DNA of 64,000 nucleotides from Nonlabens sp. Its GTDB lineage: Bacteria; Bacteroidota; Bacteroidia; Flavobacteriales; Flavobacteriaceae. Numbering within the stretch: the stretch's first letter is position 1; every line of letters begins with the position of its first letter. The notes below the pieces were generated by a model. It had not been told where the DNA came from. It worked only from the letters and a program-made list of their open reading frames with translations, and made no database searches. The stretch lies in the NCBI GenBank assembly GCA_020630715.1, contig JAHDIQ010000007.1:1-64000 (forward strand), written 5' to 3'. Of the stretch, positions 1-64,000 are shown one piece after another. The position numbers and the translations under genes were made by a program.

Positions 1-55
1 ACCTGTAACCTCTTGAGCCGTAATCAAGTGCGCTATTCAGTTGCGCCACGAGGCC
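1..55 (-). tRNA. tRNA-Arg (ACG), partial at left edge
   Basis: Read on the minus strand, the 5' acceptor half GGCCTCG begins at 55. It is followed by a D arm with a GCGC/GCGC stem and an anticodon arm CTTGA-TTACGGC-TCAAG, whose loop gives anticodon ACG (arginine). The T arm and 3' acceptor lie outside the window. Confidence 0.9.
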
Positions 56-156
56 GTTTTGTACAAAAAACGATTGTTTTTGCGGGTGCAAATATAAACT
101 TTATTCTTATTTAGAGTCAACACTTTTAGGTCTTTTTTAATGCTTAATATTGTTTT

Positions 157-678
157 ATGAATGATCCTTATATAAATAGTCTGATACGTGATGTTCCTGA
201 CTTTCCTAAAAAGGGAATTGTATTCAAAGATATTTCTGGTTTGCTCGCTTCCGCGAAAGCGAGAACACTAGTCACCTCAAAATTAGCACAACCTTTTCTG
301 GCTAAAAATATTGATGTCGTCGTAGGAATTGAATCCAGAGGATTCTTATTCGGTATGTTACTAGCAGAAGCCTTAAATGCTCGATTTGTAATGGTTAGAA
401 AGCCAGGTAAATTACCAGGAGAATTAATGACACAAGATTACGATCTGGAGTATGGAACAGATCAGATCCAAATGCAAAAAAATGCCATAAAAGAAACGGA
501 TCATGTTCTCATTCATGATGATGTGTTAGCCACAGGTGGAACTGCTAGAGCAACTAGCCAATTAATACATGCTACAGGAGCCACAATCGCTGGTTATAGT
601 TTTATTATGGATCTTACGTTTCTTAACGGTAAAGAGAAATTAGGCGATGCTCCTATTAATAGTATTTTAAGTTATTAA
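157..678 (+). CDS. apt: Adenine phosphoribosyltransferase
   Basis: Converts adenine plus PRPP to AMP and pyrophosphate in cytoplasmic purine salvage. The 173-residue protein has the usual family length. It carries the APT N-terminal pattern around DVPDFPKKGIVFKDI (residues 12-26), the flexible-loop segment RKPGKLPGE (81-89) and the PRPP-binding motif VLIHDDVLATGGT (117-129). It stands alone between a tRNA on the opposite strand and an unrelated membrane protein gene. A near-copy of the window's palindromic repeat lies in the coding sequence at 247-260 and encodes part of LLASAKA. Identification rests on motif and length and is secure. Confidence 0.96.
   Translation: MNDPYINSLIRDVPDFPKKGIVFKDISGLLASAKARTLVTSKLAQPFLAKNIDVVVGIESRGFLFGMLLAEALNARFVMVRKPGKLPGELMTQDYDLEYGTDQIQMQKNAIKETDHVLIHDDVLATGGTARATSQLIHATGATIAGYSFIMDLTFLNGKEKLGDAPINSILSY
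247..260. repeat. Near-copy of 14-bp palindrome (1 mismatch)
   Basis: GCTTCCGCGAAAGC differs from the common GCTTTCGCGAAAGC by one base. It lies inside apt. Confidence 0.6.
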
Positions 679-815
679 ACTATCACATGAAAAGGATGTT
701 TTTCTCAATTAAGTGACTTTAAATAGCTCAAAGGTATTGATGCTTTAATAGGTTAATCAATTCTTTAAGAGGATTTTAGTGGTAAATTCTTCAAGGGAAT
801 GTTATATTATAGGCT

Positions 816-1268
816 ATGAAATATCAACCTTTAGGAATTTTATTGAAAATTATTGCATTAACAGGAGTTGTGGCGATTGCCGCTCTCGCTATTGCAGTGG
901 AGTTTTATGCGATAACAGATATTGTGAACGTGTTTAAACATATTGCAACAGGTTACTCAGAGGAAAATACCATTATAAAAGATTGTTTGAAAGCATTAGA
1001 CCTTGTGTTATTAGGTGTGATTTTCTTTACCGTTGCGATGGGATTATTTGAACTCTATATTGCCAAAATAAAAAACTTACCCAGCTGGCTGGTCATTGAA
1101 AATCTGGATGATCTTAAATCCTTATTGATCAAAATGGTCATTTTTGTGATGGCAGTATCTATCACCGGTAGAATTGTAACCTATACTAGTGGTGTTAATA
1201 TATTATATGTAGGTGCAGCATTTGCTATAGTTACCATATCGTTGACCTATTTTATTAAGAATAAGTAG
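816..1268 (+). CDS. UPF0114 (YqhA-like) membrane protein
   Basis: A 150-residue integral membrane protein with about four hydrophobic segments (near residues 8-30, 60-82, 105-122 and 126-146). The central segment ending LFELYI, followed by LPSWLVIENLDDLK (about 88-101), is the hallmark of the UPF0114/YqhA family, whose biochemical function is unknown. The gene is isolated, with a 137-bp upstream gap in which I see no clear promoter. Family assignment is good; the cellular role cannot be inferred from the sequence. Confidence 0.82.
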   Translation: MKYQPLGILLKIIALTGVVAIAALAIAVEFYAITDIVNVFKHIATGYSEENTIIKDCLKALDLVLLGVIFFTVAMGLFELYIAKIKNLPSWLVIENLDDLKSLLIKMVIFVMAVSITGRIVTYTSGVNILYVGAAFAIVTISLTYFIKNK

Positions 1269-1324
1269 GTCTAAAATAGATTTAAGATACTATTAAATCA
1301 GATGGAAAGCTCTAGTTTAGGTCT

Positions 1325-1332
1325 TACCTTTG
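1325..1332 (+). promoter_or_regulatory. -7 box TACCTTTG for crtA-like gene
   Basis: TACCTTTG matches the Bacteroidota -7 consensus TAnnTTTG and ends 5 nt before the ATG at 1338. This favours the 1338 start over an in-frame ATG at 1302 and implies a leaderless transcript. No clear -33 TTTG is seen. Confidence 0.5.
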
Positions 1333-1337
1333 AATTC

Positions 1338-2045
1338 ATGTCTCAACAAATTACTACGCTTACCTTTTTTAAATATCCTAGCTTTGGCGATAAGCTTTGG
1401 GCATTTGGGATGATGCAATTTGCTCATGCGCCACTTAAAAAAGTAAAAGGATTACAGTTCTATAAATTGTTAGGTAGTGGTAAGGAGAATTTTGATCCTA
1501 AACCAGACTGGAGTGTATACGGTTTATTGCAGGTTTGGGATAATGAAACAAAAGCTCAAGAGTTTTTTAATCGGTCAAAATTATACCAACGTTATCTAAA
1601 TCATAGCTCACACCAGTTGACGTTCTACATGCGTAGTATAAAGGCTCACGGTTTGTGGTCTAAGAAAAATCCATTTGAGGCTAGTAGTGAATTAGATGAG
1701 GATAACAAGTTTATTTCTGTCATAACTAGGGCGACGATAAAGATTCACATGTTGAAGAAATTTTGGGATTACGTTCCTACTTCGCAATTAGATCTCGTGG
1801 ATAATCCTAATTTATTATTTACCGCAGGAGTAGGAGAGCGACCAGTGACTCAAATGGCAACTTTTAGCCTATGGAATGATGCTCGAGCACTAAAGAAATT
1901 TGCTTATCGCAGTCAGAATCACCGTCATGCGGTTCAACAAACGCAGGCGTTGCAATGGTATAAGGAGGAAATGTTTACTAGATTTCAGCCGTACCAGATC
2001 ACTGGGAATTGGCCTGATTTTGAAATACCAAAGGAGTTAACTTAA
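1338..2045 (+). CDS. crtA: CrtA-like carotenoid 2-hydroxylase (spheroidene monooxygenase family)
   Basis: A 235-residue protein of the CrtA/spheroidene monooxygenase family. Recognisable features are the N-terminus MSQQITTLTFFKY, the FGMMQFAHAPLKKVKGLQFYKLLGSG block, and the C-terminal half with ITRATIKIHMLKKFW and VGERPVTQMATFSLW. From memory, a CrtA-related protein of the myxol producer Flavobacterium P99-3 is a carotenoid 2-hydroxylase. The gene converges on crtY with a 4-bp overlap of coding ends, so a role in adding the 2'-OH of myxol to the pathway encoded next door is the natural inference. An in-frame ATG at 1302 exists, but the -7 box at 1325-1332 and family alignment favour 1338. 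The exact reaction (hydroxylase or ketolase) is inferred. Confidence 0.8.
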   Translation: MSQQITTLTFFKYPSFGDKLWAFGMMQFAHAPLKKVKGLQFYKLLGSGKENFDPKPDWSVYGLLQVWDNETKAQEFFNRSKLYQRYLNHSSHQLTFYMRSIKAHGLWSKKNPFEASSELDEDNKFISVITRATIKIHMLKKFWDYVPTSQLDLVDNPNLLFTAGVGERPVTQMATFSLWNDARALKKFAYRSQNHRHAVQQTQALQWYKEEMFTRFQPYQITGNWPDFEIPKELT

Positions 2046-3147
2046 AAAATTGCTTTAAAGAAATTTTTTACAAAAGCCCATGAAGTTAGAGATTTCATGA
2101 TCTTGATTTCGGCTATGGAATTACTTTCCTCATCTAGGAAACTTAAAATATTTGCAACCTGATTTTTCTCATACATAGTGCTAAAAACTCGCGGTCCTAT
2201 AGCATTATTTTCATGTAGTACTCGTAATAAGGTTTCATCAAAAACCTCATACTTTTTTGAGTACATCTTACGAGAAAGCGCTCTTTTTTCAATAATGTTA
2301 TCTACTAACTGCTGTGCTTTACGCTCGCTGTTTTTAAAACTATAACCGGTAGAAGCTTTTACCCATCCACCAGCGGTTCCTATGCGGTAAATTTGGTTTG
2401 TATTTGCTTTTGTAAAATTGTGAGAGCTCATCGGGATGATGCCTTGTTCTACCTCTAGTATTTTAAAATTATCGATACCTAGAATATCTTTTGCATAGCG
2501 ATTGATGTAGGATTCGTAGGTTGCATCGTCCACTTTTTCTTTTGAGAAATAGGTGTATTCTAGTAACGCTTTACGATCTGTAAAAGGTAGTATGTACATA
2601 AAACTGGTAGTACCAGAATCCACGAGCTGGTAATCCATCATGGTGAATCTGGATGGATCAAAAACAGATGCTTCTGTTTCAATCACCCAACCTTTAAAAT
2701 GCTGTAATAAGTTAATGCCTGTTAAAGAGTCTGCTTCAAACCTGCTGTCTAGAACTATATCTGTGGTAAGACTTCCTTTAGTATGTTCTACGACCACTCG
2801 ATTGCCGTCTGTCTTTGTGTTTATTACCTCATAGGGTAATAATGAGAAGTTAGGTTGTGGTTGTAATTTCGCTTTCGCGAAAGCGATAAAATCCACATTC
2901 TTCACAGATTTATAGCGGTATGGAGATAGGTCTAATCGCAGTTCTTTTTTACCGGTGTGAAACGTAGTCTGATCCCAAGAAGCAAAAGCAATTTCATCCC
3001 ATTTGCTAGCTCCTTTTTCCCAAAAGCTCCACGTTTTTTCTTGCGCAGTTTCACCATAATTATCTAAAATAGCAACCTTGAGATGAGGTGCTTTTTCTAG
3101 CAATTGTAATGCGATATGGCCACCAGCGCATCCCATTCCTATGATCG

Positions 3148-3169
<22 letters not shown>
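2042..3169 (-). CDS. crtY: Lycopene beta-cyclase
   Basis: Cyclises an end of lycopene to a beta-ionone ring. The 375-residue flavoprotein-like enzyme starts with the dinucleotide-binding pattern IIGMGCAGGHIALQLL (about residues 9-24), then KTWSFWEKG (45-53), both typical of CrtY. It is the last gene of the minus-strand carotenoid operon and overlaps cruF by 22 bp. A perfect copy of the 14-bp palindrome at 2871-2884 encodes IAFAKAK near residue 97. The window has only one cyclase; with cruF and crtD this predicts a monocyclic product. Confidence 0.93.
2871..2884. repeat. 14-bp palindrome GCTTTCGCGAAAGC
   Basis: Perfect copy inside crtY, read as AFAKA. Confidence 0.9.
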
Positions 3170-5684
<2,515 letters not shown>

Positions 5685-5687
5685 AAA

Positions 5688-6527
5688 TTATATCAAGTTT
5701 AATCTACAAGTTACGTATCCTTTTGCAAGTAAACCTAACTTCTCATAATTAGGTACTCTTATACGTGCGTTTCTAATTTCTTTTGATGGTGTGCGTTCTA
5801 GTCTAGTAAGAAGTCTACGATAATATACATAAGCTGTGTAAACTCCTAACTTTGCTTCAACAGGTAAACGCTCTATACCTCTTAATCCTGCATCAAAATC
5901 ATCTTTGATTTCCTCAATTAGGCGCGCTTTATCCTCTTCAGAAAGGTTTTGTAAATCTGTATTAGGGAAGTAGCTACGTTCTAGAACATCTAAATCTGCT
6001 TTAAGGTCACGCAGGAAATTTACTTTTTGAAAAGCACTTCCCAGTCGCATCGCATCATCTTTAAGGTCATCATATTTTTGTTGATCACCTTTTACAAATA
6101 CTTTTAAAGACATTAATCCTACAACATCTGCGCTACCGTAGATGTAGTTTTTATATTCCTCATCTGTGAGATAAACCGATTTGTCTAGATCTAATCTCAT
6201 ACTGTGAATAAACGCACCGTACATATCTGGTGTGATGTCGTATTTATTCACCGTTTCTTGAAATGAGTTCAAAATAGGGTTAAGGCTAATTTTATCTTCG
6301 ATTGCATAATGCAATTCTTGTTCAAAGCGATCAAGTAAAGTACGTTTATCATAATCGTGGAAAGAATCTACGATCTCATCTGCAAAGCGCACAAAGCCAT
6401 ATATGTTATGGATGTCTTGTCTGATAGATGGGCCTAGCATTTTACTAGCTAGTGAGAATGAGGTGCTGTAGTTATTTGTTACTGCTTTACTACATTGTCT
6501 CGAAACCTTGTCAAATAAACTTTTCAT
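5688..6527 (-). CDS. crtB: Phytoene synthase
   Basis: Condenses two geranylgeranyl diphosphates to phytoene. The 279-residue protein shows the two Asp-rich metal-binding regions of the trans-isoprenyl synthase family: FVRFADEIVDSFHD (about residues 46-59), and the second around FQKVNFLRDLKADLD (about 166-180). YSTSFSLASKML near the N-terminus is also typical. The start codon overlaps the crtI stop by one base. No GGPP synthase (crtE) gene is in the window, so the precursor must come from elsewhere. Confidence 0.95.
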   Translation of the reverse strand: MKSLFDKVSRQCSKAVTNNYSTSFSLASKMLGPSIRQDIHNIYGFVRFADEIVDSFHDYDKRTLLDRFEQELHYAIEDKISLNPILNSFQETVNKYDITPDMYGAFIHSMRLDLDKSVYLTDEEYKNYIYGSADVVGLMSLKVFVKGDQQKYDDLKDDAMRLGSAFQKVNFLRDLKADLDVLERSYFPNTDLQNLSEEDKARLIEEIKDDFDAGLRGIERLPVEAKLGVYTAYVYYRRLLTRLERTPSKEIRNARIRVPNYEKLGLLAKGYVTCRLNLI

Positions 6528-7990
6528 TATCGTGAGTGTTTTTTAATCAAATCTGCTACTAATTTCCCAGAGATCAGCGATGGTGGAACTCCAGGTCCAG
6601 GAACGGTAAGTTGTCCTGTGAAGTATAGATCTTTTACTTTTTTACTTCTTAGGTTAGGTCGTAGAAATGCGGTTTGTAATAAGGTGTTTGCCATTCCGTA
6701 AGCATTACCTTTATAACTATTATATTCTGATTTAAAGTCGTTTACACAAAACGATTCTTTAAATAAAATGTTGTCTTTTACTTTTTGATTGGTACGTTTT
6801 TCAAAACGATTCATTACAATATCAAAGTATTGTTCTCTTAATTCTGGAGTATCCTCTAGTCCTGGTGCTAGCGGAATCAAAAAGAAGCCGTTTTCACAAC
6901 CTTCTGGTGCTGTTCCAGGATCTGTTACAGAGGTGAAATTTGCATAGAATAATGGATCTTCAGGCCATTTAGCATCTTCATAAATTTCATGAGCATGCTT
7001 CTCAAAGTCTGTATCAAAGAACAAGTTGTGATGTTCTATATTTTTTAGTTTTTTATCAAATCCTACATAAAATATTAAACTGCTAGGAGCAAAGGTCTTT
7101 TTCTCCCAGTAGCTTTCTGAATATTGGCGGTATTTAGTGTCCAGTAAGGTTTCTGAATGATGGTAATCTGCTCCAGAAAGAACAATATCATATTCTTGTT
7201 CAGTTCCTTTCACTTGAACTCCAGTCGCATTACCATTATTATTCACTAGGATTCTCTCAACAGGCGAATTGGTATGGATTTCAACACCTAATTCCTGGGC
7301 TAGTGTTTTCATTCCTAAAATGATTTCATACATACCACCTTTGGGATGCCATGTGCCTAAACCAAAGTCGGCATAATTCATGAAATTATAGAAACTAGGA
7401 GTGTTTTGAGGAGTCGCACCTAAAAACAAAACTGGAAATTCTAGTATGGAAACGAGTTTAGGGTTTTTGAACTTTTTACGCACGTCTCTAGAGACATTAC
7501 TTACAAAAGCTCCTAATTTTTTTACTGTTTGTGGAGTTACTAATTCTAGTGGAGACTCGCCTGGACGATATACTAAGTTTTTGATAGCAATATCATAGTT
7601 GTCACTAGCGGTATCAATAAAATCTTGAAGCGGTTTTGAACTACCTGATTCTACTTGTTCAAAAGTAGCCTTGATTTTTTCTAAGTCATCACCTATAGGA
7701 ATCTCATCATCTTCAAATACCACTTTGTACGCAGGACTTAATTTATCTAACTGGTAATAATCAGAAGGTTTTTTATCAAAATCTCCAAAGAAACGTTCAA
7801 AAATATCAGGCATCCAGTACCATGATGGACCTATATCAAAAGTGAATCCATCTTTTTCTAAGCGTCTAGCTCTTCCTCCTACGGTTTGGTTTTTCTCAAA
7901 TATAGTGACTTCGTTTCCTGCCTTTGCTAAATAGCAAGCTGCAGAAAGTGAAGCAAAACCAGATCCGATAACTGCTATTTTTTTTCTCAT
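6527..7990 (-). CDS. crtI: Phytoene desaturase (lycopene-forming)
   Basis: A 487-residue FAD-dependent desaturase converting phytoene to lycopene. The N-terminal FAD motif GSGFASLSAACYLAKAG is at about residues 9-25, and the C-terminal CrtI signature FTGQLTVPGPGVPPSLISG lies near residue 460. It overlaps carH by 4 bp upstream (ATGA) and crtB by 1 bp downstream, so the light sensor and the biosynthetic genes are probably one transcript. Confidence 0.95.
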   Translation of the reverse strand: MRKKIAVIGSGFASLSAACYLAKAGNEVTIFEKNQTVGGRARRLEKDGFTFDIGPSWYWMPDIFERFFGDFDKKPSDYYQLDKLSPAYKVVFEDDEIPIGDDLEKIKATFEQVESGSSKPLQDFIDTASDNYDIAIKNLVYRPGESPLELVTPQTVKKLGAFVSNVSRDVRKKFKNPKLVSILEFPVLFLGATPQNTPSFYNFMNYADFGLGTWHPKGGMYEIILGMKTLAQELGVEIHTNSPVERILVNNNGNATGVQVKGTEQEYDIVLSGADYHHSETLLDTKYRQYSESYWEKKTFAPSSLIFYVGFDKKLKNIEHHNLFFDTDFEKHAHEIYEDAKWPEDPLFYANFTSVTDPGTAPEGCENGFFLIPLAPGLEDTPELREQYFDIVMNRFEKRTNQKVKDNILFKESFCVNDFKSEYNSYKGNAYGMANTLLQTAFLRPNLRSKKVKDLYFTGQLTVPGPGVPPSLISGKLVADLIKKHSR

Positions 7991-8898
7991 GCGTCTATTA
8001 GAGTAGGTATTTTTCCCATTAAGTCAGAAATACCCATAAATACTTTTTGATTTTCTCTTAAATCTTTTTCCTTGATTTTTTGAGCCAGTTGACCTAGAAT
8101 CCATAGTTCTACATCATCTGTTTGTTTCACTTTACGCTCAAATTGTTTTAGAAAACTAGGTAGTTGTTTTTCTACTGGTTGAACTGTTATATAAGTGATG
8201 TAGGTAGGAACAGCTTCTTTATTTTTAAAGAAGGGTAATGACTCTAACATCATACTTGCTCCCAGATAAATCGTATTACATCCTTTTTTAAGAAGTTCAT
8301 AATTCAAGAAAAGCAATCCTAAATCATGCATTTCATTTTCTGGCATAAATAGAATATATACTTTGTCTTTTTGAACGCTATCTTGATATTGTAATTTTTC
8401 AAGATTTACTAACACCTTTTGTTTTATTAAGTGAGATATGAAGTGTTCATGAGCTAGATTAATGGTTTTCGATTGCCATAAAAAACCTAATTCTTCTAAA
8501 AAAGGAACAAATAAATTGTAAAAGACACCTGAAAAACCAAATTCTTCTAAAGAAGATTGATAAACGCGCTGAAACATGTTTTGATCAAAATTAACCATTG
8601 CTAATTTTAATTCTTGAATAGCGTGATCGTTTCGGTTATTTTTTTCCGCAAAATTGCGTACTTGTTTTTCAATATCCTCAGAACTTAAGCTAGCAATAGC
8701 AGAGATCTTAATCCCCACATTTCTCAAGTAGGAAACGTTTAAAATTTTCTGTAGTGCCGTTAGATCGTAAGTTCTAATGTTTGTGTCAGTTCGATTTGGT
8801 TCGAGTAAACCGTAGCGCTTCTCCCATATCCTAATGGTATGTGCCTTAATACCGCTTAGGTTCTCCAAATCTTTAATGCTAAATTTACTTTTTATCAA
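7987..8898 (-). CDS. carH: MerR-family B12-binding photoreceptor repressor (CarH/LitR type)
   Basis: A 303-residue regulator. An N-terminal MerR helix-turn-helix (residues 4-50, with IKDLENLSGIKAHTIRIWE and a KRYGLL wing) is joined to a C-terminal cobalamin-binding module. The diagnostic CarH photoreceptor motif W-x9-EH is present as W141, E151, H152. The lower-axial ligand motif E-x-H-x2-G is present as E189-M-H191-D-L-G194. Known CarH proteins bind adenosylcobalamin as tetramers, repress carotenoid genes in the dark and release DNA in light. Here the gene heads the carotenoid operon, overlapping crtI by 4 bp, so autoregulation and light induction are inferred. Candidate operators lie just upstream at 8910-8929 and 8957-8969. 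Confidence 0.9.
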   Translation of the reverse strand: MIKSKFSIKDLENLSGIKAHTIRIWEKRYGLLEPNRTDTNIRTYDLTALQKILNVSYLRNVGIKISAIASLSSEDIEKQVRNFAEKNNRNDHAIQELKLAMVNFDQNMFQRVYQSSLEEFGFSGVFYNLFVPFLEELGFLWQSKTINLAHEHFISHLIKQKVLVNLEKLQYQDSVQKDKVYILFMPENEMHDLGLLFLNYELLKKGCNTIYLGASMMLESLPFFKNKEAVPTYITYITVQPVEKQLPSFLKQFERKVKQTDDVELWILGQLAQKIKEKDLRENQKVFMGISDLMGKIPTLIDA

Positions 8899-8909
8899 AA
8901 TGATTCTGT

Positions 8910-8929
8910 TTTACTTTATATAGAGTAAA
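8910..8929. promoter_or_regulatory. Inverted repeat TTTACT-N8-AGTAAA upstream of carH
   Basis: Perfect 6-bp arms separated by 8 bp, starting 11 bp before the carH start codon. The same half-site recurs at 8957-8969 and singly near 8884. Candidate CarH operator; this function is inference. Confidence 0.45.
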
Positions 8930-8956
8930 GTTAAACAAAATTGATAAACCAGCGTA

Positions 8957-8969
8957 TTTACTTAGTAAA
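8957..8969. promoter_or_regulatory. Palindrome TTTACTTAGTAAA upstream of carH
   Basis: A 13-bp perfect palindrome with the same TTTACT half-site as the inverted repeat at 8910-8929. The two centres are about 43 bp apart. Candidate second operator of the light regulator. Confidence 0.4.
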
Positions 8970-9030
8970 ACTTATACTTATTTGTGCAGAATTTAACAAG
9001 CAAAGAGAATTGCCTTACGGTAGAGAAAAT

Positions 9031-9057
9031 AAAAAAGCTCAGACTTAACTGAGCTTT
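9031..9057 (-). terminator. Rho-independent terminator after tRNA-Leu
   Basis: On the minus strand, a 9-bp stem (AAAGCTCAG/CTGAGCTTT) with a 6-nt loop runs into a T tract, 1 nt after the mature tRNA-Leu end. Confidence 0.8.
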
Positions 9058-9058
9058 G

Positions 9059-9141
9059 TACCCGAGATGGGACTTGAACCCACACGTGACTAGCACACAC
9101 GGCCCTCAACCGTGCCTGTCTACCGATTCCAGCACTCGGGT
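9059..9141 (-). tRNA. tRNA-Leu (GAG)
   Basis: Read on the minus strand, this is an 83-nt class II tRNA with acceptor ACCCGAG/CTCGGGT and anticodon arm CACGG-TTGAGGG-CCGTG (anticodon GAG). It also has a long variable arm and the T loop GGTTCAAGTCC. CCA is not encoded. Confidence 0.95.
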
Positions 9142-9144
9142 ATT

Positions 9145-9170
9145 AAAAAAGTCCTTATTTCTAAGGACTT
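9145..9170 (-). terminator. Terminator between tRNA-Lys and tRNA-Leu
   Basis: On the minus strand, AAGTCCTT and AAGGACTT form an 8-bp stem with a 6-nt loop, followed by a T run. Its position suggests the two tRNAs are separate transcripts. Confidence 0.75.
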
Positions 9171-9192
9171 CTTTAATAATCATATTATAAAG

Positions 9193-9265
9193 TGATCTGG
9201 CTGGGGCTCGAACCCAGGACCCTCTCCTTAAAAGGGAGATGCTCTACCAACTGAGCTACCAGATC
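9193..9265 (-). tRNA. tRNA-Lys (TTT)
   Basis: A 73-nt minus-strand tRNA with acceptor GATCTGG/CCAGATC and D arm GCTC...GAGC. The anticodon loop CTTTTAA gives anticodon TTT, and the T loop is GGTTCGAGCCC. Confidence 0.96.
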
Positions 9266-9364
9266 CTGCATCGTTAAATGCGGGTGCAAATATAAAACCT
9301 TATTTTAAAAACAAAACATTTTTATTAAGTAAATTTCGGACGAATAAATTAATTCATTTTCTTC

Positions 9365-9889
9365 ATGAAAAACATTGTTCTTTTAGGTTATATGGGTTCT
9401 GGTAAAACATCTGTAGCACAACGTCTTAGTGCGGTTTTAGATAGAAAATTTATTGATTTAGATGATGTTATAGAACGTGAGGAAAATCTAAATATTAATG
9501 AAATATTTGAGAGAAAAGGGGCGCTGTACTTTAGGAAAATAGAGCATCAATTGCTTAAAGAGATTATTTCTAAATCAGAAAATACAATATTAAGTCTAGG
9601 TGGAGGAACTCCAGTGTATTTTAATAATATGGATGTTCTATTGCAAAATGATAGATTAGTTACCGTTTATTTGAATGCGAGTATTCAACAACTATCAGAT
9701 CATCTTTTTGAACAGCGCTTATCGAGACCATTAATTAGTCATGTAAATACAAAAGAGGAATTAACAGAGTTTATTGCTAAGCATTTATTTGAAAGAAGAT
9801 CAGATTATTTAAAGGCTCAATATAAAATTAACACGGAAGGAAAAAATATCGATCAAATTTCAAGAGAAATTATCGCTCGATTATTTTAA
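9365..9889 (+). CDS. aroK: Shikimate kinase
   Basis: Phosphorylates shikimate at the 3-hydroxyl in the chorismate pathway. The 174-residue P-loop protein has Walker A GYMGSGKT (residues 8-15), the shikimate-binding DLDDVIE (about 32-38), FRKIE (about 57-61), the GGGTP loop (about 80-84) and the adenine/lid segment RLSRPLI (about 118-124). It converges on the phosphoribosyltransferase gene with a 9-bp overlap at the 3' ends. Confidence 0.96.
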   Translation: MKNIVLLGYMGSGKTSVAQRLSAVLDRKFIDLDDVIEREENLNINEIFERKGALYFRKIEHQLLKEIISKSENTILSLGGGTPVYFNNMDVLLQNDRLVTVYLNASIQQLSDHLFEQRLSRPLISHVNTKEELTEFIAKHLFERRSDYLKAQYKINTEGKNIDQISREIIARLF

Positions 9890-10375
9890 AATAACTCGAT
9901 ACGGTTCTGCATGTAGTTCAACTTCAATATGATTTTCCATAGTAGTAGAAAGTGAAATTCCTTTAAAATCAGCTTTTACTGGGTACTTTTTATGATTTCT
10001 ATTAACTAGGACTGCAGTTTTTAATTTCTTAAGCGGAACATCTAGAAAATGCTTCACTCCATAAATAAGGGTAGTTCCACTATTTAATACGTCATCGCAA
10101 AGTACGACACCTTTATTTTTATATTCTGATGAATTAATGGATGTGGTGATAGTACCGGAGGGATTCTTTTTATCTATAGTAACCTTGCAGAGTTGAATAT
10201 CTTTATCTAATATCTTTGATAAAATAAGCTTGATTTTTTTTGCAAAAACGTAACCGCCGTCAGCAATACCAGCAAGGATAATCGTATCATGAGAGTGATA
10301 AACTTCTGCTATTTGAAAAGCAATTCGTTTAATTTTATGTTTTACTTGATCGTGGTCTAATATCTCTGTTTCCAT
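9881..10375 (-). CDS. PyrR-like phosphoribosyltransferase
   Basis: A 164-residue type I phosphoribosyltransferase. The PRPP motif VVLCDDVLNSGTTL lies at about residues 90-103. A C-terminal stretch (LVNRNHKKYPVKADFKG) resembles the PyrR family. It could be a PyrR-type uracil phosphoribosyltransferase/regulator or a purine phosphoribosyltransferase; the substrate cannot be decided here. It sits at the end of a minus-strand row with the TPMT-like methyltransferase 1 bp upstream, suggesting an operon with hslR. Confidence 0.75.
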   Translation of the reverse strand: METEILDHDQVKHKIKRIAFQIAEVYHSHDTIILAGIADGGYVFAKKIKLILSKILDKDIQLCKVTIDKKNPSGTITTSINSSEYKNKGVVLCDDVLNSGTTLIYGVKHFLDVPLKKLKTAVLVNRNHKKYPVKADFKGISLSTTMENHIEVELHAEPYRVILK

Positions 10376-10376
10376 A

Positions 10377-10961
10377 TTATCGTTTTACAAGTTTGAAAAA
10401 TAACTCTTTTCCTTGTCTTGATGGTTCTGAATTATTACAATTCTCCATTTTTATTATTTTGAAATATGGTGAACTTAGTTTATTGTATTCTTCTTTATTT
10501 CCTCCATAGGGCGGTGCTGTTCTTTCTTGGTCGAAGTTGAATAAAACTCCTGCTAGTCTACCATTCTTATTAAGAAGTTGAGAAGCTTTTTGAAAGTAGC
10601 TTTCGCGAAAGCGAAATTCTAAAGCGCAAAAAAAAGTCTGTTCAATAATGAGGTCATAAGAGCCTTGATGGTTGAAAAAATTATCCTGTACTAAATGAAT
10701 TTGTGAAGTGTCTTGAAGACGATCTTCTAAATTTTGTAATGGAATTTTTGCTATATCTAGAACCTTAACATTTGTAAATCCTAATTTTAATAAATAGGTA
10801 GCTTCATAAGAGTTGCCTGCACCAGGTATTAGAATTTTAAGATTTGTATTTATAAGTGAATCAATATATTCTTTGATAGGTCTGGAGGCGTGTCCTAAAT
10901 CCCAACCTGTTGAATTTTCAATACATCTATTTTCCCAATAGTGTTTGTCTAGAACTATCAT
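10377..10961 (-). CDS. TPMT-family SAM-dependent methyltransferase
   Basis: A 194-residue protein of the thiopurine S-methyltransferase family (PF05724-like). It has YWENRCIENSTGWDLG near the N-terminus and the SAM-binding loop ILIPGAGNSYEATYLL (about residues 44-59). Bacterial relatives methylate thiols, selenium or tellurium compounds, or halides; the substrate here is unknown. Start and preceding stop overlap (ATGA) with hslR. A perfect 14-bp palindrome at 10599-10612 encodes EFRFRESY. Confidence 0.8.
   Translation of the reverse strand: MIVLDKHYWENRCIENSTGWDLGHASRPIKEYIDSLINTNLKILIPGAGNSYEATYLLKLGFTNVKVLDIAKIPLQNLEDRLQDTSQIHLVQDNFFNHQGSYDLIIEQTFFCALEFRFRESYFQKASQLLNKNGRLAGVLFNFDQERTAPPYGGNKEEYNKLSSPYFKIIKMENCNNSEPSRQGKELFFKLVKR
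10599..10612. repeat. 14-bp palindrome GCTTTCGCGAAAGC
   Basis: Perfect copy inside the TPMT-like gene, read as RFRES. Confidence 0.9.
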
Positions 10962-11332
10962 TCCTCTTCTTGATTCAAAACATTGCTTAAATCACGTCTA
11001 TCTTTTTTAGTAGGTCTTCCTTCTCCTTTACGGCGGTAATAATCCTGATTTAACTTGATCATTTCTTTAGCTTCAAAGTTTTCTTTAGGAGTACGGTCTA
11101 CGCGATATAAATCCACAAGTTTATTTCCTACACGGTTAGCCGGTAAATCAATGACTTCAACCACATATTCAATTTGATCTTTTCTTAATTGAATCATGTC
11201 ACCTGGGTAGACATCTCTGGCTGGTTTAACAATATCATTGTTAACTCGTATTCTGCCTTTTTTAGTAGCATCCGTTGCCTTACTTCTTGTTTTAAAATAA
11301 CGCGTACACCATAAATATTTATCTATTCGCAT
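10958..11332 (-). CDS. hslR: RNA-binding S4 domain protein, Hsp15 family
   Basis: A 124-residue protein with an N-terminal S4 RNA-binding domain ([20 protein letters not shown] through about residue 65) and a basic C-terminal tail. Both are typical of Hsp15, which in E. coli binds stalled 50S subunits carrying nascent chain-tRNA. First gene of a three-gene minus-strand row, with a -7 box at 11362-11369 upstream, divergent from the FKBP lipoprotein gene. Confidence 0.85.
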
Positions 11333-11361
11333 AAGAAGCTTCTTTCATTATCGTTATAGTA

Positions 11362-11369
11362 CAAAAATA
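11362..11369 (-). promoter_or_regulatory. -7 box TATTTTTG for hslR
   Basis: Minus-strand TATTTTTG, about 30 bp before the hslR start. It forms a divergent pair with the box at 11381-11388. Confidence 0.5.
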
Positions 11370-11380
11370 GCGGATTATAC

Positions 11381-11388
11381 TATATTTG
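11381..11388 (+). promoter_or_regulatory. -7 box TATATTTG for FKBP lipoprotein
   Basis: Exact TAnnTTTG match ending 14 nt before the ATG at 11403. Confidence 0.55.
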
Positions 11389-11402
11389 TACCTTATAAAA
11401 AG

Positions 11403-12590
11403 ATGATGAAAATTACTAAAAGAATTATAGTCTTATTAATTGGGATTATAGCGATTTCCTCTTGTAGGCCTGATGATGATAATGGAGTTATACCAGAACG
11501 TGATCGTGCTGAGGTGGATCTAGAGGATCAACTAGAGCTAACAGAATTTCTTCAAACACACTTCTGGAACTATGAAGAATTTGCAACCATCGCTCCAGGT
11601 GCAGAATTTAATATTGAATTAGATACCATAGAAGGTACGAATGCAAATAAAATACCTTTAATTGATCAGGTAACATCCAGTGTTCTCAATAGGGAAGGAA
11701 TAGACTACACTATTTATACCTTAAAGGCTAGGCAAGGTGGAGGTACATTGTCACCTACTTTTGCAGATAGTGCCTTAGTTTCTTATCAAGGTTTTACCTT
11801 AGATCGTCAAGTTTTTGACGGTTCTAGCAACGCAGTATGGTTTGATTTGAATAACGTGGTATCTGGTTTTATGGAAGGAATAACTCAGTTTAATGAAGCG
11901 ATAAGCATTTCTCAAAATTCTGATGGAACTTTATCATTTTCTGATTCAGGTGTAGGAGCTGTTTTTATGCCTTCTGGTGTGGGATATTTTTCAAGGTCAC
12001 AAACAGGTATTCCCGCCTATTCACCTATAGCATTTACTTTTAAGGTGAGGAAAGTTAATATAACGGATCACGATAGTGACGGAGTTCTTTCTATGTATGA
12101 AGATTTGAATGCGGATCGAAATCTAACATCACCAGATGATGCTGATAATACTGATGGAGATTTTTTCACAACATCCACTGGTGTGTCAAGATTTGGTTTT
12201 AATTACATTGATAATGACGATGACGGTGATGGAGTGCTCACCATTTTTGAAAACCCAGACCCTAATGGTGATGGTAATCCAGACGATGCAATAGATTTAG
12301 ATAATGATGGTATTCCAGCATATTTAGATAATGATGAATTTGATTTAGATCTGGATGATGATGGGATAAGAACTGCTTTTGAAAGTCCTGACCCTAATGG
12401 GAATGGTAATCCTGCAGATGCGCTAGATACAGATAATGACGGTATCCCTAATTACATAGATGCAGATGATGATGGTGATGGAATTCCTACCATACAAGAA
12501 AATGCAGATCCTAACGGTGACGGTAACCCAGAAGATGCTTTAGATACAGATAATGACGGTATTCCTGATTACCTTGACGCTGATTCATAA
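11403..12590 (+). CDS. FKBP-like lipoprotein with thrombospondin type-3 calcium-binding repeats
   Basis: A 395-residue exported lipoprotein. The signal peptide ends at lipobox IAISSC (Cys21). An FKBP-type prolyl isomerase-like domain covers about residues 95-220 ([30 protein letters not shown]). From about 224 to the end there are Asp-rich repeats of the DxDxDG type ([30 protein letters not shown]) alternating with [11 protein letters not shown]-like segments in units of about 41 residues. Such thrombospondin type-3 repeats bind calcium and are common in Bacteroidota surface proteins. Isomerase activity is unproven: several FKBP active-site aromatics are hard to place. A Met codon at 11406 is an equally good start. 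Confidence 0.85.
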
Positions 12591-12612
12591 ATAAACTATT
12601 CTCATTAATGAA

Positions 12613-12641
12613 AAACTCCAGTTATAAACTGGAGTTTTTTT
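12613..12641 (+). terminator. Rho-independent terminator
   Basis: Stem AAACTCCAGTT/AACTGGAGTTT with a 3-4 nt loop and a T tract, 23 bp after the FKBP lipoprotein stop. Confidence 0.85.
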
Positions 12642-12651
12642 ATACTTTGCG

Positions 12652-12670
12652 TTTTGCGATTTTCGCAAAA
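12652..12670. repeat. Inverted repeat TTTTGCGA-N3-TCGCAAAA
   Basis: Perfect 8-bp arms with a 3-bp spacer, 79 bp before the next gene. It is unlike the window's common palindrome. Possible operator or RNA hairpin; function unknown. Confidence 0.4.
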
Positions 12671-12748
12671 ACACATTCCTACTATTGTTTTTAACGCCAT
12701 AATAATGGTGTTATTCGTGATAATATTGTACTGTTAAAAACAACTATC

Positions 12749-13399
12749 ATGAAAACAATAACCCTTTTATCCGTATTACTTGTGAGTCTATTTAGTGTTG
12801 CTCAAAACGATAGCATCTACGCCGTGCACAATAACAATGAGCATTACGAGACTAATTTTAATGAAGACTTACCCTATATTAAAATAGGAGCTGGATGGTA
12901 TTTACCACAAGGCGAATTAAGCAAGTACTTTAATACAGCTCCAGCATTTGAATTTGATTTAGAATGGATGAATTCAAAGGAAACCAGAGCCGTTGAATTA
13001 TTATTTCAATTCATCCTACCAGATCAGCGCAGGCCTTTTGTATATCAAACAGATACTGATGACTATACCGCAACATCTAGTCTTATTATGAATGGATTAT
13101 TACGATTGAGTAAGGTAATTAAAACAGGTAATTCTAGTGATATCAAATTAGGTGCAGGAATTGGAATCTCCTCTATTTTTTTAGAAGCAAACCAACTGGA
13201 GTTTGTAGATCAATTAAATGGAACGAATTCTAATTCTATCCTGTTTAATGCAGGTTTAAGCTACAACTCCTATTTTAAAGATCGATCCATATTAAGCTTA
13301 GGTGTAGATTTTAATTTCACTCAATATACTATTGAAGGATCTGTAGATCAGTCCATAGGTGGCATTGCATTAATTCCCAAAATCGCATATAGATTCTAG
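12749..13399 (+). CDS. Predicted secreted outer-membrane beta-barrel-like protein
   Basis: A 216-residue protein with a Sec signal peptide (MKTITLLSVLLVSLFSVAQ, cleavage near residue 19). The body is rich in alternating polar and hydrophobic strands and ends in an aromatic residue (KIAYRF), as in small outer-membrane barrels. I do not recognise a specific family. The gene is monocistronic, between terminators at 12613-12641 and 13424-13456. Confidence 0.6.
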   Translation: MKTITLLSVLLVSLFSVAQNDSIYAVHNNNEHYETNFNEDLPYIKIGAGWYLPQGELSKYFNTAPAFEFDLEWMNSKETRAVELLFQFILPDQRRPFVYQTDTDDYTATSSLIMNGLLRLSKVIKTGNSSDIKLGAGIGISSIFLEANQLEFVDQLNGTNSNSILFNAGLSYNSYFKDRSILSLGVDFNFTQYTIEGSVDQSIGGIALIPKIAYRF

Positions 13400-13423
13400 T
13401 ACCGGACTCTAAATAACAGGTAT

Positions 13424-13456
13424 AAAAAAAGACGATTCATCAGAATCGTCTTTTTT
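13424..13456. terminator. Bidirectional terminator
   Basis: GACGATTC/GAATCGTC stem flanked by an A run on the left and a T run on the right. It lies between the converging barrel-like gene and the transketolase genes. Confidence 0.8.
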
Positions 13457-13475
13457 AGTTTAAGTAAATAATAGT

Positions 13476-14429
13476 CTACTTACGTTTCACAACAGCCTGC
13501 GCTTTTGAAACAATATTAGCTGCATTTAAACCGTATTTTTCTAGTAATTGTGCTGGTGTTCCACTTTCACCAAAGGTGTCTTGCGTCGCTACAAACTCTT
13601 GCGGTGCTGGATGATGTTGTGCCAGTGTACGTGCCACACTTTCACCTAATCCACCTAGGAAATTATGCTCCTCGGCGGTTACAATACATCCCGTTTTTTT
13701 AACAGAATCAATAATTGCTTTTTCATCCAGTGGTTTAATCGTATGTATATTTATGACATCAGCGCTAATTCCTTTCTCATTCAGTTCTTTTGCAGCTTCT
13801 AGAGCTTCCCAAACTAGATGACCAGTCGCGACAATAGTAACATCAGTTCCTTCTTGCAAATGAACCGCTTTTCCTATCTGGAAATCACCATTCTCTGGAG
13901 TAAAGTTAGCTACCTTAGGACGTCCAAAACGTAAGTACACAGGACCGTGATAATCTGCTATTGCTAGTGTTGCAGCCTTAGTCTGGTTAAAATCACAGGT
14001 GTTAATTACCGTCATGCCTGGTAGCATCTTCATTAATCCTATGTCTTCTAGAATCTGGTGTGTCGCGCCATCTTCACCCAGCGTTAATCCACTGTGTGAA
14101 GCGCAAATCTTCACGTTCTTATCACTGTAAGCGATGCTTTGTCTAATCTGGTCATATACACGACCAGTAGAGAAATTTGCAAACGTGCCAGTAAATGGAA
14201 TTTTACCACCTATGGTTAATCCAGCAGCAATTCCCATCATATTAGCCTCTGCAATTCCTACCTGAAAAAATCGGTCAGGATGGTTAGCAGCAAACTCATT
14301 CATTTTTAATGATCCCGTAAGATCTGCACATAAAGCGACTACCTTTTCATTGGTTTTTCCTAGCTGGGTTAAACCAGCACCAAAACCCGATCTCGTATCT
14401 TTATTTCCTGTGTTTTCGTAAACTTTCAT
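13476..14429 (-). CDS. Transketolase, C-terminal subunit
   Basis: A 317-residue protein covering the pyrimidine-binding and C-terminal domains of transketolase: FFQVGIAEANMMGIAAGL (about residues 53-70), GEDGATHQILEDI and VYLRFGRP. It works with the thiamine-diphosphate-binding half encoded 30 bp upstream, interconverting pentose-phosphate sugars. Two-gene transketolases are normal in many bacteria, so this is not a broken gene. Confidence 0.92.
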   Translation of the reverse strand: MKVYENTGNKDTRSGFGAGLTQLGKTNEKVVALCADLTGSLKMNEFAANHPDRFFQVGIAEANMMGIAAGLTIGGKIPFTGTFANFSTGRVYDQIRQSIAYSDKNVKICASHSGLTLGEDGATHQILEDIGLMKMLPGMTVINTCDFNQTKAATLAIADYHGPVYLRFGRPKVANFTPENGDFQIGKAVHLQEGTDVTIVATGHLVWEALEAAKELNEKGISADVINIHTIKPLDEKAIIDSVKKTGCIVTAEEHNFLGGLGESVARTLAQHHPAPQEFVATQDTFGESGTPAQLLEKYGLNAANIVSKAQAVVKRK

Positions 14430-14459
14430 ATAATAATCTGTAGTGATACAGTCTTTAAA

Positions 14460-15305
14460 TTAGTAATCTCCCAGCGTTTCTGGATTTTGTGATAGTGCAT
14501 CTGCAAGTTGCTCATCGTTAGGTGCTACACCGTGCCACTTGTGCGATCCCATCATGAAATCTACGCCATTACCCATTTCTGTATGAAGTAAAATGCAGAC
14601 TGGTTTTCGCTTTCGCGAAAGCGAAATAGCTTCCTTCATTCCTGTTTTAATAGCATCAATGTCGTTTCCTTTTTCTACAGTTACCACATCCCAGCCAAAA
14701 GCTTCAAACTTATTTCTTAAATCACCTAACGCCAGCACCTGATCAGTGCTACCATCGATTTGTTGACCATTAACATCAATGGTACAAATCATGTTATCTA
14801 CCGCATTAGAACCTGCATACATTGCTGCTTCCCAGATTTGTCCTTCTTGTAATTCACCATCACCGTGTAATGTAAATACGGTTTTATCGTCACCATTTAG
14901 TTTTTTTGCAAGTGCTGTACCTATCGCTACGCTCATTCCCTGACCTAAAGATCCACTGGCGATACGTATTCCAGGTAGTCCTTCATGAGTAGTAGGATGA
15001 CCTTGTAATCTAGAATTTAGTTTTCTAAAAGTCGCAAGTTCTTTTACAGGGAAATAGCCTGCACGTGCCAGTACGCTGTAAATTACAGGCGAAATGTGCC
15101 CGTTTGATAAGTAAAAAACATCTTCATTAACGCCATCCATATTAAAGGATGGATCGTGATCCATGATGTCGTTGTAAAGCGTTACTAGAAATTCTGCGCA
15201 ACCTAGTGATCCACCAGGATGACCGCTATTTACCGCGTGGACTTGACGTACAATATCACGTCTTACCTGCGATACTAAATCTTTTAATTGCTGTGTATCA
15301 GCCAT
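14460..15305 (-). CDS. Transketolase, N-terminal subunit
   Basis: A 281-residue protein holding the thiamine diphosphate-binding domain: NSGHPGGSLGCAEFL (about residues 26-40), GSLGQGMSVAIGTALA and the metal/TPP motif GDGELQEGQIWEA (about 147-159). It is first of the two-gene transketolase unit, with a minus-strand -7 box at 15329-15336. A perfect palindrome at 14609-14622 encodes ISLSRKRKP in a late loop. Confidence 0.92.
   Translation of the reverse strand: MADTQQLKDLVSQVRRDIVRQVHAVNSGHPGGSLGCAEFLVTLYNDIMDHDPSFNMDGVNEDVFYLSNGHISPVIYSVLARAGYFPVKELATFRKLNSRLQGHPTTHEGLPGIRIASGSLGQGMSVAIGTALAKKLNGDDKTVFTLHGDGELQEGQIWEAAMYAGSNAVDNMICTIDVNGQQIDGSTDQVLALGDLRNKFEAFGWDVVTVEKGNDIDAIKTGMKEAISLSRKRKPVCILLHTEMGNGVDFMMGSHKWHGVAPNDEQLADALSQNPETLGDY
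14609..14622. repeat. 14-bp palindrome GCTTTCGCGAAAGC
   Basis: Perfect copy inside the transketolase N-terminal gene, read as LSRKR. Confidence 0.9.
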
Positions 15306-15328
15306 TTTAAGTTTTTTTGATGTGTTTT

Positions 15329-15336
15329 CAAATTTA
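15329..15336 (-). promoter_or_regulatory. -7 box TAAATTTG for transketolase genes
   Basis: Minus-strand TAAATTTG, 23 bp before the transketolase start. Confidence 0.45.
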
Positions 15337-15452
15337 GAACGATTCCGTTTTTTAAGCTCATGAAACGCACATCACTTATTAACTAAAATGCATGTTTTGT
15401 AAACAAATGGAATCATACTATAGTTCTCTCGCTCACTATGTGTATTATTGTA

Positions 15453-16472
15453 ATGATGAGTAAACGCATCTTATATATAGGTAATAAACTAGCGACGCAT
15501 GGTTACACTGCTACGACTATTGATACACTAGGTGTAGCGCTGGAAAATGCTGGTTATAACTTGCGATATTCCTCGTCACAACGGGTAATTATCATTAGAA
15601 TGTTAGATATGTTGTGGACCACATGGAAGTCCAGAAATTGGGCAAATGTGGTACTTATCGATACATACAGCACACGTAATTTCTGGTACGCTATTCTAGT
15701 TGCTAGATTATGTGAACAACTTAAGGTGAGTTACATACCTATTCTACATGGTGGGAATTTACCACAGCGTATGATCTCAAATCCTAAAACTATAAACCGA
15801 TTTATAGAAAACGCATCGCAAGTCATAAGTCCTAGTGATTATTTGAAATCCGCTTTCGCGAAAGCAGCATACCATAACATTACAACTATACCTAATAGCA
15901 TAGAAATTGAGAATTATCCATTTCTATTAAGAGATCAAGTTACTCCAAAAATTCTCTGGGTACGCTCGTTTGCTACTATTTATAATCCACAAATGGCGAT
16001 TCAGATCTTTGCTCAATTGAAACAAGATTATCCTGATGCGCAACTGACTATGGTAGGCCCAGAAAAGGATGGAAGCCTACAATCCTGTAAACAACTTGCT
16101 ACAGATTTAAACCTAGAAGTTCATTTTATAGGTAAACTGACTAAAAAAGAATGGATCGACTTATCGCGATCGCATGACCTATTTTTAAATACGACCAACT
16201 TTGATAACCTACCGGTAAGTGTGATAGAAGCGATGGCAGTAGGATTACCTGTTGTGAGTACAAATGCTGGTGGACTTCCTTATCTTATGGAGCATCAAAA
16301 GAATGGTTTATTGATAGAAATTAACGATGTTCAAGGTGCGTGTAAGGTTATTAATAGTTTAATAGATAATACCGAATTAGTTGCTAGACTGTCTAATAAT
16401 GGAAGAGCCACATCCTTAAATTATTCATGGAATAAAGTAAAATCATTATGGGATGCTGTTTTAAATAGCTAA
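15453..16472 (+). CDS. GT4-family glycosyltransferase
   Basis: About 340 residues with a GT-B fold pattern. The C-terminal half has LWVRSFATIYNPQMAIQIF, PDAQLTMVGPEKDG and the nucleotide-sugar-binding VIEAMAVGLPVVSTNAGGLP. Donor and acceptor are unknown. In-frame ATGs occur at 15438, 15453 and 15456; MSKRILYIGNK suits the family N-terminus, so the later starts are preferred. It lies 32 bp upstream of a polyprenyl glycosylphosphotransferase gene and probably acts in the same envelope glycan pathway. A perfect palindrome at 15852-15865 encodes SAFAKAA. Confidence 0.85.
   Translation: MMSKRILYIGNKLATHGYTATTIDTLGVALENAGYNLRYSSSQRVIIIRMLDMLWTTWKSRNWANVVLIDTYSTRNFWYAILVARLCEQLKVSYIPILHGGNLPQRMISNPKTINRFIENASQVISPSDYLKSAFAKAAYHNITTIPNSIEIENYPFLLRDQVTPKILWVRSFATIYNPQMAIQIFAQLKQDYPDAQLTMVGPEKDGSLQSCKQLATDLNLEVHFIGKLTKKEWIDLSRSHDLFLNTTNFDNLPVSVIEAMAVGLPVVSTNAGGLPYLMEHQKNGLLIEINDVQGACKVINSLIDNTELVARLSNNGRATSLNYSWNKVKSLWDAVLNS
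15852..15865. repeat. 14-bp palindrome GCTTTCGCGAAAGC
   Basis: Perfect copy inside the glycosyltransferase gene, read as AFAKA. Confidence 0.9.
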
Positions 16473-16475
16473 CTT

Positions 16476-16483
16476 TATATTTG
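16476..16483 (+). promoter_or_regulatory. -7 box TATATTTG for sugar transferase gene
   Basis: Exact TAnnTTTG match starting 4 bp after the preceding stop and ending 21 nt before the ATG at 16505. Confidence 0.5.
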
Positions 16484-16504
16484 CGCACCTCTTAAACCCA
16501 ACCA

Positions 16505-17896
16505 ATGGCTGGAAACGGCTCCATACATTTTGAAATATCTGAACGTAAAATTCTATTACGTATCATAGATGTGATTGTGGTGCTTGCAGCACTGCATTTA
16601 GTGGGAACTACTTTTGATTTTGATTACTTCATGATTAATGAGCAGCACTGGTTGTGGTCTATTATTTTAAGTTTTTATTTGCTGTTTTTTGCCACTGTTT
16701 TTGAATTATATAATTTACATCGTGCTAGTAGAATTGCACCTACTTTAAAAGCGGTAATTGTAAGTACTAGCGTTACTTCATTATTATATTTATTAACACC
16801 GTTTTTTACACCATCCTTACCTGAAAATAGATTGCAAATTGTGTATTTCTATCTGGCGATGACCATCTCATTATTATTGTGGAGAGCGCTTTACATTAAG
16901 TTCTTCTCTAGTGCTAGATTTAATAAAGACCTACTATTAGTGGCGAGTACTGATCAAGTTAGTGGCATAGCTAAAACCTTAATCGCTGCAGATCCTAATT
17001 ACAACATTACTGGTTTTATTGCCATGCATGGTGGTGCTACAGAGCAGCAAGTATTAGGATATCAAAACTGGAATCTAAATAACGTTAATGAGTTAATTAA
17101 AAACTCTAACGTTAATGAGATTGTTGTAGTGAGTAATGAGAAAGAACCGCTAACTACTCAGGTATATAACTGGTTGCTTACTGCTCAAGAGAAAGGTCTT
17201 GCCGTACGTGAATATTCTCAAGTCTATGAAGAAATTACAGATCGTATTCCGGTACAATTTGTAGGTAAGGAGTTTTATAGGTACTTCCCATTTGCCAGAA
17301 ACAATCAAAATAAACTTTATCTAGTATATCATAGAGCCTTTGATATCGTGTTTTCTATTCTGGGTTTACTAGGGTGTTTATGTGTGTTACCTTTAATTTT
17401 AATAGGTAATCTAATAGGTAATCGTGGTAGTCTATTGTATTCACAAACTAGGGTGGGAAAGAACAGGAAAGAATTCTCTATCCATAAGTTTAGAACCATG
17501 GTAAAAGATGCAGAAGCCAGCGGTGCTCAATTTGCAAAGGCTAACGATGTACGTATCACAAAATTTGGTAAATTTTTACGCAGAACTAGACTTGACGAGT
17601 TACCACAGTTTTTCAATATTCTTAAAGGTGAAATGAGCATCATAGGTCCTAGACCAGAGCGTCCTGTATTTGTAAAACAACTAGCTCAAAAAATCCCATT
17701 TTATGAAACCAGACATATCATAAAACCAGGTCTAACCGGATGGGCACAAGTAAAAACAAAATACGGTGTCTCAGATGAAGATCATCTCTTAAAGTTACAA
17801 TACGACTTATACTATATAAAACGACGTAGCTTGTTCTTAGACTTAAGAATTATCGTGAAAACGATAAGTACAGTTGTGTTTTTTAAAGGGCAGTAA
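16505..17896 (+). CDS. Undecaprenyl-phosphate sugar phosphotransferase (exopolysaccharide initiation)
   Basis: A 463-residue membrane enzyme of the polyprenyl glycosylphosphotransferase family (WcaJ/WbaP type). It has four N-terminal hydrophobic segments, a soluble middle region, a fifth membrane segment near residues 280-300 and the C-terminal catalytic domain. That domain has KFRTMVKDAEASGAQFAKAND, RRTRLDELPQFFNILKGEMS and GPRPERPVFV. It transfers a sugar-1-phosphate to undecaprenyl phosphate, the first step of capsule, EPS or O-antigen synthesis. It could prime the polysaccharide made by the locus at 51499 onward, but the distance makes this only a possibility. Confidence 0.9.
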   Translation: MAGNGSIHFEISERKILLRIIDVIVVLAALHLVGTTFDFDYFMINEQHWLWSIILSFYLLFFATVFELYNLHRASRIAPTLKAVIVSTSVTSLLYLLTPFFTPSLPENRLQIVYFYLAMTISLLLWRALYIKFFSSARFNKDLLLVASTDQVSGIAKTLIAADPNYNITGFIAMHGGATEQQVLGYQNWNLNNVNELIKNSNVNEIVVVSNEKEPLTTQVYNWLLTAQEKGLAVREYSQVYEEITDRIPVQFVGKEFYRYFPFARNNQNKLYLVYHRAFDIVFSILGLLGCLCVLPLILIGNLIGNRGSLLYSQTRVGKNRKEFSIHKFRTMVKDAEASGAQFAKANDVRITKFGKFLRRTRLDELPQFFNILKGEMSIIGPRPERPVFVKQLAQKIPFYETRHIIKPGLTGWAQVKTKYGVSDEDHLLKLQYDLYYIKRRSLFLDLRIIVKTISTVVFFKGQ

Positions 17897-18025
17897 CTGG
17901 AGTCCACAGTACTATAGTCCACAATATCAAGCTATAATTTCCCACCACAATTTGAGAGTAAAGAGCAGCAATTTGTTACTAAAAATTTAAAAGCTGTTTT
18001 TTAATCGCTCAATATTTACCACCTT

Positions 18026-18060
18026 TAAATACTAAATACTAAATACTAAATACTAAATAC
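18026..18060. repeat. Heptamer tandem array (TAAATAC)x5
   Basis: Five perfect head-to-tail copies ending exactly at the stop codon of the minus-strand gene that follows. The rest of 17897-18025 shows no gene. Confidence 0.9.
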
Positions 18061-18404
18061 TACATCTTCTCCAGCTCATCCCAGTATTCATAAGCACGAC
18101 GTAAATGCGGGATCACAATGGTTCCACCTACTAATGTAGCAATACCTAAAGCCTCAACTACTTGTTCTTTACTTAGTCCTTCTTTATGGCTAGCTTCCAG
18201 GTGATATTTTACACAATCATCACATCTCAATACAGTACTAGCAACTAGTCCTAATAATTCTTTGGTCTTTTTATCCAGTGCTCCTGCTTGAAAAGCATTA
18301 GTATCTAGATTAAAAATACGTTTGATGATTTTGTTGTTATCCTCTAGAATGGCATCATTCATTCTAGCTCTATAGTCGTTGAATTCTTCTACTGCGTTGC
18401 TCAT
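18060..18404 (-). CDS. Carboxymuconolactone decarboxylase-family protein (AhpD-like)
   Basis: A 114-residue all-helical protein of the CMD family. The CxxC-x6 motif around RCDDCVKYHLEASHKEG (about residues 59-75) is the redox-active cysteine pair and histidine of AhpD-like peroxidase partners. The substrate is unknown. It overlaps tatC by 4 bp and is last in the kdsD-tatC row. Its stop codon is shared with the end of the heptamer array. Confidence 0.82.
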   Translation of the reverse strand: MSNAVEEFNDYRARMNDAILEDNNKIIKRIFNLDTNAFQAGALDKKTKELLGLVASTVLRCDDCVKYHLEASHKEGLSKEQVVEALGIATLVGGTIVIPHLRRAYEYWDELEKM

Positions 18405-19231
18405 GATCTTGCTAATCGTTCTTTTTTGCGTTGCTTTCTGGTGACAAACATCGATATAAAAATACTTATCTCATATAATATTAACACAGGTATAGCAACT
18501 ATGACTTGGCTTTGAATATCTGGTGGTGTGATCAATGCGGCAACGATCAGAATTAAAACCAGTGCGTATTTCCTGTATTTGCGCATTCCTTGTGGCGTGC
18601 ACAATCCTATTTTAGATAAAAAGTAAACAATAATAGGTAATTCAAACATGATTCCACAAGCGAGAACACTAGCTCTTACTAAACCTATATAACTGTTTAA
18701 ATCAGGCTCAAATTTTATAGAGTCACTTAATTCATAGGTAGCCAAAAAATGTACCGATAATGGTGCAATTAAATAATAACCAAAAACCGCTCCTGTGAAA
18801 AACAATAAGCTACATACAATAATAAATCCTTTAGAATATTTGCGTTCGTTTGCTTTTAATCCAGGAGAAATAAATCGCCAAAACTGCCACAACACCCATG
18901 GAAAAGCAACTACAAATCCTGTCGTGATTGATGTCCAGATATGAGCGCTAAAAAGGTCTGCCATTTTACGAGATTGAGGTTGAAAATTGAGTTGTGGATC
19001 ACAAAACTCACTTTCTACACCTAATAATCTACCAAAATCACAAAACTTTTGATACGTAACAAAATCTGGATTTTTAGGACCAAAAATGATTACGTCAAAT
19101 AAGAATTCCTTAAATATAAAAGCAATAACTGCAGCAATTAAAATACCTATAATAGATCGTATTAGACACCATCTCAGTGCTTCCACATGATCTAGGAATG
19201 ACATATTGTTAGGATCTGCTTTTGAGGCCAT
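18401..19231 (-). CDS. tatC: Sec-independent protein translocase TatC
   Basis: A 276-residue polytopic protein with six membrane segments. N-terminal SFLDHVEALRWCLIRS (about residues 11-26) is the TatC signature that binds twin-arginine signal peptides; FEKK-type and PGLKANERKY motifs follow. A periplasmic loop of about 50 residues after the first helix is longer than in E. coli, as is usual in Bacteroidota. tatA is not in the window. The gene sits 2 bp downstream of kdsD. Confidence 0.95.
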   Translation of the reverse strand: MASKADPNNMSFLDHVEALRWCLIRSIIGILIAAVIAFIFKEFLFDVIIFGPKNPDFVTYQKFCDFGRLLGVESEFCDPQLNFQPQSRKMADLFSAHIWTSITTGFVVAFPWVLWQFWRFISPGLKANERKYSKGFIIVCSLLFFTGAVFGYYLIAPLSVHFLATYELSDSIKFEPDLNSYIGLVRASVLACGIMFELPIIVYFLSKIGLCTPQGMRKYRKYALVLILIVAALITPPDIQSQVIVAIPVLILYEISIFISMFVTRKQRKKERLARS

Positions 19232-19233
19232 AC

Positions 19234-20199
19234 TTATAAAATTCCTTCTCTAATTAAATCATGTACATGAACTACACCAGCGTACTGTTCATTTTCTACA
19301 GCAATTAATTGTGAGATGTTATGATCTTCCATAATTTCTCTAGCATTTACCGCCATTTCATCCACATCAACTGTTTTAGGATTACTACTCATAATGTCTA
19401 CCGCAGTTAAAGAGTCAATGTCTTTTCCGGTAGCCAGCATACGTCGTAAATCACCATCTGTAATAATTCCTGTAATGGAATTTCCATCTACAACAACGGT
19501 CATTCCTAGTCTGTTTTCAGAGATGTTAACGATCACGTCACGTAGTGAACTCGTGCTAGAAACTTGTGGCTTATTGTTTTGAGCGATGAGCTCTTTAACA
19601 CGTAGGTATAATTTTTTACCTAATGCACCACCAGGATGGTATCTCGCAAAATCTTTATCTGTAAATCCTTTTAATTCTAGTAGGCATATCGCAAGTGCAT
19701 CACCCATCACTAGTTGCACTGTAGTACTTGTAGTAGGAGCCAGGCCATTAGGACAAGCCTCTTTTTCTATAGGTGCATGCAGTAAAAAATCTGCTTCTTT
19801 ACCTAGAAATGAATCTTTATGACTCGTAATTGCGATCAATTTATTATTAAAATTTTTGATCAACGGCACGAGAACTTTAATCTCTGGTGTGTTTCCACTT
19901 TTTGAGATACATATAACGACATCATTCTTCTGGATGATTCCTAGATCACCATGAATCGCATCTGCCGCATGTAAGAAAACCGCAGGAGTTCCTGTAGAAT
20001 TCATGGTCGCAACAATTTTCTGTGCGATAATGGCACTTTTGCCTATTCCAGTAATGATGACTCTACCTTGAGCAGTATGGATGTGTTGTACCGCTTTCGC
20101 GAAAGCGGAATCCAAACAATTTTCTAAATTTGAAATAGCAGCAGATTCTATCTGAATCGTGCGCTGTGCAACCTCTAAAATTTTATTTTCTGTATCCAA
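19234..20199 (-). CDS. kdsD: D-arabinose 5-phosphate isomerase (KpsF/GutQ family)
   Basis: Isomerises ribulose 5-phosphate to arabinose 5-phosphate for Kdo synthesis. The 321-residue protein has an N-terminal SIS domain (VIITGIGKSAIIAQKIV about residues 48-64; ISKSGNTPE about 98-106) and two C-terminal CBS domains (about 205-320). A perfect palindrome at 20093-20106 encodes DSAFAKAVQ near residue 34. A minus-strand -7 box lies at 20259-20266. Probably cotranscribed with tatC. Confidence 0.93.
   Translation of the reverse strand: MDTENKILEVAQRTIQIESAAISNLENCLDSAFAKAVQHIHTAQGRVIITGIGKSAIIAQKIVATMNSTGTPAVFLHAADAIHGDLGIIQKNDVVICISKSGNTPEIKVLVPLIKNFNNKLIAITSHKDSFLGKEADFLLHAPIEKEACPNGLAPTTSTTVQLVMGDALAICLLELKGFTDKDFARYHPGGALGKKLYLRVKELIAQNNKPQVSSTSSLRDVIVNISENRLGMTVVVDGNSITGIITDGDLRRMLATGKDIDSLTAVDIMSSNPKTVDVDEMAVNAREIMEDHNISQLIAVENEQYAGVVHVHDLIREGIL
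20093..20106. repeat. 14-bp palindrome GCTTTCGCGAAAGC
   Basis: Perfect copy inside kdsD, read as AFAKA. Confidence 0.9.
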
Positions 20200-20258
20200 G
20201 AATCAGTTATGAGATTTAAGGTTTGTAAAAAGAGATAAATATCGTAAATTTCAAGTTA

Positions 20259-20266
20259 CAAAGATA
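20259..20266 (-). promoter_or_regulatory. -7 box TATCTTTG for kdsD
   Basis: Minus-strand TATCTTTG about 60 bp before the kdsD start, in the 86-bp divergent gap with recQ. Confidence 0.45.
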
Positions 20267-20285
20267 CGTAAAACCGAGTAGCCAC

Positions 20286-22472
20286 ATGGCAGAAACAACA
20301 ACCGAGCTAGAGGAACATTTAAAGAAATTTTTTGGCTTTGATCAATTTAGAGGATTACAAAAACAAGTAATCACCTCATTATTAAATAAGGAAGATGTAT
20401 TTGTGATCATGCCTACCGGTGGTGGTAAATCATTATGCTATCAATTACCAGCTTTAATGCAAGAAGGTACTGCAATTGTAGTATCGCCACTTATTGCATT
20501 AATGAAAAATCAAGTCGACGCCATACGTGGTATAAGTGATCATGATGGTGTGGCGCATGTATTAAATTCGTCCTTAAATAAAGGAGAAATACAGCAAGTA
20601 AAAGATGATATTGCAAATGGTGTGACTAAATTATTATACGTCGCTCCAGAATCGCTTACTAAAGATGAATATGCAGATTTTTTAAAAGAGCATAAAATCT
20701 CCTTTCTAGCTGTAGATGAGGCGCACTGTATTAGTGAATGGGGACACGATTTTAGACCAGAATATCGCAACTTACGTAAAATCATAGATCGCATAGATGA
20801 AGGTATTCCTATTATAGGTCTTACGGCAACGGCAACGCCTAAGGTAAGAGAGGATATTCTTAAAAACCTCCATATTCAAGATGCTACTAGTTATCAGGCA
20901 TCCTTTAATAGACCTAATTTATATTACGAGGTACGACCTAAAACCGGTCAGGTAGATTCTGACATTACTAGATTTATTAAAGGTAATGAAGGTAAAAGCG
21001 GTATTGTATATTGTCTATCACGTAAACGTGTAGAAGAACTTGCGCAGGTATTACAAGTAAATGGAATCAAAGCAGTTCCTTATCACGCAGGACTAGATGC
21101 AAAAACTAGAGTGAAGCATCAGGATATGTTCCTTATGGAAGATGTGGATGTTGTCGTGGCGACGATTGCCTTTGGGATGGGAATTGACAAGCCAGATGTG
21201 CGTTTTGTCATTCACCATGACATTCCTAAATCTATAGAATCATATTATCAGGAAACTGGTCGCGCTGGTCGTGATGGCGGTGAAGGTCACTGTCTAGCCT
21301 ACTATAGTTATAAAGACATTGAGAAACTAGAAAAATTCATGTCTGGAAAACCTATTGCAGAACAAGAAATAGGTCATGCATTACTACAGGAAATGGTAGG
21401 GTATGCAGAAACCAGCATGAGTCGTAGACAGTTTATTTTACACTACTTTGGTGAAGAGTTTGATCCAGCTACCGGCGATGGTGGTGATATGGATGATAAT
21501 ATGCGCAATCCTAAACCTCAAAAAGAAGCAGTGGATGATGTTAAAAAATTAATTAACGTCATTGAAGCCTCTGGAGAGCGTTACAAATCAAAGGATATTG
21601 TAAATATTATGATGGGCAAGACTAATGCGATGATAAGCTCTCATAAGTTAGATCAACAAGATTTTTTTGGAAGTGGTAAAGACAAAGAACCTACGTACTG
21701 GACCGCTTTAATCAGGCAAGTATTAGTTGCTAGATATATTAAGAAAGATATTGAATCTTACGGAACCTTACAGTTGCTAGATGCTGGGAAAGATTTTGTC
21801 AAAACAGGGAAAACCTTTATGATGACAGAAGATCATGCGTACCATTTAGACGACGCATCGCCTAAAGTTCAAGGTGGCGCAACGGATAACAGACTGGTTA
21901 AAATGTTGAAAGACCTGCGTAAAAAAGTAGGTGCTCAAAAAAATGTACCACCTTATGTAGTGTTTCAAGATCCATCACTGGATGATATGGCGACAAAGTA
22001 TCCTATCACGATGGAAGAAATGGCAAATATTCATGGTGTAGGTGAAGGAAAAGCACGCAAATACGGCGCAAAATTCTTAGAATTAATCAATCAGTATGTA
22101 GAAGATAATGATATCACCAGACCAGATGATCTCATCATTAAATCTACTGGCTCTAAGTCTGGTAATAAGTTATACTTTATTACTAGTATAGATCGTAAGT
22201 TAAGTTTTGACGATATCGCTAGTGCAAAAGGTATGGAGATGAACGATTTAATAAATGAATTAGAAAGCATTGTCTACAGTGGTACTAAACTCAATGTAGG
22301 TTACTGGGTTGAAGAGATGCTAGATGAAGACCAGCAGGAAGAATTACATGAATACTTTTTAGAATCAGAAACTGATGGTATCGATGAAGCGATGGAAGAA
22401 TTTGACGGCGACTATGAAGAAGAAGAAATCAGATTGTACCGTTTAAAGTTTATTAGCGAGGTGGCTAATTAA
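20286..22472 (+). CDS. recQ: ATP-dependent DNA helicase RecQ (zinc cysteines absent)
   Basis: A 728-residue SF2 helicase. Walker A MPTGGGKSLCYQLP is at about residues 43-56 and the DEAH box (VDEAHCISEWGHDFRP) at about 140-155. Motif VI is QETGRAGRDG, followed by an RQC winged helix and an HRDC domain (about 555-610). A C-terminal HTH-like extension ends in an acidic tail. The RecQ zinc-binding region (about residues 380-410) reads YAETSMSRRQFILHYFGEEF and then GDGGDMDDNMRNP, with none of the four usual cysteines. RecQ acts in recombinational repair and fork restart. The next gene starts 2 bp after its stop. Confidence 0.93.
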   Translation: MAETTTELEEHLKKFFGFDQFRGLQKQVITSLLNKEDVFVIMPTGGGKSLCYQLPALMQEGTAIVVSPLIALMKNQVDAIRGISDHDGVAHVLNSSLNKGEIQQVKDDIANGVTKLLYVAPESLTKDEYADFLKEHKISFLAVDEAHCISEWGHDFRPEYRNLRKIIDRIDEGIPIIGLTATATPKVREDILKNLHIQDATSYQASFNRPNLYYEVRPKTGQVDSDITRFIKGNEGKSGIVYCLSRKRVEELAQVLQVNGIKAVPYHAGLDAKTRVKHQDMFLMEDVDVVVATIAFGMGIDKPDVRFVIHHDIPKSIESYYQETGRAGRDGGEGHCLAYYSYKDIEKLEKFMSGKPIAEQEIGHALLQEMVGYAETSMSRRQFILHYFGEEFDPATGDGGDMDDNMRNPKPQKEAVDDVKKLINVIEASGERYKSKDIVNIMMGKTNAMISSHKLDQQDFFGSGKDKEPTYWTALIRQVLVARYIKKDIESYGTLQLLDAGKDFVKTGKTFMMTEDHAYHLDDASPKVQGGATDNRLVKMLKDLRKKVGAQKNVPPYVVFQDPSLDDMATKYPITMEEMANIHGVGEGKARKYGAKFLELINQYVEDNDITRPDDLIIKSTGSKSGNKLYFITSIDRKLSFDDIASAKGMEMNDLINELESIVYSGTKLNVGYWVEEMLDEDQQEELHEYFLESETDGIDEAMEEFDGDYEEEEIRLYRLKFISEVAN

Positions 22473-22474
22473 GG

Positions 22475-22951
22475 ATGCGCTATGTAGTAGATTTTAATAG
22501 GGAACAAATTGCAGACCATTTTTTTAGCAGTTGTGACGGTTACTTAGATGACTATCACAAAGTTTATATCAAACCACTAGGCCCAGGAGGTAATCAATTT
22601 CAAGCATTTGTATACTACAAACATCAACGTACTGATTACGATTATATACGTGTAAATTTATTTTTAGAAGAGATTTCTAAATACAGTACAGAAATTAGAC
22701 TCGATCATTTTAAAGGTGAGGCATTTAATGATAAATGGCGTAAATCACTTTTATTAGGATTATTCATCGCCCTTATTGTTTCAATAGTCTTAAGGAGTAT
22801 TTTTAAGATATCAATCAATCACTTGTTGATCATCTATCCATTTATTTTTGCTCTGTCTTACGTGGTTCTAACACAATACGCTAAGTACAAATATTCAGCA
22901 CAAAAATCTTTGATTTTTAAAGTTTTAAAACATAAAATAAGCAAAATATAA
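22475..22951 (+). CDS. Hypothetical protein with C-terminal membrane pair
   Basis: A 158-residue protein I do not recognise. The first 90 residues are soluble and rich in Asp/Tyr (FFSSCDGYLDDYHKVY). Two hydrophobic segments follow at about 91-110 and 113-137, then a short basic tail. It begins 2 bp after the recQ stop, so it is probably cotranscribed, but nothing in the sequence shows a functional link to recQ. Confidence 0.6.
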   Translation: MRYVVDFNREQIADHFFSSCDGYLDDYHKVYIKPLGPGGNQFQAFVYYKHQRTDYDYIRVNLFLEEISKYSTEIRLDHFKGEAFNDKWRKSLLLGLFIALIVSIVLRSIFKISINHLLIIYPFIFALSYVVLTQYAKYKYSAQKSLIFKVLKHKISKI

Positions 22952-23010
22952 TCTGCTTAAATTCTTCTATGAGGTTTGATTTTGTTGATTCGTTATTTAT
23001 CATTAGAAAA

Positions 23011-23030
23011 TAAGTACGTTTTTAAGTACT
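23011..23030. promoter_or_regulatory. Paired GTAC operator of yefM-yoeB
   Basis: AAGTAC occurs at 23012-23017 and 23024-23029. The GTAC centres are 12 bp apart, just upstream of the -7 box. This matches the known YefM-YoeB operator plan of two short palindromes 12 bp centre to centre. Confidence 0.6.
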
Positions 23031-23036
23031 TTGTTG

Positions 23037-23044
23037 TATATTTG
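23037..23044 (+). promoter_or_regulatory. -7 box TATATTTG for yefM
   Basis: Exact TAnnTTTG match ending 4 nt before the ATG at 23049, implying a leaderless mRNA. Confidence 0.6.
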
Positions 23045-23048
23045 TATT

Positions 23049-23297
23049 ATGGAGGTAGTAAATTATACAGATTTTAGGTCTAATCTTAAGCATTGGTTTG
23101 ATAAAGTGATTAACGATGTAAGTGATATCGTAATTAAACGAAAGAACGGTAAGGATTTGGTATTAATATCATTAGATGAATATAATTCCCTTAAAGAAAC
23201 TAACTATCTACTCACGGGAAAAAATAGAGATGTACTTTTAGATTCTATAAAAGAGTTAGAATCAGGTGCTGGAATTGAGAAAGATCTTATAAAATAG
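23049..23297 (+). CDS. yefM: Antitoxin of YefM/Phd family
   Basis: An 82-residue antitoxin. The N-terminal MEVVNYTDFRSNLKHWFDKV through VLISLDEYNSLKET is the YefM/Phd DNA-binding fold; the C-terminal segment should wrap the toxin. It neutralises YoeB and, with it, represses the operon. The toxin gene starts on the base after its stop codon. An ATG six codons upstream (23031) overlaps the -7 box, so 23049 is the likely start. Confidence 0.9.
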   Translation: MEVVNYTDFRSNLKHWFDKVINDVSDIVIKRKNGKDLVLISLDEYNSLKETNYLLTGKNRDVLLDSIKELESGAGIEKDLIK

Positions 23298-23558
23298 ATG
23301 AAACTTATATGGTCTAGTTCTTCATGGAACGATTATCTCTACTGGCAAAAGGTAGATAAAAAGATGGTTAAACGTATTAATGATCTTGTGAAAAGCACCA
23401 TGCGTACGCCTTTTGAAGGAATAGGTAAACCCGAAGCTTTAAAAGGAGATTTACAAGGATACTGGTCTAGAAGAATTACTTCAGAACATAGGCTAGTTTA
23501 TAAATATCATGAAAACCAATTATTTATTGCGGCTTGCCGTTATCACTATACTAAGTAA
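23298..23558 (+). CDS. yoeB: mRNA interferase toxin YoeB
   Basis: An 86-residue RelE-superfamily ribonuclease that cleaves mRNA on the ribosome. The diagnostic features are all present: GIGKPEALKGDLQGYWSRRI in the middle, with the catalytic Glu and Arg, and the C-terminal IAACRYHY, with the catalytic His-Tyr. The length matches E. coli YoeB (84 residues). It is coupled to yefM with no intergenic base. Confidence 0.94.
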   Translation: MKLIWSSSSWNDYLYWQKVDKKMVKRINDLVKSTMRTPFEGIGKPEALKGDLQGYWSRRITSEHRLVYKYHENQLFIAACRYHYTK

Positions 23559-23680
23559 GTTCATATCCCTTATTTACAATGAATAATAAAAGGTATAACT
23601 ACTAGAATTTAAAATGAGGATTCTAACGCTTCTTAAATCAGAACATATTTCTCTAAAAAGAATTACAAATATGTGATTAT

Positions 23681-23694
23681 GCTTTCGCGAAAGC
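23681..23694. repeat. 14-bp palindrome GCTTTCGCGAAAGC
   Basis: Perfect copy in the 298-bp gap between yoeB and the Arg-rich protein gene; one of two intergenic copies. Confidence 0.9.
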
Positions 23695-23755
23695 AAAACA
23701 TTTTCAAAGTATAACTACCACATTTTTAATTTGTTAAAACTATTATTCACAAATG

Positions 23756-23775
23756 TTACGCAAACGTTTGCGTAA
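23756..23775. promoter_or_regulatory. 20-bp perfect palindrome, LacI-type operator
   Basis: TTACGCAAACGTTTGCGTAA has the central CAAACGTTTG of LacI/CcpA-family operators. The central 18 bp (TACGCAAACGTTTGCGTA) recur upstream of the fasciclin gene (44201-44220). No LacI-family gene is in the window. Confidence 0.7.
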
Positions 23776-23796
23776 ATGGCACGACTGTTGAAACTG

Positions 23797-23829
23797 CTCT
23801 AGTAAGCGGAAGCCGAAAAGCTACTAGAG
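23797..23829 (+). promoter_or_regulatory. Leader stem-loop
   Basis: CTCTAGTA and TACTAGAG form an 8-bp perfect stem with a 17-nt loop, ending 27 bp before the start codon at 23857. It could fold in the mRNA leader and affect stability or translation. Confidence 0.45.
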
Positions 23830-23856
23830 TAGGCACAAACCCTAAATTTCAAAATC

Positions 23857-24444
23857 ATGAAAAAAAGGCTACTATTTATCGCAGTAAGCGTGATCTTAAT
23901 GATGACCACTGCACAAGCAAGTGAAGTAACGAGCGACGTTACCACAAATGATTTTAAGGGTTATTTAAATCCTTATCGCAATGTACAACCTGTGCTCTTC
24001 CAGTTAAACGGAATAGACTATGCGATTTTTCCAGATGGAACTTTACAGTATGAATTGCCGCAACGTCGTTTTGTACGTAACAATAACAGATGGAATCGCA
24101 GAAATAATTTTAATACAAGATTCAATAGCCGTAGAGGATTTGTACGTCATAATAGATTAGGTCAAGTGACGCGAATAGGAAATACACGTATTTCATATTT
24201 CCCTAACGGTCAGGTCGCTAGAATAGGACATTTAAGAACAGATTATATAGGAAGAAACGGTGTATTACGCCAGATAGGTGGATTAGAAGTGCGATACAAC
24301 CGTCGTGGTCAGTTAATTGCGGCTCGCGGTTGTGTGGATCAAAGATTGATAGATTGTACTTTTCAAGAATTTGGCACCTTTCAAACCGCAGATCCTGATG
24401 CGTGGGATGATGGTTTCTTCTTTAAGAAAGCACCAGTAAAATAA
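23857..24444 (+). CDS. Secreted Arg/Asn-rich protein with hairpin repeats
   Basis: A 195-residue protein with a Sec signal peptide (MKKRLLFIAVSVILMMTTAQA, about 21 residues). A very basic central region (residues 75-105, many RNN/RWN motifs) is followed by about four short repeats of the form G-Q-V-x-R-I-G-x5-Y (about 100-165). It has two cysteines near 167 and 175 and an aromatic C-terminus. I do not recognise a named family. Its promoter region carries the same operator palindrome as the FAS1 lipoprotein gene at 43165-44163, so the two are probably co-regulated envelope proteins. Start by signal peptide. Confidence 0.7.
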   Translation: MKKRLLFIAVSVILMMTTAQASEVTSDVTTNDFKGYLNPYRNVQPVLFQLNGIDYAIFPDGTLQYELPQRRFVRNNNRWNRRNNFNTRFNSRRGFVRHNRLGQVTRIGNTRISYFPNGQVARIGHLRTDYIGRNGVLRQIGGLEVRYNRRGQLIAARGCVDQRLIDCTFQEFGTFQTADPDAWDDGFFFKKAPVK

Positions 24445-24465
24445 AAACTAATATGCCGTAATGAT

Positions 24466-24500
24466 AAACCATCTTAAAGGAAACTTTAAGGTGGTTTTTT
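24466..24500 (+). terminator. Rho-independent terminator
   Basis: AACCATCTTAAAG and CTTTAAGGTGGTT form a 13-bp stem (one G-T pair) with a GAAA loop, followed by a T tract. Confidence 0.88.
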
Positions 24501-24550
24501 AATTGGCAAAACTTTGATTTCTTTACTTAGGTGAAACTATTGTGTTCATT

Positions 24551-24558
24551 TATATTTG
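24551..24558 (+). promoter_or_regulatory. -7 box TATATTTG for cyclophilin-FKBP gene
   Basis: Exact TAnnTTTG match 20 nt before the ATG at 24579; it rules against an in-frame ATG at 24531. Confidence 0.55.
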
Positions 24559-24578
24559 CACCCTTAAAAATCAACAAT

Positions 24579-25511
24579 ATGCAAGACGGTATTTACGCAA
24601 AATTTGATACTACAAAAGGAGAAATTCTAGTGCAATTGCACCATGATAAAACACCTGGTACAGTAGGAAACTTTGTTGCCCTAGCCGAAGGTAATTTAGA
24701 AAACGATGCAAAACCTCAAGGAACACCTTACTACGATGGATTGAAATTTCACCGTGTAATTCCAGATTTTATGATTCAAGGTGGTGATCCACAAGGAACT
24801 GGTGCTGGTGGTCCTGGATATAAATTTGATGATGAATTTCATCCAGAATTACGTCATGATGGTCCTGGAGTATTAAGTATGGCAAATGCTGGTCCTGGAA
24901 CAAATGGGTCACAGTTCTTTATCACTCATATTGAAACGGCATGGCTGGATGATAAGCACACCGTTTTTGGTAAAGTAATAGAAGGTCAGGATGTGGTAGA
25001 TGCTATTGCTCAAGGTGATGAAATTAAAACAGTAACGATACTAAGAGAAGGAGAAGACGCAAATGGTTTTAATGCTGTAGAATCTTTTAGACAATTTGAA
25101 GGCGCTGCAAAACAGCGTGAAGAACAAGCACGCAAGCAAGCAGAACAAGAACTAGATGAAATCGCTGCTGGTTTTGATAAAACAGATAGTGGTTTGCGCT
25201 ATAAAATTATAAATCAAGGTGATGGTGTGCTGGCAGAAAAAGGAAAGACCGTTTCTGTACATTATAAAGGAATGCTTCCTAATGGTAAAGTATTTGACTC
25301 TAGTTATTCACGTAATCAACCTATAGATTTTCAATTAGGCGCTGGACAGGTAATCGCTGGATGGGATGAAGGAATCTCATTGCTTAAAGTAGGTGATAAA
25401 GCACGATTAGTAATACCATCGCATATCGCTTATGGTAGTGCTGGTGCTGGTGGTGTTATTCCGCCAGATGCTACGTTAGTATTTGATGTAGAGTTAGTTG
25501 CGGTAAAGTAG
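24579..25511 (+). CDS. Cyclophilin-FKBP fusion peptidylprolyl isomerase
   Basis: A 310-residue protein joining two unrelated prolyl isomerase folds. A cyclophilin domain (about residues 1-165: [39 protein letters not shown]) is linked by a charged helical segment ([15 protein letters not shown], about 175-195) to an FKBP domain. That domain (about 205-310) has [35 protein letters not shown] and [13 protein letters not shown]. No signal peptide is evident from the chosen start, so it is probably cytoplasmic. Such fusions occur in other Bacteroidota. Both domains look intact. Confidence 0.93.
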
Positions 25512-25533
25512 CCAACTCACTTATATAAATTTT

Positions 25534-25569
25534 AAAAGCACTTGTTCCTTGTGAATAGGTGCTTTTTTT
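25534..25569 (+). terminator. Rho-independent terminator
   Basis: AAAAGCAC and GTGCTTTT pair across a 17-nt loop and run into a T tract. The same stem sequence is used after clpS at 31083. Confidence 0.75.
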
Positions 25570-25570
25570 A

Positions 25571-25637
25571 GGTTCAAAGTTCAAGGTTCAAGGTTCAAGG
25601 TTCAAGGTTCAAGGTTCAAGGTTCCAAGCTCCAAGTT
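25571..25637. repeat. Heptamer tandem array (GGTTCAA)x7 with degenerate tail
   Basis: Seven consecutive heptamers, the second reading AGTTCAA, followed by decayed copies (GGTTCCAA, GCTCCAA, GTTC). It lies just after the terminator. Confidence 0.9.
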
Positions 25638-25662
25638 CTAGATTTAACATTCTAAACTCAAA

Positions 25663-25750
25663 TACTCACACCTCACACCTCACACTTCACAACTCACAGC
25701 CTCACAGCCTCACAGCTCAATGACTCACATACTCCTCACAAACTCCTCAC
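25663..25750. repeat. CTCACA-rich low-complexity stretch
   Basis: Irregular repeats of CTCACA/CTCACACC/CTCACAGC. Together with the heptamer array it fills most of the 309-bp gap 25512-25820. No open frame or RNA gene is seen here. Confidence 0.7.
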
Positions 25751-25793
25751 CATTTTCACAATCCCATAACACTAGCAATAATAATGCATCGCT

Positions 25794-25801
25794 TATCTTT
25801 G
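25794..25801 (+). promoter_or_regulatory. -7 box TATCTTTG for DoxX-like gene
   Basis: TAnnTTTG match ending 19 nt before the ATG at 25821. Confidence 0.5.
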
Positions 25802-25820
25802 AAATTGAAAAAGCGATAAC

Positions 25821-26912
25821 ATGAAAGCACTTGTAAAATTTTGTCAATGGTTTGTAGGGCTACTATTTATATTTAGTGGTTTAATTAAGCTTAATGATCC
25901 GTTAGGATTTTCTTACAAACTAGATGAATATTTTAGTGCTGCGGTTTTAGGTTTAGAGTTTTTACAGCCGTTAGCGCTGCCTCTAGCTGTTGTTTTGGTA
26001 ATTTTTGAAGTGGTAGTAGGAGTCATGCTATTACTAGGGTTTCAGAAAAAATTTACGCTGTGGTCACTACTATTAATGATCCTGTTTTTTACGTTCTTAA
26101 CCTTTTATTCTGCGTTTTTTGATAAAGTGACAGATTGTGGTTGTTTTGGTGATGCAATTCCATTAACGCCGTGGGAAAGTTTCTGGAAAGATGTGATCCT
26201 GCTCGTCATGATTGTAATTCTGTTTTTAAACAGTAGGTTTATTGTACCGCTTTTCGTGAAAGCGAAATTAAAAATAGCCGTATTACTCACCACGATCGTT
26301 TGTTTTGCGATTGCCTACTGGGTATTAATGCACTTGCCTATCTTAGATTTTAGAGCCTACAAAGTAGGAACTAACATCGAGGAAGGAATGGCAGAAGATC
26401 CAGATAAACCTGATGTTTATGCTTATGACTGGTACTATATTATAGATGGTAAGGAAGAAATCGTTACTACAGAAGGCTTGCCACCAGAAGGTTATGGTAA
26501 ATACGACAAAGTAGAACCACGAATAATCGAGGAAGGATATGTGCCACCTATTCATGATTTTTCTATAGAAAGAAATGGTGAAAATTTCACAACGGATATG
26601 CTTTCTAAAGAAAAGGTAGCTGTCATTGTTACCTACAATCTAGACAAATCTGAGGCAGATGGAATGTATCAATTAAATGCCTTTATTGATCGTGCAGAAA
26701 GTGCTGGTTATGAAGTTATCGCATTGAGTGCTTCACCAGAAACACAAGCGGTGGAGTTGATGCGTAAGTATGGTTTTGAAACTACATTTTATGTTACAGA
26801 TGAGACTGCGCTAAAAACAATTGTACGTTCTAATCCTGGAATCATGTTGATGGATAAAGGAACGATTACAGCAAAATCACACTGGAACGATATTCAGGAT
26901 CTTAATTTATGA
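25821..26912 (+). CDS. DoxX/MauE-like membrane protein (BT_3928-type)
   Basis: A 363-residue protein. The N-terminal four-helix membrane domain (about 1-140) has FSGLIKLNDPLGFSYKLDEY and the redox-type DCGCFGD motif seen in DoxX/MauE relatives. One further membrane helix follows near 150-170, then a C-terminal domain (about 240-363) with a thioredoxin-like strand pattern but no CxxC. Its function is not established; respiratory or thiol redox roles are typical guesses. A degenerate palindrome copy is at 26249-26263. It overlaps the permease gene by 4 bp. Confidence 0.75.
   Translation: MKALVKFCQWFVGLLFIFSGLIKLNDPLGFSYKLDEYFSAAVLGLEFLQPLALPLAVVLVIFEVVVGVMLLLGFQKKFTLWSLLLMILFFTFLTFYSAFFDKVTDCGCFGDAIPLTPWESFWKDVILLVMIVILFLNSRFIVPLFVKAKLKIAVLLTTIVCFAIAYWVLMHLPILDFRAYKVGTNIEEGMAEDPDKPDVYAYDWYYIIDGKEEIVTTEGLPPEGYGKYDKVEPRIIEEGYVPPIHDFSIERNGENFTTDMLSKEKVAVIVTYNLDKSEADGMYQLNAFIDRAESAGYEVIALSASPETQAVELMRKYGFETTFYVTDETALKTIVRSNPGIMLMDKGTITAKSHWNDIQDLNL
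26249..26263. repeat. Degenerate palindrome copy
   Basis: GCTTTTCGTGAAAGC, a 15-bp variant of the common 14-mer inside the DoxX-like gene. Confidence 0.5.
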
Positions 26913-27985
26913 TCCGTTATGTGATACATAAATTAGGCTATGCAGTATTGACCTTATACGGTGTTGTTACGGTAGTCTTTCTTTTATTTTATTTATTACC
27001 AGGTGATCCTGCTCAAATGATGATGGGTCAGAATGAGTCTGAAGAGCAATTACAAATCATAAGAGCAAAATATGGTTTTGATCAGTCTGTAGGAACTCAA
27101 TATGTATATTTCTTAAATGATTTATCGCCAGTATCATTTCATAGTACTAATCCGGTAGATTATACTTTTAATGATCCTACAACATATAGTGGTTTGAGTC
27201 TTTTTACTATAGGTAAGACTACGACTATGTTAAAATGGCCTTACTTACGTACGTCGTTTCAAAAGACAGGTAAAAAAGTGAGTACTATTATAGGTGATAC
27301 CTTACCTAATACTATGTTACTTGCAGTTGCGGCGATTTGTATTGCTTTGTTTTTAGGATTGATGTTAGGTGTACTTTCTGCATTATATAGAGATACATGG
27401 ATTGATAAGTCGATCCAGATCGTAAGTACGGTGGGAATGAGTGTTCCGTCTTTTTTTAGTGCCATATTATTTGCCTTTTTATTCGGTTATGTGTGGCATC
27501 AATTCACAGGATTAAAAATGAGTGGTAGTTTATATGAGATGGATGATTATGGAACTGGAATGTATATACAGTGGCGCAATTTAATCCTGCCAGCGGTAGT
27601 TTTAGGAATTAGACCACTAGCGGTAATTACACAATTGATGCGTAATAGCTTATTAGAAGTGTTGTCACAAGAATACATCACGACAGCCTATGCAAAAGGA
27701 TTAACTACCTTTCAAGTCATTAAAAAACATGCCTTTAAAAATGCATTGAATCCTGTAATTACAGCGGTAAGTGGCTGGTTTGCTAGTATGCTAGCTGGTG
27801 CGGTTTTTGTGGAGTATATCTTTAACTGGAATGGATTAGGTAAAGAAATTGTAGAAGCATTGAACTCACTAGATCTTCCAGTAATTACTGGAGCGGTATT
27901 AGTAATCGCTAGCCTATTTATTTTAATTAATATTGTAGTGGATTTATTATATACTGTTTTAGATCCTAGAGTACGTTTAGATTAA
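26909..27985 (+). CDS. ABC transporter permease, DppB/OppB type
   Basis: A 358-residue inner-membrane permease of peptide/nickel ABC importers. It has an N-terminal helix with TVVFLLFYLLPGDPAQMMMGQNES, then further helices. The cytoplasmic coupling motif YITTAYAKGLTTFQVIKKHAFKNAL lies at about residues 252-276. A stretch between about 60 and 115 is longer than in E. coli DppB. The partner permease, ATPases and binding protein are not in the window, so it works with subunits encoded elsewhere. Confidence 0.88.
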   Translation: MIRYVIHKLGYAVLTLYGVVTVVFLLFYLLPGDPAQMMMGQNESEEQLQIIRAKYGFDQSVGTQYVYFLNDLSPVSFHSTNPVDYTFNDPTTYSGLSLFTIGKTTTMLKWPYLRTSFQKTGKKVSTIIGDTLPNTMLLAVAAICIALFLGLMLGVLSALYRDTWIDKSIQIVSTVGMSVPSFFSAILFAFLFGYVWHQFTGLKMSGSLYEMDDYGTGMYIQWRNLILPAVVLGIRPLAVITQLMRNSLLEVLSQEYITTAYAKGLTTFQVIKKHAFKNALNPVITAVSGWFASMLAGAVFVEYIFNWNGLGKEIVEALNSLDLPVITGAVLVIASLFILINIVVDLLYTVLDPRVRLD

Positions 27986-27990
27986 ACATT

Positions 27991-28563
27991 ATGAGAAAAC
28001 TTTTTGCGCTTTTTTTACTAGTTACCATTGCTGTCAATGGACAGGAAATTGATGATTTAAAAACCAATTGGAACGATTATAATCAACTCATCAAAACAGG
28101 TGAAATAGAAGATGCCATGACTTATGTGAATCAAGGCATATTTGAAGTACTACCTAAAGAGCAAATGGTAGACATTATGAAATCTATCTTTGAGACTCCA
28201 GGAATGGAGATCCAATTCAAAGAACAAGAAATCACTAATTTTAATGATCCTAAGGTCATTAACAATAAAACATACCTGTTATTTGACTATTATCAAGTTA
28301 TGGATATGAAACTGGAAAGTGTTACAATGGAGGATACAGATATGCAAAGCATGATGTTGTCGCAGTTCCAGAAACAATTTGGCGATGATAAAGTTTCGTA
28401 TAATAAAGACACTAATTTTTTTAAAATAAAAGCAGTTAAAAAAGCGCTAGGTATGTATGATCCTGAAATAGGAGACTGGCGTTTTTTAACTTTAGAAGAT
28501 GGACAACGTTTTTTACTAGAGAAATTTCTAGAAGAAGATGTATTAAAACTGATTTACCCATGA
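27991..28563 (+). CDS. Predicted exported protein, unknown function
   Basis: A 190-residue protein with a signal peptide (MRKLFALFLLVTIAVNGQ, about 18 residues). The mature part is acidic and has no recognisable motif. It lies 5 bp after the permease gene and overlaps tpiA by 4 bp, so it belongs to the transcript running from 25821 to about 30724. No function is proposed. Confidence 0.65.
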   Translation: MRKLFALFLLVTIAVNGQEIDDLKTNWNDYNQLIKTGEIEDAMTYVNQGIFEVLPKEQMVDIMKSIFETPGMEIQFKEQEITNFNDPKVINNKTYLLFDYYQVMDMKLESVTMEDTDMQSMMLSQFQKQFGDDKVSYNKDTNFFKIKAVKKALGMYDPEIGDWRFLTLEDGQRFLLEKFLEEDVLKLIYP

Positions 28564-29312
28564 GAAAGAATATCGTAGCAGGAAACTGGAAAATGAATTG
28601 TGATTTACCTACATCACAAAAATTAATTTGGGAATTAAAAAAAGCCTTAAAGCCTGATTATAATTGTGAATTAATGATCGCTCCATCATTTCCCTGTATT
28701 TATCCAGCGTTTAACAGCACACTAGATACGCCTATAGAGGTAGTAGCTCAAAATTGTAGTGAACAGGAAAAAGGAGCTTTTACGGGTGAGGTTTCTATAG
28801 ATATGTTACAAAGTGTAGGCGTGAAAACGGTGATCATAGGTCATTCAGAACGTCGTGATATATATAAAGAAGATGACGCTTTACTAGCTGCAAAAACAGT
28901 CGCCGCAATCAATAAAGGAATGCGAGTTATTTTTTGTTGTGGTGAACATTTAGAAATACGTAAGGCTGGTGATCATTTTTCTACCGTAGGAAATCAAATA
29001 GAGAAAGCCTTATTTAATTTAACACCAGCTCAAATGGAGCAAGTGGTAATTGCTTATGAACCGGTATGGGCAATAGGAACTGGAGAAACAGCTAGTCCTG
29101 CACAAGCACAAGAAATGCACGCGCACATCCGTACGATGTTGAAGGATCATTTTGGTGATATGACTGCGCATCATACTAGTATTCTGTATGGTGGTAGTGT
29201 AAAACCAGCAAACGCGGCAGAATTATTTGCAAATCCTGATGTAGACGGTGGATTAGTAGGTGGTGCATCACTAGATGCTCAATCATTCCTAGCCATAGCA
29301 GATGCTTTTTAG
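28560..29312 (+). CDS. tpiA: Triosephosphate isomerase
   Basis: Interconverts dihydroxyacetone phosphate and glyceraldehyde 3-phosphate in glycolysis. The 250-residue barrel has the catalytic Lys in GNWKMN (residues 8-13), the His in IGHSERR (about 94-100) and the Glu in AYEPVWAIGTG (about 165-175). The phosphate-binding LYGGSVKPANA is near 212. Its ends overlap both neighbours by a few bases. Confidence 0.97.
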   Translation: MRKNIVAGNWKMNCDLPTSQKLIWELKKALKPDYNCELMIAPSFPCIYPAFNSTLDTPIEVVAQNCSEQEKGAFTGEVSIDMLQSVGVKTVIIGHSERRDIYKEDDALLAAKTVAAINKGMRVIFCCGEHLEIRKAGDHFSTVGNQIEKALFNLTPAQMEQVVIAYEPVWAIGTGETASPAQAQEMHAHIRTMLKDHFGDMTAHHTSILYGGSVKPANAAELFANPDVDGGLVGGASLDAQSFLAIADAF

Positions 29313-29886
29313 GCAATTCCTTATCATATTTTTTTTAAGCGCTGTACAACCTATTATCGCTCAGTCTGATTATGGTAATCGGGTTGCAAATGCTGCTGTA
29401 GAACTTACAAAGGACCAGGTTATTTATAATGGTGCGTATTTTTCCATTCCCTATCCTAATGGTGATGTGCCAGAACCTTATGGAGTTTGCACAGACGTTG
29501 TGATTAGAACCTATAGAATTTTAGGAATAGACTTGCAACAAAAAGTGCATCTGGATATGAAAGCTAATTTCAAATCCTATCCACAATTATGGGGTTTGAA
29601 TCGCACAGATACTAATATTGATCACCGTCGCGTCCCTAATCTTAGAACTTTTTTCTCTAGAAAAGGAACAAGTATTACGGTAACGCAAGATGAGAAAAAC
29701 TACCAGCCAGGCGATATTGTAAGTTGGGTTTTAAGTTCAGGATTAACTCATATAGGTGTGGTTTCTAATAAGAAAGTACCTCATACAAATCGTTATTATA
29801 TAGTCCACAATATAGGCGCTGGACAAGTGCTAGAAGATTGTTTATTTTCGTTTAAAATCACCGGACATTATCGCTATGAACCATAA
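29302..29886 (+). CDS. DUF1287 family protein (NlpC/P60-like fold)
   Basis: A 194-residue exported protein with a signal peptide (MLFRQFLIIFFLSAVQPIIAQ). The DUF1287 core has YGVCTDVVIRTYRILGIDLQ, with the candidate catalytic Cys at about residue 63. It also has YQPGDIVSWVLSSGLTHIGVVSNK, with a candidate His, and YYIVHNIGAG. The pattern resembles NlpC/P60 amidases acting on the cell wall, but activity is inference. It starts inside the last codons of tpiA and its end overlaps prmA by 11 bp. Confidence 0.82.
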   Translation: MLFRQFLIIFFLSAVQPIIAQSDYGNRVANAAVELTKDQVIYNGAYFSIPYPNGDVPEPYGVCTDVVIRTYRILGIDLQQKVHLDMKANFKSYPQLWGLNRTDTNIDHRRVPNLRTFFSRKGTSITVTQDEKNYQPGDIVSWVLSSGLTHIGVVSNKKVPHTNRYYIVHNIGAGQVLEDCLFSFKITGHYRYEP

Positions 29887-30724
29887 CATTACAGATCAAA
29901 TTTACATCGAGTATCAATTTACCGTCACGCCTACACAGCCGTGGAATGATGTTTTAATGGCACAATTAGGCGCAGTAGGTTTTGAAAGTTTTATGGCTAC
30001 AGATACTGGTGTAGATGCTTATATCTTGAAATCTTTAGACCACGATCAGGTACTGGATGAGGTTGAAGTGATGCAATATGATCTGGTAGATATCGCTTTC
30101 GCGAAAGCAGAAATACCACCAACTAACTGGAATGCAGAATGGGAAAAGAATTTTCATCCTATCGTAGTAGACGATTTATGTGAGGTGCGCGCACCATTTC
30201 ATGAGTCCAAAGGGTTAGCATACGATATCGTGATAGAGCCTAAGATGAGTTTTGGTACTGGTCATCATCAGACCACACACATGATGATTCAGTATTTATT
30301 AAAGGAAGAGCTAACAAATCTAGACGTGTTAGATATGGGAAGTGGTACTGGCGTACTGGCAATTCTAGCCAGCATGCGTGGTGCAAAAAGTGTAGATGCG
30401 ATTGATATCGATACCTGGTGTTATGAAAACGCGCTAGAAAATGTACAACGCAATAGCATCAACAATGTGAACGTTATGCTAGGAGGCGCAGAACAATTAG
30501 TAGGGAAAACATACGATTTCATTATCGCAAATATCAATAGAAACATTCTATTAAAAGATATACCGCAGTATGCAAGTTGTTTAAATGAGAACGGGACTAT
30601 ACTATTTTCTGGTTTTTATACAGAAGATAAATCCCTAATTGTAGAACTGTGTGAGTCGCATGGATTGCATTATGAAATGCACTTAGAAAAAGACAATTGG
30701 GTAGGATTAAAAATGGTAAAGTAA
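29876..30724 (+). CDS. prmA: Ribosomal protein L11 methyltransferase
   Basis: A 282-residue SAM-dependent enzyme that trimethylates ribosomal protein L11. The N-terminal substrate-recognition half contains PPTNWNAEWEKNFHPI. The catalytic half has KMSFGTGHHQTTHMM, the SAM loop VLDMGSGTGVLAILA (about 162-176) and IIANINRNILL. A perfect palindrome at 30095-30108 encodes IAFAKAEI in the region between the domains. Confidence 0.93.
   Translation: MNHNITDQIYIEYQFTVTPTQPWNDVLMAQLGAVGFESFMATDTGVDAYILKSLDHDQVLDEVEVMQYDLVDIAFAKAEIPPTNWNAEWEKNFHPIVVDDLCEVRAPFHESKGLAYDIVIEPKMSFGTGHHQTTHMMIQYLLKEELTNLDVLDMGSGTGVLAILASMRGAKSVDAIDIDTWCYENALENVQRNSINNVNVMLGGAEQLVGKTYDFIIANINRNILLKDIPQYASCLNENGTILFSGFYTEDKSLIVELCESHGLHYEMHLEKDNWVGLKMVK
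30095..30108. repeat. 14-bp palindrome GCTTTCGCGAAAGC
   Basis: Perfect copy inside prmA, read as AFAKA. Confidence 0.9.
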
Positions 30725-30766
30725 TGACTCTTTTACCGACAAAATTTATAATTAAGACGGATTAAT

Positions 30767-30774
30767 TATCTTTG
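30767..30774 (+). promoter_or_regulatory. -7 box TATCTTTG for clpS
   Basis: TAnnTTTG match ending 7 nt before the first ATG (30782) and 13 nt before the second (30788). Confidence 0.5.
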
Positions 30775-30781
30775 TAGTGAT

Positions 30782-31063
30782 ATGATTATGAGTACACAAG
30801 AACAAGTACTTCCAGAAATAGATCTGGATGTATTAGAAAAAGAAGAAAACAAGATCGTTTTATTTAACGATGATGTAAACACCTTTGATCATGTGGTAGA
30901 TATGTTAGTTGCTACTTGCGATCACACACCTATTCAGGCAGAACAATGCTCATGGATCGTTCATTTTAAAGGAAAATGCAATGTAAAATCAGGATCTTAT
31001 AAAGATTTAGAACCTAGATGCAGTAAACTACTAGAAGCTGGATTAACAGCAGAGATTCAGTAA
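30782..31063 (+). CDS. clpS: ATP-dependent Clp protease adaptor ClpS
   Basis: A 93-residue adaptor that brings N-degron substrates to the ClpAP/ClpCP protease. The family core is clear: IVLFNDDVNTFDHVVDML (about residues 26-43), followed by the conserved ATCDHTPIQAEQCSWIVHFKGK. The length is normal. The unit is monocistronic, with its own promoter and the terminator at 31083-31111. ATG codons at 30782 and 30788 are both possible starts. Confidence 0.92.
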   Translation: MIMSTQEQVLPEIDLDVLEKEENKIVLFNDDVNTFDHVVDMLVATCDHTPIQAEQCSWIVHFKGKCNVKSGSYKDLEPRCSKLLEAGLTAEIQ

Positions 31064-31082
31064 CAGCAATCATACTTAACGT

Positions 31083-31111
31083 AAAAGCACTTGATAATCA
31101 GGTGCTTTTTT
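31083..31111 (+). terminator. Rho-independent terminator after clpS
   Basis: AAAAGCAC/GTGCTTTT stem, extended by TGA/TCA, followed by a T tract. Confidence 0.82.
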
Positions 31112-31157
31112 ATTTTAAGACTTTTTTAATAGTGTCGCTTTGTTAAATAAAACTAAA

Positions 31158-31186
31158 ACTATTACCAAATAATAGTAATACTATTA
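31158..31186. promoter_or_regulatory. Alternating ACTATTA/TAATAGT operator
   Basis: ACTATTA (31158-31164), TAATAGT (31170-31176) and ACTATTA (31180-31186) give two overlapping inverted repeats just before the TetR-like gene. Likely its own operator. Confidence 0.55.
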
Positions 31187-31191
31187 ATATT

Positions 31192-31896
31192 GTGAGTTAT
31201 TACTATATGGATCAATTACTACAAAATATTAAGATCGAGATCAACGAAAAGATTTTCGTTAAGAATCCTGAATCATCAGATTTAGGAAAACGCATCATTG
31301 AATCTAGTATTGACTTAATTAATGAAATAGGCTTTGAACAGTTTAATTTTAAAAAGTTAGGAACTCATATAGGATCTAATGAAAGTTCTGTTTACCGCTA
31401 TTTTGAGAATAAGCATAAATTATTATTATACTTAACGTCGTGGTATTGGGCATGGATGGAATACAAACTAGTGATAGGAACTATTCAAATGACAGATCCT
31501 TCTAAAAAACTAGATGAAGCAATCCGTACACTTACTAAAGTGATTAATGCAGATTCTAATTTCTCTCATATCGATGAGGTGAAGTTGCAAAACATCGTTA
31601 TTGCAGAATATTCTAAATCATATCTTACTAAAGAAGTAGATAGTGAAAATAAACAAGGATACTTTAGTATTTATAAAAGATTAGTAGAGCGACTTACTAA
31701 TCTTATTAAAGAAGTAGATCCATCTTATAAATTTCCAGCATCATTGAGTAGTTGCATCCTAGAAGGTGCGTTACATCAACATTTTATAAAACAACATTTT
31801 AAAGCACTGACAGATTGTGATGATCAACTCACACCTACAGACTTTTTCTTAAACTTAGTTTCATCTACTTTATCATATTCAAATGGGAAAGACTAA
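31192..31896 (+). CDS. TetR-family transcriptional regulator
   Basis: A 234-residue regulator. A helix-turn-helix domain lies at about residues 28-75 (IIESSIDLINEIGFEQFNFKKL, then SNESSVYRYFENKHKLLLYL), with a long helical ligand or dimer domain after it. It heads the ABC-HlyD-TolC operon, overlapping the ABC gene by 14 bp, and probably controls it through the repeats at 31158-31186. The start here is GTG at 31192; an ATG at 31207 is an alternative. Confidence 0.82.
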   Translation: MSYYYMDQLLQNIKIEINEKIFVKNPESSDLGKRIIESSIDLINEIGFEQFNFKKLGTHIGSNESSVYRYFENKHKLLLYLTSWYWAWMEYKLVIGTIQMTDPSKKLDEAIRTLTKVINADSNFSHIDEVKLQNIVIAEYSKSYLTKEVDSENKQGYFSIYKRLVERLTNLIKEVDPSYKFPASLSSCILEGALHQHFIKQHFKALTDCDDQLTPTDFFLNLVSSTLSYSNGKD

Positions 31897-33553
31897 TATA
31901 TTAACTTCATGGCAACGTTTAACCAGACTGTTAGAGCTGGATAAGAAAGACGTGCGCCAGATTTTTTACTATGCGATCTTTGCAGGATTAGTAGGTCTTA
32001 CGTTACCACTGGGAATTCAGGCGATCATCAACCTGATTCAAGGTGCGCAAGTAAGTACTTCATGGATCGTGTTAGTGGTGCTGGTAACTTTAGGAGTTGC
32101 TTTTGGTGGTGTGTTACAATTAATGCAAATTAGAATTACAGAGAACATCCAGCAAAAGATTTTCACGAGATCATCTTTTGAATTTGCATACCGTTTTCCT
32201 AAGATCAAAATGAGCGAACTGCATGGTATTTATCCGCCAGAGCTGGCAAACCGTTTCTTTGATACCTTAACGATTCAAAAAAGTCTTTCTAAGATTCTAG
32301 TGGATTATCCTACGGCATTACTTCAAATTGTTTTTGGATTAATCTTGTTATCATTCTATCATCCATTTTTTATCATTTATGGATTCTTACTAGTTTTACT
32401 AGTATATATCCTATTAAAATACACCGCAGAGCGTGGCCTAGAAACCAGTTTAAAAGAATCAAAAAGCAAGTATAAAGTAGCGCACTGGTTACAAGAAGTT
32501 GCTAGATCCATCATTAGTTTTAAATTATCTGGTAGAACTAGTCTGGCACTTCAAAAAAATGATAAGCTAACTTCAGAATATTTGAATTATCGTGAGAACC
32601 ACTTTAAGGTACTGATCTCTCAATTTATTCAAATGATCGGTTTTAAAGTGCTGGTTACAGCTGGATTACTAGTGATAGGTGGAGTTTTAGTTTTAAACCA
32701 AGAAATGAACATCGGTCAGTTTGTTGCTGCAGAATTAATTATTCTAATCATTATAGGTGCAGTAGAGAAATTGATCACAGGATTAGAATCATTTTACGAT
32801 GTATTTACTTCGCTTGAAAAATTAGGGAATGTGGTTGATAAAGAATTGGAATCACACACCGGTGAGCGTCCATTTCATCCTGAAGAAAACTTTAGAGTAG
32901 AATTTGAAAATGTGACTTATGAAGTGCCAGATCGTAGTACACCTATTATTGACAATGTAAGCCTTAAAATTTCAGAGAATTGCACCATCTTACTTAAAGG
33001 AGACAATGGAAGTGGTAAAGCAACCTTACTAAGACTCATCGCTGGTATTATGCCACCGTCTAAAGGTAATATCTATATCAATAACACAGACCTTAGAGGT
33101 GTTTATTTGAATTATTACCGTTCACATTTAGGACAATCGTTAACTGAAGAGACTCCTTTTGAAGGTACTTTAAGGGATAATATCACCTTTGGAGATCCAG
33201 AGATAAGCGACGATCAGATTTACTGGGCGCTGGAAAAATCTGGTTTGAATCCGTTCTTAAAAAAGTTACAATTAGGTTTACAAACGACCATCTATCCAGA
33301 AGGTAAGCAGTTGTCGTATACCGTTGCAAAAAAGATCGTGCTAGCACGTAGTATTGTACGCAAGCCTAAAATGTTGATTCTTAAAGAACCATTAGATCAA
33401 TTTGATCAGGCAGAAGCAGTGCGTATCATGGATTTCTTAACAGATCCTAGTAATGGCTGGTCGCTAGTAGTAGTAAGTCAGGATAATAGCTGGGCGCAAC
33501 GTTGTAAGCGTGTGATTACATTAGATCAAGGACGTATCATTTCAGAAAAATAA
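31883..33553 (+). CDS. ABC exporter-like protein with degenerate nucleotide-binding domain
   Basis: A 556-residue half-transporter with type I exporter architecture: an N-terminal six-helix membrane domain (about 20-310) and a C-terminal NBD (about 330-556). Four catalytic motifs depart from consensus. Walker A is GDNGSGKA, with Ala380 in place of Ser/Thr. The signature is LSYTV (477-481) instead of LSGGQ. Walker B is LILKEP, with Lys501 for Asp. The H-loop His is Gln533. The Q-loop region and overall fold look intact and the frame is uninterrupted. With HlyD and TolC genes following, it would form a tripartite export system, but ATP hydrolysis by a homodimer looks unlikely. It may need an active partner or have lost ATPase function. 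Confidence 0.85.
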   Translation: MGKTNILTSWQRLTRLLELDKKDVRQIFYYAIFAGLVGLTLPLGIQAIINLIQGAQVSTSWIVLVVLVTLGVAFGGVLQLMQIRITENIQQKIFTRSSFEFAYRFPKIKMSELHGIYPPELANRFFDTLTIQKSLSKILVDYPTALLQIVFGLILLSFYHPFFIIYGFLLVLLVYILLKYTAERGLETSLKESKSKYKVAHWLQEVARSIISFKLSGRTSLALQKNDKLTSEYLNYRENHFKVLISQFIQMIGFKVLVTAGLLVIGGVLVLNQEMNIGQFVAAELIILIIIGAVEKLITGLESFYDVFTSLEKLGNVVDKELESHTGERPFHPEENFRVEFENVTYEVPDRSTPIIDNVSLKISENCTILLKGDNGSGKATLLRLIAGIMPPSKGNIYINNTDLRGVYLNYYRSHLGQSLTEETPFEGTLRDNITFGDPEISDDQIYWALEKSGLNPFLKKLQLGLQTTIYPEGKQLSYTVAKKIVLARSIVRKPKMLILKEPLDQFDQAEAVRIMDFLTDPSNGWSLVVVSQDNSWAQRCKRVITLDQGRIISEK

Positions 33554-33561
33554 TATAGGAT

Positions 33562-34920
33562 ATGCTTAATATTTCTAAAAAACCATTAATTCATAAGGTA
33601 GAAATCGATGATTTCCCTAGTGGTAAGCGTGTGATGGAACGCAAGCATTATAAGTATTTCAATAGATTCTTAACAGGAGCCGCTATTTTCTTATTTATCT
33701 GTTTGTTTTTACCATGGACGCAAAATGTTACAGGAAATGGCTTTGTAACTACGTTAACACCAGATCAACGTGCACAAACAATTCAATCACCTATTCCAGG
33801 TAAAATTGAACAATGGTATGTGCGTGAAGGTGATTCTGTAAGACGTGGTGATACTATTTTAAGAATTAGCGAGATTAAGAATGAGTACTTTGATCCACGA
33901 TTAGTAGAGCGCACGACAGATCAAATAGGTGCAAAAACTATTAGTGCAGATTCCTATACCTTTAAAGTTCAGGCATTAAATAATCAAATACAAACTTTAA
34001 ATAGAGAACGAGAACTCAAATTAGAACAAGCTCGTAACAAGTTAAAGCAAGCTAAATTTAAAGTAGCTCAGGATAGTATAGGACTAGTAAGAGCAAATGT
34101 AGATATCAAAATTGCTCAAACCCGATTAGATCGTGAAAAGCAGTTGTTAGATTTAGGAATCAATTCACCTAAGGATTTTGAAGAAAAACAACTGAAATTT
34201 CAAGAAACGCAGGAAAAATTAATTTCTCAAGAAAATAAATTACTTACTTCCCGCAATGGAGTGATTAATGCGATGCTAGAGATCGATAGAATTAAACAAG
34301 AAGTTGCAAACAAAATTGCCAAAGCAATGAGCGAACGCGCCACGGCACAGGCTAGTAGAGCTGATACAGATGCTCAGGTTTCTAAATTAGAAGTAGATCG
34401 TACTAATTACTCTATGCGTAATGATTTATATTTTGTCACTGCTCCTCAAGATGGATTTATCAACCGTGCGATTGTAGGTGGATTAGGAGAGACTTTTAAA
34501 GAAGGGCAACCGCTAGTAAATATAATGCCATTAAATTATGACCTTGCGGTAGAGACTTTTGTGGCTCCTATAGACTTACCGTTGATGCATGTAGGTGAAG
34601 AAGTGCGTATCCAGTTTGATGGATGGCCAGCGATTGTATTTTCGGGATGGCCTAATGTTTCTTATGGTACTTATGGTGCAAAGGTTGTCGCGGTAGAGAC
34701 CTTTGTAAGTGATACGGATGTAGGTAAATATCGCGTTTTACTTGCTCCAGATGCTAATGACCATCCATGGCCGTCAGAATTGCGTCCTGGTGCTGGTGCA
34801 TATACTATTGCATTGTTAGAGGACGTTCCAGTATGGTTTGAATTGTGGCGTCGTTTGAATGGTTTCCCACCTAATTATTATCAGCCTAAAGAAGGAAAAA
34901 AAGATGCTAAGAAAAAATAA
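33562..34920 (+). CDS. HlyD-family membrane fusion protein
   Basis: A 452-residue periplasmic adaptor. An N-terminal membrane anchor (about residues 35-55, TGAAIFLFICLFLPW) is followed by a split lipoyl/biotinyl-like domain (QTIQSPIPGKIEQWYVREGD) and a long alpha-helical hairpin (about 130-270, Lys/Gln-rich). A beta domain and a Lys-rich tail complete it. It connects the inner-membrane ABC protein encoded 8 bp upstream to the TolC-like channel encoded downstream. Confidence 0.88.
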   Translation: MLNISKKPLIHKVEIDDFPSGKRVMERKHYKYFNRFLTGAAIFLFICLFLPWTQNVTGNGFVTTLTPDQRAQTIQSPIPGKIEQWYVREGDSVRRGDTILRISEIKNEYFDPRLVERTTDQIGAKTISADSYTFKVQALNNQIQTLNRERELKLEQARNKLKQAKFKVAQDSIGLVRANVDIKIAQTRLDREKQLLDLGINSPKDFEEKQLKFQETQEKLISQENKLLTSRNGVINAMLEIDRIKQEVANKIAKAMSERATAQASRADTDAQVSKLEVDRTNYSMRNDLYFVTAPQDGFINRAIVGGLGETFKEGQPLVNIMPLNYDLAVETFVAPIDLPLMHVGEEVRIQFDGWPAIVFSGWPNVSYGTYGAKVVAVETFVSDTDVGKYRVLLAPDANDHPWPSELRPGAGAYTIALLEDVPVWFELWRRLNGFPPNYYQPKEGKKDAKKK

Positions 34921-36370
34921 ATCACATTTCTTATCAGTAATCTTAATGCTGGTTTGTGGTAGTACGGTGATGGGAAATACGCTTTCGCGAAAGCGTAATC
35001 TCAACAACCTAACTATCTTACAGCAACCTATAGATTCTACCGTTTTAACCTTTAATGAATATATGGGTTATGTAAAAGCTTATCATCCAGTGGCGAGACA
35101 AGCTGGATTAATCATTGATGAAGGACAGGCAGAAGTCTTGCGCGCCCGTGGTGGTTTTGACCCAAAGTTAGAGGTGGATTACGATCGTAAAGAGTTCAAG
35201 AGTCAGGAGTATTATGATGAGTTAAACGGTATGTTTAAAATCCCGACCTGGTATGGTGTGGAATTTAAAGCCGGAATAGAGCGCAATGAAGGTGCTTTTT
35301 TAAATCCGCGTAGTAGTGTGCCAGATGAAGGATTGTACAATGCTGGTGTAAGTGTGAATTTAGGTCAAGGATTGATTATTAATAATCGTATGGCAACCTT
35401 GCGCAAAGCAAAAATATTTAGAGAACAAACTCAGGTAGATCGTGATTTACTAGTAAATGCCATTCTTTATGAGGCGGCGCTGGCCTATTTTAAATGGTGG
35501 GAAGCACAACAGCAATATCAAATTTTTGATGAGTTTTTAGAAAATGCTCAAATACGTTTTGAAGCGATTAAAAGAGGAGCAGAGGTAGGCGATAAAGCAG
35601 TAATTGATACGGTAGAAGCTAGTATTGCTGTTCAAAACAGGATCTTAAGTAGAGAACAGGCTAGAATAAGTCTAGTAAAACAACGACTAAACATCGCTAA
35701 CTTTCTGTGGATTAATGATGTGCCCGTAGAATTACAGGCAAATGTTATTGCTCAAAATAATGTGGATGAAGAAATCGATAGTACGTTAGAGATTTTTGGC
35801 TTTCAATTAAACGAATTCAATATTGAAAATCATCCTAAGCTTAGATCTTTAAGCTTTAAAATTGACCAGTTAGACGTAGATAGACAGTTAAAAGCAAACA
35901 AACTATTACCTAAACTAACACTAGATTATAATTTCATTACTCCAGAATGGAATAATACAAACAGCGTCAGGTTGAATGATTATAAAGCTGGATTGCGATT
36001 TGCGATGCCGTTATTCTTAAGGAAAGAACGTGGTGATTTAAGACTGGCAAAAATTAAAATTGCAGATACAGAATATGAACGCGCAGCGACGCAACTAGAA
36101 ATACGTAATAAAGTAACTGCCATATTTAATGAGATTGATTCTTATAACCAGCAAACTCAAATGATAGGTGGAATAGTGGATGCATCACAACGTATGCTTA
36201 CTGCCGAGGAACGTAAATTTGAACTAGGTGATAGCTCACTGTTTTTAATTAATAGTCGTGAAGTGAAATTGATCGACTCTAAGCTTAAAGAGATTAAAAT
36301 TTACAACAAGTTATTTGTAAGTAAAGCTAACCTTTTTAAGAGTCTAGCCGTGATGCCAGAGAATTTATAA
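34904..36370 (+). CDS. TolC-family outer membrane efflux protein
   Basis: A 488-residue outer-membrane channel protein. The signal peptide (MLRKNKSHFLSVILMLVCGSTV, about 24 residues) is followed by a region with two outer-membrane-efflux repeats and long amphipathic helices. Its start overlaps the HlyD gene by 17 bp. An in-frame ATG at 34859 would add 15 non-signal residues and is less likely. A perfect palindrome at 34981-34994 encodes TLSRKRN directly after the predicted signal peptide. Confidence 0.85.
   Translation: MLRKNKSHFLSVILMLVCGSTVMGNTLSRKRNLNNLTILQQPIDSTVLTFNEYMGYVKAYHPVARQAGLIIDEGQAEVLRARGGFDPKLEVDYDRKEFKSQEYYDELNGMFKIPTWYGVEFKAGIERNEGAFLNPRSSVPDEGLYNAGVSVNLGQGLIINNRMATLRKAKIFREQTQVDRDLLVNAILYEAALAYFKWWEAQQQYQIFDEFLENAQIRFEAIKRGAEVGDKAVIDTVEASIAVQNRILSREQARISLVKQRLNIANFLWINDVPVELQANVIAQNNVDEEIDSTLEIFGFQLNEFNIENHPKLRSLSFKIDQLDVDRQLKANKLLPKLTLDYNFITPEWNNTNSVRLNDYKAGLRFAMPLFLRKERGDLRLAKIKIADTEYERAATQLEIRNKVTAIFNEIDSYNQQTQMIGGIVDASQRMLTAEERKFELGDSSLFLINSREVKLIDSKLKEIKIYNKLFVSKANLFKSLAVMPENL
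34981..34994. repeat. 14-bp palindrome GCTTTCGCGAAAGC
   Basis: Perfect copy in the TolC-like gene at the signal peptide/mature junction, read as LSRKR. Confidence 0.9.
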
Positions 36371-36502
36371 TTCTTGTAGGAAATTATTTCACGCAACCTT
36401 TTCATAGTTTGTTCATCTAAAGTTTGTAAATCACGTTAAAAAGTTCCTCATCGAGATTCTAATTAGCTGATTATTAACTAACTTTCCAAAAATTAACCAA
36501 CT

Positions 36503-39500
36503 ATGAAAAGAATACTACTTCTATTAGCGTTTTTTATATCGCTAATAAGCACAGCACAAGTTACGGCTGGTCCAGTGCCAGATTATGTTATCTGCGATGA
36601 TCCATCTAATGATGGTGTAGAGATTTTTGATTTAAGCGTTTGGGATGCCCTAGCTATAGGAAATCAAGATCCAGCCACACACACGGTTTCTTATTTTGAA
36701 TCACAATTTGATGCGGTTAATAATTTAAATCCTTTAAATAATACGTTTTCAAATGTTACAAATCCGCAACTGATTTTTGTACGAGTAGATAATACCAGCA
36801 TTGGTAATTTTAATCTTACCACCAGTAATTTGATAGTAGAAGCCTTACCAGTGGTGAATAACCCACAAACTTTTACCTATTGTGGAACAGTAACCGCTAC
36901 TGGACAAATTCAAGTAGATCTTTATGATATTGAGCCTATAATGGCAAACGGTCAGAGTAATTTACTTTTTACTTACTTTTTAAGTCAGCAGGATGCTGAT
37001 ATGAATGCTAATCCACTCTCAACCACGTTTATTGCAAATGCAAACACACCAATTGATTTATTTATAAGAATACAAACATCGCTTAATTGTTTTGAAGTGA
37101 TCAATGTTGTTGCGATTCTTACTAATTGTAATCAAAGCTCTCAGGTGGTTGATTTAGAGCAATGTGGTGATCCTAACAATCTAGCTTGTTTTGACTTAAA
37201 TCAAAATACCGCACCAGCCTTAGGTACAAATTCTCCTACTACACATCAAGTAACTTATCATGCCTCGCAAGCAGATGCTGATAATAACCTCAACTCACTT
37301 CTTGTTACATACTGTACTCAAAATACCCAAACCATTTTTGTAAGAGTAGAAGAAATTGCAACAGGTAATGCAGATACTACACAGCAATTTAATGTAGTCG
37401 TTAATGAATCTCCTCAACAATATTCCTTCTCTCCAGTATTGGGTTGTGATTTAGGAATTGGTTTTGTTGAATATGATGCATCCACTGTCGTGTCAGAGAT
37501 TACAAATCTTCCTTCACCTGTGACTAGTTTTTCTGTAGAATATTATGAATCTATTGCAGATGCAAATAATAGAGTGAATCTGTTAGGAGTTGATTTTAAC
37601 TTTGCTGCACCTAGTAACCTTGTTCAAGTTTATGCTCGAGTTGAATTTTTACCTTCAGGATGTTCTAGTATTTCACCACTACAAGTATTTGTAGATCCTT
37701 CCTGTATATTTATAGGTCAAGGTCAAAACTTAGAAGATTGTCCAGATACAAATGGTCAAGCTTGTTTTGATTTAACTACAAATGAACTTGCAATTATAGC
37801 AAGTAATGACCCTAATATTCACGTTGTTACTTATCATTTAACCCAAGCAGATGCAGATCTAAATGTGAATGCTGTTGCAAATCCTAGCAATTATTGCGTT
37901 AGTCAGTTTACAACAATTTTTGCTAGACTATCTAATACTAATACAGGTGGATTTGCGATAACATCATTTAGTCTTTCAGTTTCTGATGCTTTAGTATCAA
38001 ATACTATATTAAATGAGGTTACTGGATGTGATGATGATTTAGATGGAACTGTGGTTATCGATCTTACCGCTGGTGCGTCACAACTATCATCTACTAATAC
38101 CATTGAATATTACGGCACTTTACAAAATGCCATTTCTGGAACAAGTGCACTACAAAATCCAACTAATTTTAATGTAGTACTTCAAGGGTTCAATCCTAAT
38201 AATTCTGTTTTTTTAAGAGAAGTGATGCCTAACGGTTGTGACATGGTTTATGAACTACCTGTCATCGCTTTTTCTAATTGTAATAATTCCTACTTATGTG
38301 ACAATGCGCAATCTTTATGTGATCGTATCAGTCAGCCGTTTCCTAATATCGCAGACGGTTCAACCGCAGAGCCTGGAAACTATTATCCGTTCTCACAGGC
38401 TAACGGACCTAGAAACCCATCATGGTTTTACATACCTATTGAGGCAAGTGGAGTAGTTGAATTAGAAGTGTACCAAAACACACAACCTGACTTTCTAGGT
38501 CAAGGTTTAGACATTGATTTTGTGATTTATGGACCATTTACGACACCTACTGGTGGATGTGCTACTGGAATCACCCAAGCTAATTATGTAGATCACAGTT
38601 TTTCTACAGCGATGCCAGAAATTGCAACAATTCCTAATGCACAGGCAGGCGAGTATTATTTAATATTGACCTCAAATTTCTCTACGCAATCAGGCTTTTT
38701 AAAATTTGAATTAGGAGCTAATTCTACCGCAACTATTAATTGTGATGGTTTCCGTATGAATGCCATCCTAGATACAAATTTAAATGGAGTAGTTGATGCG
38801 ACGGATGTTCCATTCCCGTTAGGAACCTTTAATTATGATAAAAATGCAAGTGGTTCTGTCATGCAAGTAGCATCACCTACAGGATCATACAGCGTTTTTG
38901 ATACAGATCCTACAGCTATTTATGATTTAGGTTATGATGTGTTGCCAGCATACACAACAAATTACACGGTTGCACCAGCAACCATTAATGGTGTAACTAT
39001 TCCTACAGGCTCAGGCGTGAGTGATCAAAATTTCTTAGTAACTGCTGTGAATGCTTATGAAGATGTAGTTGTCTACATCATTCCACAGGAACAGCCTAGA
39101 CCTGGATTTACCTATAAAGAAACCATTGTTTATGCAAATCTAGGAACTGCACCAGTAATGTCTGGACAATTAACCTATACGTATGATCCATTGTTGACCG
39201 TAGTATCAGTAGATGATCCTCTAGCGACCGTATCGCCAGTTTCTGTGGATTTAAACTATACAAACCTGTTACCATTCGAGTATCGCAGTATGGAAGTAGA
39301 GATGCAAATTCCAGTGATTCCTACCGTAGCTTTAGGTGATTTATTAACTAATACAGCAACCATCACACCAGTGATGAATGATATTACACCTAATGATAAT
39401 TCAAGTGTAAGTACCCAAGTGATCATAGGAAGTTATGATCCTAATGATAAGATGGAATCACGTGGACCGTTTATCAATCCAGCAGAATTTGACGCAAATG

Positions 39501-40111
39501 ACTATTTCTACTACAGAATTCGTTTTGAAAACACAGGAACTGCCAGTGCAATAAATGTGCGTATAGAAGATACACTAGATGCACAACTAGACTGGACGAC
39601 TATAGAAATGCTAGACGCGAGTCATCCTTATGTAATGACACGTATGGAAGATCAGGTGATTTGGAATTTTGACAACATCATGCTACCAGATAGCACCAGT
39701 GATCCAGTAGGAGCAAATGGTCATGTGTATTTTAGAATTAAACCTAATGTATTTACAGAAGGAACGGTAATTCCTAATACGGCCGAAATCTATTTTGATT
39801 TCAATCCGCCTATTATCACAAACACCTTTACCAGTACGTTTAGAACACCACTAAGTGTTGATACGCCACAAGTGATTGAATTATCTGTAAGTCCTAATCC
39901 ATCTAGTGGATTAATCACAGTAGGATTAAGCAATACCGTATTAGATAATGCAGAGTTGATATTGTACGATTTGCAGGGAAGAATTACGCTTTCGCGAAAG
40001 CTAACTCAAAACCAGTCTACCGTTAACATATCAGACTTGCCAGTAGGAATATACCTTGCCGAGTTGCGACAAGGCGATAACTCCTATACTACTAAGATTA
40101 TAAAAGAGTAG
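36503..40111 (+). CDS. Large T9SS cargo surface protein with repeated ~95-residue domains
   Basis: A 1202-residue secreted protein with a signal peptide (MKRILLLLAFFISLISTAQ). About six related segments of roughly 95 residues cover 20-600. Each has C-x-D/DP, a FDL-type strand and a motif like TYHxSQADADxNxNPL. The middle (about 600-900) contains CxNG/TGG-type beta segments. A DUF7619-like conserved domain (SYDPNDKMESRGPFINP through YFDFNPPIITNTF) follows, then a type IX secretion C-terminal sorting domain (SVSPNPSSGLITV, LPVGIYLAEL, KIIKE). It is probably displayed on the cell surface, perhaps for adhesion. A palindrome copy (39988-40001) encodes TLSRKLT in the sorting domain. Confidence 0.85.
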   Translation: MKRILLLLAFFISLISTAQVTAGPVPDYVICDDPSNDGVEIFDLSVWDALAIGNQDPATHTVSYFESQFDAVNNLNPLNNTFSNVTNPQLIFVRVDNTSIGNFNLTTSNLIVEALPVVNNPQTFTYCGTVTATGQIQVDLYDIEPIMANGQSNLLFTYFLSQQDADMNANPLSTTFIANANTPIDLFIRIQTSLNCFEVINVVAILTNCNQSSQVVDLEQCGDPNNLACFDLNQNTAPALGTNSPTTHQVTYHASQADADNNLNSLLVTYCTQNTQTIFVRVEEIATGNADTTQQFNVVVNESPQQYSFSPVLGCDLGIGFVEYDASTVVSEITNLPSPVTSFSVEYYESIADANNRVNLLGVDFNFAAPSNLVQVYARVEFLPSGCSSISPLQVFVDPSCIFIGQGQNLEDCPDTNGQACFDLTTNELAIIASNDPNIHVVTYHLTQADADLNVNAVANPSNYCVSQFTTIFARLSNTNTGGFAITSFSLSVSDALVSNTILNEVTGCDDDLDGTVVIDLTAGASQLSSTNTIEYYGTLQNAISGTSALQNPTNFNVVLQGFNPNNSVFLREVMPNGCDMVYELPVIAFSNCNNSYLCDNAQSLCDRISQPFPNIADGSTAEPGNYYPFSQANGPRNPSWFYIPIEASGVVELEVYQNTQPDFLGQGLDIDFVIYGPFTTPTGGCATGITQANYVDHSFSTAMPEIATIPNAQAGEYYLILTSNFSTQSGFLKFELGANSTATINCDGFRMNAILDTNLNGVVDATDVPFPLGTFNYDKNASGSVMQVASPTGSYSVFDTDPTAIYDLGYDVLPAYTTNYTVAPATINGVTIPTGSGVSDQNFLVTAVNAYEDVVVYIIPQEQPRPGFTYKETIVYANLGTAPVMSGQLTYTYDPLLTVVSVDDPLATVSPVSVDLNYTNLLPFEYRSMEVEMQIPVIPTVALGDLLTNTATITPVMNDITPNDNSSVSTQVIIGSYDPNDKMESRGPFINPAEFDANDYFYYRIRFENTGTASAINVRIEDTLDAQLDWTTIEMLDASHPYVMTRMEDQVIWNFDNIMLPDSTSDPVGANGHVYFRIKPNVFTEGTVIPNTAEIYFDFNPPIITNTFTSTFRTPLSVDTPQVIELSVSPNPSSGLITVGLSNTVLDNAELILYDLQGRITLSRKLTQNQSTVNISDLPVGIYLAELRQGDNSYTTKIIKE
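39988..40001. repeat. 14-bp palindrome GCTTTCGCGAAAGC
   Basis: Perfect copy in the sorting domain of the T9SS cargo gene, read as LSRK. Confidence 0.9.
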
Positions 40112-40158
40112 AAGTTTACATTGTAATTTAGAAAGCTTTACAAAAAGTAAGATTTAAG

Positions 40159-40229
40159 TGTCATTCTGAGCAGAGCGAAGAATCTAAATGATTGAATCTA
40201 AGAGATTCTTCATTTCATTCAGAATGACA
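40159..40229. repeat. REP-like imperfect palindrome
   Basis: TGTCATTCTGA at the left end matches TCAGAATGACA at the right, with an inner GAAGAATCT/AGATTCTTC pair. It forms a 71-bp hairpin element between converging genes. Sequences of this GTCATTCTGAG...GAAGAATCT type are common interspersed repeats in Bacteroidota. It may also act as a terminator. Confidence 0.75.
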
Positions 40230-40266
40230 AATTCATTTTTCGAAGTCTTTGGAAGGCTTTTTATGT

Positions 40267-41013
40267 TTAAGAACCTTTGTTAGCTTGATACGTTTTATCA
40301 CTTTCTGCTGTGAGTTTTGCAATGGTGTCTAATTCCTGTTGGGTTAAATCTCTATAGCTTCCTTTAGGGATATCCAGTTCTACATTCATGATACGAATGC
40401 GTTTTAATTTAGTCACACGATAGCCTAAATACTCGCACATACGGCGTATTTGCCTATTTAATCCTTGTGTAAGTACGATTCTAAAAGTTTTGCGTCCTAT
40501 TTGCTCTACTTCACATTTTTTAGTTATCGTATCTAGAATAGGAACTCCAGCGGCCATTTTTTTTATGAACTGATCATTAATACTGTGATCCACGGTTACG
40601 ATATATTCTTTACCGTGATTGTTACGGGAACGCAAAATCTTATTTACGATGTCGCCATCATTAGTTAAAAAGATCAAACCTTCGCTCATTTTATCTAGCC
40701 TACCTATGGGAAAAATACGAGTAGGATAATTGATATAATCAATAATGTTATCCTTTTCAACTCTAGTATCTGTAGTACATACAATGCCTACTGGTTTGTG
40801 AAATGCAATGTAAACAGGCTTTTCTTTCTTTTTTGAAATGGCTTCACCATCAACAGCCACAAGATCGTCTGGCATTACTTTAGTTCCCATTTCAGGAACC
40901 TTACCATTAATCGTCACACGTTCTTGTTCAATCAATTTATCAGCTGCTCTACGAGAGCAAAAGCCTTGCTCGCTTAGATACTTATTAATGCGTGTTCCTT
41001 TGATTTCAGACAT
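40267..41013 (-). CDS. rluF: 23S rRNA pseudouridine synthase, RluF type
   Basis: About 248 residues. An N-terminal S4 RNA-binding domain ([20 protein letters not shown]) precedes a RsuA-family catalytic domain with the active-site motif [18 protein letters not shown]. The C-terminal block is [25 protein letters not shown] and RIRIMNV favour RluF, which modifies position 2604, over RluB/E. An upstream in-frame ATG at 41103 is rejected: the -7 box at 41018-41025 lies 4 nt before the ATG at 41013. Confidence 0.88.
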
Positions 41014-41017
41014 AAAG

Positions 41018-41025
41018 CAAAGGTA
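41018..41025 (-). promoter_or_regulatory. -7 box TACCTTTG for rluF
   Basis: Minus-strand TACCTTTG ending 4 nt before the ATG at 41013, implying a leaderless mRNA. Confidence 0.55.
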
Positions 41026-41117
41026 CTTTATTGCAGTTATTTTTGTGGTATGATTATTTTTGAAAATCATGTAACAAATACAATTTTTAACATACCTATT
41101 CATAAATCAAAATATAA

Positions 41118-41573
41118 ATGGATCAACAATCACCTACGTCGCCAGGAGCACAACAACAACAATATCCTAATTCATTTCAACCTACTCACAACTTAAGTAC
41201 CTTTTCAACACTCTTTATAGTAAAAGGTGTGCTTTCATTTTTTGTATCCTTATTTTTTCTGCTTTATGCAGGGATGGGAAGTGTTTTTAGCTCTATTCCA
41301 GAATTTCAAGAAAATCCAGAAGTTCCTTTTAATCCAGGAATGATTTTTATTGTAATAGGAATTATGGGATTTTTGATCTGTGTGGCGATGGGAATTCTTA
41401 ACCTAATTACCGCTAAATATATCAAAGAACAACGTAAATATACCTTTGTGTTTGCTATTGCGATTGTGAATTGTTTGACTGGTATCTTGGGAATTTTACT
41501 AGGTATTTTCACAATTCTAGAAATTAATAAACCGCATGTGAAAGAATTATTTGAAAAGAATAAGATCTCTTAA
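41118..41573 (+). CDS. Hypothetical membrane protein
   Basis: A 151-residue protein with a Gln/Pro/Ser-rich N-terminus (MDQQSPTSPGAQQQQYPN) and about three membrane helices (near 30-52, 74-98 and 108-130), separated by a short extracytoplasmic loop (PEFQENPEVPFNPG). It ends in a charged tail. I do not recognise a family. It is divergent from rluF and followed by 186 bp with no gene. Confidence 0.6.
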   Translation: MDQQSPTSPGAQQQQYPNSFQPTHNLSTFSTLFIVKGVLSFFVSLFFLLYAGMGSVFSSIPEFQENPEVPFNPGMIFIVIGIMGFLICVAMGILNLITAKYIKEQRKYTFVFAIAIVNCLTGILGILLGIFTILEINKPHVKELFEKNKIS

Positions 41574-41735
41574 TTTTAAGGTTGAACTGCGGTATCATCG
41601 ATTATTTTTAGATGATGTTACATGTTGTGAATATTTGAGAACTTGACAGCTTGTTTTAATTTTTGGTACAAAAAGAATGCGGCGGTTTGAGTGTTTATTT
41701 TAGGGAATAATCTGCAGTTGATCTAGAGTTACCAC

Positions 41736-41743
41736 TACCTTTG
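41736..41743 (+). promoter_or_regulatory. -7 box TACCTTTG
   Basis: TAnnTTTG match ending 16 nt before the ATG at 41760. Confidence 0.5.
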
Positions 41744-41759
41744 CATTATAATTGATATC

Positions 41760-42113
41760 ATGACAGCACAAGAACAGTTCTTAACCCAGGTTTTATTTAA
41801 TAACCTTACGTATGACGATAAAGGAAACGGTATGTATGTTTTTGAAGCGTTAGAATTTAAGGAGTTAATAACTAGATGCCGTGATAATGGAATAGGTGCT
41901 TACAGAATGCTAGTCTGGAATAATAATGAAGTGATGACGATCGCTAGTCACGACGATTTTAATAAAAAGGCTACAGATGCACGATGGCTAAAGACTGCAT
42001 TTTACAAATATTTCTATGAAGATAAATCCAGTAAGTATAGCATAGAGTTTAAGTTATCTGATAAGTTGCTAGACCGAATGGAAATGTTTGTTCCTAAGGA
42101 TGAAGAAGAATAG
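41760..42113 (+). CDS. Small hypothetical protein
   Basis: A 117-residue soluble acidic protein with no signal peptide and no recognised motif. Conserved-looking features are LVWNNNEVMTIASHDDF and the acidic C-terminus KDEEE. It has its own -7 box, and the next gene is convergent, 10 bp away. No function is proposed. Confidence 0.6.
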   Translation: MTAQEQFLTQVLFNNLTYDDKGNGMYVFEALEFKELITRCRDNGIGAYRMLVWNNNEVMTIASHDDFNKKATDARWLKTAFYKYFYEDKSSKYSIEFKLSDKLLDRMEMFVPKDEEE

Positions 42114-42123
42114 AAGTGTTGAG

Positions 42124-42582
42124 TTATCTAGAAATATCTCTTACGATCTTCAAGTGATGTTCTGTATGAATGCCTAAAAACTTGATGGCTTTCTTCACAT
42201 TTAAGTGTCCAAACATAGGATGATTGAAATAGCAATCAGCATCTAACGTATGTAATTGACTTACGAGATCTTTTGCCTGTTCTAATTGCTGTAATAAATC
42301 GGTTTTTGATACTTGTTCTGGTGGTAGAACATGCTTAGGAGCTTTAGCTTTACCTCGCGGGATCTTACCAGTAAGTAAAATCATACTTTTTAGGAAATTA
42401 AATTTAGGTTGATAGGTAGCAGGATCGCTAATGGACATGGTTTCATTTACCTTGATAATCACTTTTAAAGCATGGTCTAAGTGCCAGTAAGTACCAGATT
42501 TAGAAATATTAGGAATCGTTGTGTCTTCTTGGGAACTGTGTGACTCTATTTCTTCTAGTAATAGGTGTAGATAATTTTCCAT
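42124..42582 (-). CDS. DUF1569 (DinB-like) family protein
   Basis: A 152-residue all-helical protein. HLDHALKVIIKVNETMSI near the N-terminus and HPMFGHLNVKKAIKFLGIHTEHHLK near the C-terminus match the DUF1569 branch of the DinB/YfiT four-helix superfamily. That superfamily often binds a metal through three histidines. The reaction is unknown. Its start codon shares one base with the upstream GreA-like gene's stop, so the two are coupled. Confidence 0.72.
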   Translation of the reverse strand: MENYLHLLLEEIESHSSQEDTTIPNISKSGTYWHLDHALKVIIKVNETMSISDPATYQPKFNFLKSMILLTGKIPRGKAKAPKHVLPPEQVSKTDLLQQLEQAKDLVSQLHTLDADCYFNHPMFGHLNVKKAIKFLGIHTEHHLKIVRDISR

Positions 42583-43040
42583 TAGTATAATTCTGATATG
42601 GTGAAAAACTGTTCGTTAAAATACACCTTATCATTTAACTTATGATTCTTTAAAGCACCACCTATAGGTGATTGTAAAGAAATACAAAATACATCAGTAT
42701 CTTTTACTTGTATTTTACCAATTGCTGCACCCATATAAAACCATCCAGCAGGCAACTTAATTAATGCACCAGGCTTAACTGTTATGCATGGTTTTGATGT
42801 ATCTATTTTCTGAAATTGTTCCATGATTTGCTGGGTATTTGCCAGCTGTCTTTTGTAAAGATCTTCTTCATTTTGAATCATGGCCATCCCAGTTTCATAC
42901 TTATCACCAGCGCTACTTTTGGTTTCATTTTGTTTTGAATCCATTAATCGCTCTAGATTAGTGTGAATAGTATCTAGGCGTTCCTTAATAATAGCGTGAC
43001 AATGATGATAGACTTGTTCTTTAAAAGCTGTAGGATTCAT
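42582..43040 (-). CDS. GreA/GreB-like protein
   Basis: A 152-residue protein with an N-terminal helical region likely to form a coiled-coil hairpin (about 10-75, with SSAGDKYETGMAMIQNEE near the tip). A C-terminal FKBP-like GreA fold contains SLQSPIGGALKNHKLNDKV, close to the SPIGRALIGKKVGDEV pattern of Gre factors. It could modulate RNA polymerase through the secondary channel, but the tip acidic residues differ from GreA, so the role is uncertain. A -7 box is at 43058-43065. Confidence 0.65.
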   Translation of the reverse strand: MNPTAFKEQVYHHCHAIIKERLDTIHTNLERLMDSKQNETKSSAGDKYETGMAMIQNEEDLYKRQLANTQQIMEQFQKIDTSKPCITVKPGALIKLPAGWFYMGAAIGKIQVKDTDVFCISLQSPIGGALKNHKLNDKVYFNEQFFTISELY

Positions 43041-43057
43041 TTCATTACATTAGAATT

Positions 43058-43065
43058 CAAAGTTA
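43058..43065 (-). promoter_or_regulatory. -7 box TAACTTTG for GreA-like gene
   Basis: Minus-strand TAnnTTTG match, 17 nt before the ATG at 43040. Confidence 0.5.
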
Positions 43066-43110
43066 CTCTTTAAAAGAACATTTAAAACGATTATGAACCT
43101 TGCTTAAAAC

Positions 43111-43146
43111 AAAAAAGCCCCATGCCAGATGGCAATGGGACTTTTT
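43111..43146 (-). terminator. Terminator after fasciclin gene
   Basis: On the minus strand, a stem with CCCATTGCC/GGCATGGGG arms is flanked by AAAAAG and CTTTTTT. It sits 18 bp past the FAS1 gene's stop. Confidence 0.8.
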
Positions 43147-43164
43147 CTCTACTAACCTAATCGT

Positions 43165-44163
43165 TTATGGAAGCAACACATTGTCTATTGCGTGTACAAC
43201 TCCATTTACTGCTGTTACGTCTGTAACAATTACTTCAATTGTTCTACCGTTTGTGTCTGTAATAATTACTCCACCTGAAGTATTAATAGTGAAAGTTCCA
43301 GGTCCTACAGGATTCACAACTAATCCGTCAGTAATATCTCCTGCTCTTACAGATGCAGTATTAACTACATGATACGTAAGGATATCTGATAATGTACTTA
43401 ATCCTAACACATCGTTAATGTTAGTTAAACCATCATTAGGATCTGAATCAATTAATGTTTGGAAAGAACTATTTAAAGGTGCAAATACTGTTAAAGTAGC
43501 ATTAGTATCTGAAACAACACTTACTAAGCTTTCTTGACTTAATGCAGCTACTAAGTTTGAAAAATCTGGATTTGCTACCGCTAACGTTGCTACAGTAGGT
43601 AAGGTAATAACACCGTCTACTATATGAACAATTCCATTATCTGCTTCTATATCTGCATCTGTTGCTGGGTTTGCTACTGCTGGTCCACCGTTTAATACGA
43701 CACCACTACCTGCAAGATCTGTAATGTCTATATATAGATCTAGAGCATTTCCTGTGTTAGTACCATCGTCAGTTGCTAATGTCTTAACATATCCATTAGC
43801 TAGTTGTGTTGATCTTACCTCTGTGTTTAAAACGTGATTAAGTAAAATGTTACGTAAACTAGGTAATGCAAGTAAATCTGCAGGACTATTTAAACCGTCA
43901 TTAGGGTCTGCATCTAATAATGATTGAAATGCTGCATTCGTAGGAGCAAACACTGTGAACGTTCCGCTAGCATCAAGAGTCGCATCTAGTCCCGTTTGTA
44001 CTAATGCCTGGTTAAGAATCGAAAAGTTAGCATTGTTTGCAGTAATGTCTAAAATAGTGTTACTGTTATCAATAGGTCCGTCATCATCATCGTCACAAGA
44101 TACTGCTGCAAATGCAAGACCAGCAAACAATAAGTACTGTGCTTTTTTTAATAGATTTTTCAT
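43165..44163 (-). CDS. Lipoprotein with two fasciclin (FAS1) domains
   Basis: A 332-residue lipoprotein. The signal peptide ends at LAFAAVSC (Cys23), followed by an Asp-rich linker. Two FAS1 domains follow: about 37-188 (FTVFAPTNAAFQSLLDADPNDG, LNHVLNTEV, ADNGIVHIVDGVITLP) and about 195-332 (LTVFAPLNSSFQTLIDSDPNDG, VNGVVHAIDNVLLP). FAS1 domains mediate adhesion and occur on bacterial surfaces. The promoter region contains a 20-bp operator palindrome whose 18-bp core is shared with the Arg-rich protein gene at 23857. Outer-membrane location is inferred from the lipobox. Confidence 0.92.
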   Translation of the reverse strand: MKNLLKKAQYLLFAGLAFAAVSCDDDDDGPIDNSNTILDITANNANFSILNQALVQTGLDATLDASGTFTVFAPTNAAFQSLLDADPNDGLNSPADLLALPSLRNILLNHVLNTEVRSTQLANGYVKTLATDDGTNTGNALDLYIDITDLAGSGVVLNGGPAVANPATDADIEADNGIVHIVDGVITLPTVATLAVANPDFSNLVAALSQESLVSVVSDTNATLTVFAPLNSSFQTLIDSDPNDGLTNINDVLGLSTLSDILTYHVVNTASVRAGDITDGLVVNPVGPGTFTINTSGGVIITDTNGRTIEVIVTDVTAVNGVVHAIDNVLLP

Positions 44164-44200
44164 AGCTTAATTTTTTGAGTTTGTTTGTTTCTGTAAAAGT

Positions 44201-44220
44201 ATACGCAAACGTTTGCGTAT
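44201..44220. promoter_or_regulatory. 20-bp perfect palindrome, LacI-type operator
   Basis: ATACGCAAACGTTTGCGTAT lies 38 bp upstream of the fasciclin start, just past a plausible minus-strand promoter (TTTG-N17-TATGTTAG). The central 18 bp equal those of the site at 23756-23775. Confidence 0.7.
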
Positions 44221-44332
44221 TTGTCTAACATATTGTTAAATAAATTAAACAAAAACTTAAAGTATAGTAAATCACTAGGGTAGTATCAATAAAATTGACT
44301 GTTCTAATGAAAGCTTACCAAAGGATAAAAAG

Positions 44333-44340
44333 TATTTTTG
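44333..44340 (+). promoter_or_regulatory. -7 box TATTTTTG for mnmA
   Basis: TAnnTTTG match ending 4 nt before the ATG at 44345, implying a leaderless mRNA. Confidence 0.55.
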
Positions 44341-44344
44341 CATC

Positions 44345-45523
44345 ATGGCAAAAGTAGTAGTAGGTCTTTCTGGTGGTGTAGATTCCAGTGTCGCAGCATA
44401 CCTTTTAAAAGAACAAGGTCACGAGGTGATCGGTTTATTTATGAAAAACTGGCACGATGACAGTGTTACCATTAGTGATGAGTGTCCATGGTTAGAAGAT
44501 TCTAATGACGCCATGCTAGTGGCAAATAAATTAGGTATCCCATTTCAAACGGTTGATTTAAGCGAGCAGTATAAAGAACGTATTGTAGACTACATGTTTG
44601 ATGAATACGCTCGTGGTCGCACGCCTAATCCTGATGTATTATGTAATCGCGAGATTAAATTTGACGTGTTTATGGACATCGCTCTTGAATTAGGAGCAGA
44701 CTTTGTTGCAACTGGTCATTATTGTCAAAAGAAAACTTCCATCATTAATAATAAGGAAGTACATCACTTAATCTCTGGAGCAGATGGCAATAAGGATCAA
44801 AGCTATTTTTTATGCCAGGTGTCACAAGAGCAACTAGCAAGAACCTTATTTCCTATAGGGCATCTTCAAAAGCCTGAGGTGCGTGAAATCGCAGCAGCCC
44901 AAGATTTAATTACGGCTGGTAAAAAAGATTCTCAAGGCCTATGCTTTATAGGTAAGGTACGATTGCCAGATTTTTTACAACAGCAATTAAAACCTAAGGA
45001 AGGTGCCATCATAGAAATACCTTCAAGCATTAGTTTAGAAAAGGCTGCTGTATTAAAAGATGAAGATGAATGGATCACGCTTTCGCGAAAGCGTAATTAC
45101 CATCCACATGAAGGACAACAATTAGGAACACATTCTGGCGCACATTATTTTACACGTGGCCAGCGCAAAGGACTTGCCGTAGGTGGAACTCCAGAACCTT
45201 TATTTGTGATAGAAACAGATGTTAAGACGAATACTATATATGTAGGACAAGGGAAATCACATCCTGGATTATACCGTCGTGGTCTTTTTGTGGATGCAAG
45301 TGAGGTGCACTGGATTAGACAGGATTTACAACTCGCCGTAGGTGAAACTATGGATGTAATGGCGCGCATACGCTATCGACAAAGTCTAGAGCCTGCAACC
45401 TTGTATATGAAAGAAAACGGATTGTATGTTATCTTTAAAGATGCACAAAGCGCCATATCGCCAGGACAGTTTGTGGCTTGGTATCAGAATGATGAATGTT
45501 TAGGATCTGGTGTAATTGCTTAA
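44345..45523 (+). CDS. mnmA: tRNA-specific 2-thiouridylase MnmA
   Basis: Thiolates U34 of tRNA-Lys, -Glu and -Gln. The 392-residue protein has the PP-loop [15 protein letters not shown] (residues 7-21), the family segment [11 protein letters not shown] and the two catalytic cysteines: Cys100 in [12 protein letters not shown] and Cys200 in [15 protein letters not shown]-terminal beta barrel follows. A perfect palindrome (45079-45092) encodes TLSRKRNY in a loop around residue 247, a position where homologues vary. Confidence 0.95.
45079..45092. repeat. 14-bp palindrome GCTTTCGCGAAAGC
   Basis: Perfect copy inside mnmA, read as LSRKR. Confidence 0.9.
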
Positions 45524-45532
45524 CTTACCGCT

Positions 45533-47119
45533 ATGAAAAAGATGATTTTTTTGATGTTGTTTTTCGCTTTCGCGAAAGCGTATTCACAAGACCTAAACGC
45601 ATGGATTTATTTTACAGATAAACCAAATGTTACGGCTAGTCTTGCTGCACCACAAACCATATTAACCCAACGTGCTATTGATCGTAAAGCACGACATGGT
45701 ATTCCTATCGATAGTCGTGATGTACCTATGAACCAAAGCTATGTCGCTCAAGTAAAAAGTGCTACAGGAATAACATACAAGACGCAGTCTAAATGGTTTA
45801 ACTGCGTGCATGTAACCGGAACCCAAGCAGCTATTGATGCATTAATTAATTTATCCTTTGTAAGTCAGATCGATTATGCAGATCCTACCTTGCGCACGCA
45901 ACAAATTAGAGAAGATAAATTTGCGCAAATGACAACGCCACCATTGACCTATGGTAATGCAAGTAATCAGATTACGATGATAGGACTGGATCAATTGCAT
46001 AATACAGGTCATACTGGATCTGGTATTCACATCGCAGTTACAGATAGTGGTTTTCCTAGTGTAGATACAAATAGCGGTTTCTCTCAATTAAGATCAAATA
46101 GTGGTATCGCAGGTGGTTATGACTTTGTAGCTGGCGATAACTCGTATTACGGTGATCACTTTCATGGTACGAGAGTATTAAGCATCATGGCAGGAAATGT
46201 TCCTAATAGCTTTGAAGGTAGTGCACCGGATGCTACCTATTATTTATATCGTACAGAAGACGCAACTAGTGAAACTCCTGTAGAATTAAGTTATTGGGTT
46301 GCCGCTGCAGAGCGTGCAGATTCACTAGGTGTAGACGTGATCAATGTATCTTTAGGATACCTCACTTTTGATAATGCTACAGAGAATTTGAACTATAGTA
46401 ATATGGATGGTCAGACCTCTTTTATATCTCGCGGAGCAAACGTGGCTTTTGAAAAAGGAATGGTGGTTGTTACGAGTGCTGGAAATTCCGGAAATAGCAG
46501 TCTTCATCCTTACATAGCAGCACCAGCAGATGCTCAAGGATCTTTTTCAATAGGAGCCGTAGATGGAACAGAGAATAGAATAGGCTTTTCCAGTATAGGT
46601 CCTACATCAGATCAACGTCAGAAACCTGACGTAGCTGCCATGGGAGCAGGAACGGCACTTATTAATGAAAATCAATCCTTAACAAATGGCAATGGGACAT
46701 CATACAGCGCACCATTGATTAGCGGTGGGATTGCTTGCTTAATGCAGGCATTTCCTAATTTAACGCCGCAACAAATACTAGATGCAGTGAGAGCTAGCTC
46801 TAGTCAATTTACGATGCCAGACAACTTGTTAGGCGATGGGATTCCCGATTTTGGTAACGCATTTGTTACTTTGGGATCGCAAAGTGTTGTAAAACCGTCC
46901 TATTCCTACTATGTAGTAGATGATGTTTTGTATCTACAATTTGATGAATCTGTAACTTTAGACCATTTGAGTGTGTATAATCTTTCTGGACAACTGGTTT
47001 ATGATCAGTCTATTAAGGAAGCCACAAATCAGATTGATTTAGCATCATTAGCATCAGGAATGTATTTGATACAACTAGAAGGACAATTGCGTGACACCTT
47101 TAAAATAGTGGTTCCTTAA
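45533..47119 (+). CDS. Secreted subtilisin-family serine protease with T9SS sorting domain
   Basis: A 528-residue S8 peptidase. A signal peptide (about 19 residues) leads to a propeptide-like region, then a catalytic domain. The triad is Asp171 (AVTDSGFP), His211 (HFHGTRVLS) and Ser390 (GNGTSYSAPL), with oxyanion Asn318 (SAGNSGN). The C-terminal about 75 residues (LSVYNLSGQLVYDQ, LASGMYLIQLEG, KIVVP) are a type IX secretion sorting domain, so the protease is probably released or attached at the surface. A palindrome copy at 45566-45579 encodes FAFAKAY inside the signal peptide itself. Confidence 0.93.
   Translation: MKKMIFLMLFFAFAKAYSQDLNAWIYFTDKPNVTASLAAPQTILTQRAIDRKARHGIPIDSRDVPMNQSYVAQVKSATGITYKTQSKWFNCVHVTGTQAAIDALINLSFVSQIDYADPTLRTQQIREDKFAQMTTPPLTYGNASNQITMIGLDQLHNTGHTGSGIHIAVTDSGFPSVDTNSGFSQLRSNSGIAGGYDFVAGDNSYYGDHFHGTRVLSIMAGNVPNSFEGSAPDATYYLYRTEDATSETPVELSYWVAAAERADSLGVDVINVSLGYLTFDNATENLNYSNMDGQTSFISRGANVAFEKGMVVVTSAGNSGNSSLHPYIAAPADAQGSFSIGAVDGTENRIGFSSIGPTSDQRQKPDVAAMGAGTALINENQSLTNGNGTSYSAPLISGGIACLMQAFPNLTPQQILDAVRASSSQFTMPDNLLGDGIPDFGNAFVTLGSQSVVKPSYSYYVVDDVLYLQFDESVTLDHLSVYNLSGQLVYDQSIKEATNQIDLASLASGMYLIQLEGQLRDTFKIVVP
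45566..45579. repeat. 14-bp palindrome GCTTTCGCGAAAGC
   Basis: Perfect copy within the signal-peptide coding region of the subtilase gene, read as AFAKA. Confidence 0.9.
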
Positions 47120-47880
47120 ACGGCAGCTGTCTTCTTAGTGCTAGCATTAGAAATGATACTCACTAGGACATAAAGTGCAATGATCACAGGAACTGCATAA
47201 ATGTTAAGCGCAACGATCAAACCGATGGCAATTGCTAGGAAAATCCATCGCAATTGATTATCGCTCCATCCAAAACTTTTAAACTTCAATGCAAATAGAG
47301 GGATTTCTGCATTGAGAAGAAAACTACTTACAAAGGTGATGATTAATAGAATATAGGGATTATCTAATGCTGCATAAACCCAATCAATACTAGTAGTTTG
47401 AGCAATAATACCTAGAGAAATAATGAGCATCGCATTTGCTGGAGTAGGTAATCCTATAAAAGAATCTGTTTGCCTTGTATCGATATTGAATTTTGCTAAT
47501 CGGTAGCAACTTGCTGCGGTAATGGCAAAACCTATGATGCATAGATAAGAATGTGCTATAAAATGTTCTTTGGCGCTTGCCGTATAATCTATCGATTTAG
47601 AAAATAAATCCATTCCCACAGCATCAGATAGTAATTGATACATCACAATTCCAGGTACCACACCGCTGGTTACCATATCTGCAAGAGAATCTAATTGCTT
47701 CCCTAATTCACCACTAGCATCTAGAAGTCTAGCGGCAAGACCGTCAAAAAAGTCAAAAAATATTCCCAGTCCTACAAAAATTCCAGCCATCATAAGCTGA
47801 TCATGAAATGCGTATAAGGTAGCAACACAACCGCAAAGCAAGTTTAAAATCGTTATTGCGTTAGGAATCCATTTTTTCAT
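47116..47880 (-). CDS. pssA: CDP-diacylglycerol-serine O-phosphatidyltransferase
   Basis: About 254 residues, with several membrane helices. The CDP-alcohol phosphotransferase signature D-G-x2-A-R-x8-G-x3-D-x3-D starts at FFDGLAARLLDASGELG (about residues 44-60). It makes phosphatidylserine for phosphatidylethanolamine synthesis. An in-frame ATG at 47928 would add 16 residues; MKKWIPNAITILNLLCG is the normal family N-terminus, so 47880 is chosen. It converges on the subtilase gene with a 4-bp overlap. Confidence 0.9.
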   Translation of the reverse strand: MKKWIPNAITILNLLCGCVATLYAFHDQLMMAGIFVGLGIFFDFFDGLAARLLDASGELGKQLDSLADMVTSGVVPGIVMYQLLSDAVGMDLFSKSIDYTASAKEHFIAHSYLCIIGFAITAASCYRLAKFNIDTRQTDSFIGLPTPANAMLIISLGIIAQTTSIDWVYAALDNPYILLIITFVSSFLLNAEIPLFALKFKSFGWSDNQLRWIFLAIAIGLIVALNIYAVPVIIALYVLVSIISNASTKKTAAV

Positions 47881-47884
47881 ATTG

Positions 47885-47892
47885 CAAATATG
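47885..47892 (-). promoter_or_regulatory. -7-like box CATATTTG for pssA
   Basis: Minus-strand CATATTTG (one mismatch to TAnnTTTG) ends 4 nt before the ATG at 47880, the same spacing as at rluF, mnmA and yefM. Confidence 0.4.
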
Positions 47893-47987
47893 CAGATTAA
47901 TTAAATAACCATTTTGAGAAAGGCACAATATCCATAGGTTTTACTAGTTATTTACATAGAAACCTAGATATTTGCAGGTAACTATTT

Positions 47988-49070
47988 ATGAGGTCTATTC
48001 CACGCTATTTATTCTTAATCATTGTATTGCTAGCTAGCATAGCAACTAGCGCGCAGACTTCTAGAGCATATTCTAATGAATTTTTAAACATAGGAGTAGA
48101 TGCTGCCGCATTAGGTATGGGAAATGCAGTGGTCGCAACTACAAAGGATGTAAATTCTGGTTACTGGAATCCAGCAGGTTTAATGCAACTAGAACAGCAA
48201 GAAGTAGGATTAATGCACGCTAATTACTTTGCAAATATTGCACAATATAATTATGGTGGATTTGCGATGCCTATTGATGATGTAAGCGCTTTTGGTGTAA
48301 ATGTGATTCGGTTTTCTGTAGATGATATCCTAAATACCACACAATTGATTGACGATCAGGGAAACATAAATTACGATCGTATTTCAACCTTTTCTACAGC
48401 AGATTGGGCAGTGACTTTCTCTTATGCACGTGAGGCAAAGCTAGATGGTTTTACCTACGGTGGTAATATGAAAATCATACGTAGAGTGATAGGTGATTTT
48501 GCAAATTCATGGGGTTTTGGTTTTGATCTAGGTGCACAACTACAGCGTGGTAACTGGCATTTTGGGTTTATAGCACGTGACATTACCACTACCTATAATA
48601 CATGGACTATAGATGAAGATTCTTTTGAGGACATCCGTGGTGCTGTTGCAAATCAAAATCAGGAATTACCAGAAACTACAGAAATTACCATACCTAAAGT
48701 ACAACTAGGAGCTGCCAGAAAATTCACCTTTCATTATGATCATGTATTAACAGCAGAGGTAGATTTGAACATGCGATTTATTCAAACTAATGATATTATA
48801 TCGAGTAGTGCCGTCAGTGCAACACCAGCATTAGGTTTAGAATACGGATTTATAGATATGGTATTTGTAAGAGCAGGCGCAGGAAACTTCCAAAACGTCA
48901 CACAGTTAGACGGAACAGATCAAATGAACTTCCAGCCTAATATAGGTGTAGGTTTTAAATACAAAGGAATCGCGGTAGATTATGCTCTTACTAATATAGG
49001 TGACGCTAGTGATGCATTGTACTCTAATATCTTTAGCTTACGAGTAGATTTATCGACTTTTTCTAGATAA
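47988..49070 (+). CDS. PorV/PorQ-family outer membrane protein
   Basis: A 360-residue outer-membrane beta-barrel with a signal peptide (about 23 residues, ending TSAQ). The conserved N-terminal block SNEFLNIGVDAAALGMGNA and VNSGYWNPAGL are typical of PorV/PorQ proteins, which belong to or resemble type IX secretion system parts. Two T9SS cargo genes (36503 and 45533) are nearby. Whether this one is PorV, PorQ or a paralogue cannot be told from the sequence. Confidence 0.82.
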   Translation: MRSIPRYLFLIIVLLASIATSAQTSRAYSNEFLNIGVDAAALGMGNAVVATTKDVNSGYWNPAGLMQLEQQEVGLMHANYFANIAQYNYGGFAMPIDDVSAFGVNVIRFSVDDILNTTQLIDDQGNINYDRISTFSTADWAVTFSYAREAKLDGFTYGGNMKIIRRVIGDFANSWGFGFDLGAQLQRGNWHFGFIARDITTTYNTWTIDEDSFEDIRGAVANQNQELPETTEITIPKVQLGAARKFTFHYDHVLTAEVDLNMRFIQTNDIISSSAVSATPALGLEYGFIDMVFVRAGAGNFQNVTQLDGTDQMNFQPNIGVGFKYKGIAVDYALTNIGDASDALYSNIFSLRVDLSTFSR

Positions 49071-49105
49071 ACATGTATTTTTACAATAATCAAGTGGATG
49101 GTTAC

Positions 49106-49393
49106 ATGATTACAAAATCTCAAATATCACTTATCAAAAAAATATTAGCGCCATTTGAGCCTAATTACATAGGTGTCTTTGGCTCTCGTGCTCGTGGTGA
49201 TCATCATGATGGAAGCGACTTAGATCTATTGGTAGATTTTAAAAAAAAACTCCATTTATTAGATGTGATTGGGTTAGAAATGGAATTAAAAACTCATTTT
49301 GGCTTTCCCGTGCAACTCGTTTTTAGAAGATCTATTAGCGATAGTTTAAAACCTTTTATTCTTGAAGATTTAAGACCAGTGCATGGATCATAA
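49106..49393 (+). CDS. mntA: MntA-like nucleotidyltransferase (antitoxin)
   Basis: A 96-residue minimal nucleotidyltransferase. The motif GSRARGDHHDGSDLD (about residues 28-42) is the GS-x9-D-x-D active site. In characterised MntA-HepT pairs the MntA enzyme AMPylates a tyrosine on the HepT toxin and silences it. The HepT gene overlaps its end by 11 bp. An in-frame ATG at 49073 exists; MITKSQISLIKK at 49106 is the more usual N-terminus. Confidence 0.85.
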   Translation: MITKSQISLIKKILAPFEPNYIGVFGSRARGDHHDGSDLDLLVDFKKKLHLLDVIGLEMELKTHFGFPVQLVFRRSISDSLKPFILEDLRPVHGS

Positions 49394-49730
49394 AAAAGAT
49401 ATTGTCTATCTGGAGCACATGTTAAACTGTTTGCTACGTATAATGGAATATACAAATGATGTAGATGAGATCTCATTTCATGAACAAACGATCATTCAAG
49501 ATGCTGTTATACGCAATCTGGAAATAATAGGTGAAGCCACTAAAAAATTATCAGAATCGTTTAGAGGTAAATACCATCATATCCCGTGGCGTCAAATTGC
49601 AGGAATGCGGGATAAATTGATTCACGATTATTTACAAGTTGATACGCTTACTATATGGCAAACAGTGCAGGATGTAATTCCTAGTTTTCATCATAATTTG
49701 ACAGAAATCATAAAGGAAGAAAATCACTAA
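49383..49730 (+). CDS. hepT: HepT-like ribonuclease toxin (DUF86)
   Basis: A 115-residue all-helical HEPN-domain protein. The ribonuclease motif R-x4-H-x-Y is present as RDKLIHDY (about residues 78-85), and the NLEIIGEATKKLS segment is typical of DUF86. It forms a toxin-antitoxin pair with the MntA-like gene. Its stop overlaps the lnt start by one base (TAATG), placing a housekeeping gene directly behind the toxin. Confidence 0.86.
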   Translation: MDHKKDIVYLEHMLNCLLRIMEYTNDVDEISFHEQTIIQDAVIRNLEIIGEATKKLSESFRGKYHHIPWRQIAGMRDKLIHDYLQVDTLTIWQTVQDVIPSFHHNLTEIIKEENH

Positions 49731-51388
49731 TGAAAAGCATTCTAGGAGCACTCCTTAGCGGATTATTATTATGGCTGGCATGGCCTACCTATGGTTTTGC
49801 AGGACTGCTTTTTATTGCTTTTGTACCATTGTTACTTAGTGAAAAACGACTGCGTGATGATGTTAAAAAGAAAACGGCGTGGCGTGTTCTTGCTCATGCT
49901 TATCTCACCTTTTTGATTTGGAATTTTGCGACTACATCGTGGTTGTACTATGCAACACCTTTTGGGATGTGGTTTGCCGTATTAGTCAATTCTTTATTGA
50001 TGGCAACCGTGTTTATGGTCTATCATTTATTTGCCCGTAAAGTGAATCAAGGAACGGCATGGACTTTTTTAATATGTCTGTGGATGGCATTTGAATACCT
50101 GCATTTACATTGGGATTTCTCGTGGCCATGGCTCAATTTAGGAAATGGATTTAGTGAGTACACCAGCTGGATTCAGTGGTACGAATACACAGGAACTTTT
50201 GGTGGTACTTTATGGGTTTGGCTTGTGAACATTGCAGTAACTTATTTGGTTTTTACTAGGTTAAAAAATGTGAAAAGTAATCAGGATGGTGGTAGGTTCG
50301 CTTTCGCGAAAGCGAAATACCTCAAACAGATCGGGTTAATAGCGACAATGGTGTTGTTACCCATCGTAGTATCAGTTTATATTCAGTCTACCTATACAGT
50401 TTCAATTACAGCTGAAAGCGAAATGGATGAGGTATTGATCGTCCAGCCTAATATCGATCCTTATAAAGAAAAATATTTTCAGACAAATGGTAAGGTGATT
50501 GAACTGATGGAGGAATTGATCACACCAGAAATGAATGATGAAGTTGATTTTATCATCACACCAGAAACCGTGCTGGCAGATAATCGGTTTAGATTACCAC
50601 AAGTACAATACCACCGCGATATTCAGTCCTTAAGAACCTTGCTCGCTCCTTATCCTAACACTTATTATCTGGGTGGTATTTCCATGATTGATGTGTTTAG
50701 AAAAGATGATCCACGTCATAGTAATCAGTCCAATACGCTGGACGGCAAAGCTTATTTTAATGATTATAACAGTGCGATGTTTATGAATCGTTCTGGGCAA
50801 GTGGATTTGTATCATAAATCTAAGCTAGTGGTAGGAATAGAAAACATGCCTTATAAAAGTGTGTTAGAGCCATTATTAGGAAATGTCATGATCGATTTAG
50901 GAGGAACCGTTGCTACTAAAACTACCCAAGAAGAACGCTCTGTATTTACTACATCAGATGAAAAAGCGATCGCACCTATAATATGCTATGAAAGTGTCTA
51001 TGGTGATTATGTGACAGATTACGTAAACAATGGTGCGCAGTATCTGGCAATCATTACTAATGATGCCTGGTGGGCAAATACACAAGGTCATCAACAACAT
51101 TTAAGCCTAGCTAGATTACGGGCTATAGAGAATAGACGCTGGATCGCGCGCAGTGCAAATACTGGAATTAGCGCTATTATGGATCATACAGGTGCGGTAA
51201 GACAATCACTAGGTTATGAAAAACGTGGTGTTGTTTCTGGACAGATTCAGTCTCGTGATGAGCTTACCTTTTATACACTACATGGTGATTATCTAGCTAG
51301 AATCGCGATGTTTATAGGTGTGTTTACCTTGCTTTTTGGGACTATGCGATCTAGTGGAAAACGTCGCGGTCGTAGGCCTAAATTGTAG
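49730..51388 (+). CDS. lnt: Apolipoprotein N-acyltransferase
   Basis: A 552-residue inner-membrane enzyme that adds the third acyl chain to lipoproteins. About six N-terminal membrane helices and one at the C-terminus flank a nitrilase-like domain. Its catalytic residues are Glu279 (TPETVL), Lys363 (YHKSKLV) and Cys419 (PIICYESVYG). A perfect palindrome at 50300-50313 encodes RFAFAKAKYL near residue 195, in a loop before a membrane helix. It follows hepT with a one-base overlap. The C-terminus is basic. Confidence 0.93.
   Translation: MKSILGALLSGLLLWLAWPTYGFAGLLFIAFVPLLLSEKRLRDDVKKKTAWRVLAHAYLTFLIWNFATTSWLYYATPFGMWFAVLVNSLLMATVFMVYHLFARKVNQGTAWTFLICLWMAFEYLHLHWDFSWPWLNLGNGFSEYTSWIQWYEYTGTFGGTLWVWLVNIAVTYLVFTRLKNVKSNQDGGRFAFAKAKYLKQIGLIATMVLLPIVVSVYIQSTYTVSITAESEMDEVLIVQPNIDPYKEKYFQTNGKVIELMEELITPEMNDEVDFIITPETVLADNRFRLPQVQYHRDIQSLRTLLAPYPNTYYLGGISMIDVFRKDDPRHSNQSNTLDGKAYFNDYNSAMFMNRSGQVDLYHKSKLVVGIENMPYKSVLEPLLGNVMIDLGGTVATKTTQEERSVFTTSDEKAIAPIICYESVYGDYVTDYVNNGAQYLAIITNDAWWANTQGHQQHLSLARLRAIENRRWIARSANTGISAIMDHTGAVRQSLGYEKRGVVSGQIQSRDELTFYTLHGDYLARIAMFIGVFTLLFGTMRSSGKRRGRRPKL
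50300..50313. repeat. 14-bp palindrome GCTTTCGCGAAAGC
   Basis: Perfect copy inside lnt, read as AFAKA. Confidence 0.9.
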
Positions 51389-51469
51389 CGTTTGTTATCT
51401 TGATTTTTTTGTTAACTACTATGTGAATGGAATACTATGATTTTAATCGTTGATATTCACTGATTCTTA

Positions 51470-51477
51470 TATATTTG
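51470..51477 (+). promoter_or_regulatory. -7 box TATATTTG of the polysaccharide locus
   Basis: Exact TAnnTTTG match ending 21 nt before the Wza-like start at 51499. Likely promoter for the export and glycosyltransferase genes that follow. Confidence 0.55.
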
Positions 51478-51498
51478 TTATTGAACTGTTAACTTCTT

Positions 51499-52308
51499 AT
51501 GCGCAAGCTTTTATTTATTTTAGGGATTATAGCGTTGTTTGTAGGAACTTCTTGTGTGCCTACTAATAAAATTACCTACTTACAGGAATCAGAAAAGGTT
51601 AAAAACGATTCGTTGATTTTAATTCAAAAAGTACAACCACCATATCGATTACAAATTAATGATATTTTAAGTATTAACATCAAATCAGATTTAGAGCCAG
51701 AATTGGTTTCCATGTTTCAAATACAACAGAACCAAGGTCAAGGACAAAATCAAAATTTTCAAGCGGCAGGATTGTACTTTAATGGATATACGGTAGATCA
51801 ACATGGTGATATCAGGATTCCAGCTATAGGTACTTTAAAAGCTTTAGGTCTTACACTAGATGAATTAAGAGAATCTATAGAAAAAGATTTGTTGACTCGA
51901 TTTTTTAAAGAAGACGCAACCTTATTTGTTACCGTGAAGCTAGGCGGTTTGCGCTATGTAACTGCTGGTGAAGTTAATCGCTTAGGTGAGCAAACAGTTT
52001 TTAGAGATCAGGTAACTATAGTAGAAGCTATTTCTAATAGTGGTGGAGTTCCCATTACTGGTGATTTAAGTAATGTGCGCATTGTACGCCAGTATCCAGA
52101 TGGTGTTAAAGTGCATCATTTAGATTTAACAAAACTGGAGATCATTTATTCACCATATTATTATATTAGACCTAATGATATGATCGTGGTAGATCCACTA
52201 CCACAAAAAGCTCTAGGGACTGGAACCACTGGATTAGCTTCATTCACCACAGTGATATCACTTTTAACCACATTAGTAACCGCTGTTTTACTTTTTACTC
52301 GATTGTAA
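51499..52308 (+). CDS. Wza-like polysaccharide export lipoprotein
   Basis: A 269-residue outer-membrane lipoprotein (lipobox LFVGTSC, Cys19). It has a polysaccharide-export domain (YRLQINDILSINIKSDLEPE) and SLBB-like segments (VTAGEVNRLGEQTVF, AISNSGGVPITGD). A C-terminal hydrophobic helix (about 245-268) would cross the membrane, as in Wza. First gene of the surface polysaccharide locus; the Wzc-like gene starts on the next base. Confidence 0.9.
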   Translation: MRKLLFILGIIALFVGTSCVPTNKITYLQESEKVKNDSLILIQKVQPPYRLQINDILSINIKSDLEPELVSMFQIQQNQGQGQNQNFQAAGLYFNGYTVDQHGDIRIPAIGTLKALGLTLDELRESIEKDLLTRFFKEDATLFVTVKLGGLRYVTAGEVNRLGEQTVFRDQVTIVEAISNSGGVPITGDLSNVRIVRQYPDGVKVHHLDLTKLEIIYSPYYYIRPNDMIVVDPLPQKALGTGTTGLASFTTVISLLTTLVTAVLLFTRL

Positions 52309-54756
52309 ATGGAAGAAGAACGAGAAATAAACCCGATCTCTGGTATATTTGATATCAAGCAGTTTTTTAGAAAATTGTTGCGTTTATGGTGGCTCTTTTT
52401 ATTGTGTATCACCATCGCAATGGCTTATGCTTACTATAAAAACCAGTTTATACAAACTTTCTATAAAATAGATTCTTTAATAAGTATTAAAGACAATTCT
52501 AATCCTTTATTTACCAGTAATACCAGCCTTACCTTTAATTGGGGTGGAACTACAGATAAAGTGACTACAGCAATAACACAATATAAATCTAGGTCTCATG
52601 CAGAACAGGTAGTAGATGAACTACAATTTTACATTGATTATATAAAAGAAGGTGAGTATTACAACATTGATGCATACAAGAAAACACCATTTTACATCTA
52701 TGCAGATACTAGTAAAACACAGTTATTTAAGAAGGATATCAGACTAAAAATTATCGATAATAACACCTATGAGTTAAGTGCAAATTTTGAAAGCACTACG
52801 ACTAATGGTTATGACTATCATGAAAAAGTTGTTAAAGATGTTAGTACGCCTCAAGGTGAGTGGAAAGCCCAGTTTCACTTTGGAGAACAAGTTGACTTAC
52901 CTTTTTTAAATATTTTAATCAATAAACGAGAGCAAACGGTACCTAAAGGTGAGTGGCTATTTAAGTTTTCTGATTATTGGGAAACAGTGAGTCGTTATAA
53001 AAAAATCTCAATATTACAAAAACCACAAGGCTCTTCAATTATAGAACTTTCCCTTTCCGGAACTAATAAATATAGACTCATTGATTACATCAATGAAAGT
53101 TCTGTTATATTAGAACGTGGCGAGTTAGAACGTAAAAACAAATTTGCTGTAAGTACGTTGAGATACATCGACAGCACGCTTAATCAGCAAGTAAACGCTT
53201 TAAAGGAAAGTGAAAAAAACTTAGAAGATTTTAGGAATAAATCCACTTTAATCGATTTAGAATCTCAAAATACAGATTACAATACTAAACTGACAAATTA
53301 TGAATTGCAAAAACGTGATATTTTAAATAAATTAAATTATTATGATAATCTTAAAACCTACCTTAATACAAATAGAGATTATTCTGTAATTCAAGCACCA
53401 TCTGTAGTAGGAATTACAGAAGGTAGTATTGCTGAGGCTGTTTCTAGGCTAATTTCATTATCAGAACAGCGTAAGAAACGTGCCTTTAGTATGCGTGAGG
53501 ATGCACCAGTCTTTAGTAGAATAGATAGAGATATTGATGCTGTAAAAAATGTAATTTTAACAAATATAGATAGCAGTAAATCGCTACTTACAGATGAGCT
53601 CAATGAAATATATGGCATGATCTCAAAAGTAGAGAGTCAGATCAAGAAATTACCAAAGGAACAACAAGATTATCTTAAAATTCAGCGACAATTTGATGTC
53701 AATTTAAATACTTACAATGCATTTATGGCAAAAAAGGCAGAAGCTTCACTGGTTAAGGCTGCTAATGTTTCTGATATATTTATTATAGACGCTGCAAAGG
53801 ATACAGGAGATGCAGGAACTCGTAAAAGCGCAAATATTAACTATCTCATTGCTCTATTAATAGGATTAGCAATACCTATAAGTATTGCATTTTTTCTAAC
53901 CTTACTCGATTTCTATGTACATACACCTAAAGATGTGGAACAACTCACAAATATTCCAGTCATAGGTGTGATAGGTAAAATGAATCATCCTACGAATTTG
54001 ATTGTAAAAGACAAACCTAAATCTACCATTGCCGAGGCTTTTAGAGGCATACGCTCTAGTCTTCATTTTATGTACGATCAGGAATCAGAATATGGTTCTA
54101 GAACGATTATGGCGACTAGTAGCGTTAGTGGTGAGGGAAAAACATTTACCAGTATCAATCTAGCTACGGTATTTGCCTTAAGTGGCAAACGAACCATTTT
54201 AGTAGGTTTAGATTTAAGAAAGCCTAAGATTTTTGATGATTTTGGGATTGATAATAATTTAGGAGTCAGTAATTATCTTGTAAATGATTGTAGTTTAAAC
54301 GAGATGATACGATCTGCGGGAATAGAGAATCTGGATATTGCTTTATCTGGTCCTGTACCACCTAATCCTAGTGAATTAATCATGTCAAAACGCGCAGGTG
54401 AAATGATTAACCAGCTTAAAAAAGATTATGATTATGTGATTTTAGACACGCCACCATTAGGTCTAGTGGCAGATGCTTTAGAAATTGCAAAACACGCAGA
54501 TGCTTCACTGTATTTAGTAAGACAAGGTTATACTAAAAAAGGAATGCTAGATGTGGTAAATGATAAATATCAACGCAAGGAGATTAAGAATTTAAGTATC
54601 GTTTTTAATCATTTTAATAGTAAAGGAACTTATGGCTATGGTTACGGCTATGGCTATGGCTACGGGAATTACGGTAATGGTTATCATGAAAACGAGCTTA
54701 AAAAAGGTTTTTTTAACAGACTTAAGAGTGCTATTGAGCGATTGTTTAATAGATAA
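52309..54756 (+). CDS. Wzc-like polysaccharide co-polymerase and tyrosine autokinase
   Basis: An 815-residue BY-kinase. An N-terminal Wzz domain with a membrane helix (about 25-45) leads to a long periplasmic coiled coil and GNVR-type region, then a second membrane helix (about 508-530). The cytoplasmic kinase domain has Walker A SSVSGEGKTFTSINLA (about 605-620), Walker A' with GLDLRKPKIF, and Walker B VILDTPPLG. The C-terminal tail has eight tyrosines in YG repeats (about 766-785), the usual autophosphorylation cluster. It controls chain length and export with Wza. No matching phosphatase gene is in the window. Confidence 0.92.
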   Translation: MEEEREINPISGIFDIKQFFRKLLRLWWLFLLCITIAMAYAYYKNQFIQTFYKIDSLISIKDNSNPLFTSNTSLTFNWGGTTDKVTTAITQYKSRSHAEQVVDELQFYIDYIKEGEYYNIDAYKKTPFYIYADTSKTQLFKKDIRLKIIDNNTYELSANFESTTTNGYDYHEKVVKDVSTPQGEWKAQFHFGEQVDLPFLNILINKREQTVPKGEWLFKFSDYWETVSRYKKISILQKPQGSSIIELSLSGTNKYRLIDYINESSVILERGELERKNKFAVSTLRYIDSTLNQQVNALKESEKNLEDFRNKSTLIDLESQNTDYNTKLTNYELQKRDILNKLNYYDNLKTYLNTNRDYSVIQAPSVVGITEGSIAEAVSRLISLSEQRKKRAFSMREDAPVFSRIDRDIDAVKNVILTNIDSSKSLLTDELNEIYGMISKVESQIKKLPKEQQDYLKIQRQFDVNLNTYNAFMAKKAEASLVKAANVSDIFIIDAAKDTGDAGTRKSANINYLIALLIGLAIPISIAFFLTLLDFYVHTPKDVEQLTNIPVIGVIGKMNHPTNLIVKDKPKSTIAEAFRGIRSSLHFMYDQESEYGSRTIMATSSVSGEGKTFTSINLATVFALSGKRTILVGLDLRKPKIFDDFGIDNNLGVSNYLVNDCSLNEMIRSAGIENLDIALSGPVPPNPSELIMSKRAGEMINQLKKDYDYVILDTPPLGLVADALEIAKHADASLYLVRQGYTKKGMLDVVNDKYQRKEIKNLSIVFNHFNSKGTYGYGYGYGYGYGNYGNGYHENELKKGFFNRLKSAIERLFNR

Positions 54757-54760
54757 TTTC

Positions 54761-54774
54761 GCTTTCGCGAAAGC
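54761..54774. repeat. 14-bp palindrome GCTTTCGCGAAAGC
   Basis: Perfect copy between the wzc-like stop (54756) and the wzm-like start (54790). It is the last copy in the window. Confidence 0.9.
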
Positions 54775-54789
54775 GTAATACGTCCACCT

Positions 54790-55659
54790 ATGAGCAGTAA
54801 AAAATGGCTTTATGAGATTAAACCTGTTGATGGTGCGTTGCGTTTTAATTTCAAAGAGATTTATGCCTACAGAGATCTGTTGTTCCTGTTTGTAAAACGT
54901 GATATCGTCACGGTTTATAAGCAAACCATTTTAGGACCTTTATGGTTTCTTATTCAGCCTTTATTAACATCAGTGATTTTTACGCTGGTTTTTAATGGTT
55001 TTGGAGCAATAGAAACACCTGGTAATATTCATCCTTTTCTTTTTAATCTTGCTGGTATTACGATATGGAATTATTTTAAAGAATGCCTTACTGGAACTAG
55101 TGATACGTTTAAAAAGAACCAAAACGTTTTTGGTAAAGTGTATTTCCCTAGAGTTATTATGCCTATGAGCGTGACCGTTTCAAATTTATTGAAACTGGGA
55201 ATACAACTGTTTATTTTTATTATCTTCTATATCTATTTCTATTTACAAGATGCCGCTGGGCAACCTACCGTATTTCTAGTGCTTTTACCAGTGTTAATAA
55301 TGATAATGGGATTACTAGGATTAGGTTTAGGAATGACGATTTCTTCTCTTACTACAAAATATAGGGATTTAAATGTGCTGGTAGGTTTTGGTGTACAATT
55401 ATTAATGTATGTAAGTGCAGTTCCTTATAGTTTAAGTGAAATTAGGAACTCTGATAATGAATGGGTACAAGCTGCCATACCTTTTATTGAGTACAATCCA
55501 CTTACACAGGTGATAGAAGGTTTTAGAAGCATGGCACTTCATACTGGTACTTTTGATGGTCTCATGTTTATGTATGCGCTGGTGATAAGTACTGTAGTTT
55601 TTTTAATAGGATTGATCATTTTCAATAAAACCGAAAAGAATTTTATAGACACCGTATAG
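54790..55659 (+). CDS. ABC-2 type polysaccharide exporter permease (Wzm-like)
   Basis: A 289-residue inner-membrane protein with six helices. The N-terminal cytoplasmic DLLFLFVKRDIVTVYKQTILGPLW is the signature of the Wzm/TagG family, and the loop FKKNQNVFGKVYFPRVIMP is conserved. It pairs with the ATPase encoded 3 bp downstream to flip a completed undecaprenyl-linked glycan. Confidence 0.92.
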   Translation: MSSKKWLYEIKPVDGALRFNFKEIYAYRDLLFLFVKRDIVTVYKQTILGPLWFLIQPLLTSVIFTLVFNGFGAIETPGNIHPFLFNLAGITIWNYFKECLTGTSDTFKKNQNVFGKVYFPRVIMPMSVTVSNLLKLGIQLFIFIIFYIYFYLQDAAGQPTVFLVLLPVLIMIMGLLGLGLGMTISSLTTKYRDLNVLVGFGVQLLMYVSAVPYSLSEIRNSDNEWVQAAIPFIEYNPLTQVIEGFRSMALHTGTFDGLMFMYALVISTVVFLIGLIIFNKTEKNFIDTV

Positions 55660-55662
55660 TTT

Positions 55663-56949
55663 ATGAGCCATAGTGAAGACATCATACTTAAAGTAGAACA
55701 TATTTCTAAACAATACCGTCTAGGAGTGGTGGGAACTGGTACGATCTCACATGATTTAAATAGATGGTGGCATAGAATCCGTGGTAAAGAAGATCCCTAT
55801 TTAAAAATAGGCGCTACAAATGATCGTAGCACAACTAGTGAGTCTAGTTATGTATGGGCTTTAAATGATATCAATTTTGAAGTGCAACGTGGAGAAGTTC
55901 TAGGCATTATAGGTAAAAATGGTGCTGGCAAATCTACTTTACTTAAAATTTTATCTAGAGTTACAGGACCTACTACGGGTAGTATTAAAACATGTGGTCG
56001 TATCGCCAGTTTACTAGAAGTAGGGACGGGTTTTCATCCAGAATTAACAGGTAGAGAAAACATCTATTTAAACGGTGCAATTCTAGGAATGACTAAAAAG
56101 GAAATCTCAGAAAAAATAGACGAGATTATTGAATTTTCTGGTTGCCAGCGCTATGTGGACACACCTGTAAAACGCTACAGTAGTGGTATGACGGTACGAT
56201 TAGCATTTGCAGTAGCAGCGCATCTAGAACCAGACATTTTAATCGTAGATGAGGTGCTAGCCGTAGGTGATGCCGAGTTCCAGAAAAAAGCTATAGGAAA
56301 AATGCAGGATATTTCTTCTGGGCAGGGAAGAACCGTGCTGTTTGTGAGTCATAATATGGCAGCAGTTAAGAATTTGTGTAAAACAGGAATCGTACTAGAA
56401 AATGGTGAGATTACTTTTAAAGGATCTAGTCTTGATGCTGTAGCGTTTTATCTAAATGAATCTTCAAAAGCTTCTGGATCTAGTCTAGACACCATTAAAG
56501 ATCGTAGAGGAAACGGTGCTGTAAGATTTCAATCTATTGAATTATGGAACAGTAAAGAGGTGGCTGTAAAAGAGGTGCTTATAGGAGAACAAGTTAAATT
56601 TAGATTTGTATTAGATTACAATGAAAGCAAGATTAGATTGAGCGAGTGCTGCATAGGTGTGGTTATTAATAGCTTAAATGGCACTAAAGTGGCTGATTTT
56701 TATTCTGATGAGATGGGAATTATCTTTAGTGATGATAAAAAACATATAGATCTTACTATTGATAACTTGCCCTTAAGAGGTGGTAATTATAAAATAACAG
56801 TGGTTATACAGTCCTTAACGATAGGTGGTTTAATCTATGATAGAATAGGAGATGCTATGTTTTTTAATGTTTTTACGGCAGATGTGTATAAAAGCGGTAA
56901 AATGCTACGTGCGACTAATGTGAGTTTAATTGAAGGAAGGTTTTCTTAG
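55663..56949 (+). CDS. ABC polysaccharide exporter ATPase (Wzt-like) with C-terminal glycan-binding domain
   Basis: A 428-residue ATPase. Walker A is GKNGAGKSTLLKIL, the signature YSSGMTVRLAFAVA, Walker B ILIVDEVLAVGD and the H-loop VSHN, so the catalytic set is complete. Residues from about 275 form a beta-rich Wzt C-terminal domain, which in O-antigen systems recognises the modified glycan end. It overlaps nothing essential; the next gene starts 4 bp after its stop. Confidence 0.93.
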   Translation: MSHSEDIILKVEHISKQYRLGVVGTGTISHDLNRWWHRIRGKEDPYLKIGATNDRSTTSESSYVWALNDINFEVQRGEVLGIIGKNGAGKSTLLKILSRVTGPTTGSIKTCGRIASLLEVGTGFHPELTGRENIYLNGAILGMTKKEISEKIDEIIEFSGCQRYVDTPVKRYSSGMTVRLAFAVAAHLEPDILIVDEVLAVGDAEFQKKAIGKMQDISSGQGRTVLFVSHNMAAVKNLCKTGIVLENGEITFKGSSLDAVAFYLNESSKASGSSLDTIKDRRGNGAVRFQSIELWNSKEVAVKEVLIGEQVKFRFVLDYNESKIRLSECCIGVVINSLNGTKVADFYSDEMGIIFSDDKKHIDLTIDNLPLRGGNYKITVVIQSLTIGGLIYDRIGDAMFFNVFTADVYKSGKMLRATNVSLIEGRFS

Positions 56950-56953
56950 CTTT

Positions 56954-57739
56954 ATGAAAAAAATCAAAAATATACTAAAGAAAATATTAGGTTATCAACC
57001 TAATGTTCATCGGAATAATGATTTGAAACTCTTGAAAAATAATAAAACGGAAGTTTTGATTTTAGGAAGTGCCCCAAGTGTAAATAAATTAGATTTTTCA
57101 AAAATAAATAATCAATTTATTATTTCAAGTGCAAATTTTCACGAGCATAAGGATATTGATATTATTAAGCCAGATATACATGTTTTTGCGGCTTCTCATG
57201 AGCCTATAACTAAAAATGTGATGATGAATTGGTTTAAGAGATGTCATAAGAAATTACCACAATCAACAGCCATTCTAGTTGAAGAAAGGGATCGCTTAAT
57301 CGCATTAAAAAGCTTTCAGAATAGAAAAGTTTTTTTTTACAGTTATGGTGGAAAACTACCTGTTAATTTTAACAAAAGAATTATGTCTCCTTGGTCTGTT
57401 GGTGTTGTGTGCCTACAACTAGGTGTTTTTTTAAATTTTAAAAAAATATATTTACTAGGTATCGATCATGATTGGCAATTTTTAAAACCATACAAACACT
57501 TTTATTCACATGATAAAGAGTCACTTGAGTATTATGGTTCTTTGGATAATATTGTTTTTGAAAACGAAATTTCTAGTGGTCGCTTACCTAAAAAAAGATT
57601 ATACACACAATATGAATTATATCAACAATATGAGCTTTTAAATTCCTATGCCAGCAAAAGGAATATAATTATTAGAAATGGCGATGAAAATACCGGTTTT
57701 GATGTTTTCCCATTTTGTTACGACTGGAAAAAAAACTAG
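56954..57739 (+). CDS. Putative glycan-modifying protein (DUF115/sialyltransferase-like), uncertain
   Basis: A 261-residue protein. A Rossmann-like start has LILGSAPSVNKLD (about residues 33-45). IISSANFHEHKDID and the later YLLGIDHDW (about 168-176) also stand out. The G-x-x-PS motif followed by a short Asp loop recalls DUF115 and GT42 sialyltransferase-like proteins, but I cannot place it firmly. Its location in a glycosyltransferase row suggests transfer or modification of a sugar. ATG 56954 follows the wzt-like stop; an ATG at 56930 lies inside that gene. Confidence 0.5.
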   Translation: MKKIKNILKKILGYQPNVHRNNDLKLLKNNKTEVLILGSAPSVNKLDFSKINNQFIISSANFHEHKDIDIIKPDIHVFAASHEPITKNVMMNWFKRCHKKLPQSTAILVEERDRLIALKSFQNRKVFFYSYGGKLPVNFNKRIMSPWSVGVVCLQLGVFLNFKKIYLLGIDHDWQFLKPYKHFYSHDKESLEYYGSLDNIVFENEISSGRLPKKRLYTQYELYQQYELLNSYASKRNIIIRNGDENTGFDVFPFCYDWKKN

Positions 57740-57743
57740 CTAT

Positions 57744-58547
57744 ATGAAGTTTGTGAAAAAAATAATTCCAAATGGAATTAAAAAGTATTTAAGAGAACTT
57801 CTATTTACAGAAACAAAACCTTCTTATTTGAACTTTCCTAGGTATACTGTTTTAAATGTGGAGTTATTAGGAAAGAAAATAACTATACCAGACAATCGTT
57901 CTTATTATTTTATGCACAAAGAGATATTCGAGGAAGAGATATATCGATTTGAAACAAGTAAAACGAACTTATTCATTATTGATGCAGGAGCTAATATTGG
58001 ATTAGCTACTATCTATTTTAAAAATAAATACAACAATGCAGAAATATTAGCTTTTGAACCTGATAAAACTATATTTAATGTCTTGAAAAATAACATAGAA
58101 TCTTATAACTTTAATAAAATTACTTTAAGGAATACTGGTTTATGGAGAGAGAATGATGAATTATTCTTTGAGGAAGAAGGAGCGGATGCAGGCCGTATTA
58201 TCCAAAGAAAGATGGATTTGAAATCTCACATTACTGTAGAGAAATTAAGTCCTTATATTACAAAAGATGTAGATTTTTTGAAAATTGATATTGAAGGAGC
58301 AGAAACAGAAGTTTTACGTCAAATAGAAAGTAAGTTGTCTTTTGTAAAACGTATTTTCATTGAATATCATTCTTTCATAAATGAAGAACAATCATTACAT
58401 GAAATATTTAAGATATTAAATGATGCGAATTTTAGAATCTATGTTTCTTCTCCTGGATTATCTAGTAATCAGCCCTTATTTCATATTAATAAATATAATG
58501 GAATGGACATGCAATTAAATATTCATGCTTTTCAAATAGGTATATGA
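57744..58547 (+). CDS. FkbM-family methyltransferase
   Basis: About 267 residues. The SAM-binding loop LFIIDAGANIGLATIYFKNK (about residues 74-93), EILAFEPDKTIF and FLKIDIEGAETEVL are the FkbM-family hallmarks. These enzymes O-methylate sugars or small molecules, and here probably a sugar of the surface polysaccharide. The start at 57744 follows the preceding stop by 4 bp; an in-frame ATG at 57678 lies inside the previous gene. It overlaps the next gene by 4 bp. Confidence 0.85.
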   Translation: MKFVKKIIPNGIKKYLRELLFTETKPSYLNFPRYTVLNVELLGKKITIPDNRSYYFMHKEIFEEEIYRFETSKTNLFIIDAGANIGLATIYFKNKYNNAEILAFEPDKTIFNVLKNNIESYNFNKITLRNTGLWRENDELFFEEEGADAGRIIQRKMDLKSHITVEKLSPYITKDVDFLKIDIEGAETEVLRQIESKLSFVKRIFIEYHSFINEEQSLHEIFKILNDANFRIYVSSPGLSSNQPLFHINKYNGMDMQLNIHAFQIGI

Positions 58548-59815
58548 AAGTTTTATTAATTAATACTTACGATTACGGCGGTGCTGCAAACGCATGTATA
58601 AGATTACATGAAGCATTATTAGATAGAGGTATTAATTCAAAGTTATTGCTATTACATAAAAAAGGCAATGTAGATAAATCATATCAATTTGATCATTCCT
58701 TAAGAGTAAAAAAGAGTTTTTTAGAGATTGTATTGAATAAATTATTTCAGATTCAGAGAAGGATTGGGATTAATTTAATTAATGAAAAGAAATCCCCAGA
58801 GTCAATATATAAGGACTTAAGATCAAAAAGATTAGAGTATTATAGTTCACCTCACTCTTTATACGACATAACTAAAAGTAAGCTTTTTAAAGAGGCGGAT
58901 GTTATAAATTTACATTGGGTTGCTGGTTTCTTAGATTACAAGACTTTTTTCGAAACTGTTAATAAACCATTAATCTGGACGCTTCACGATATGAGTCCGT
59001 TTTTAGGTGGAGAGCACTATTCCGAATTTTATACGTGTATCAATGATAAAGGATTTCCGGAAGCTAGGACAATTACAAAATTAGAGGAAAATGTTTTTAA
59101 TAATAATATTTCTTTTAAGTTGAACTGCATCCATAAAAATTTGAACCTAAGCATAGTCAGTCCTTCAAAATGGCTCTTAGATGAATCAAAGTCCAGCCTA
59201 GTATTAGGTTGTTTTAATCATTTTCATATTCCCTACGGTCTAAGTGTAAATTTACCAAATGAGGATAGTGAAAAGTTGAAAATTAATTTTGGAATACCAA
59301 CTGATAAAAAAATTATTTTGTTTGTTGCAGATTCCTTGGAAAATGAAAGAAAAGGCTTTAAATTATTACAAATAGCTATAAATGAGTTGGTTAACAATGA
59401 GTTATTCTTGATTTCCGTCGGTAATATTCAATCACAATCTATAACCTCTACATCAAGAAAGGATTTTGGCTTTGTAAGAGATCAAAAAATGATGATGAAT
59501 ATTTTTCAATTAGCTGATGCATTTGTGATACCATCCTTAATGGATAATTTGCCTAACACTGTTCTAGAATCTTTAGTTTGCGGAACACCTGTTTTAGGAT
59601 TTAATATTGGTGGTATCCCTGATATGATAGAACATGGGCTAAATGGACTTTTGTCAAATGAGCTATCATCTACTGGGTTAATGGATATAATTGATAGCTT
59701 TATAAAGAAGGGTGTAGAGCTAGATAGATGTCAAATACGAAGAGATGCGGTATTACGATATAACGCATCTATTCAAGCAGATCGCTACATTAATTTATTT
59801 GAAGAAATAAGATGA
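58544..59815 (+). CDS. GT4-family glycosyltransferase
   Basis: A 423-residue GT-B enzyme. The N-terminal MKVLLINTYDYGGAANACIRLH is typical of GT4, with VINLHWVAGFLDY and WTLHDMSPFLGGEHY following. The C-terminal nucleotide-sugar site is VLESLVCGTPVLGFNIGGIP. The substrate is unknown. It overlaps the FkbM gene and the next GT2 gene by 4 bp each. Confidence 0.88.
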   Translation: MKVLLINTYDYGGAANACIRLHEALLDRGINSKLLLLHKKGNVDKSYQFDHSLRVKKSFLEIVLNKLFQIQRRIGINLINEKKSPESIYKDLRSKRLEYYSSPHSLYDITKSKLFKEADVINLHWVAGFLDYKTFFETVNKPLIWTLHDMSPFLGGEHYSEFYTCINDKGFPEARTITKLEENVFNNNISFKLNCIHKNLNLSIVSPSKWLLDESKSSLVLGCFNHFHIPYGLSVNLPNEDSEKLKINFGIPTDKKIILFVADSLENERKGFKLLQIAINELVNNELFLISVGNIQSQSITSTSRKDFGFVRDQKMMMNIFQLADAFVIPSLMDNLPNTVLESLVCGTPVLGFNIGGIPDMIEHGLNGLLSNELSSTGLMDIIDSFIKKGVELDRCQIRRDAVLRYNASIQADRYINLFEEIR

Positions 59816-60618
59816 TATCATTATCCATCATAACCATTAATTATAACGATGCTGTAGGTTTAGAAAAAACTATGGCAAGTGTAATTAATCAAACGTTTAA
59901 AGATTTTGAATATATTATTATAGATGGTTCAAGTACAGATGGTAGTGTAGATGTAATTAAGAATTTTGAAGAAAAAATTGATTACTGGATAAGTGAGCCG
60001 GACAGTGGTATCTATAATGCTATGAATAAAGGTATAGCTAAAGCTAGAGGAAAGTACCTTTTATTTTTAAATAGTGGTGATTATTTATATTCTAAAACTA
60101 CAATCTTTGATACGATCCAATTTTTAAATGATGATATTTCTTTTATTAGTGGAAATACTAAAATGTTATCAAAAGAGCCGTGGATAAAAAAGAGTCCAGA
60201 AAAAATGTACCATAGTTATTTATATCAAAACTCTTTACCACATCCTTCAACGTTTATAAATCATAAAATGTTTGAAAAATATGGTTGTTATGATCAGTCT
60301 TATCCTATTATAGCAGACTGGACTTTCTTTTTTACAGCAATTGTAATTAATGCTGAATCATATTTACATATCGATAAAACGGTAGCTTCATTTGATATGA
60401 ATGGAGTGTCTGCTTCGTCTTCACATAGCGTTGCTAAAAATAGTTTTATAAGCAAAGTACATCCATATGCGGAAATTGAAAGTTTAGACTATTTTTTAAT
60501 CAGTCAATTTATTAACCCTAATAAAAGGGTAAAACTCATCGCAAAAATTGAATCTAATAGATTTTTAAGCAAAATTGCTACCTTATTTTTATCAATCTTA
60601 ACTTTATTCAAAAAATAA
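59812..60618 (+). CDS. GT2-family glycosyltransferase
   Basis: A 268-residue GT-A enzyme. The N-terminal SIITINYNDAVGLEKTMASV and YIIIDGSSTDGSVDVI, then DSGIYNAMNKGIAKARGKYLL and the metal-binding-like LFLNSGDYL, mark the GT2 fold. The substrate is unknown. It is part of the tightly packed glycosyltransferase row. Confidence 0.9.
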   Translation: MISLSIITINYNDAVGLEKTMASVINQTFKDFEYIIIDGSSTDGSVDVIKNFEEKIDYWISEPDSGIYNAMNKGIAKARGKYLLFLNSGDYLYSKTTIFDTIQFLNDDISFISGNTKMLSKEPWIKKSPEKMYHSYLYQNSLPHPSTFINHKMFEKYGCYDQSYPIIADWTFFFTAIVINAESYLHIDKTVASFDMNGVSASSSHSVAKNSFISKVHPYAEIESLDYFLISQFINPNKRVKLIAKIESNRFLSKIATLFLSILTLFKK

Positions 60619-60631
60619 TGACACCTACTCA

Positions 60632-61840
60632 ATGAAAAAGAGAATGTCAATAATTAGTCCTTTTAAGGATGTAGGAGGTCGTGAACTAGAAACTGGTTTT
60701 ATTGCTCAATCACTTAATGATAGTAATTATTGTAGTCAAATTATCTCTACTACTAATTTTACATTAGATTCTCAAATTTTTGATTTTAATATTAAAGGAT
60801 CTATAGTTTCAATTAATTTACTTATTTGTAAGAAATATCTATGGTTTAGGATTCTGGCTTGGTTTAGTTATCTTAAATCAAATAGAAAATATCAATTACA
60901 TAATTACACTTCTAACTCTTTAGCTAGAAAATTTGGTTATAACAAGTATGCTTTAAAAATTTTGAAGGGTATTGTGAGTGAATCAGATGTCGTTGTATTA
61001 TGTATGCAAATAGGTAGTGCTTATGCTAAGGAAATTGTGGAATACGCACATTCAATTCATACGCCTGTAGTTATGAGGACAACCAGTAAAATCCCCGATT
61101 TAGATAAAAGTCAAGAATTATGGCTAGAAAAAGTCTCGTTATTTATTCATCATTCTGAAATTAACGCCTCTAGATTAGCATCCTTATCAACTCACAACTA
61201 CGCCATTATTGACCAGTGTGTTTATCAGGAAGAAATGATGTTACAAATTGAGCCTGTTAAGAAATGTAAATCTTTGTTATATATCGGGAGATTGTCTAGT
61301 GAGAAAGGAATTTTAGAATTAGTAAATTATTTTAAAAAGATAAACTATCCTTTAAGTTTGACTATTATCGGTTATGGTCCTCTATACAATCAGATTAATG
61401 AAATAAGTAATACTATGGATAATCTGGATGTGTTAGGTCATATAAATCAAATAGATTTAATTAATTATATACAAGCTTCTGATGCTTTAATTATCCCTTC
61501 ATATGAAGAGGCTGGACCGCTTGTAGGTCTAGAGGCTATGGCATCTGCAAGGTTGATAATTTCGACTAGTACAGGAGCTATGCCTGAACGCTTAAGGAAT
61601 GCCTCAAATCAGTTCTGGTTTGATATAACAGACATAGAATCTTTAAAGGTAGTTTTCAATAAAATTAATTTGTTAAGTTCTGACCAAATTAAAAATATAG
61701 CAGTGGAGAACAGAACTATCTATTTACAAGACTATAAGAGTGAAGTCATAAGTGATTTATATAGAAAAACAATTTTTTCTCTACTAAAAGATGAATTAGA
61801 AATTAAGAAGAATAAAAATATGATCTATGATGCAGATTGA
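60632..61840 (+). CDS. GT4-family glycosyltransferase
   Basis: A 402-residue GT-B enzyme. The C-terminal half has LLYIGRLSSEKGILELVNYF, LTIIGYGPLYNQI and IPSYEEAGPLVGLEAMASARL. The N-terminal half is divergent. After its stop comes a 234-bp AT-rich gap (61841-62074) where I find no gene or clear signal. Confidence 0.85.
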   Translation: MKKRMSIISPFKDVGGRELETGFIAQSLNDSNYCSQIISTTNFTLDSQIFDFNIKGSIVSINLLICKKYLWFRILAWFSYLKSNRKYQLHNYTSNSLARKFGYNKYALKILKGIVSESDVVVLCMQIGSAYAKEIVEYAHSIHTPVVMRTTSKIPDLDKSQELWLEKVSLFIHHSEINASRLASLSTHNYAIIDQCVYQEEMMLQIEPVKKCKSLLYIGRLSSEKGILELVNYFKKINYPLSLTIIGYGPLYNQINEISNTMDNLDVLGHINQIDLINYIQASDALIIPSYEEAGPLVGLEAMASARLIISTSTGAMPERLRNASNQFWFDITDIESLKVVFNKINLLSSDQIKNIAVENRTIYLQDYKSEVISDLYRKTIFSLLKDELEIKKNKNMIYDAD

Positions 61841-62074
61841 TGACTTTACTCTATTAAAAACAGCAAATAAATAAGGTTGTAGTTTTAATTTATTTCATGT
61901 TATTTGAATTTTTATACAATTTTAAAAATATATTTCTATATATCATAGTGAATTATAGGAATCATAGATCGAGTTTATTAAAATGAAGTTATTAAAGCTA
62001 AAATACTTTATGGTTATAATTAGAAATGACACCGATTTTTTAATAGAAAATAATAAAGGGATTTATTTTTAAAT

Positions 62075-63307
62075 ATGACAAAGCGAATAACATTTGTAGT
62101 TAACTCGTTTCCGACTTTCTCAGAAACGTTTATCGTAAATCACATAGTGAGCTGTATCAAGGAAGGTTTCGATGTACGTATTGTAGCTAAGGTTGTTAAC
62201 GATATTGATAATTCGTCTCAGAAAAGTCTTATCGCACAGTATTCACTTATGGAAAAAGTTTATCAGTTATCTGATTGCTACCGCCTTAATCGCTTTGATC
62301 AATCAAAATGGTTGTTTTTTAGCTTGTTATCAAATTTGCGTTATTTAATTGTAGCTGCTAATATTTTTTTTAGCCGTAAAAAGTATAAACTTAAAAAGTG
62401 GCAAAAGTTTCTTGATGCATTGCTAATTTTTCAAGGTGACATAGTTCATATTCATTTTGCGGATAATGGTAGTGATTATTTTATTCCATCGATATATCAG
62501 CATTTAAATTCTAGTATTAAGACTGTTACTACTTTTCATGGTTATGACGCCCATTTCACAAATGAATCAAAGCTTTTGTATTTAAGAGAAAAATATTTTC
62601 ATTTGTTAGATAAGGTAGATGTTATTACAGTGAATTCAGAATATTTGCGCTCTAGAGTTGCAGCATTAGGAGCGACTTTGTCAAAGGTTTCTGTCGTTCC
62701 CATACCAGTAGATGTAGGTGTTTTTAATTTTAAAAAGAAACCAGAGTTTTATGAACCTATAAAATTATTAAGTGTAGGTAGATTAGAGAGAATTAAGGGG
62801 CATCTATTTGGTATTAAGGTTGTACATCAATTGATAACTAGAGGATATCAGGTAAAGTATAAAATTATAGGTGAAGGATCAGAAAGAGTACAATTAATGA
62901 ATTTAATACATGAGTATGACTTATCATACAATATTGAATTACTAGGTAATTCCACTCAAGAAACCATAGTGGATGAGCTGCATAACTCTTTTGTTATGCT
63001 TTTTACTTCTACTAAGGATGAAAATAAGAGAATGGAAGCTTTTGGACTAGCTTCTGTTGAAGCGCAATCTACAGGAACTCCTGTTATTGCATTTAATACT
63101 GGTGGAGTAAGCGATACTTTAAATTCTGGTACCACGGGTATTTTAGTTGAAGATAAAAACATCGATGAAATGACTAATTCTATTATTGAATTGTTAAACG
63201 ATAGTGATAAGTATAAACAAATGTGTGTTGCAGCGCGTGTATTAGTTGAGGAAAAATTTGATGTAAACGTAATTAAAGATCAATACTTAAATATTTATCA
63301 TGATTAG
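62075..63307 (+). CDS. GT4-family glycosyltransferase
   Basis: A 410-residue GT-B enzyme: FVVNSFPTFSETFIVNHI at the N-terminus, VTTFHGYDAHF in the middle, and LLSVGRLERIKGHLFGIKV and EAFGLASVEAQSTGTPVIAFNTGG in the donor-binding half. The N-terminal motif SFPTFSETFI is common in colanic acid-type WcaL/AmsK-like enzymes. The donor is unknown. It overlaps the next methyltransferase gene by 8 bp. Confidence 0.88.
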   Translation: MTKRITFVVNSFPTFSETFIVNHIVSCIKEGFDVRIVAKVVNDIDNSSQKSLIAQYSLMEKVYQLSDCYRLNRFDQSKWLFFSLLSNLRYLIVAANIFFSRKKYKLKKWQKFLDALLIFQGDIVHIHFADNGSDYFIPSIYQHLNSSIKTVTTFHGYDAHFTNESKLLYLREKYFHLLDKVDVITVNSEYLRSRVAALGATLSKVSVVPIPVDVGVFNFKKKPEFYEPIKLLSVGRLERIKGHLFGIKVVHQLITRGYQVKYKIIGEGSERVQLMNLIHEYDLSYNIELLGNSTQETIVDELHNSFVMLFTSTKDENKRMEAFGLASVEAQSTGTPVIAFNTGGVSDTLNSGTTGILVEDKNIDEMTNSIIELLNDSDKYKQMCVAARVLVEEKFDVNVIKDQYLNIYHD

Positions 63308-63953
63308 AAAAATTTATAAGATTATAAAAAATACAGGTAAAAAATTAACACCAGTAAATAATAGTAAAGATTATTGGGAAGTACGTTACAAAAAGAATGG
63401 TAACTCAGGAAGTGGTAGTTATGGTATGCTTGCAGAATTTAAATCTCAAGTAATTAATAAATTTGTTAAGGATAACAAAATTAGATTAATCGGTGAGTTA
63501 GGATGTGGTGATGGTAATCAATTATTAAGCGCAAAATATATTCAATACGTAGGTTTAGATGTATCTGAAACAGCCGTTAATTTATGTCGTGAAAAATTTA
63601 AAGACGATACTTCTAAAACTTTTTATCTTTTGAATAATACGATTACAATTCCTACTGTAGAACTAATGCTTTCATTAGATGTCATTTATCATTTGATAGA
63701 AGACGATGTATTTCACAGGTATATGAGTGATTTGTTTAATCATTCATCTCGTTATGTGGTTATTTACTCTAGTAACTTTAATAAATTAACCGCTGCTCAT
63801 GTAAGACATAGGAAATTCACTAAATGGGTGAAAGAACATCAATCGTCAAACTGGAAATTCATAAAAAAAATTGACAATAAATTTCCATATGATAAAAACA
63901 AAGAAGATGATACGTCGAGAGCAGATTTTTACTTTTATCAAAAGACTACTTAA
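63300..63953 (+). CDS. Class I SAM-dependent methyltransferase
   Basis: A 217-residue protein. The SAM loop LIGELGCGDGNQLL (about residues 60-73), YVGLDVSETAV and LSLDVIYHLI fit a class I methyltransferase. The N-terminal SKDYWEVRYKKNGNSGSGSYG resembles methyltransferases in polysaccharide clusters. It is the last complete gene; 47 bp of AT-rich sequence remain. Confidence 0.8.
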   Translation: MIRKIYKIIKNTGKKLTPVNNSKDYWEVRYKKNGNSGSGSYGMLAEFKSQVINKFVKDNKIRLIGELGCGDGNQLLSAKYIQYVGLDVSETAVNLCREKFKDDTSKTFYLLNNTITIPTVELMLSLDVIYHLIEDDVFHRYMSDLFNHSSRYVVIYSSNFNKLTAAHVRHRKFTKWVKEHQSSNWKFIKKIDNKFPYDKNKEDDTSRADFYFYQKTT

Positions 63954-64000
63954 ATTTAAGGTAGTTCATACTATATTTTATAAAAATTGATAATTAACAT

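Follow-up and report, generated by a model that had tools for sequence, protein, structure and literature searches.

Tripartite ABC pumps are assumed to run on ATP. The type I secretion and tripartite exporters (HlyB-HlyD-TolC; PCAT1, ComA) share with the locus described here the same fold and adjacent HlyD and TolC genes. A second point of comparison is provided by SbmA and BacA (SLiPT), which the available passages of PMC13316013 describe as proton-driven, with a transmembrane domain (TMD) of the ABC exporter fold but without a nucleotide-binding domain (NBD), and as descended from a full-length ABC transporter. In those same passages the YddA/BclA family consists mostly of full-length ABC transporters with no decayed-NBD stage described, one Rhizobium genome is reported to have a YddA-type TMD gene whose operon lacks an NBD, and the transition from primary to secondary transporter so far rests on SbmA and an inferred ancestor (PMC13316013). 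No description of the exporter family treated below was found in the open-access PMC literature, passages of PMC8277102, PMC7756269 and PMC13316013 included.

The window, a 64,000-nucleotide stretch of Nonlabens sp. contig JAHDIQ010000007.1, encodes a four-gene operon in which an ABC exporter gene is followed by HlyD and TolC genes, the gene order of type I secretion:

31192..31896, + strand: TetR-family regulator, the operon's first gene, GTG start (Pfam TetR_N, 30 bits)
31883..33553, + strand: ABC exporter with a putative pseudo-ATPase domain, 556 aa, its ATG start overlapping the end of the TetR gene
31910..32848, + strand: type IV ABC exporter TMD, residues about 10-322 (Pfam ABC_membrane), the better-conserved part
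32891..33550, + strand: degenerate NBD, residues 337-556 (Pfam ABC_tran); in the structure model this part aligns to the NBDs of ComA and TAP1
33562..34920, + strand: HlyD-type membrane fusion protein, 452 aa (Pfam HlyD_3, 52.5 bits)
34904..36370, + strand: TolC-type outer membrane factor (Pfam OEP, 125.4 bits), overlapping the end of the HlyD gene; the ATG at 34904 was picked by eye

The original prediction of an intact frame, membrane domain and HlyD/TolC neighbourhood was borne out, as the exporter frame is open over its 556 codons and the Pfam matches to ABC_membrane (38.6 bits) and ABC_tran (72.1 bits) both exceed their cut-offs. By domain content and fold the protein is a type IV ABC exporter. 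Its structure model (mean pLDDT 72.6, pTM 0.51) matched MsbA, TAP, PCAT1 and HlyB with VIA Z of 26.9-28.2 over 470-549 residues (26.9 to both HlyB 8dck and PCAT1 8vox), SbmA was not among the 50 fold matches listed, and the best solved chains for the TMD profile were ComA and then PCAT1. Among the NCBIfam type I secretion permease/ATPase models, the best match, TIGR03375, reached 209.4 bits, below its cut-off of 693.1. A scan to E 0.001 revealed no Pfam domain besides ABC_tran and ABC_membrane; thus, unlike HlyB and the PCATs, the window exporter has no domain before the TMD, where theirs is C39 or C39-like. Some relatives carry N-terminal extensions of about 140-250 residues, and in the five scanned no Pfam domain was detected.

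The motifs of the NBD depart from consensus as follows, the A-loop and Q-loop positions having been placed by alignment to solved exporters and by tally:

32924..32926, + strand: A-loop position V348, Tyr to Val
32999..33022, + strand: Walker A GDNGSGKA, residues 373-380, Lys kept, Ser/Thr to Ala
33143..33145, + strand: Q-loop position T421, Gln to Thr
33311..33325, + strand: signature position LSYTV in place of LSGGQ, residues 477-481
33374..33391, + strand: Walker B LILKEP, residues 498-503, Asp to Lys
33479..33481, + strand: H-loop position Q533 (within VVVSQ), His to Gln

The Walker A, signature, Walker B and H-loop residues are exactly those first reported, and the catalytic-Glu place still holds Glu although the Walker B Asp, LSGGQ and the H-loop His are gone. 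The Wzt-like ATPase at 55663, cited for comparison as having every motif, is intact, with YSSGM replacing LSGGQ; a YSSGM-type signature is usual for Wzt. Judging from these motif losses, a homodimer of the window exporter should not hydrolyse ATP normally, as had been proposed.

These losses are mostly shared across Flavobacteriaceae. In a tally of 110 rows (102 distinct), the Walker B Asp position is never Asp and is Lys or Arg in 103, LSGGQ is found in none, and the H-loop His is kept in one. The catalytic-Glu place is Glu in 4 rows, Asp in 99 and Asn in 7, and the A-loop aromatic is missing from all 108 aligned rows (2 gaps), 91 of which have Val. The Walker A Lys, on the other hand, is kept in 109/110. 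At the adjacent Ser/Thr position 88 rows have S/T, 12 Ala and 10 Asn, so the Ala of the window protein is a local extra and not a family trait. Therefore, the Walker B, signature and H-loop substitutions are conserved in the clade with the same gene order, and close homologues with consensus motifs were found nowhere among the 110 rows, while the proposal of four degraded motifs as a single set was not upheld. The Q-loop loss does not discriminate, because Gln is also absent from all 14 of the outer relatives introduced below. As a control, an intact exporter (the window genome's own copy and copies from 29 relatives' genomes) kept Walker A, LSGGQ/ISGGQ, DEAT and IAHR in 30/30 rows; the motif loss in the target family exceeds chance expectation. 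Recent local decay and sequencing error are ruled out by the family-wide degenerate motifs together with open frames in the relatives, and the loss of catalytic ATPase residues is old. Four listed matches (G157, G044, G006, G057), whose open frames are 555-558 aa long, contain a single TAA within the alignment and were left out of the analysis.

The operon is likewise conserved. Of 80 named loci, 76 have the TetR, ABC, HlyD and TolC genes collinear on one strand and four are cut by contig ends; HlyD and TolC are both present in 77, contig ends accounting for the remainder. In 79/80 the ABC gene is preceded, on its own strand, by a TetR relative, the 80th locus being cut by its contig; in L087 and L096 this relative is not immediately adjacent. 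The window genome also carries other half-exporter genes (L002-L004).

Beyond Flavobacteriaceae, the family was found in 99 of 392 genomes of a phylum search at E <= 1e-70, the window's own genome included. The outer relatives comprise 14 rows, all of other classes (12 further other-class matches lie outside the sample), and the full-length inner clade comprises 76 rows, 71 of the window's class and 5 of other classes. All five scored catalytic positions are kept in 9/14 outer rows versus 0/76 full-length inner-clade rows, and HlyD and TolC genes stand behind the exporter gene in 10/14 outer rows. As one row (L248) still has four of the five catalytic residues, decay within the inner clade was gradual, and slow ATPase activity might persist in some members. 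The Walker B Asp position is Glu in 42/76 full-length inner-clade rows, many reading Glu-Asp or Glu-Glu, and the A-loop aromatic is often kept there (Tyr 25/76, Phe 17/76).

In one branch of the inner clade the NBD is missing altogether. TMD-only genes, defined as open frames of <= 430 aa, make up 64/148 matches in family f10, 30/66 in f3 and 23/87 in f9, where G788 and one G939 match are fragments and a broken G963 copy was not counted. HlyD and then TolC follow on the same strand in all 33 loci retrieved, with the HlyD frame either overlapping the TMD-only gene or lying within 63 bases of it, and six TMD-only proteins scored above cut-off to ABC_membrane alone (scans to E 0.01 and E 0.1). 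No separate NBD gene lies between the TMD-only gene and HlyD in any of the 33 loci. Other NBD-profile matches occur in the flanks of four: an AAA_21-type ATPase (L151, 18 bits), a PmtA/GldA-like ABC ATPase behind TolC (L155), and ABC-F-like proteins (L231 and L232). In a tree built from TMD columns by a quick method without bootstrap, the TMD-only rows form one clade (SH-aLRT 99) nested in the inner clade (SH-aLRT 100), within a 37-row group (SH-aLRT 98) in which the NBDs of the remaining four rows are very decayed; the root is unsure, the outgroup not being confined to one side of a branch. Several independent NBD losses had been expected from the three host families and were rejected on this single clade. 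From the tree, NBD loss looks like one event and not a repeated trend, and the presence of the clade in three families means transfer or old duplicates. The NBD was thus dispensable in one branch.

Patterns of constraint also set the family apart from the intact exporter. Mean pairwise identity in the target exporter is 0.830 for the TMD and 0.624 for the NBD, which is the higher in 0/435 pairs, whereas the control exporter of the same genomes gives 0.664 and 0.741, with the NBD higher in 297/435. The TMD is thus the more constrained part, the reverse of the intact exporter. The NBD of Flavobacteriaceae is not vestigial, however, since it is under purifying selection: median omega is 0.040 for the NBD and 0.017 for the TMD in the 14 sufficiently unsaturated pairs (9 distinct, some genomes having entered twice; the one control pair gives no useful control). 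A neutral relic is ruled out by this omega of about 0.04. Between NBD-bearing and NBD-less rows, the coupling-helix-2 region (203-222) is the most changed, 0.21 versus 0.42 overall, and is the most diverged and length-variable part of the TMD-only rows. Change in the coupling-helix-1 region of those rows is not out of the ordinary (0.41), which could be explained by an NBD or other partner acting in trans. Contacts were not read from the structure models, which are moderate (mean pLDDT 72.6 and 74.6, pTM 0.51 and 0.47) and have parts of both coupling-loop regions below pLDDT 50.

Helices are predicted in the model at 21-54, 60-104, 119-157, 162-213, 220-271 and 277-315. The last, TM6, carries two conserved acidic sites, whose burial was judged from model helix limits and hydropathy:

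32732..32734, + strand: Glu 284, within the hydrophobic stretch of TM6; 122/123 family rows have Glu and one has Asp
32765..32770, + strand: Glu 295-Lys 296, located three turns beyond Glu 284 in TM6; 121/123 rows have an acidic residue at 295

ComA and PCAT1 have Asn at the place of Glu284. The buried charges, Glu284, Glu295 and His240 among them, were not gained at motor loss, because the outer, ATPase-like relatives share them. The sole shift among conserved buried charges is at position 87, mostly Asp in the outer relatives (9/14) and then Glu. A search of the TMD columns for a new glutamate ladder gained at NBD loss found none. Every charged TMD position that is conserved in both inner groups is kept in at least 50 % of the 14 outer rows, the lowest shares being those of Arg12 and Lys21 (0.57) and Lys107 (0.64). 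Uncharged or identity switches between inner and outer rows are at positions 31, 44, 60, 82, 87 and 280.

Taken as a whole, the comparison makes it fairly probable that the locus encodes a tripartite exporter or gate acting without ATP hydrolysis, in which the TMD works and the NBD is a pseudo-ATPase. Under this scenario the operon, probably controlled by its TetR-type regulator, would give rise to an inner membrane-HlyD-TolC exporter or gated conduit whose inner-membrane part is a type IV ABC exporter no longer hydrolysing ATP. Hydrolysis by the exporter protein would not be needed for transport or gating, because none of the 76 rows has all five catalytic positions, the gene order is kept, the TMD is constrained and one clade has no NBD. 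The working element would be the transmembrane dimer together with HlyD and TolC. Less certainly, the window's pseudo-NBD may be a structural or regulatory domain, one that may still bind phosphate groups through the retained Walker A Lys. The pump probably uses another energy source, or acts as a gate. By analogy with SbmA/BacA, proton coupling is the preferred candidate source; as in NBD-less SbmA, the proton gradient could power export via buried acidic residues, the candidates for the proton path being Glu284 and Glu295 in TM6 and also Glu87 and His240. That the substrate is a peptide is a weak guess, made because the best solved relatives of the TMD profile, ComA and PCAT1, are peptide exporters.

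It is unlikely, though consistent with the retention of TMD, HlyD and TolC without a motor and with the lack of a new set of buried acidic residues at NBD loss, that the membrane domain serves only as a scaffold or ligand-gated conduit, assembling or gating HlyD-TolC while substrate moves downhill without energy coupling. The TMD identity among Flavobacteriaceae pairs is what would be expected of an alternating-access transporter, and the TM6 acids are nearly invariant. The near-universal Walker A Lys and the purifying selection on the NBD would fit a switch without hydrolysis, in which nucleotide binding makes the pseudo-NBDs dimerise, roughly as at the degenerate site in CFTR or TAP, with another input in its place in the TMD-only clade. 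Such ATP gating is rather improbable, however, as Flavobacteriaceae lack the A-loop aromatic, have replaced the metal-site Asp and have lost the signature glycines, and one clade lacks the domain.

Heterodimers in which one site is degenerate occur commonly among exporters, according to passages of PMC7756269, and half-exporter genes elsewhere in the genome could supply the catalytically active partner raised in the original prediction. TM287/288, TAP and TmrAB have substitutions of the same Walker B, signature and H-loop types in an otherwise folded NBD, but keep one complete site with a partner; here the signature, Walker B and H-loop are lost in one subunit, which would leave both composite sites incomplete. 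Among the 80 named neighbourhoods, with flanks of up to 6 kb, a second exporter gene was found in none, and the one other NBD ORF is a 264-residue stand-alone ATPase. Nor could an NBD sandwich arise in this way in the TMD-only clade. An obligate active heterodimer partner is disfavoured, and a heterodimer seems very unlikely. A motor still working with unusual residues would fit the many inner-clade rows with Glu-Asp or Glu-Glu in Walker B, but the window's own relatives are mostly basic at the metal site and the nested TMD-only clade has no NBD, making a non-canonical ATPase extremely improbable.

Returning to a tripartite exporter or gate without ATP hydrolysis, its nearest parallel is SbmA/BacA, in that a type IV ABC exporter TMD would work without its own ATPase. 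The absence of an NBD that defines SLiPT proteins is seen in the TMD-only relatives (33 loci) and not in the window protein, which has a degenerate one. A Pfam family for SbmA/BacA exists; the window protein matches only ABC_tran and ABC_membrane, and six TMD-only proteins score above cut-off for ABC_membrane alone. Unlike SLiPT, the TMD-only frames are about 335-430 aa, the shorter ones without room for extra TM0 helices, and the family is linked to HlyD-TolC with the intermediate pseudo-NBD stage still abundant. As regards the proton-coupled glutamate ladder of SLiPT, the family has conserved TM6 acids, which are shared with the ATPase-like relatives. Where SLiPT lost its coupling helices, divergence in the TMD-only rows is greatest in the second coupling-helix region, the first being unremarkable. 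Like YddA/BclA, the window protein is full-length kin of an NBD-less branch, but in its family NBD decay spans a large clade. Unlike the type I secretion exporters, the target family is without a catalytically competent NBD, and one clade is without any.

It is possible, and we propose it tentatively, that an ABC-fold secondary transporter arose here for a second, separate time and is the first to be connected to a HlyD-TolC conduit, a type I secretion exporter of Bacteroidota having exchanged ATP for another energy source, of which the proton gradient is the most likely. The domain-model names "ABC transporter" and "ABC transporter transmembrane region" may then mislead on function. Many members of a bacterial class would keep a conserved pump in an intact operon with its motor dead or absent. 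If true, motor intact, motor dead but kept and motor gone would form a living series inside one operon family, a natural series for how a primary transporter becomes a secondary one.

The ABC gene of the Nonlabens sp. window belongs to an operon of four genes, all on the + strand, each overlapping the next or separated from it by a few bases.

Features of the window (the last three read by eye)
31192-31896, +, TetR, upstream of the ABC gene
31883-33553, +, ABC exporter, ORF of 556 residues
33562-34920, +, HlyD, downstream of the ABC gene
34904-36370, +, TolC, downstream of HlyD
52309, chain-length-determinant-like kinase
54790, ABC-2-type permease
55663, Wzt-like ATPase with intact motifs, then two further ORFs

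Based on Pfam, the 556-residue protein comprises an ABC exporter membrane domain (TMD) and an ABC ATPase domain (NBD); its closest named relatives, from Nonlabens and BBFL7, are 82-83 % identical. The four degenerate motifs of the original prediction are all present in the ORF as described, and alignment to solved exporters also reveals A-loop Tyr replaced by Val and Q-loop Gln by Thr. Directly behind the operon, a 1202-residue ORF (36503-40111) has a signal-like start and repeated sections, and its C-terminal end may resemble a type IX secretion sorting domain. The region 52309-58547, read by eye, is an apparent polysaccharide export cluster.

The decay is shared by relatives. The alignment has 110 rows, 102 of them distinct: the window plus 109 loci, almost all carrying the label of Flavobacteriaceae or of a genus within it. 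The Walker B Asp position holds Lys in 94, Arg in 9, other residues in 7 and Asp in none, and the catalytic Glu position Asp in 99, Asn in 7 and Glu in 4. The H-loop position is Gln in 47 rows, Glu in 33, His in one and otherwise in 29; the LSGGQ signature was found in none of the 110, its third letter being mostly Tyr and its fourth mostly Thr. The Lys of Walker A is kept in 109 rows, and the Ser/Thr next to it is Ser/Thr in 88, Ala in 12 and Asn in 10. Given these tallies, the degeneration of Walker B, signature and H-loop is ancestral to the 110 rows, old rather than recent, while the Walker A Ala is local; the predicted four-motif decay thus holds family-wide for three motifs and not for the fourth. 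An intact ABC exporter used as control retains its motifs in 30/30 rows (29 of the same relatives' genomes and the window's own).

The gene order is likewise fixed among the named loci. In flanks of up to 6 kb, TetR-ABC-HlyD-TolC run in one direction at 76 of 80 loci, the other four lacking some genes at contig ends; at two loci (L087, L096) the TetR relative is upstream yet non-adjacent. Only one of the 80 loci (L065) has an additional NBD-like ORF in its flanks, a 264-residue stand-alone ATPase.

A profile search (E <= 1e-70) detected the family in 99 of 392 genomes, the window's own included; as the profile came from Flavobacteriaceae sequences and only a few candidates were scored per genome, misses are not absences. 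Fourteen outer rows were examined, each from a class of the phylum other than the window's; another 12 such matches were left out. Walker B Asp is present in all 14, and nine retain the full set of five catalytic positions scored (Lys and Ser/Thr of Walker A, Asp of Walker B, the catalytic Glu and the His of the H-loop); HlyD and TolC lie behind the ABC gene in ten. Calling these rows active is a sequence judgement, because their signature is just LSxG-like (Gly at the fourth letter in 9/14) and Q-loop Gln is absent from all 14. The inner clade contributes 76 full-length rows, of which 71 belong to the window's class and 5 to others; not one has all five positions, and Walker B Asp occurs in seven.

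Some relatives lack the NBD altogether. Six matches of the 392-genome search spanned the TMD alone, and in targeted searches of their three host families TMD-only open frames (<=430 residues) made up 64/148 matches in f10 (150 genomes), 30/66 in f3 (151 genomes) and 23/87 in f9 (100 genomes), a tally in which the match of genome G788 and one of two in G939 are fragments and which excludes a broken copy in G963, present as two pieces. At 33/33 TMD-only loci the HlyD frame overlaps the TMD frame or starts no more than 63 bases downstream, with TolC after it. In a tree of TMD columns, built from 123 rows by a quick method without bootstrap and with its root uncertain, all 33 form one clade (SH-aLRT 99) nested in the inner clade (100), within a 37-row group (98) completed by four rows with strongly decayed NBDs. 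On the simplest reading, the NBD would have been lost after its decay, once in the sampled rows. NBD-bearing and NBD-less rows share 0.42 identity overall and a not unusual 0.41 around coupling helix 1, and residues 203-222, around coupling helix 2, are the most changed (0.21, with length changes), which fits a TMD that no longer docks an NBD, at least via helix 2. In genomes G729 and G819 (loci L214-L218), an operon of the TMD-only type coexists with a second, separate one that encodes a degenerate full-length copy; both include HlyD and TolC genes of their own. Eight full-length members (L175, L177, L180, L181, L183, L179, L240, L241; frames of 719-748 aa) have an N-terminal extension before the TMD, of 148-178 residues in the six measured and absent from the window protein and the TMD-only clade, which branches beside L179, L240 and L241. 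The one such extension scanned (L181) had no Pfam match, nor had those of four outer relatives (138-251 residues).

The predicted structure (pLDDT 72.6) has a type IV exporter fold (best VIA Z 28.4; 28.2 to TAP, 27.9 to MsbA, 26.9 to PCAT1 8vox and 26.9 to HlyB 8dck), and among solved chains the TMD profile matches two peptide exporters best, ComA and PCAT1. The operon is of the type I secretion kind, yet the target scores far under the curated cut-off of type I secretion models. Two outer relatives (L160, L161) have a ~1000-residue ORF with an NBD match immediately upstream of the ABC gene. The ABC protein of L161 has its best score, though far under the cut-off, against an NHLP bacteriocin export model, a hint of an ancestral connection to peptide export.

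The target likely acts independently of ATP hydrolysis. The suggestion that it pairs with an active ABC partner as a heterodimer is disfavoured, as no partner exporter gene was found in the flanks (up to 6 kb) of the 80 named loci, the key motifs are all lost in one chain and a TMD-only clade exists. Proton coupling is the preferred candidate energy source; in PMC13316013, proton-driven SbmA is a precedent for an ABC-exporter-type fold working without an NBD, and its full-length relative YddA is reported to have an incomplete ladder. Membership of the target itself in the SLiPT (SbmA/BacA) family was ruled out by sequence and domain content. Two TMD positions, three turns apart within the hydrophobic stretch of TM6, are acidic in 123/123 (284) and 121/123 rows (295); ComA and PCAT1 have Asn at the equivalent of 284. 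Both acids are equally present in the outer ATPase-like relatives, which speaks against a simple switch. A passive gate without energy coupling is the main rival reading.

Constraint on the two domains is reversed relative to the control exporter. Over 435 pairs from 30 genomes, target identity is 0.830 for the TMD and 0.624 for the NBD, the NBD being better conserved in no pair; for the control the values are 0.664 and 0.741, and there the NBD is ahead in 297 pairs. Median omega in 14 close pairs (9 distinct) is 0.040 for the NBD and 0.017 for the TMD, higher for the NBD in every pair, the single control pair being unusable as a control. The target NBD is still under purifying selection, so the pseudo-NBD still matters in the Flavobacteriaceae family for folding, stability or control.
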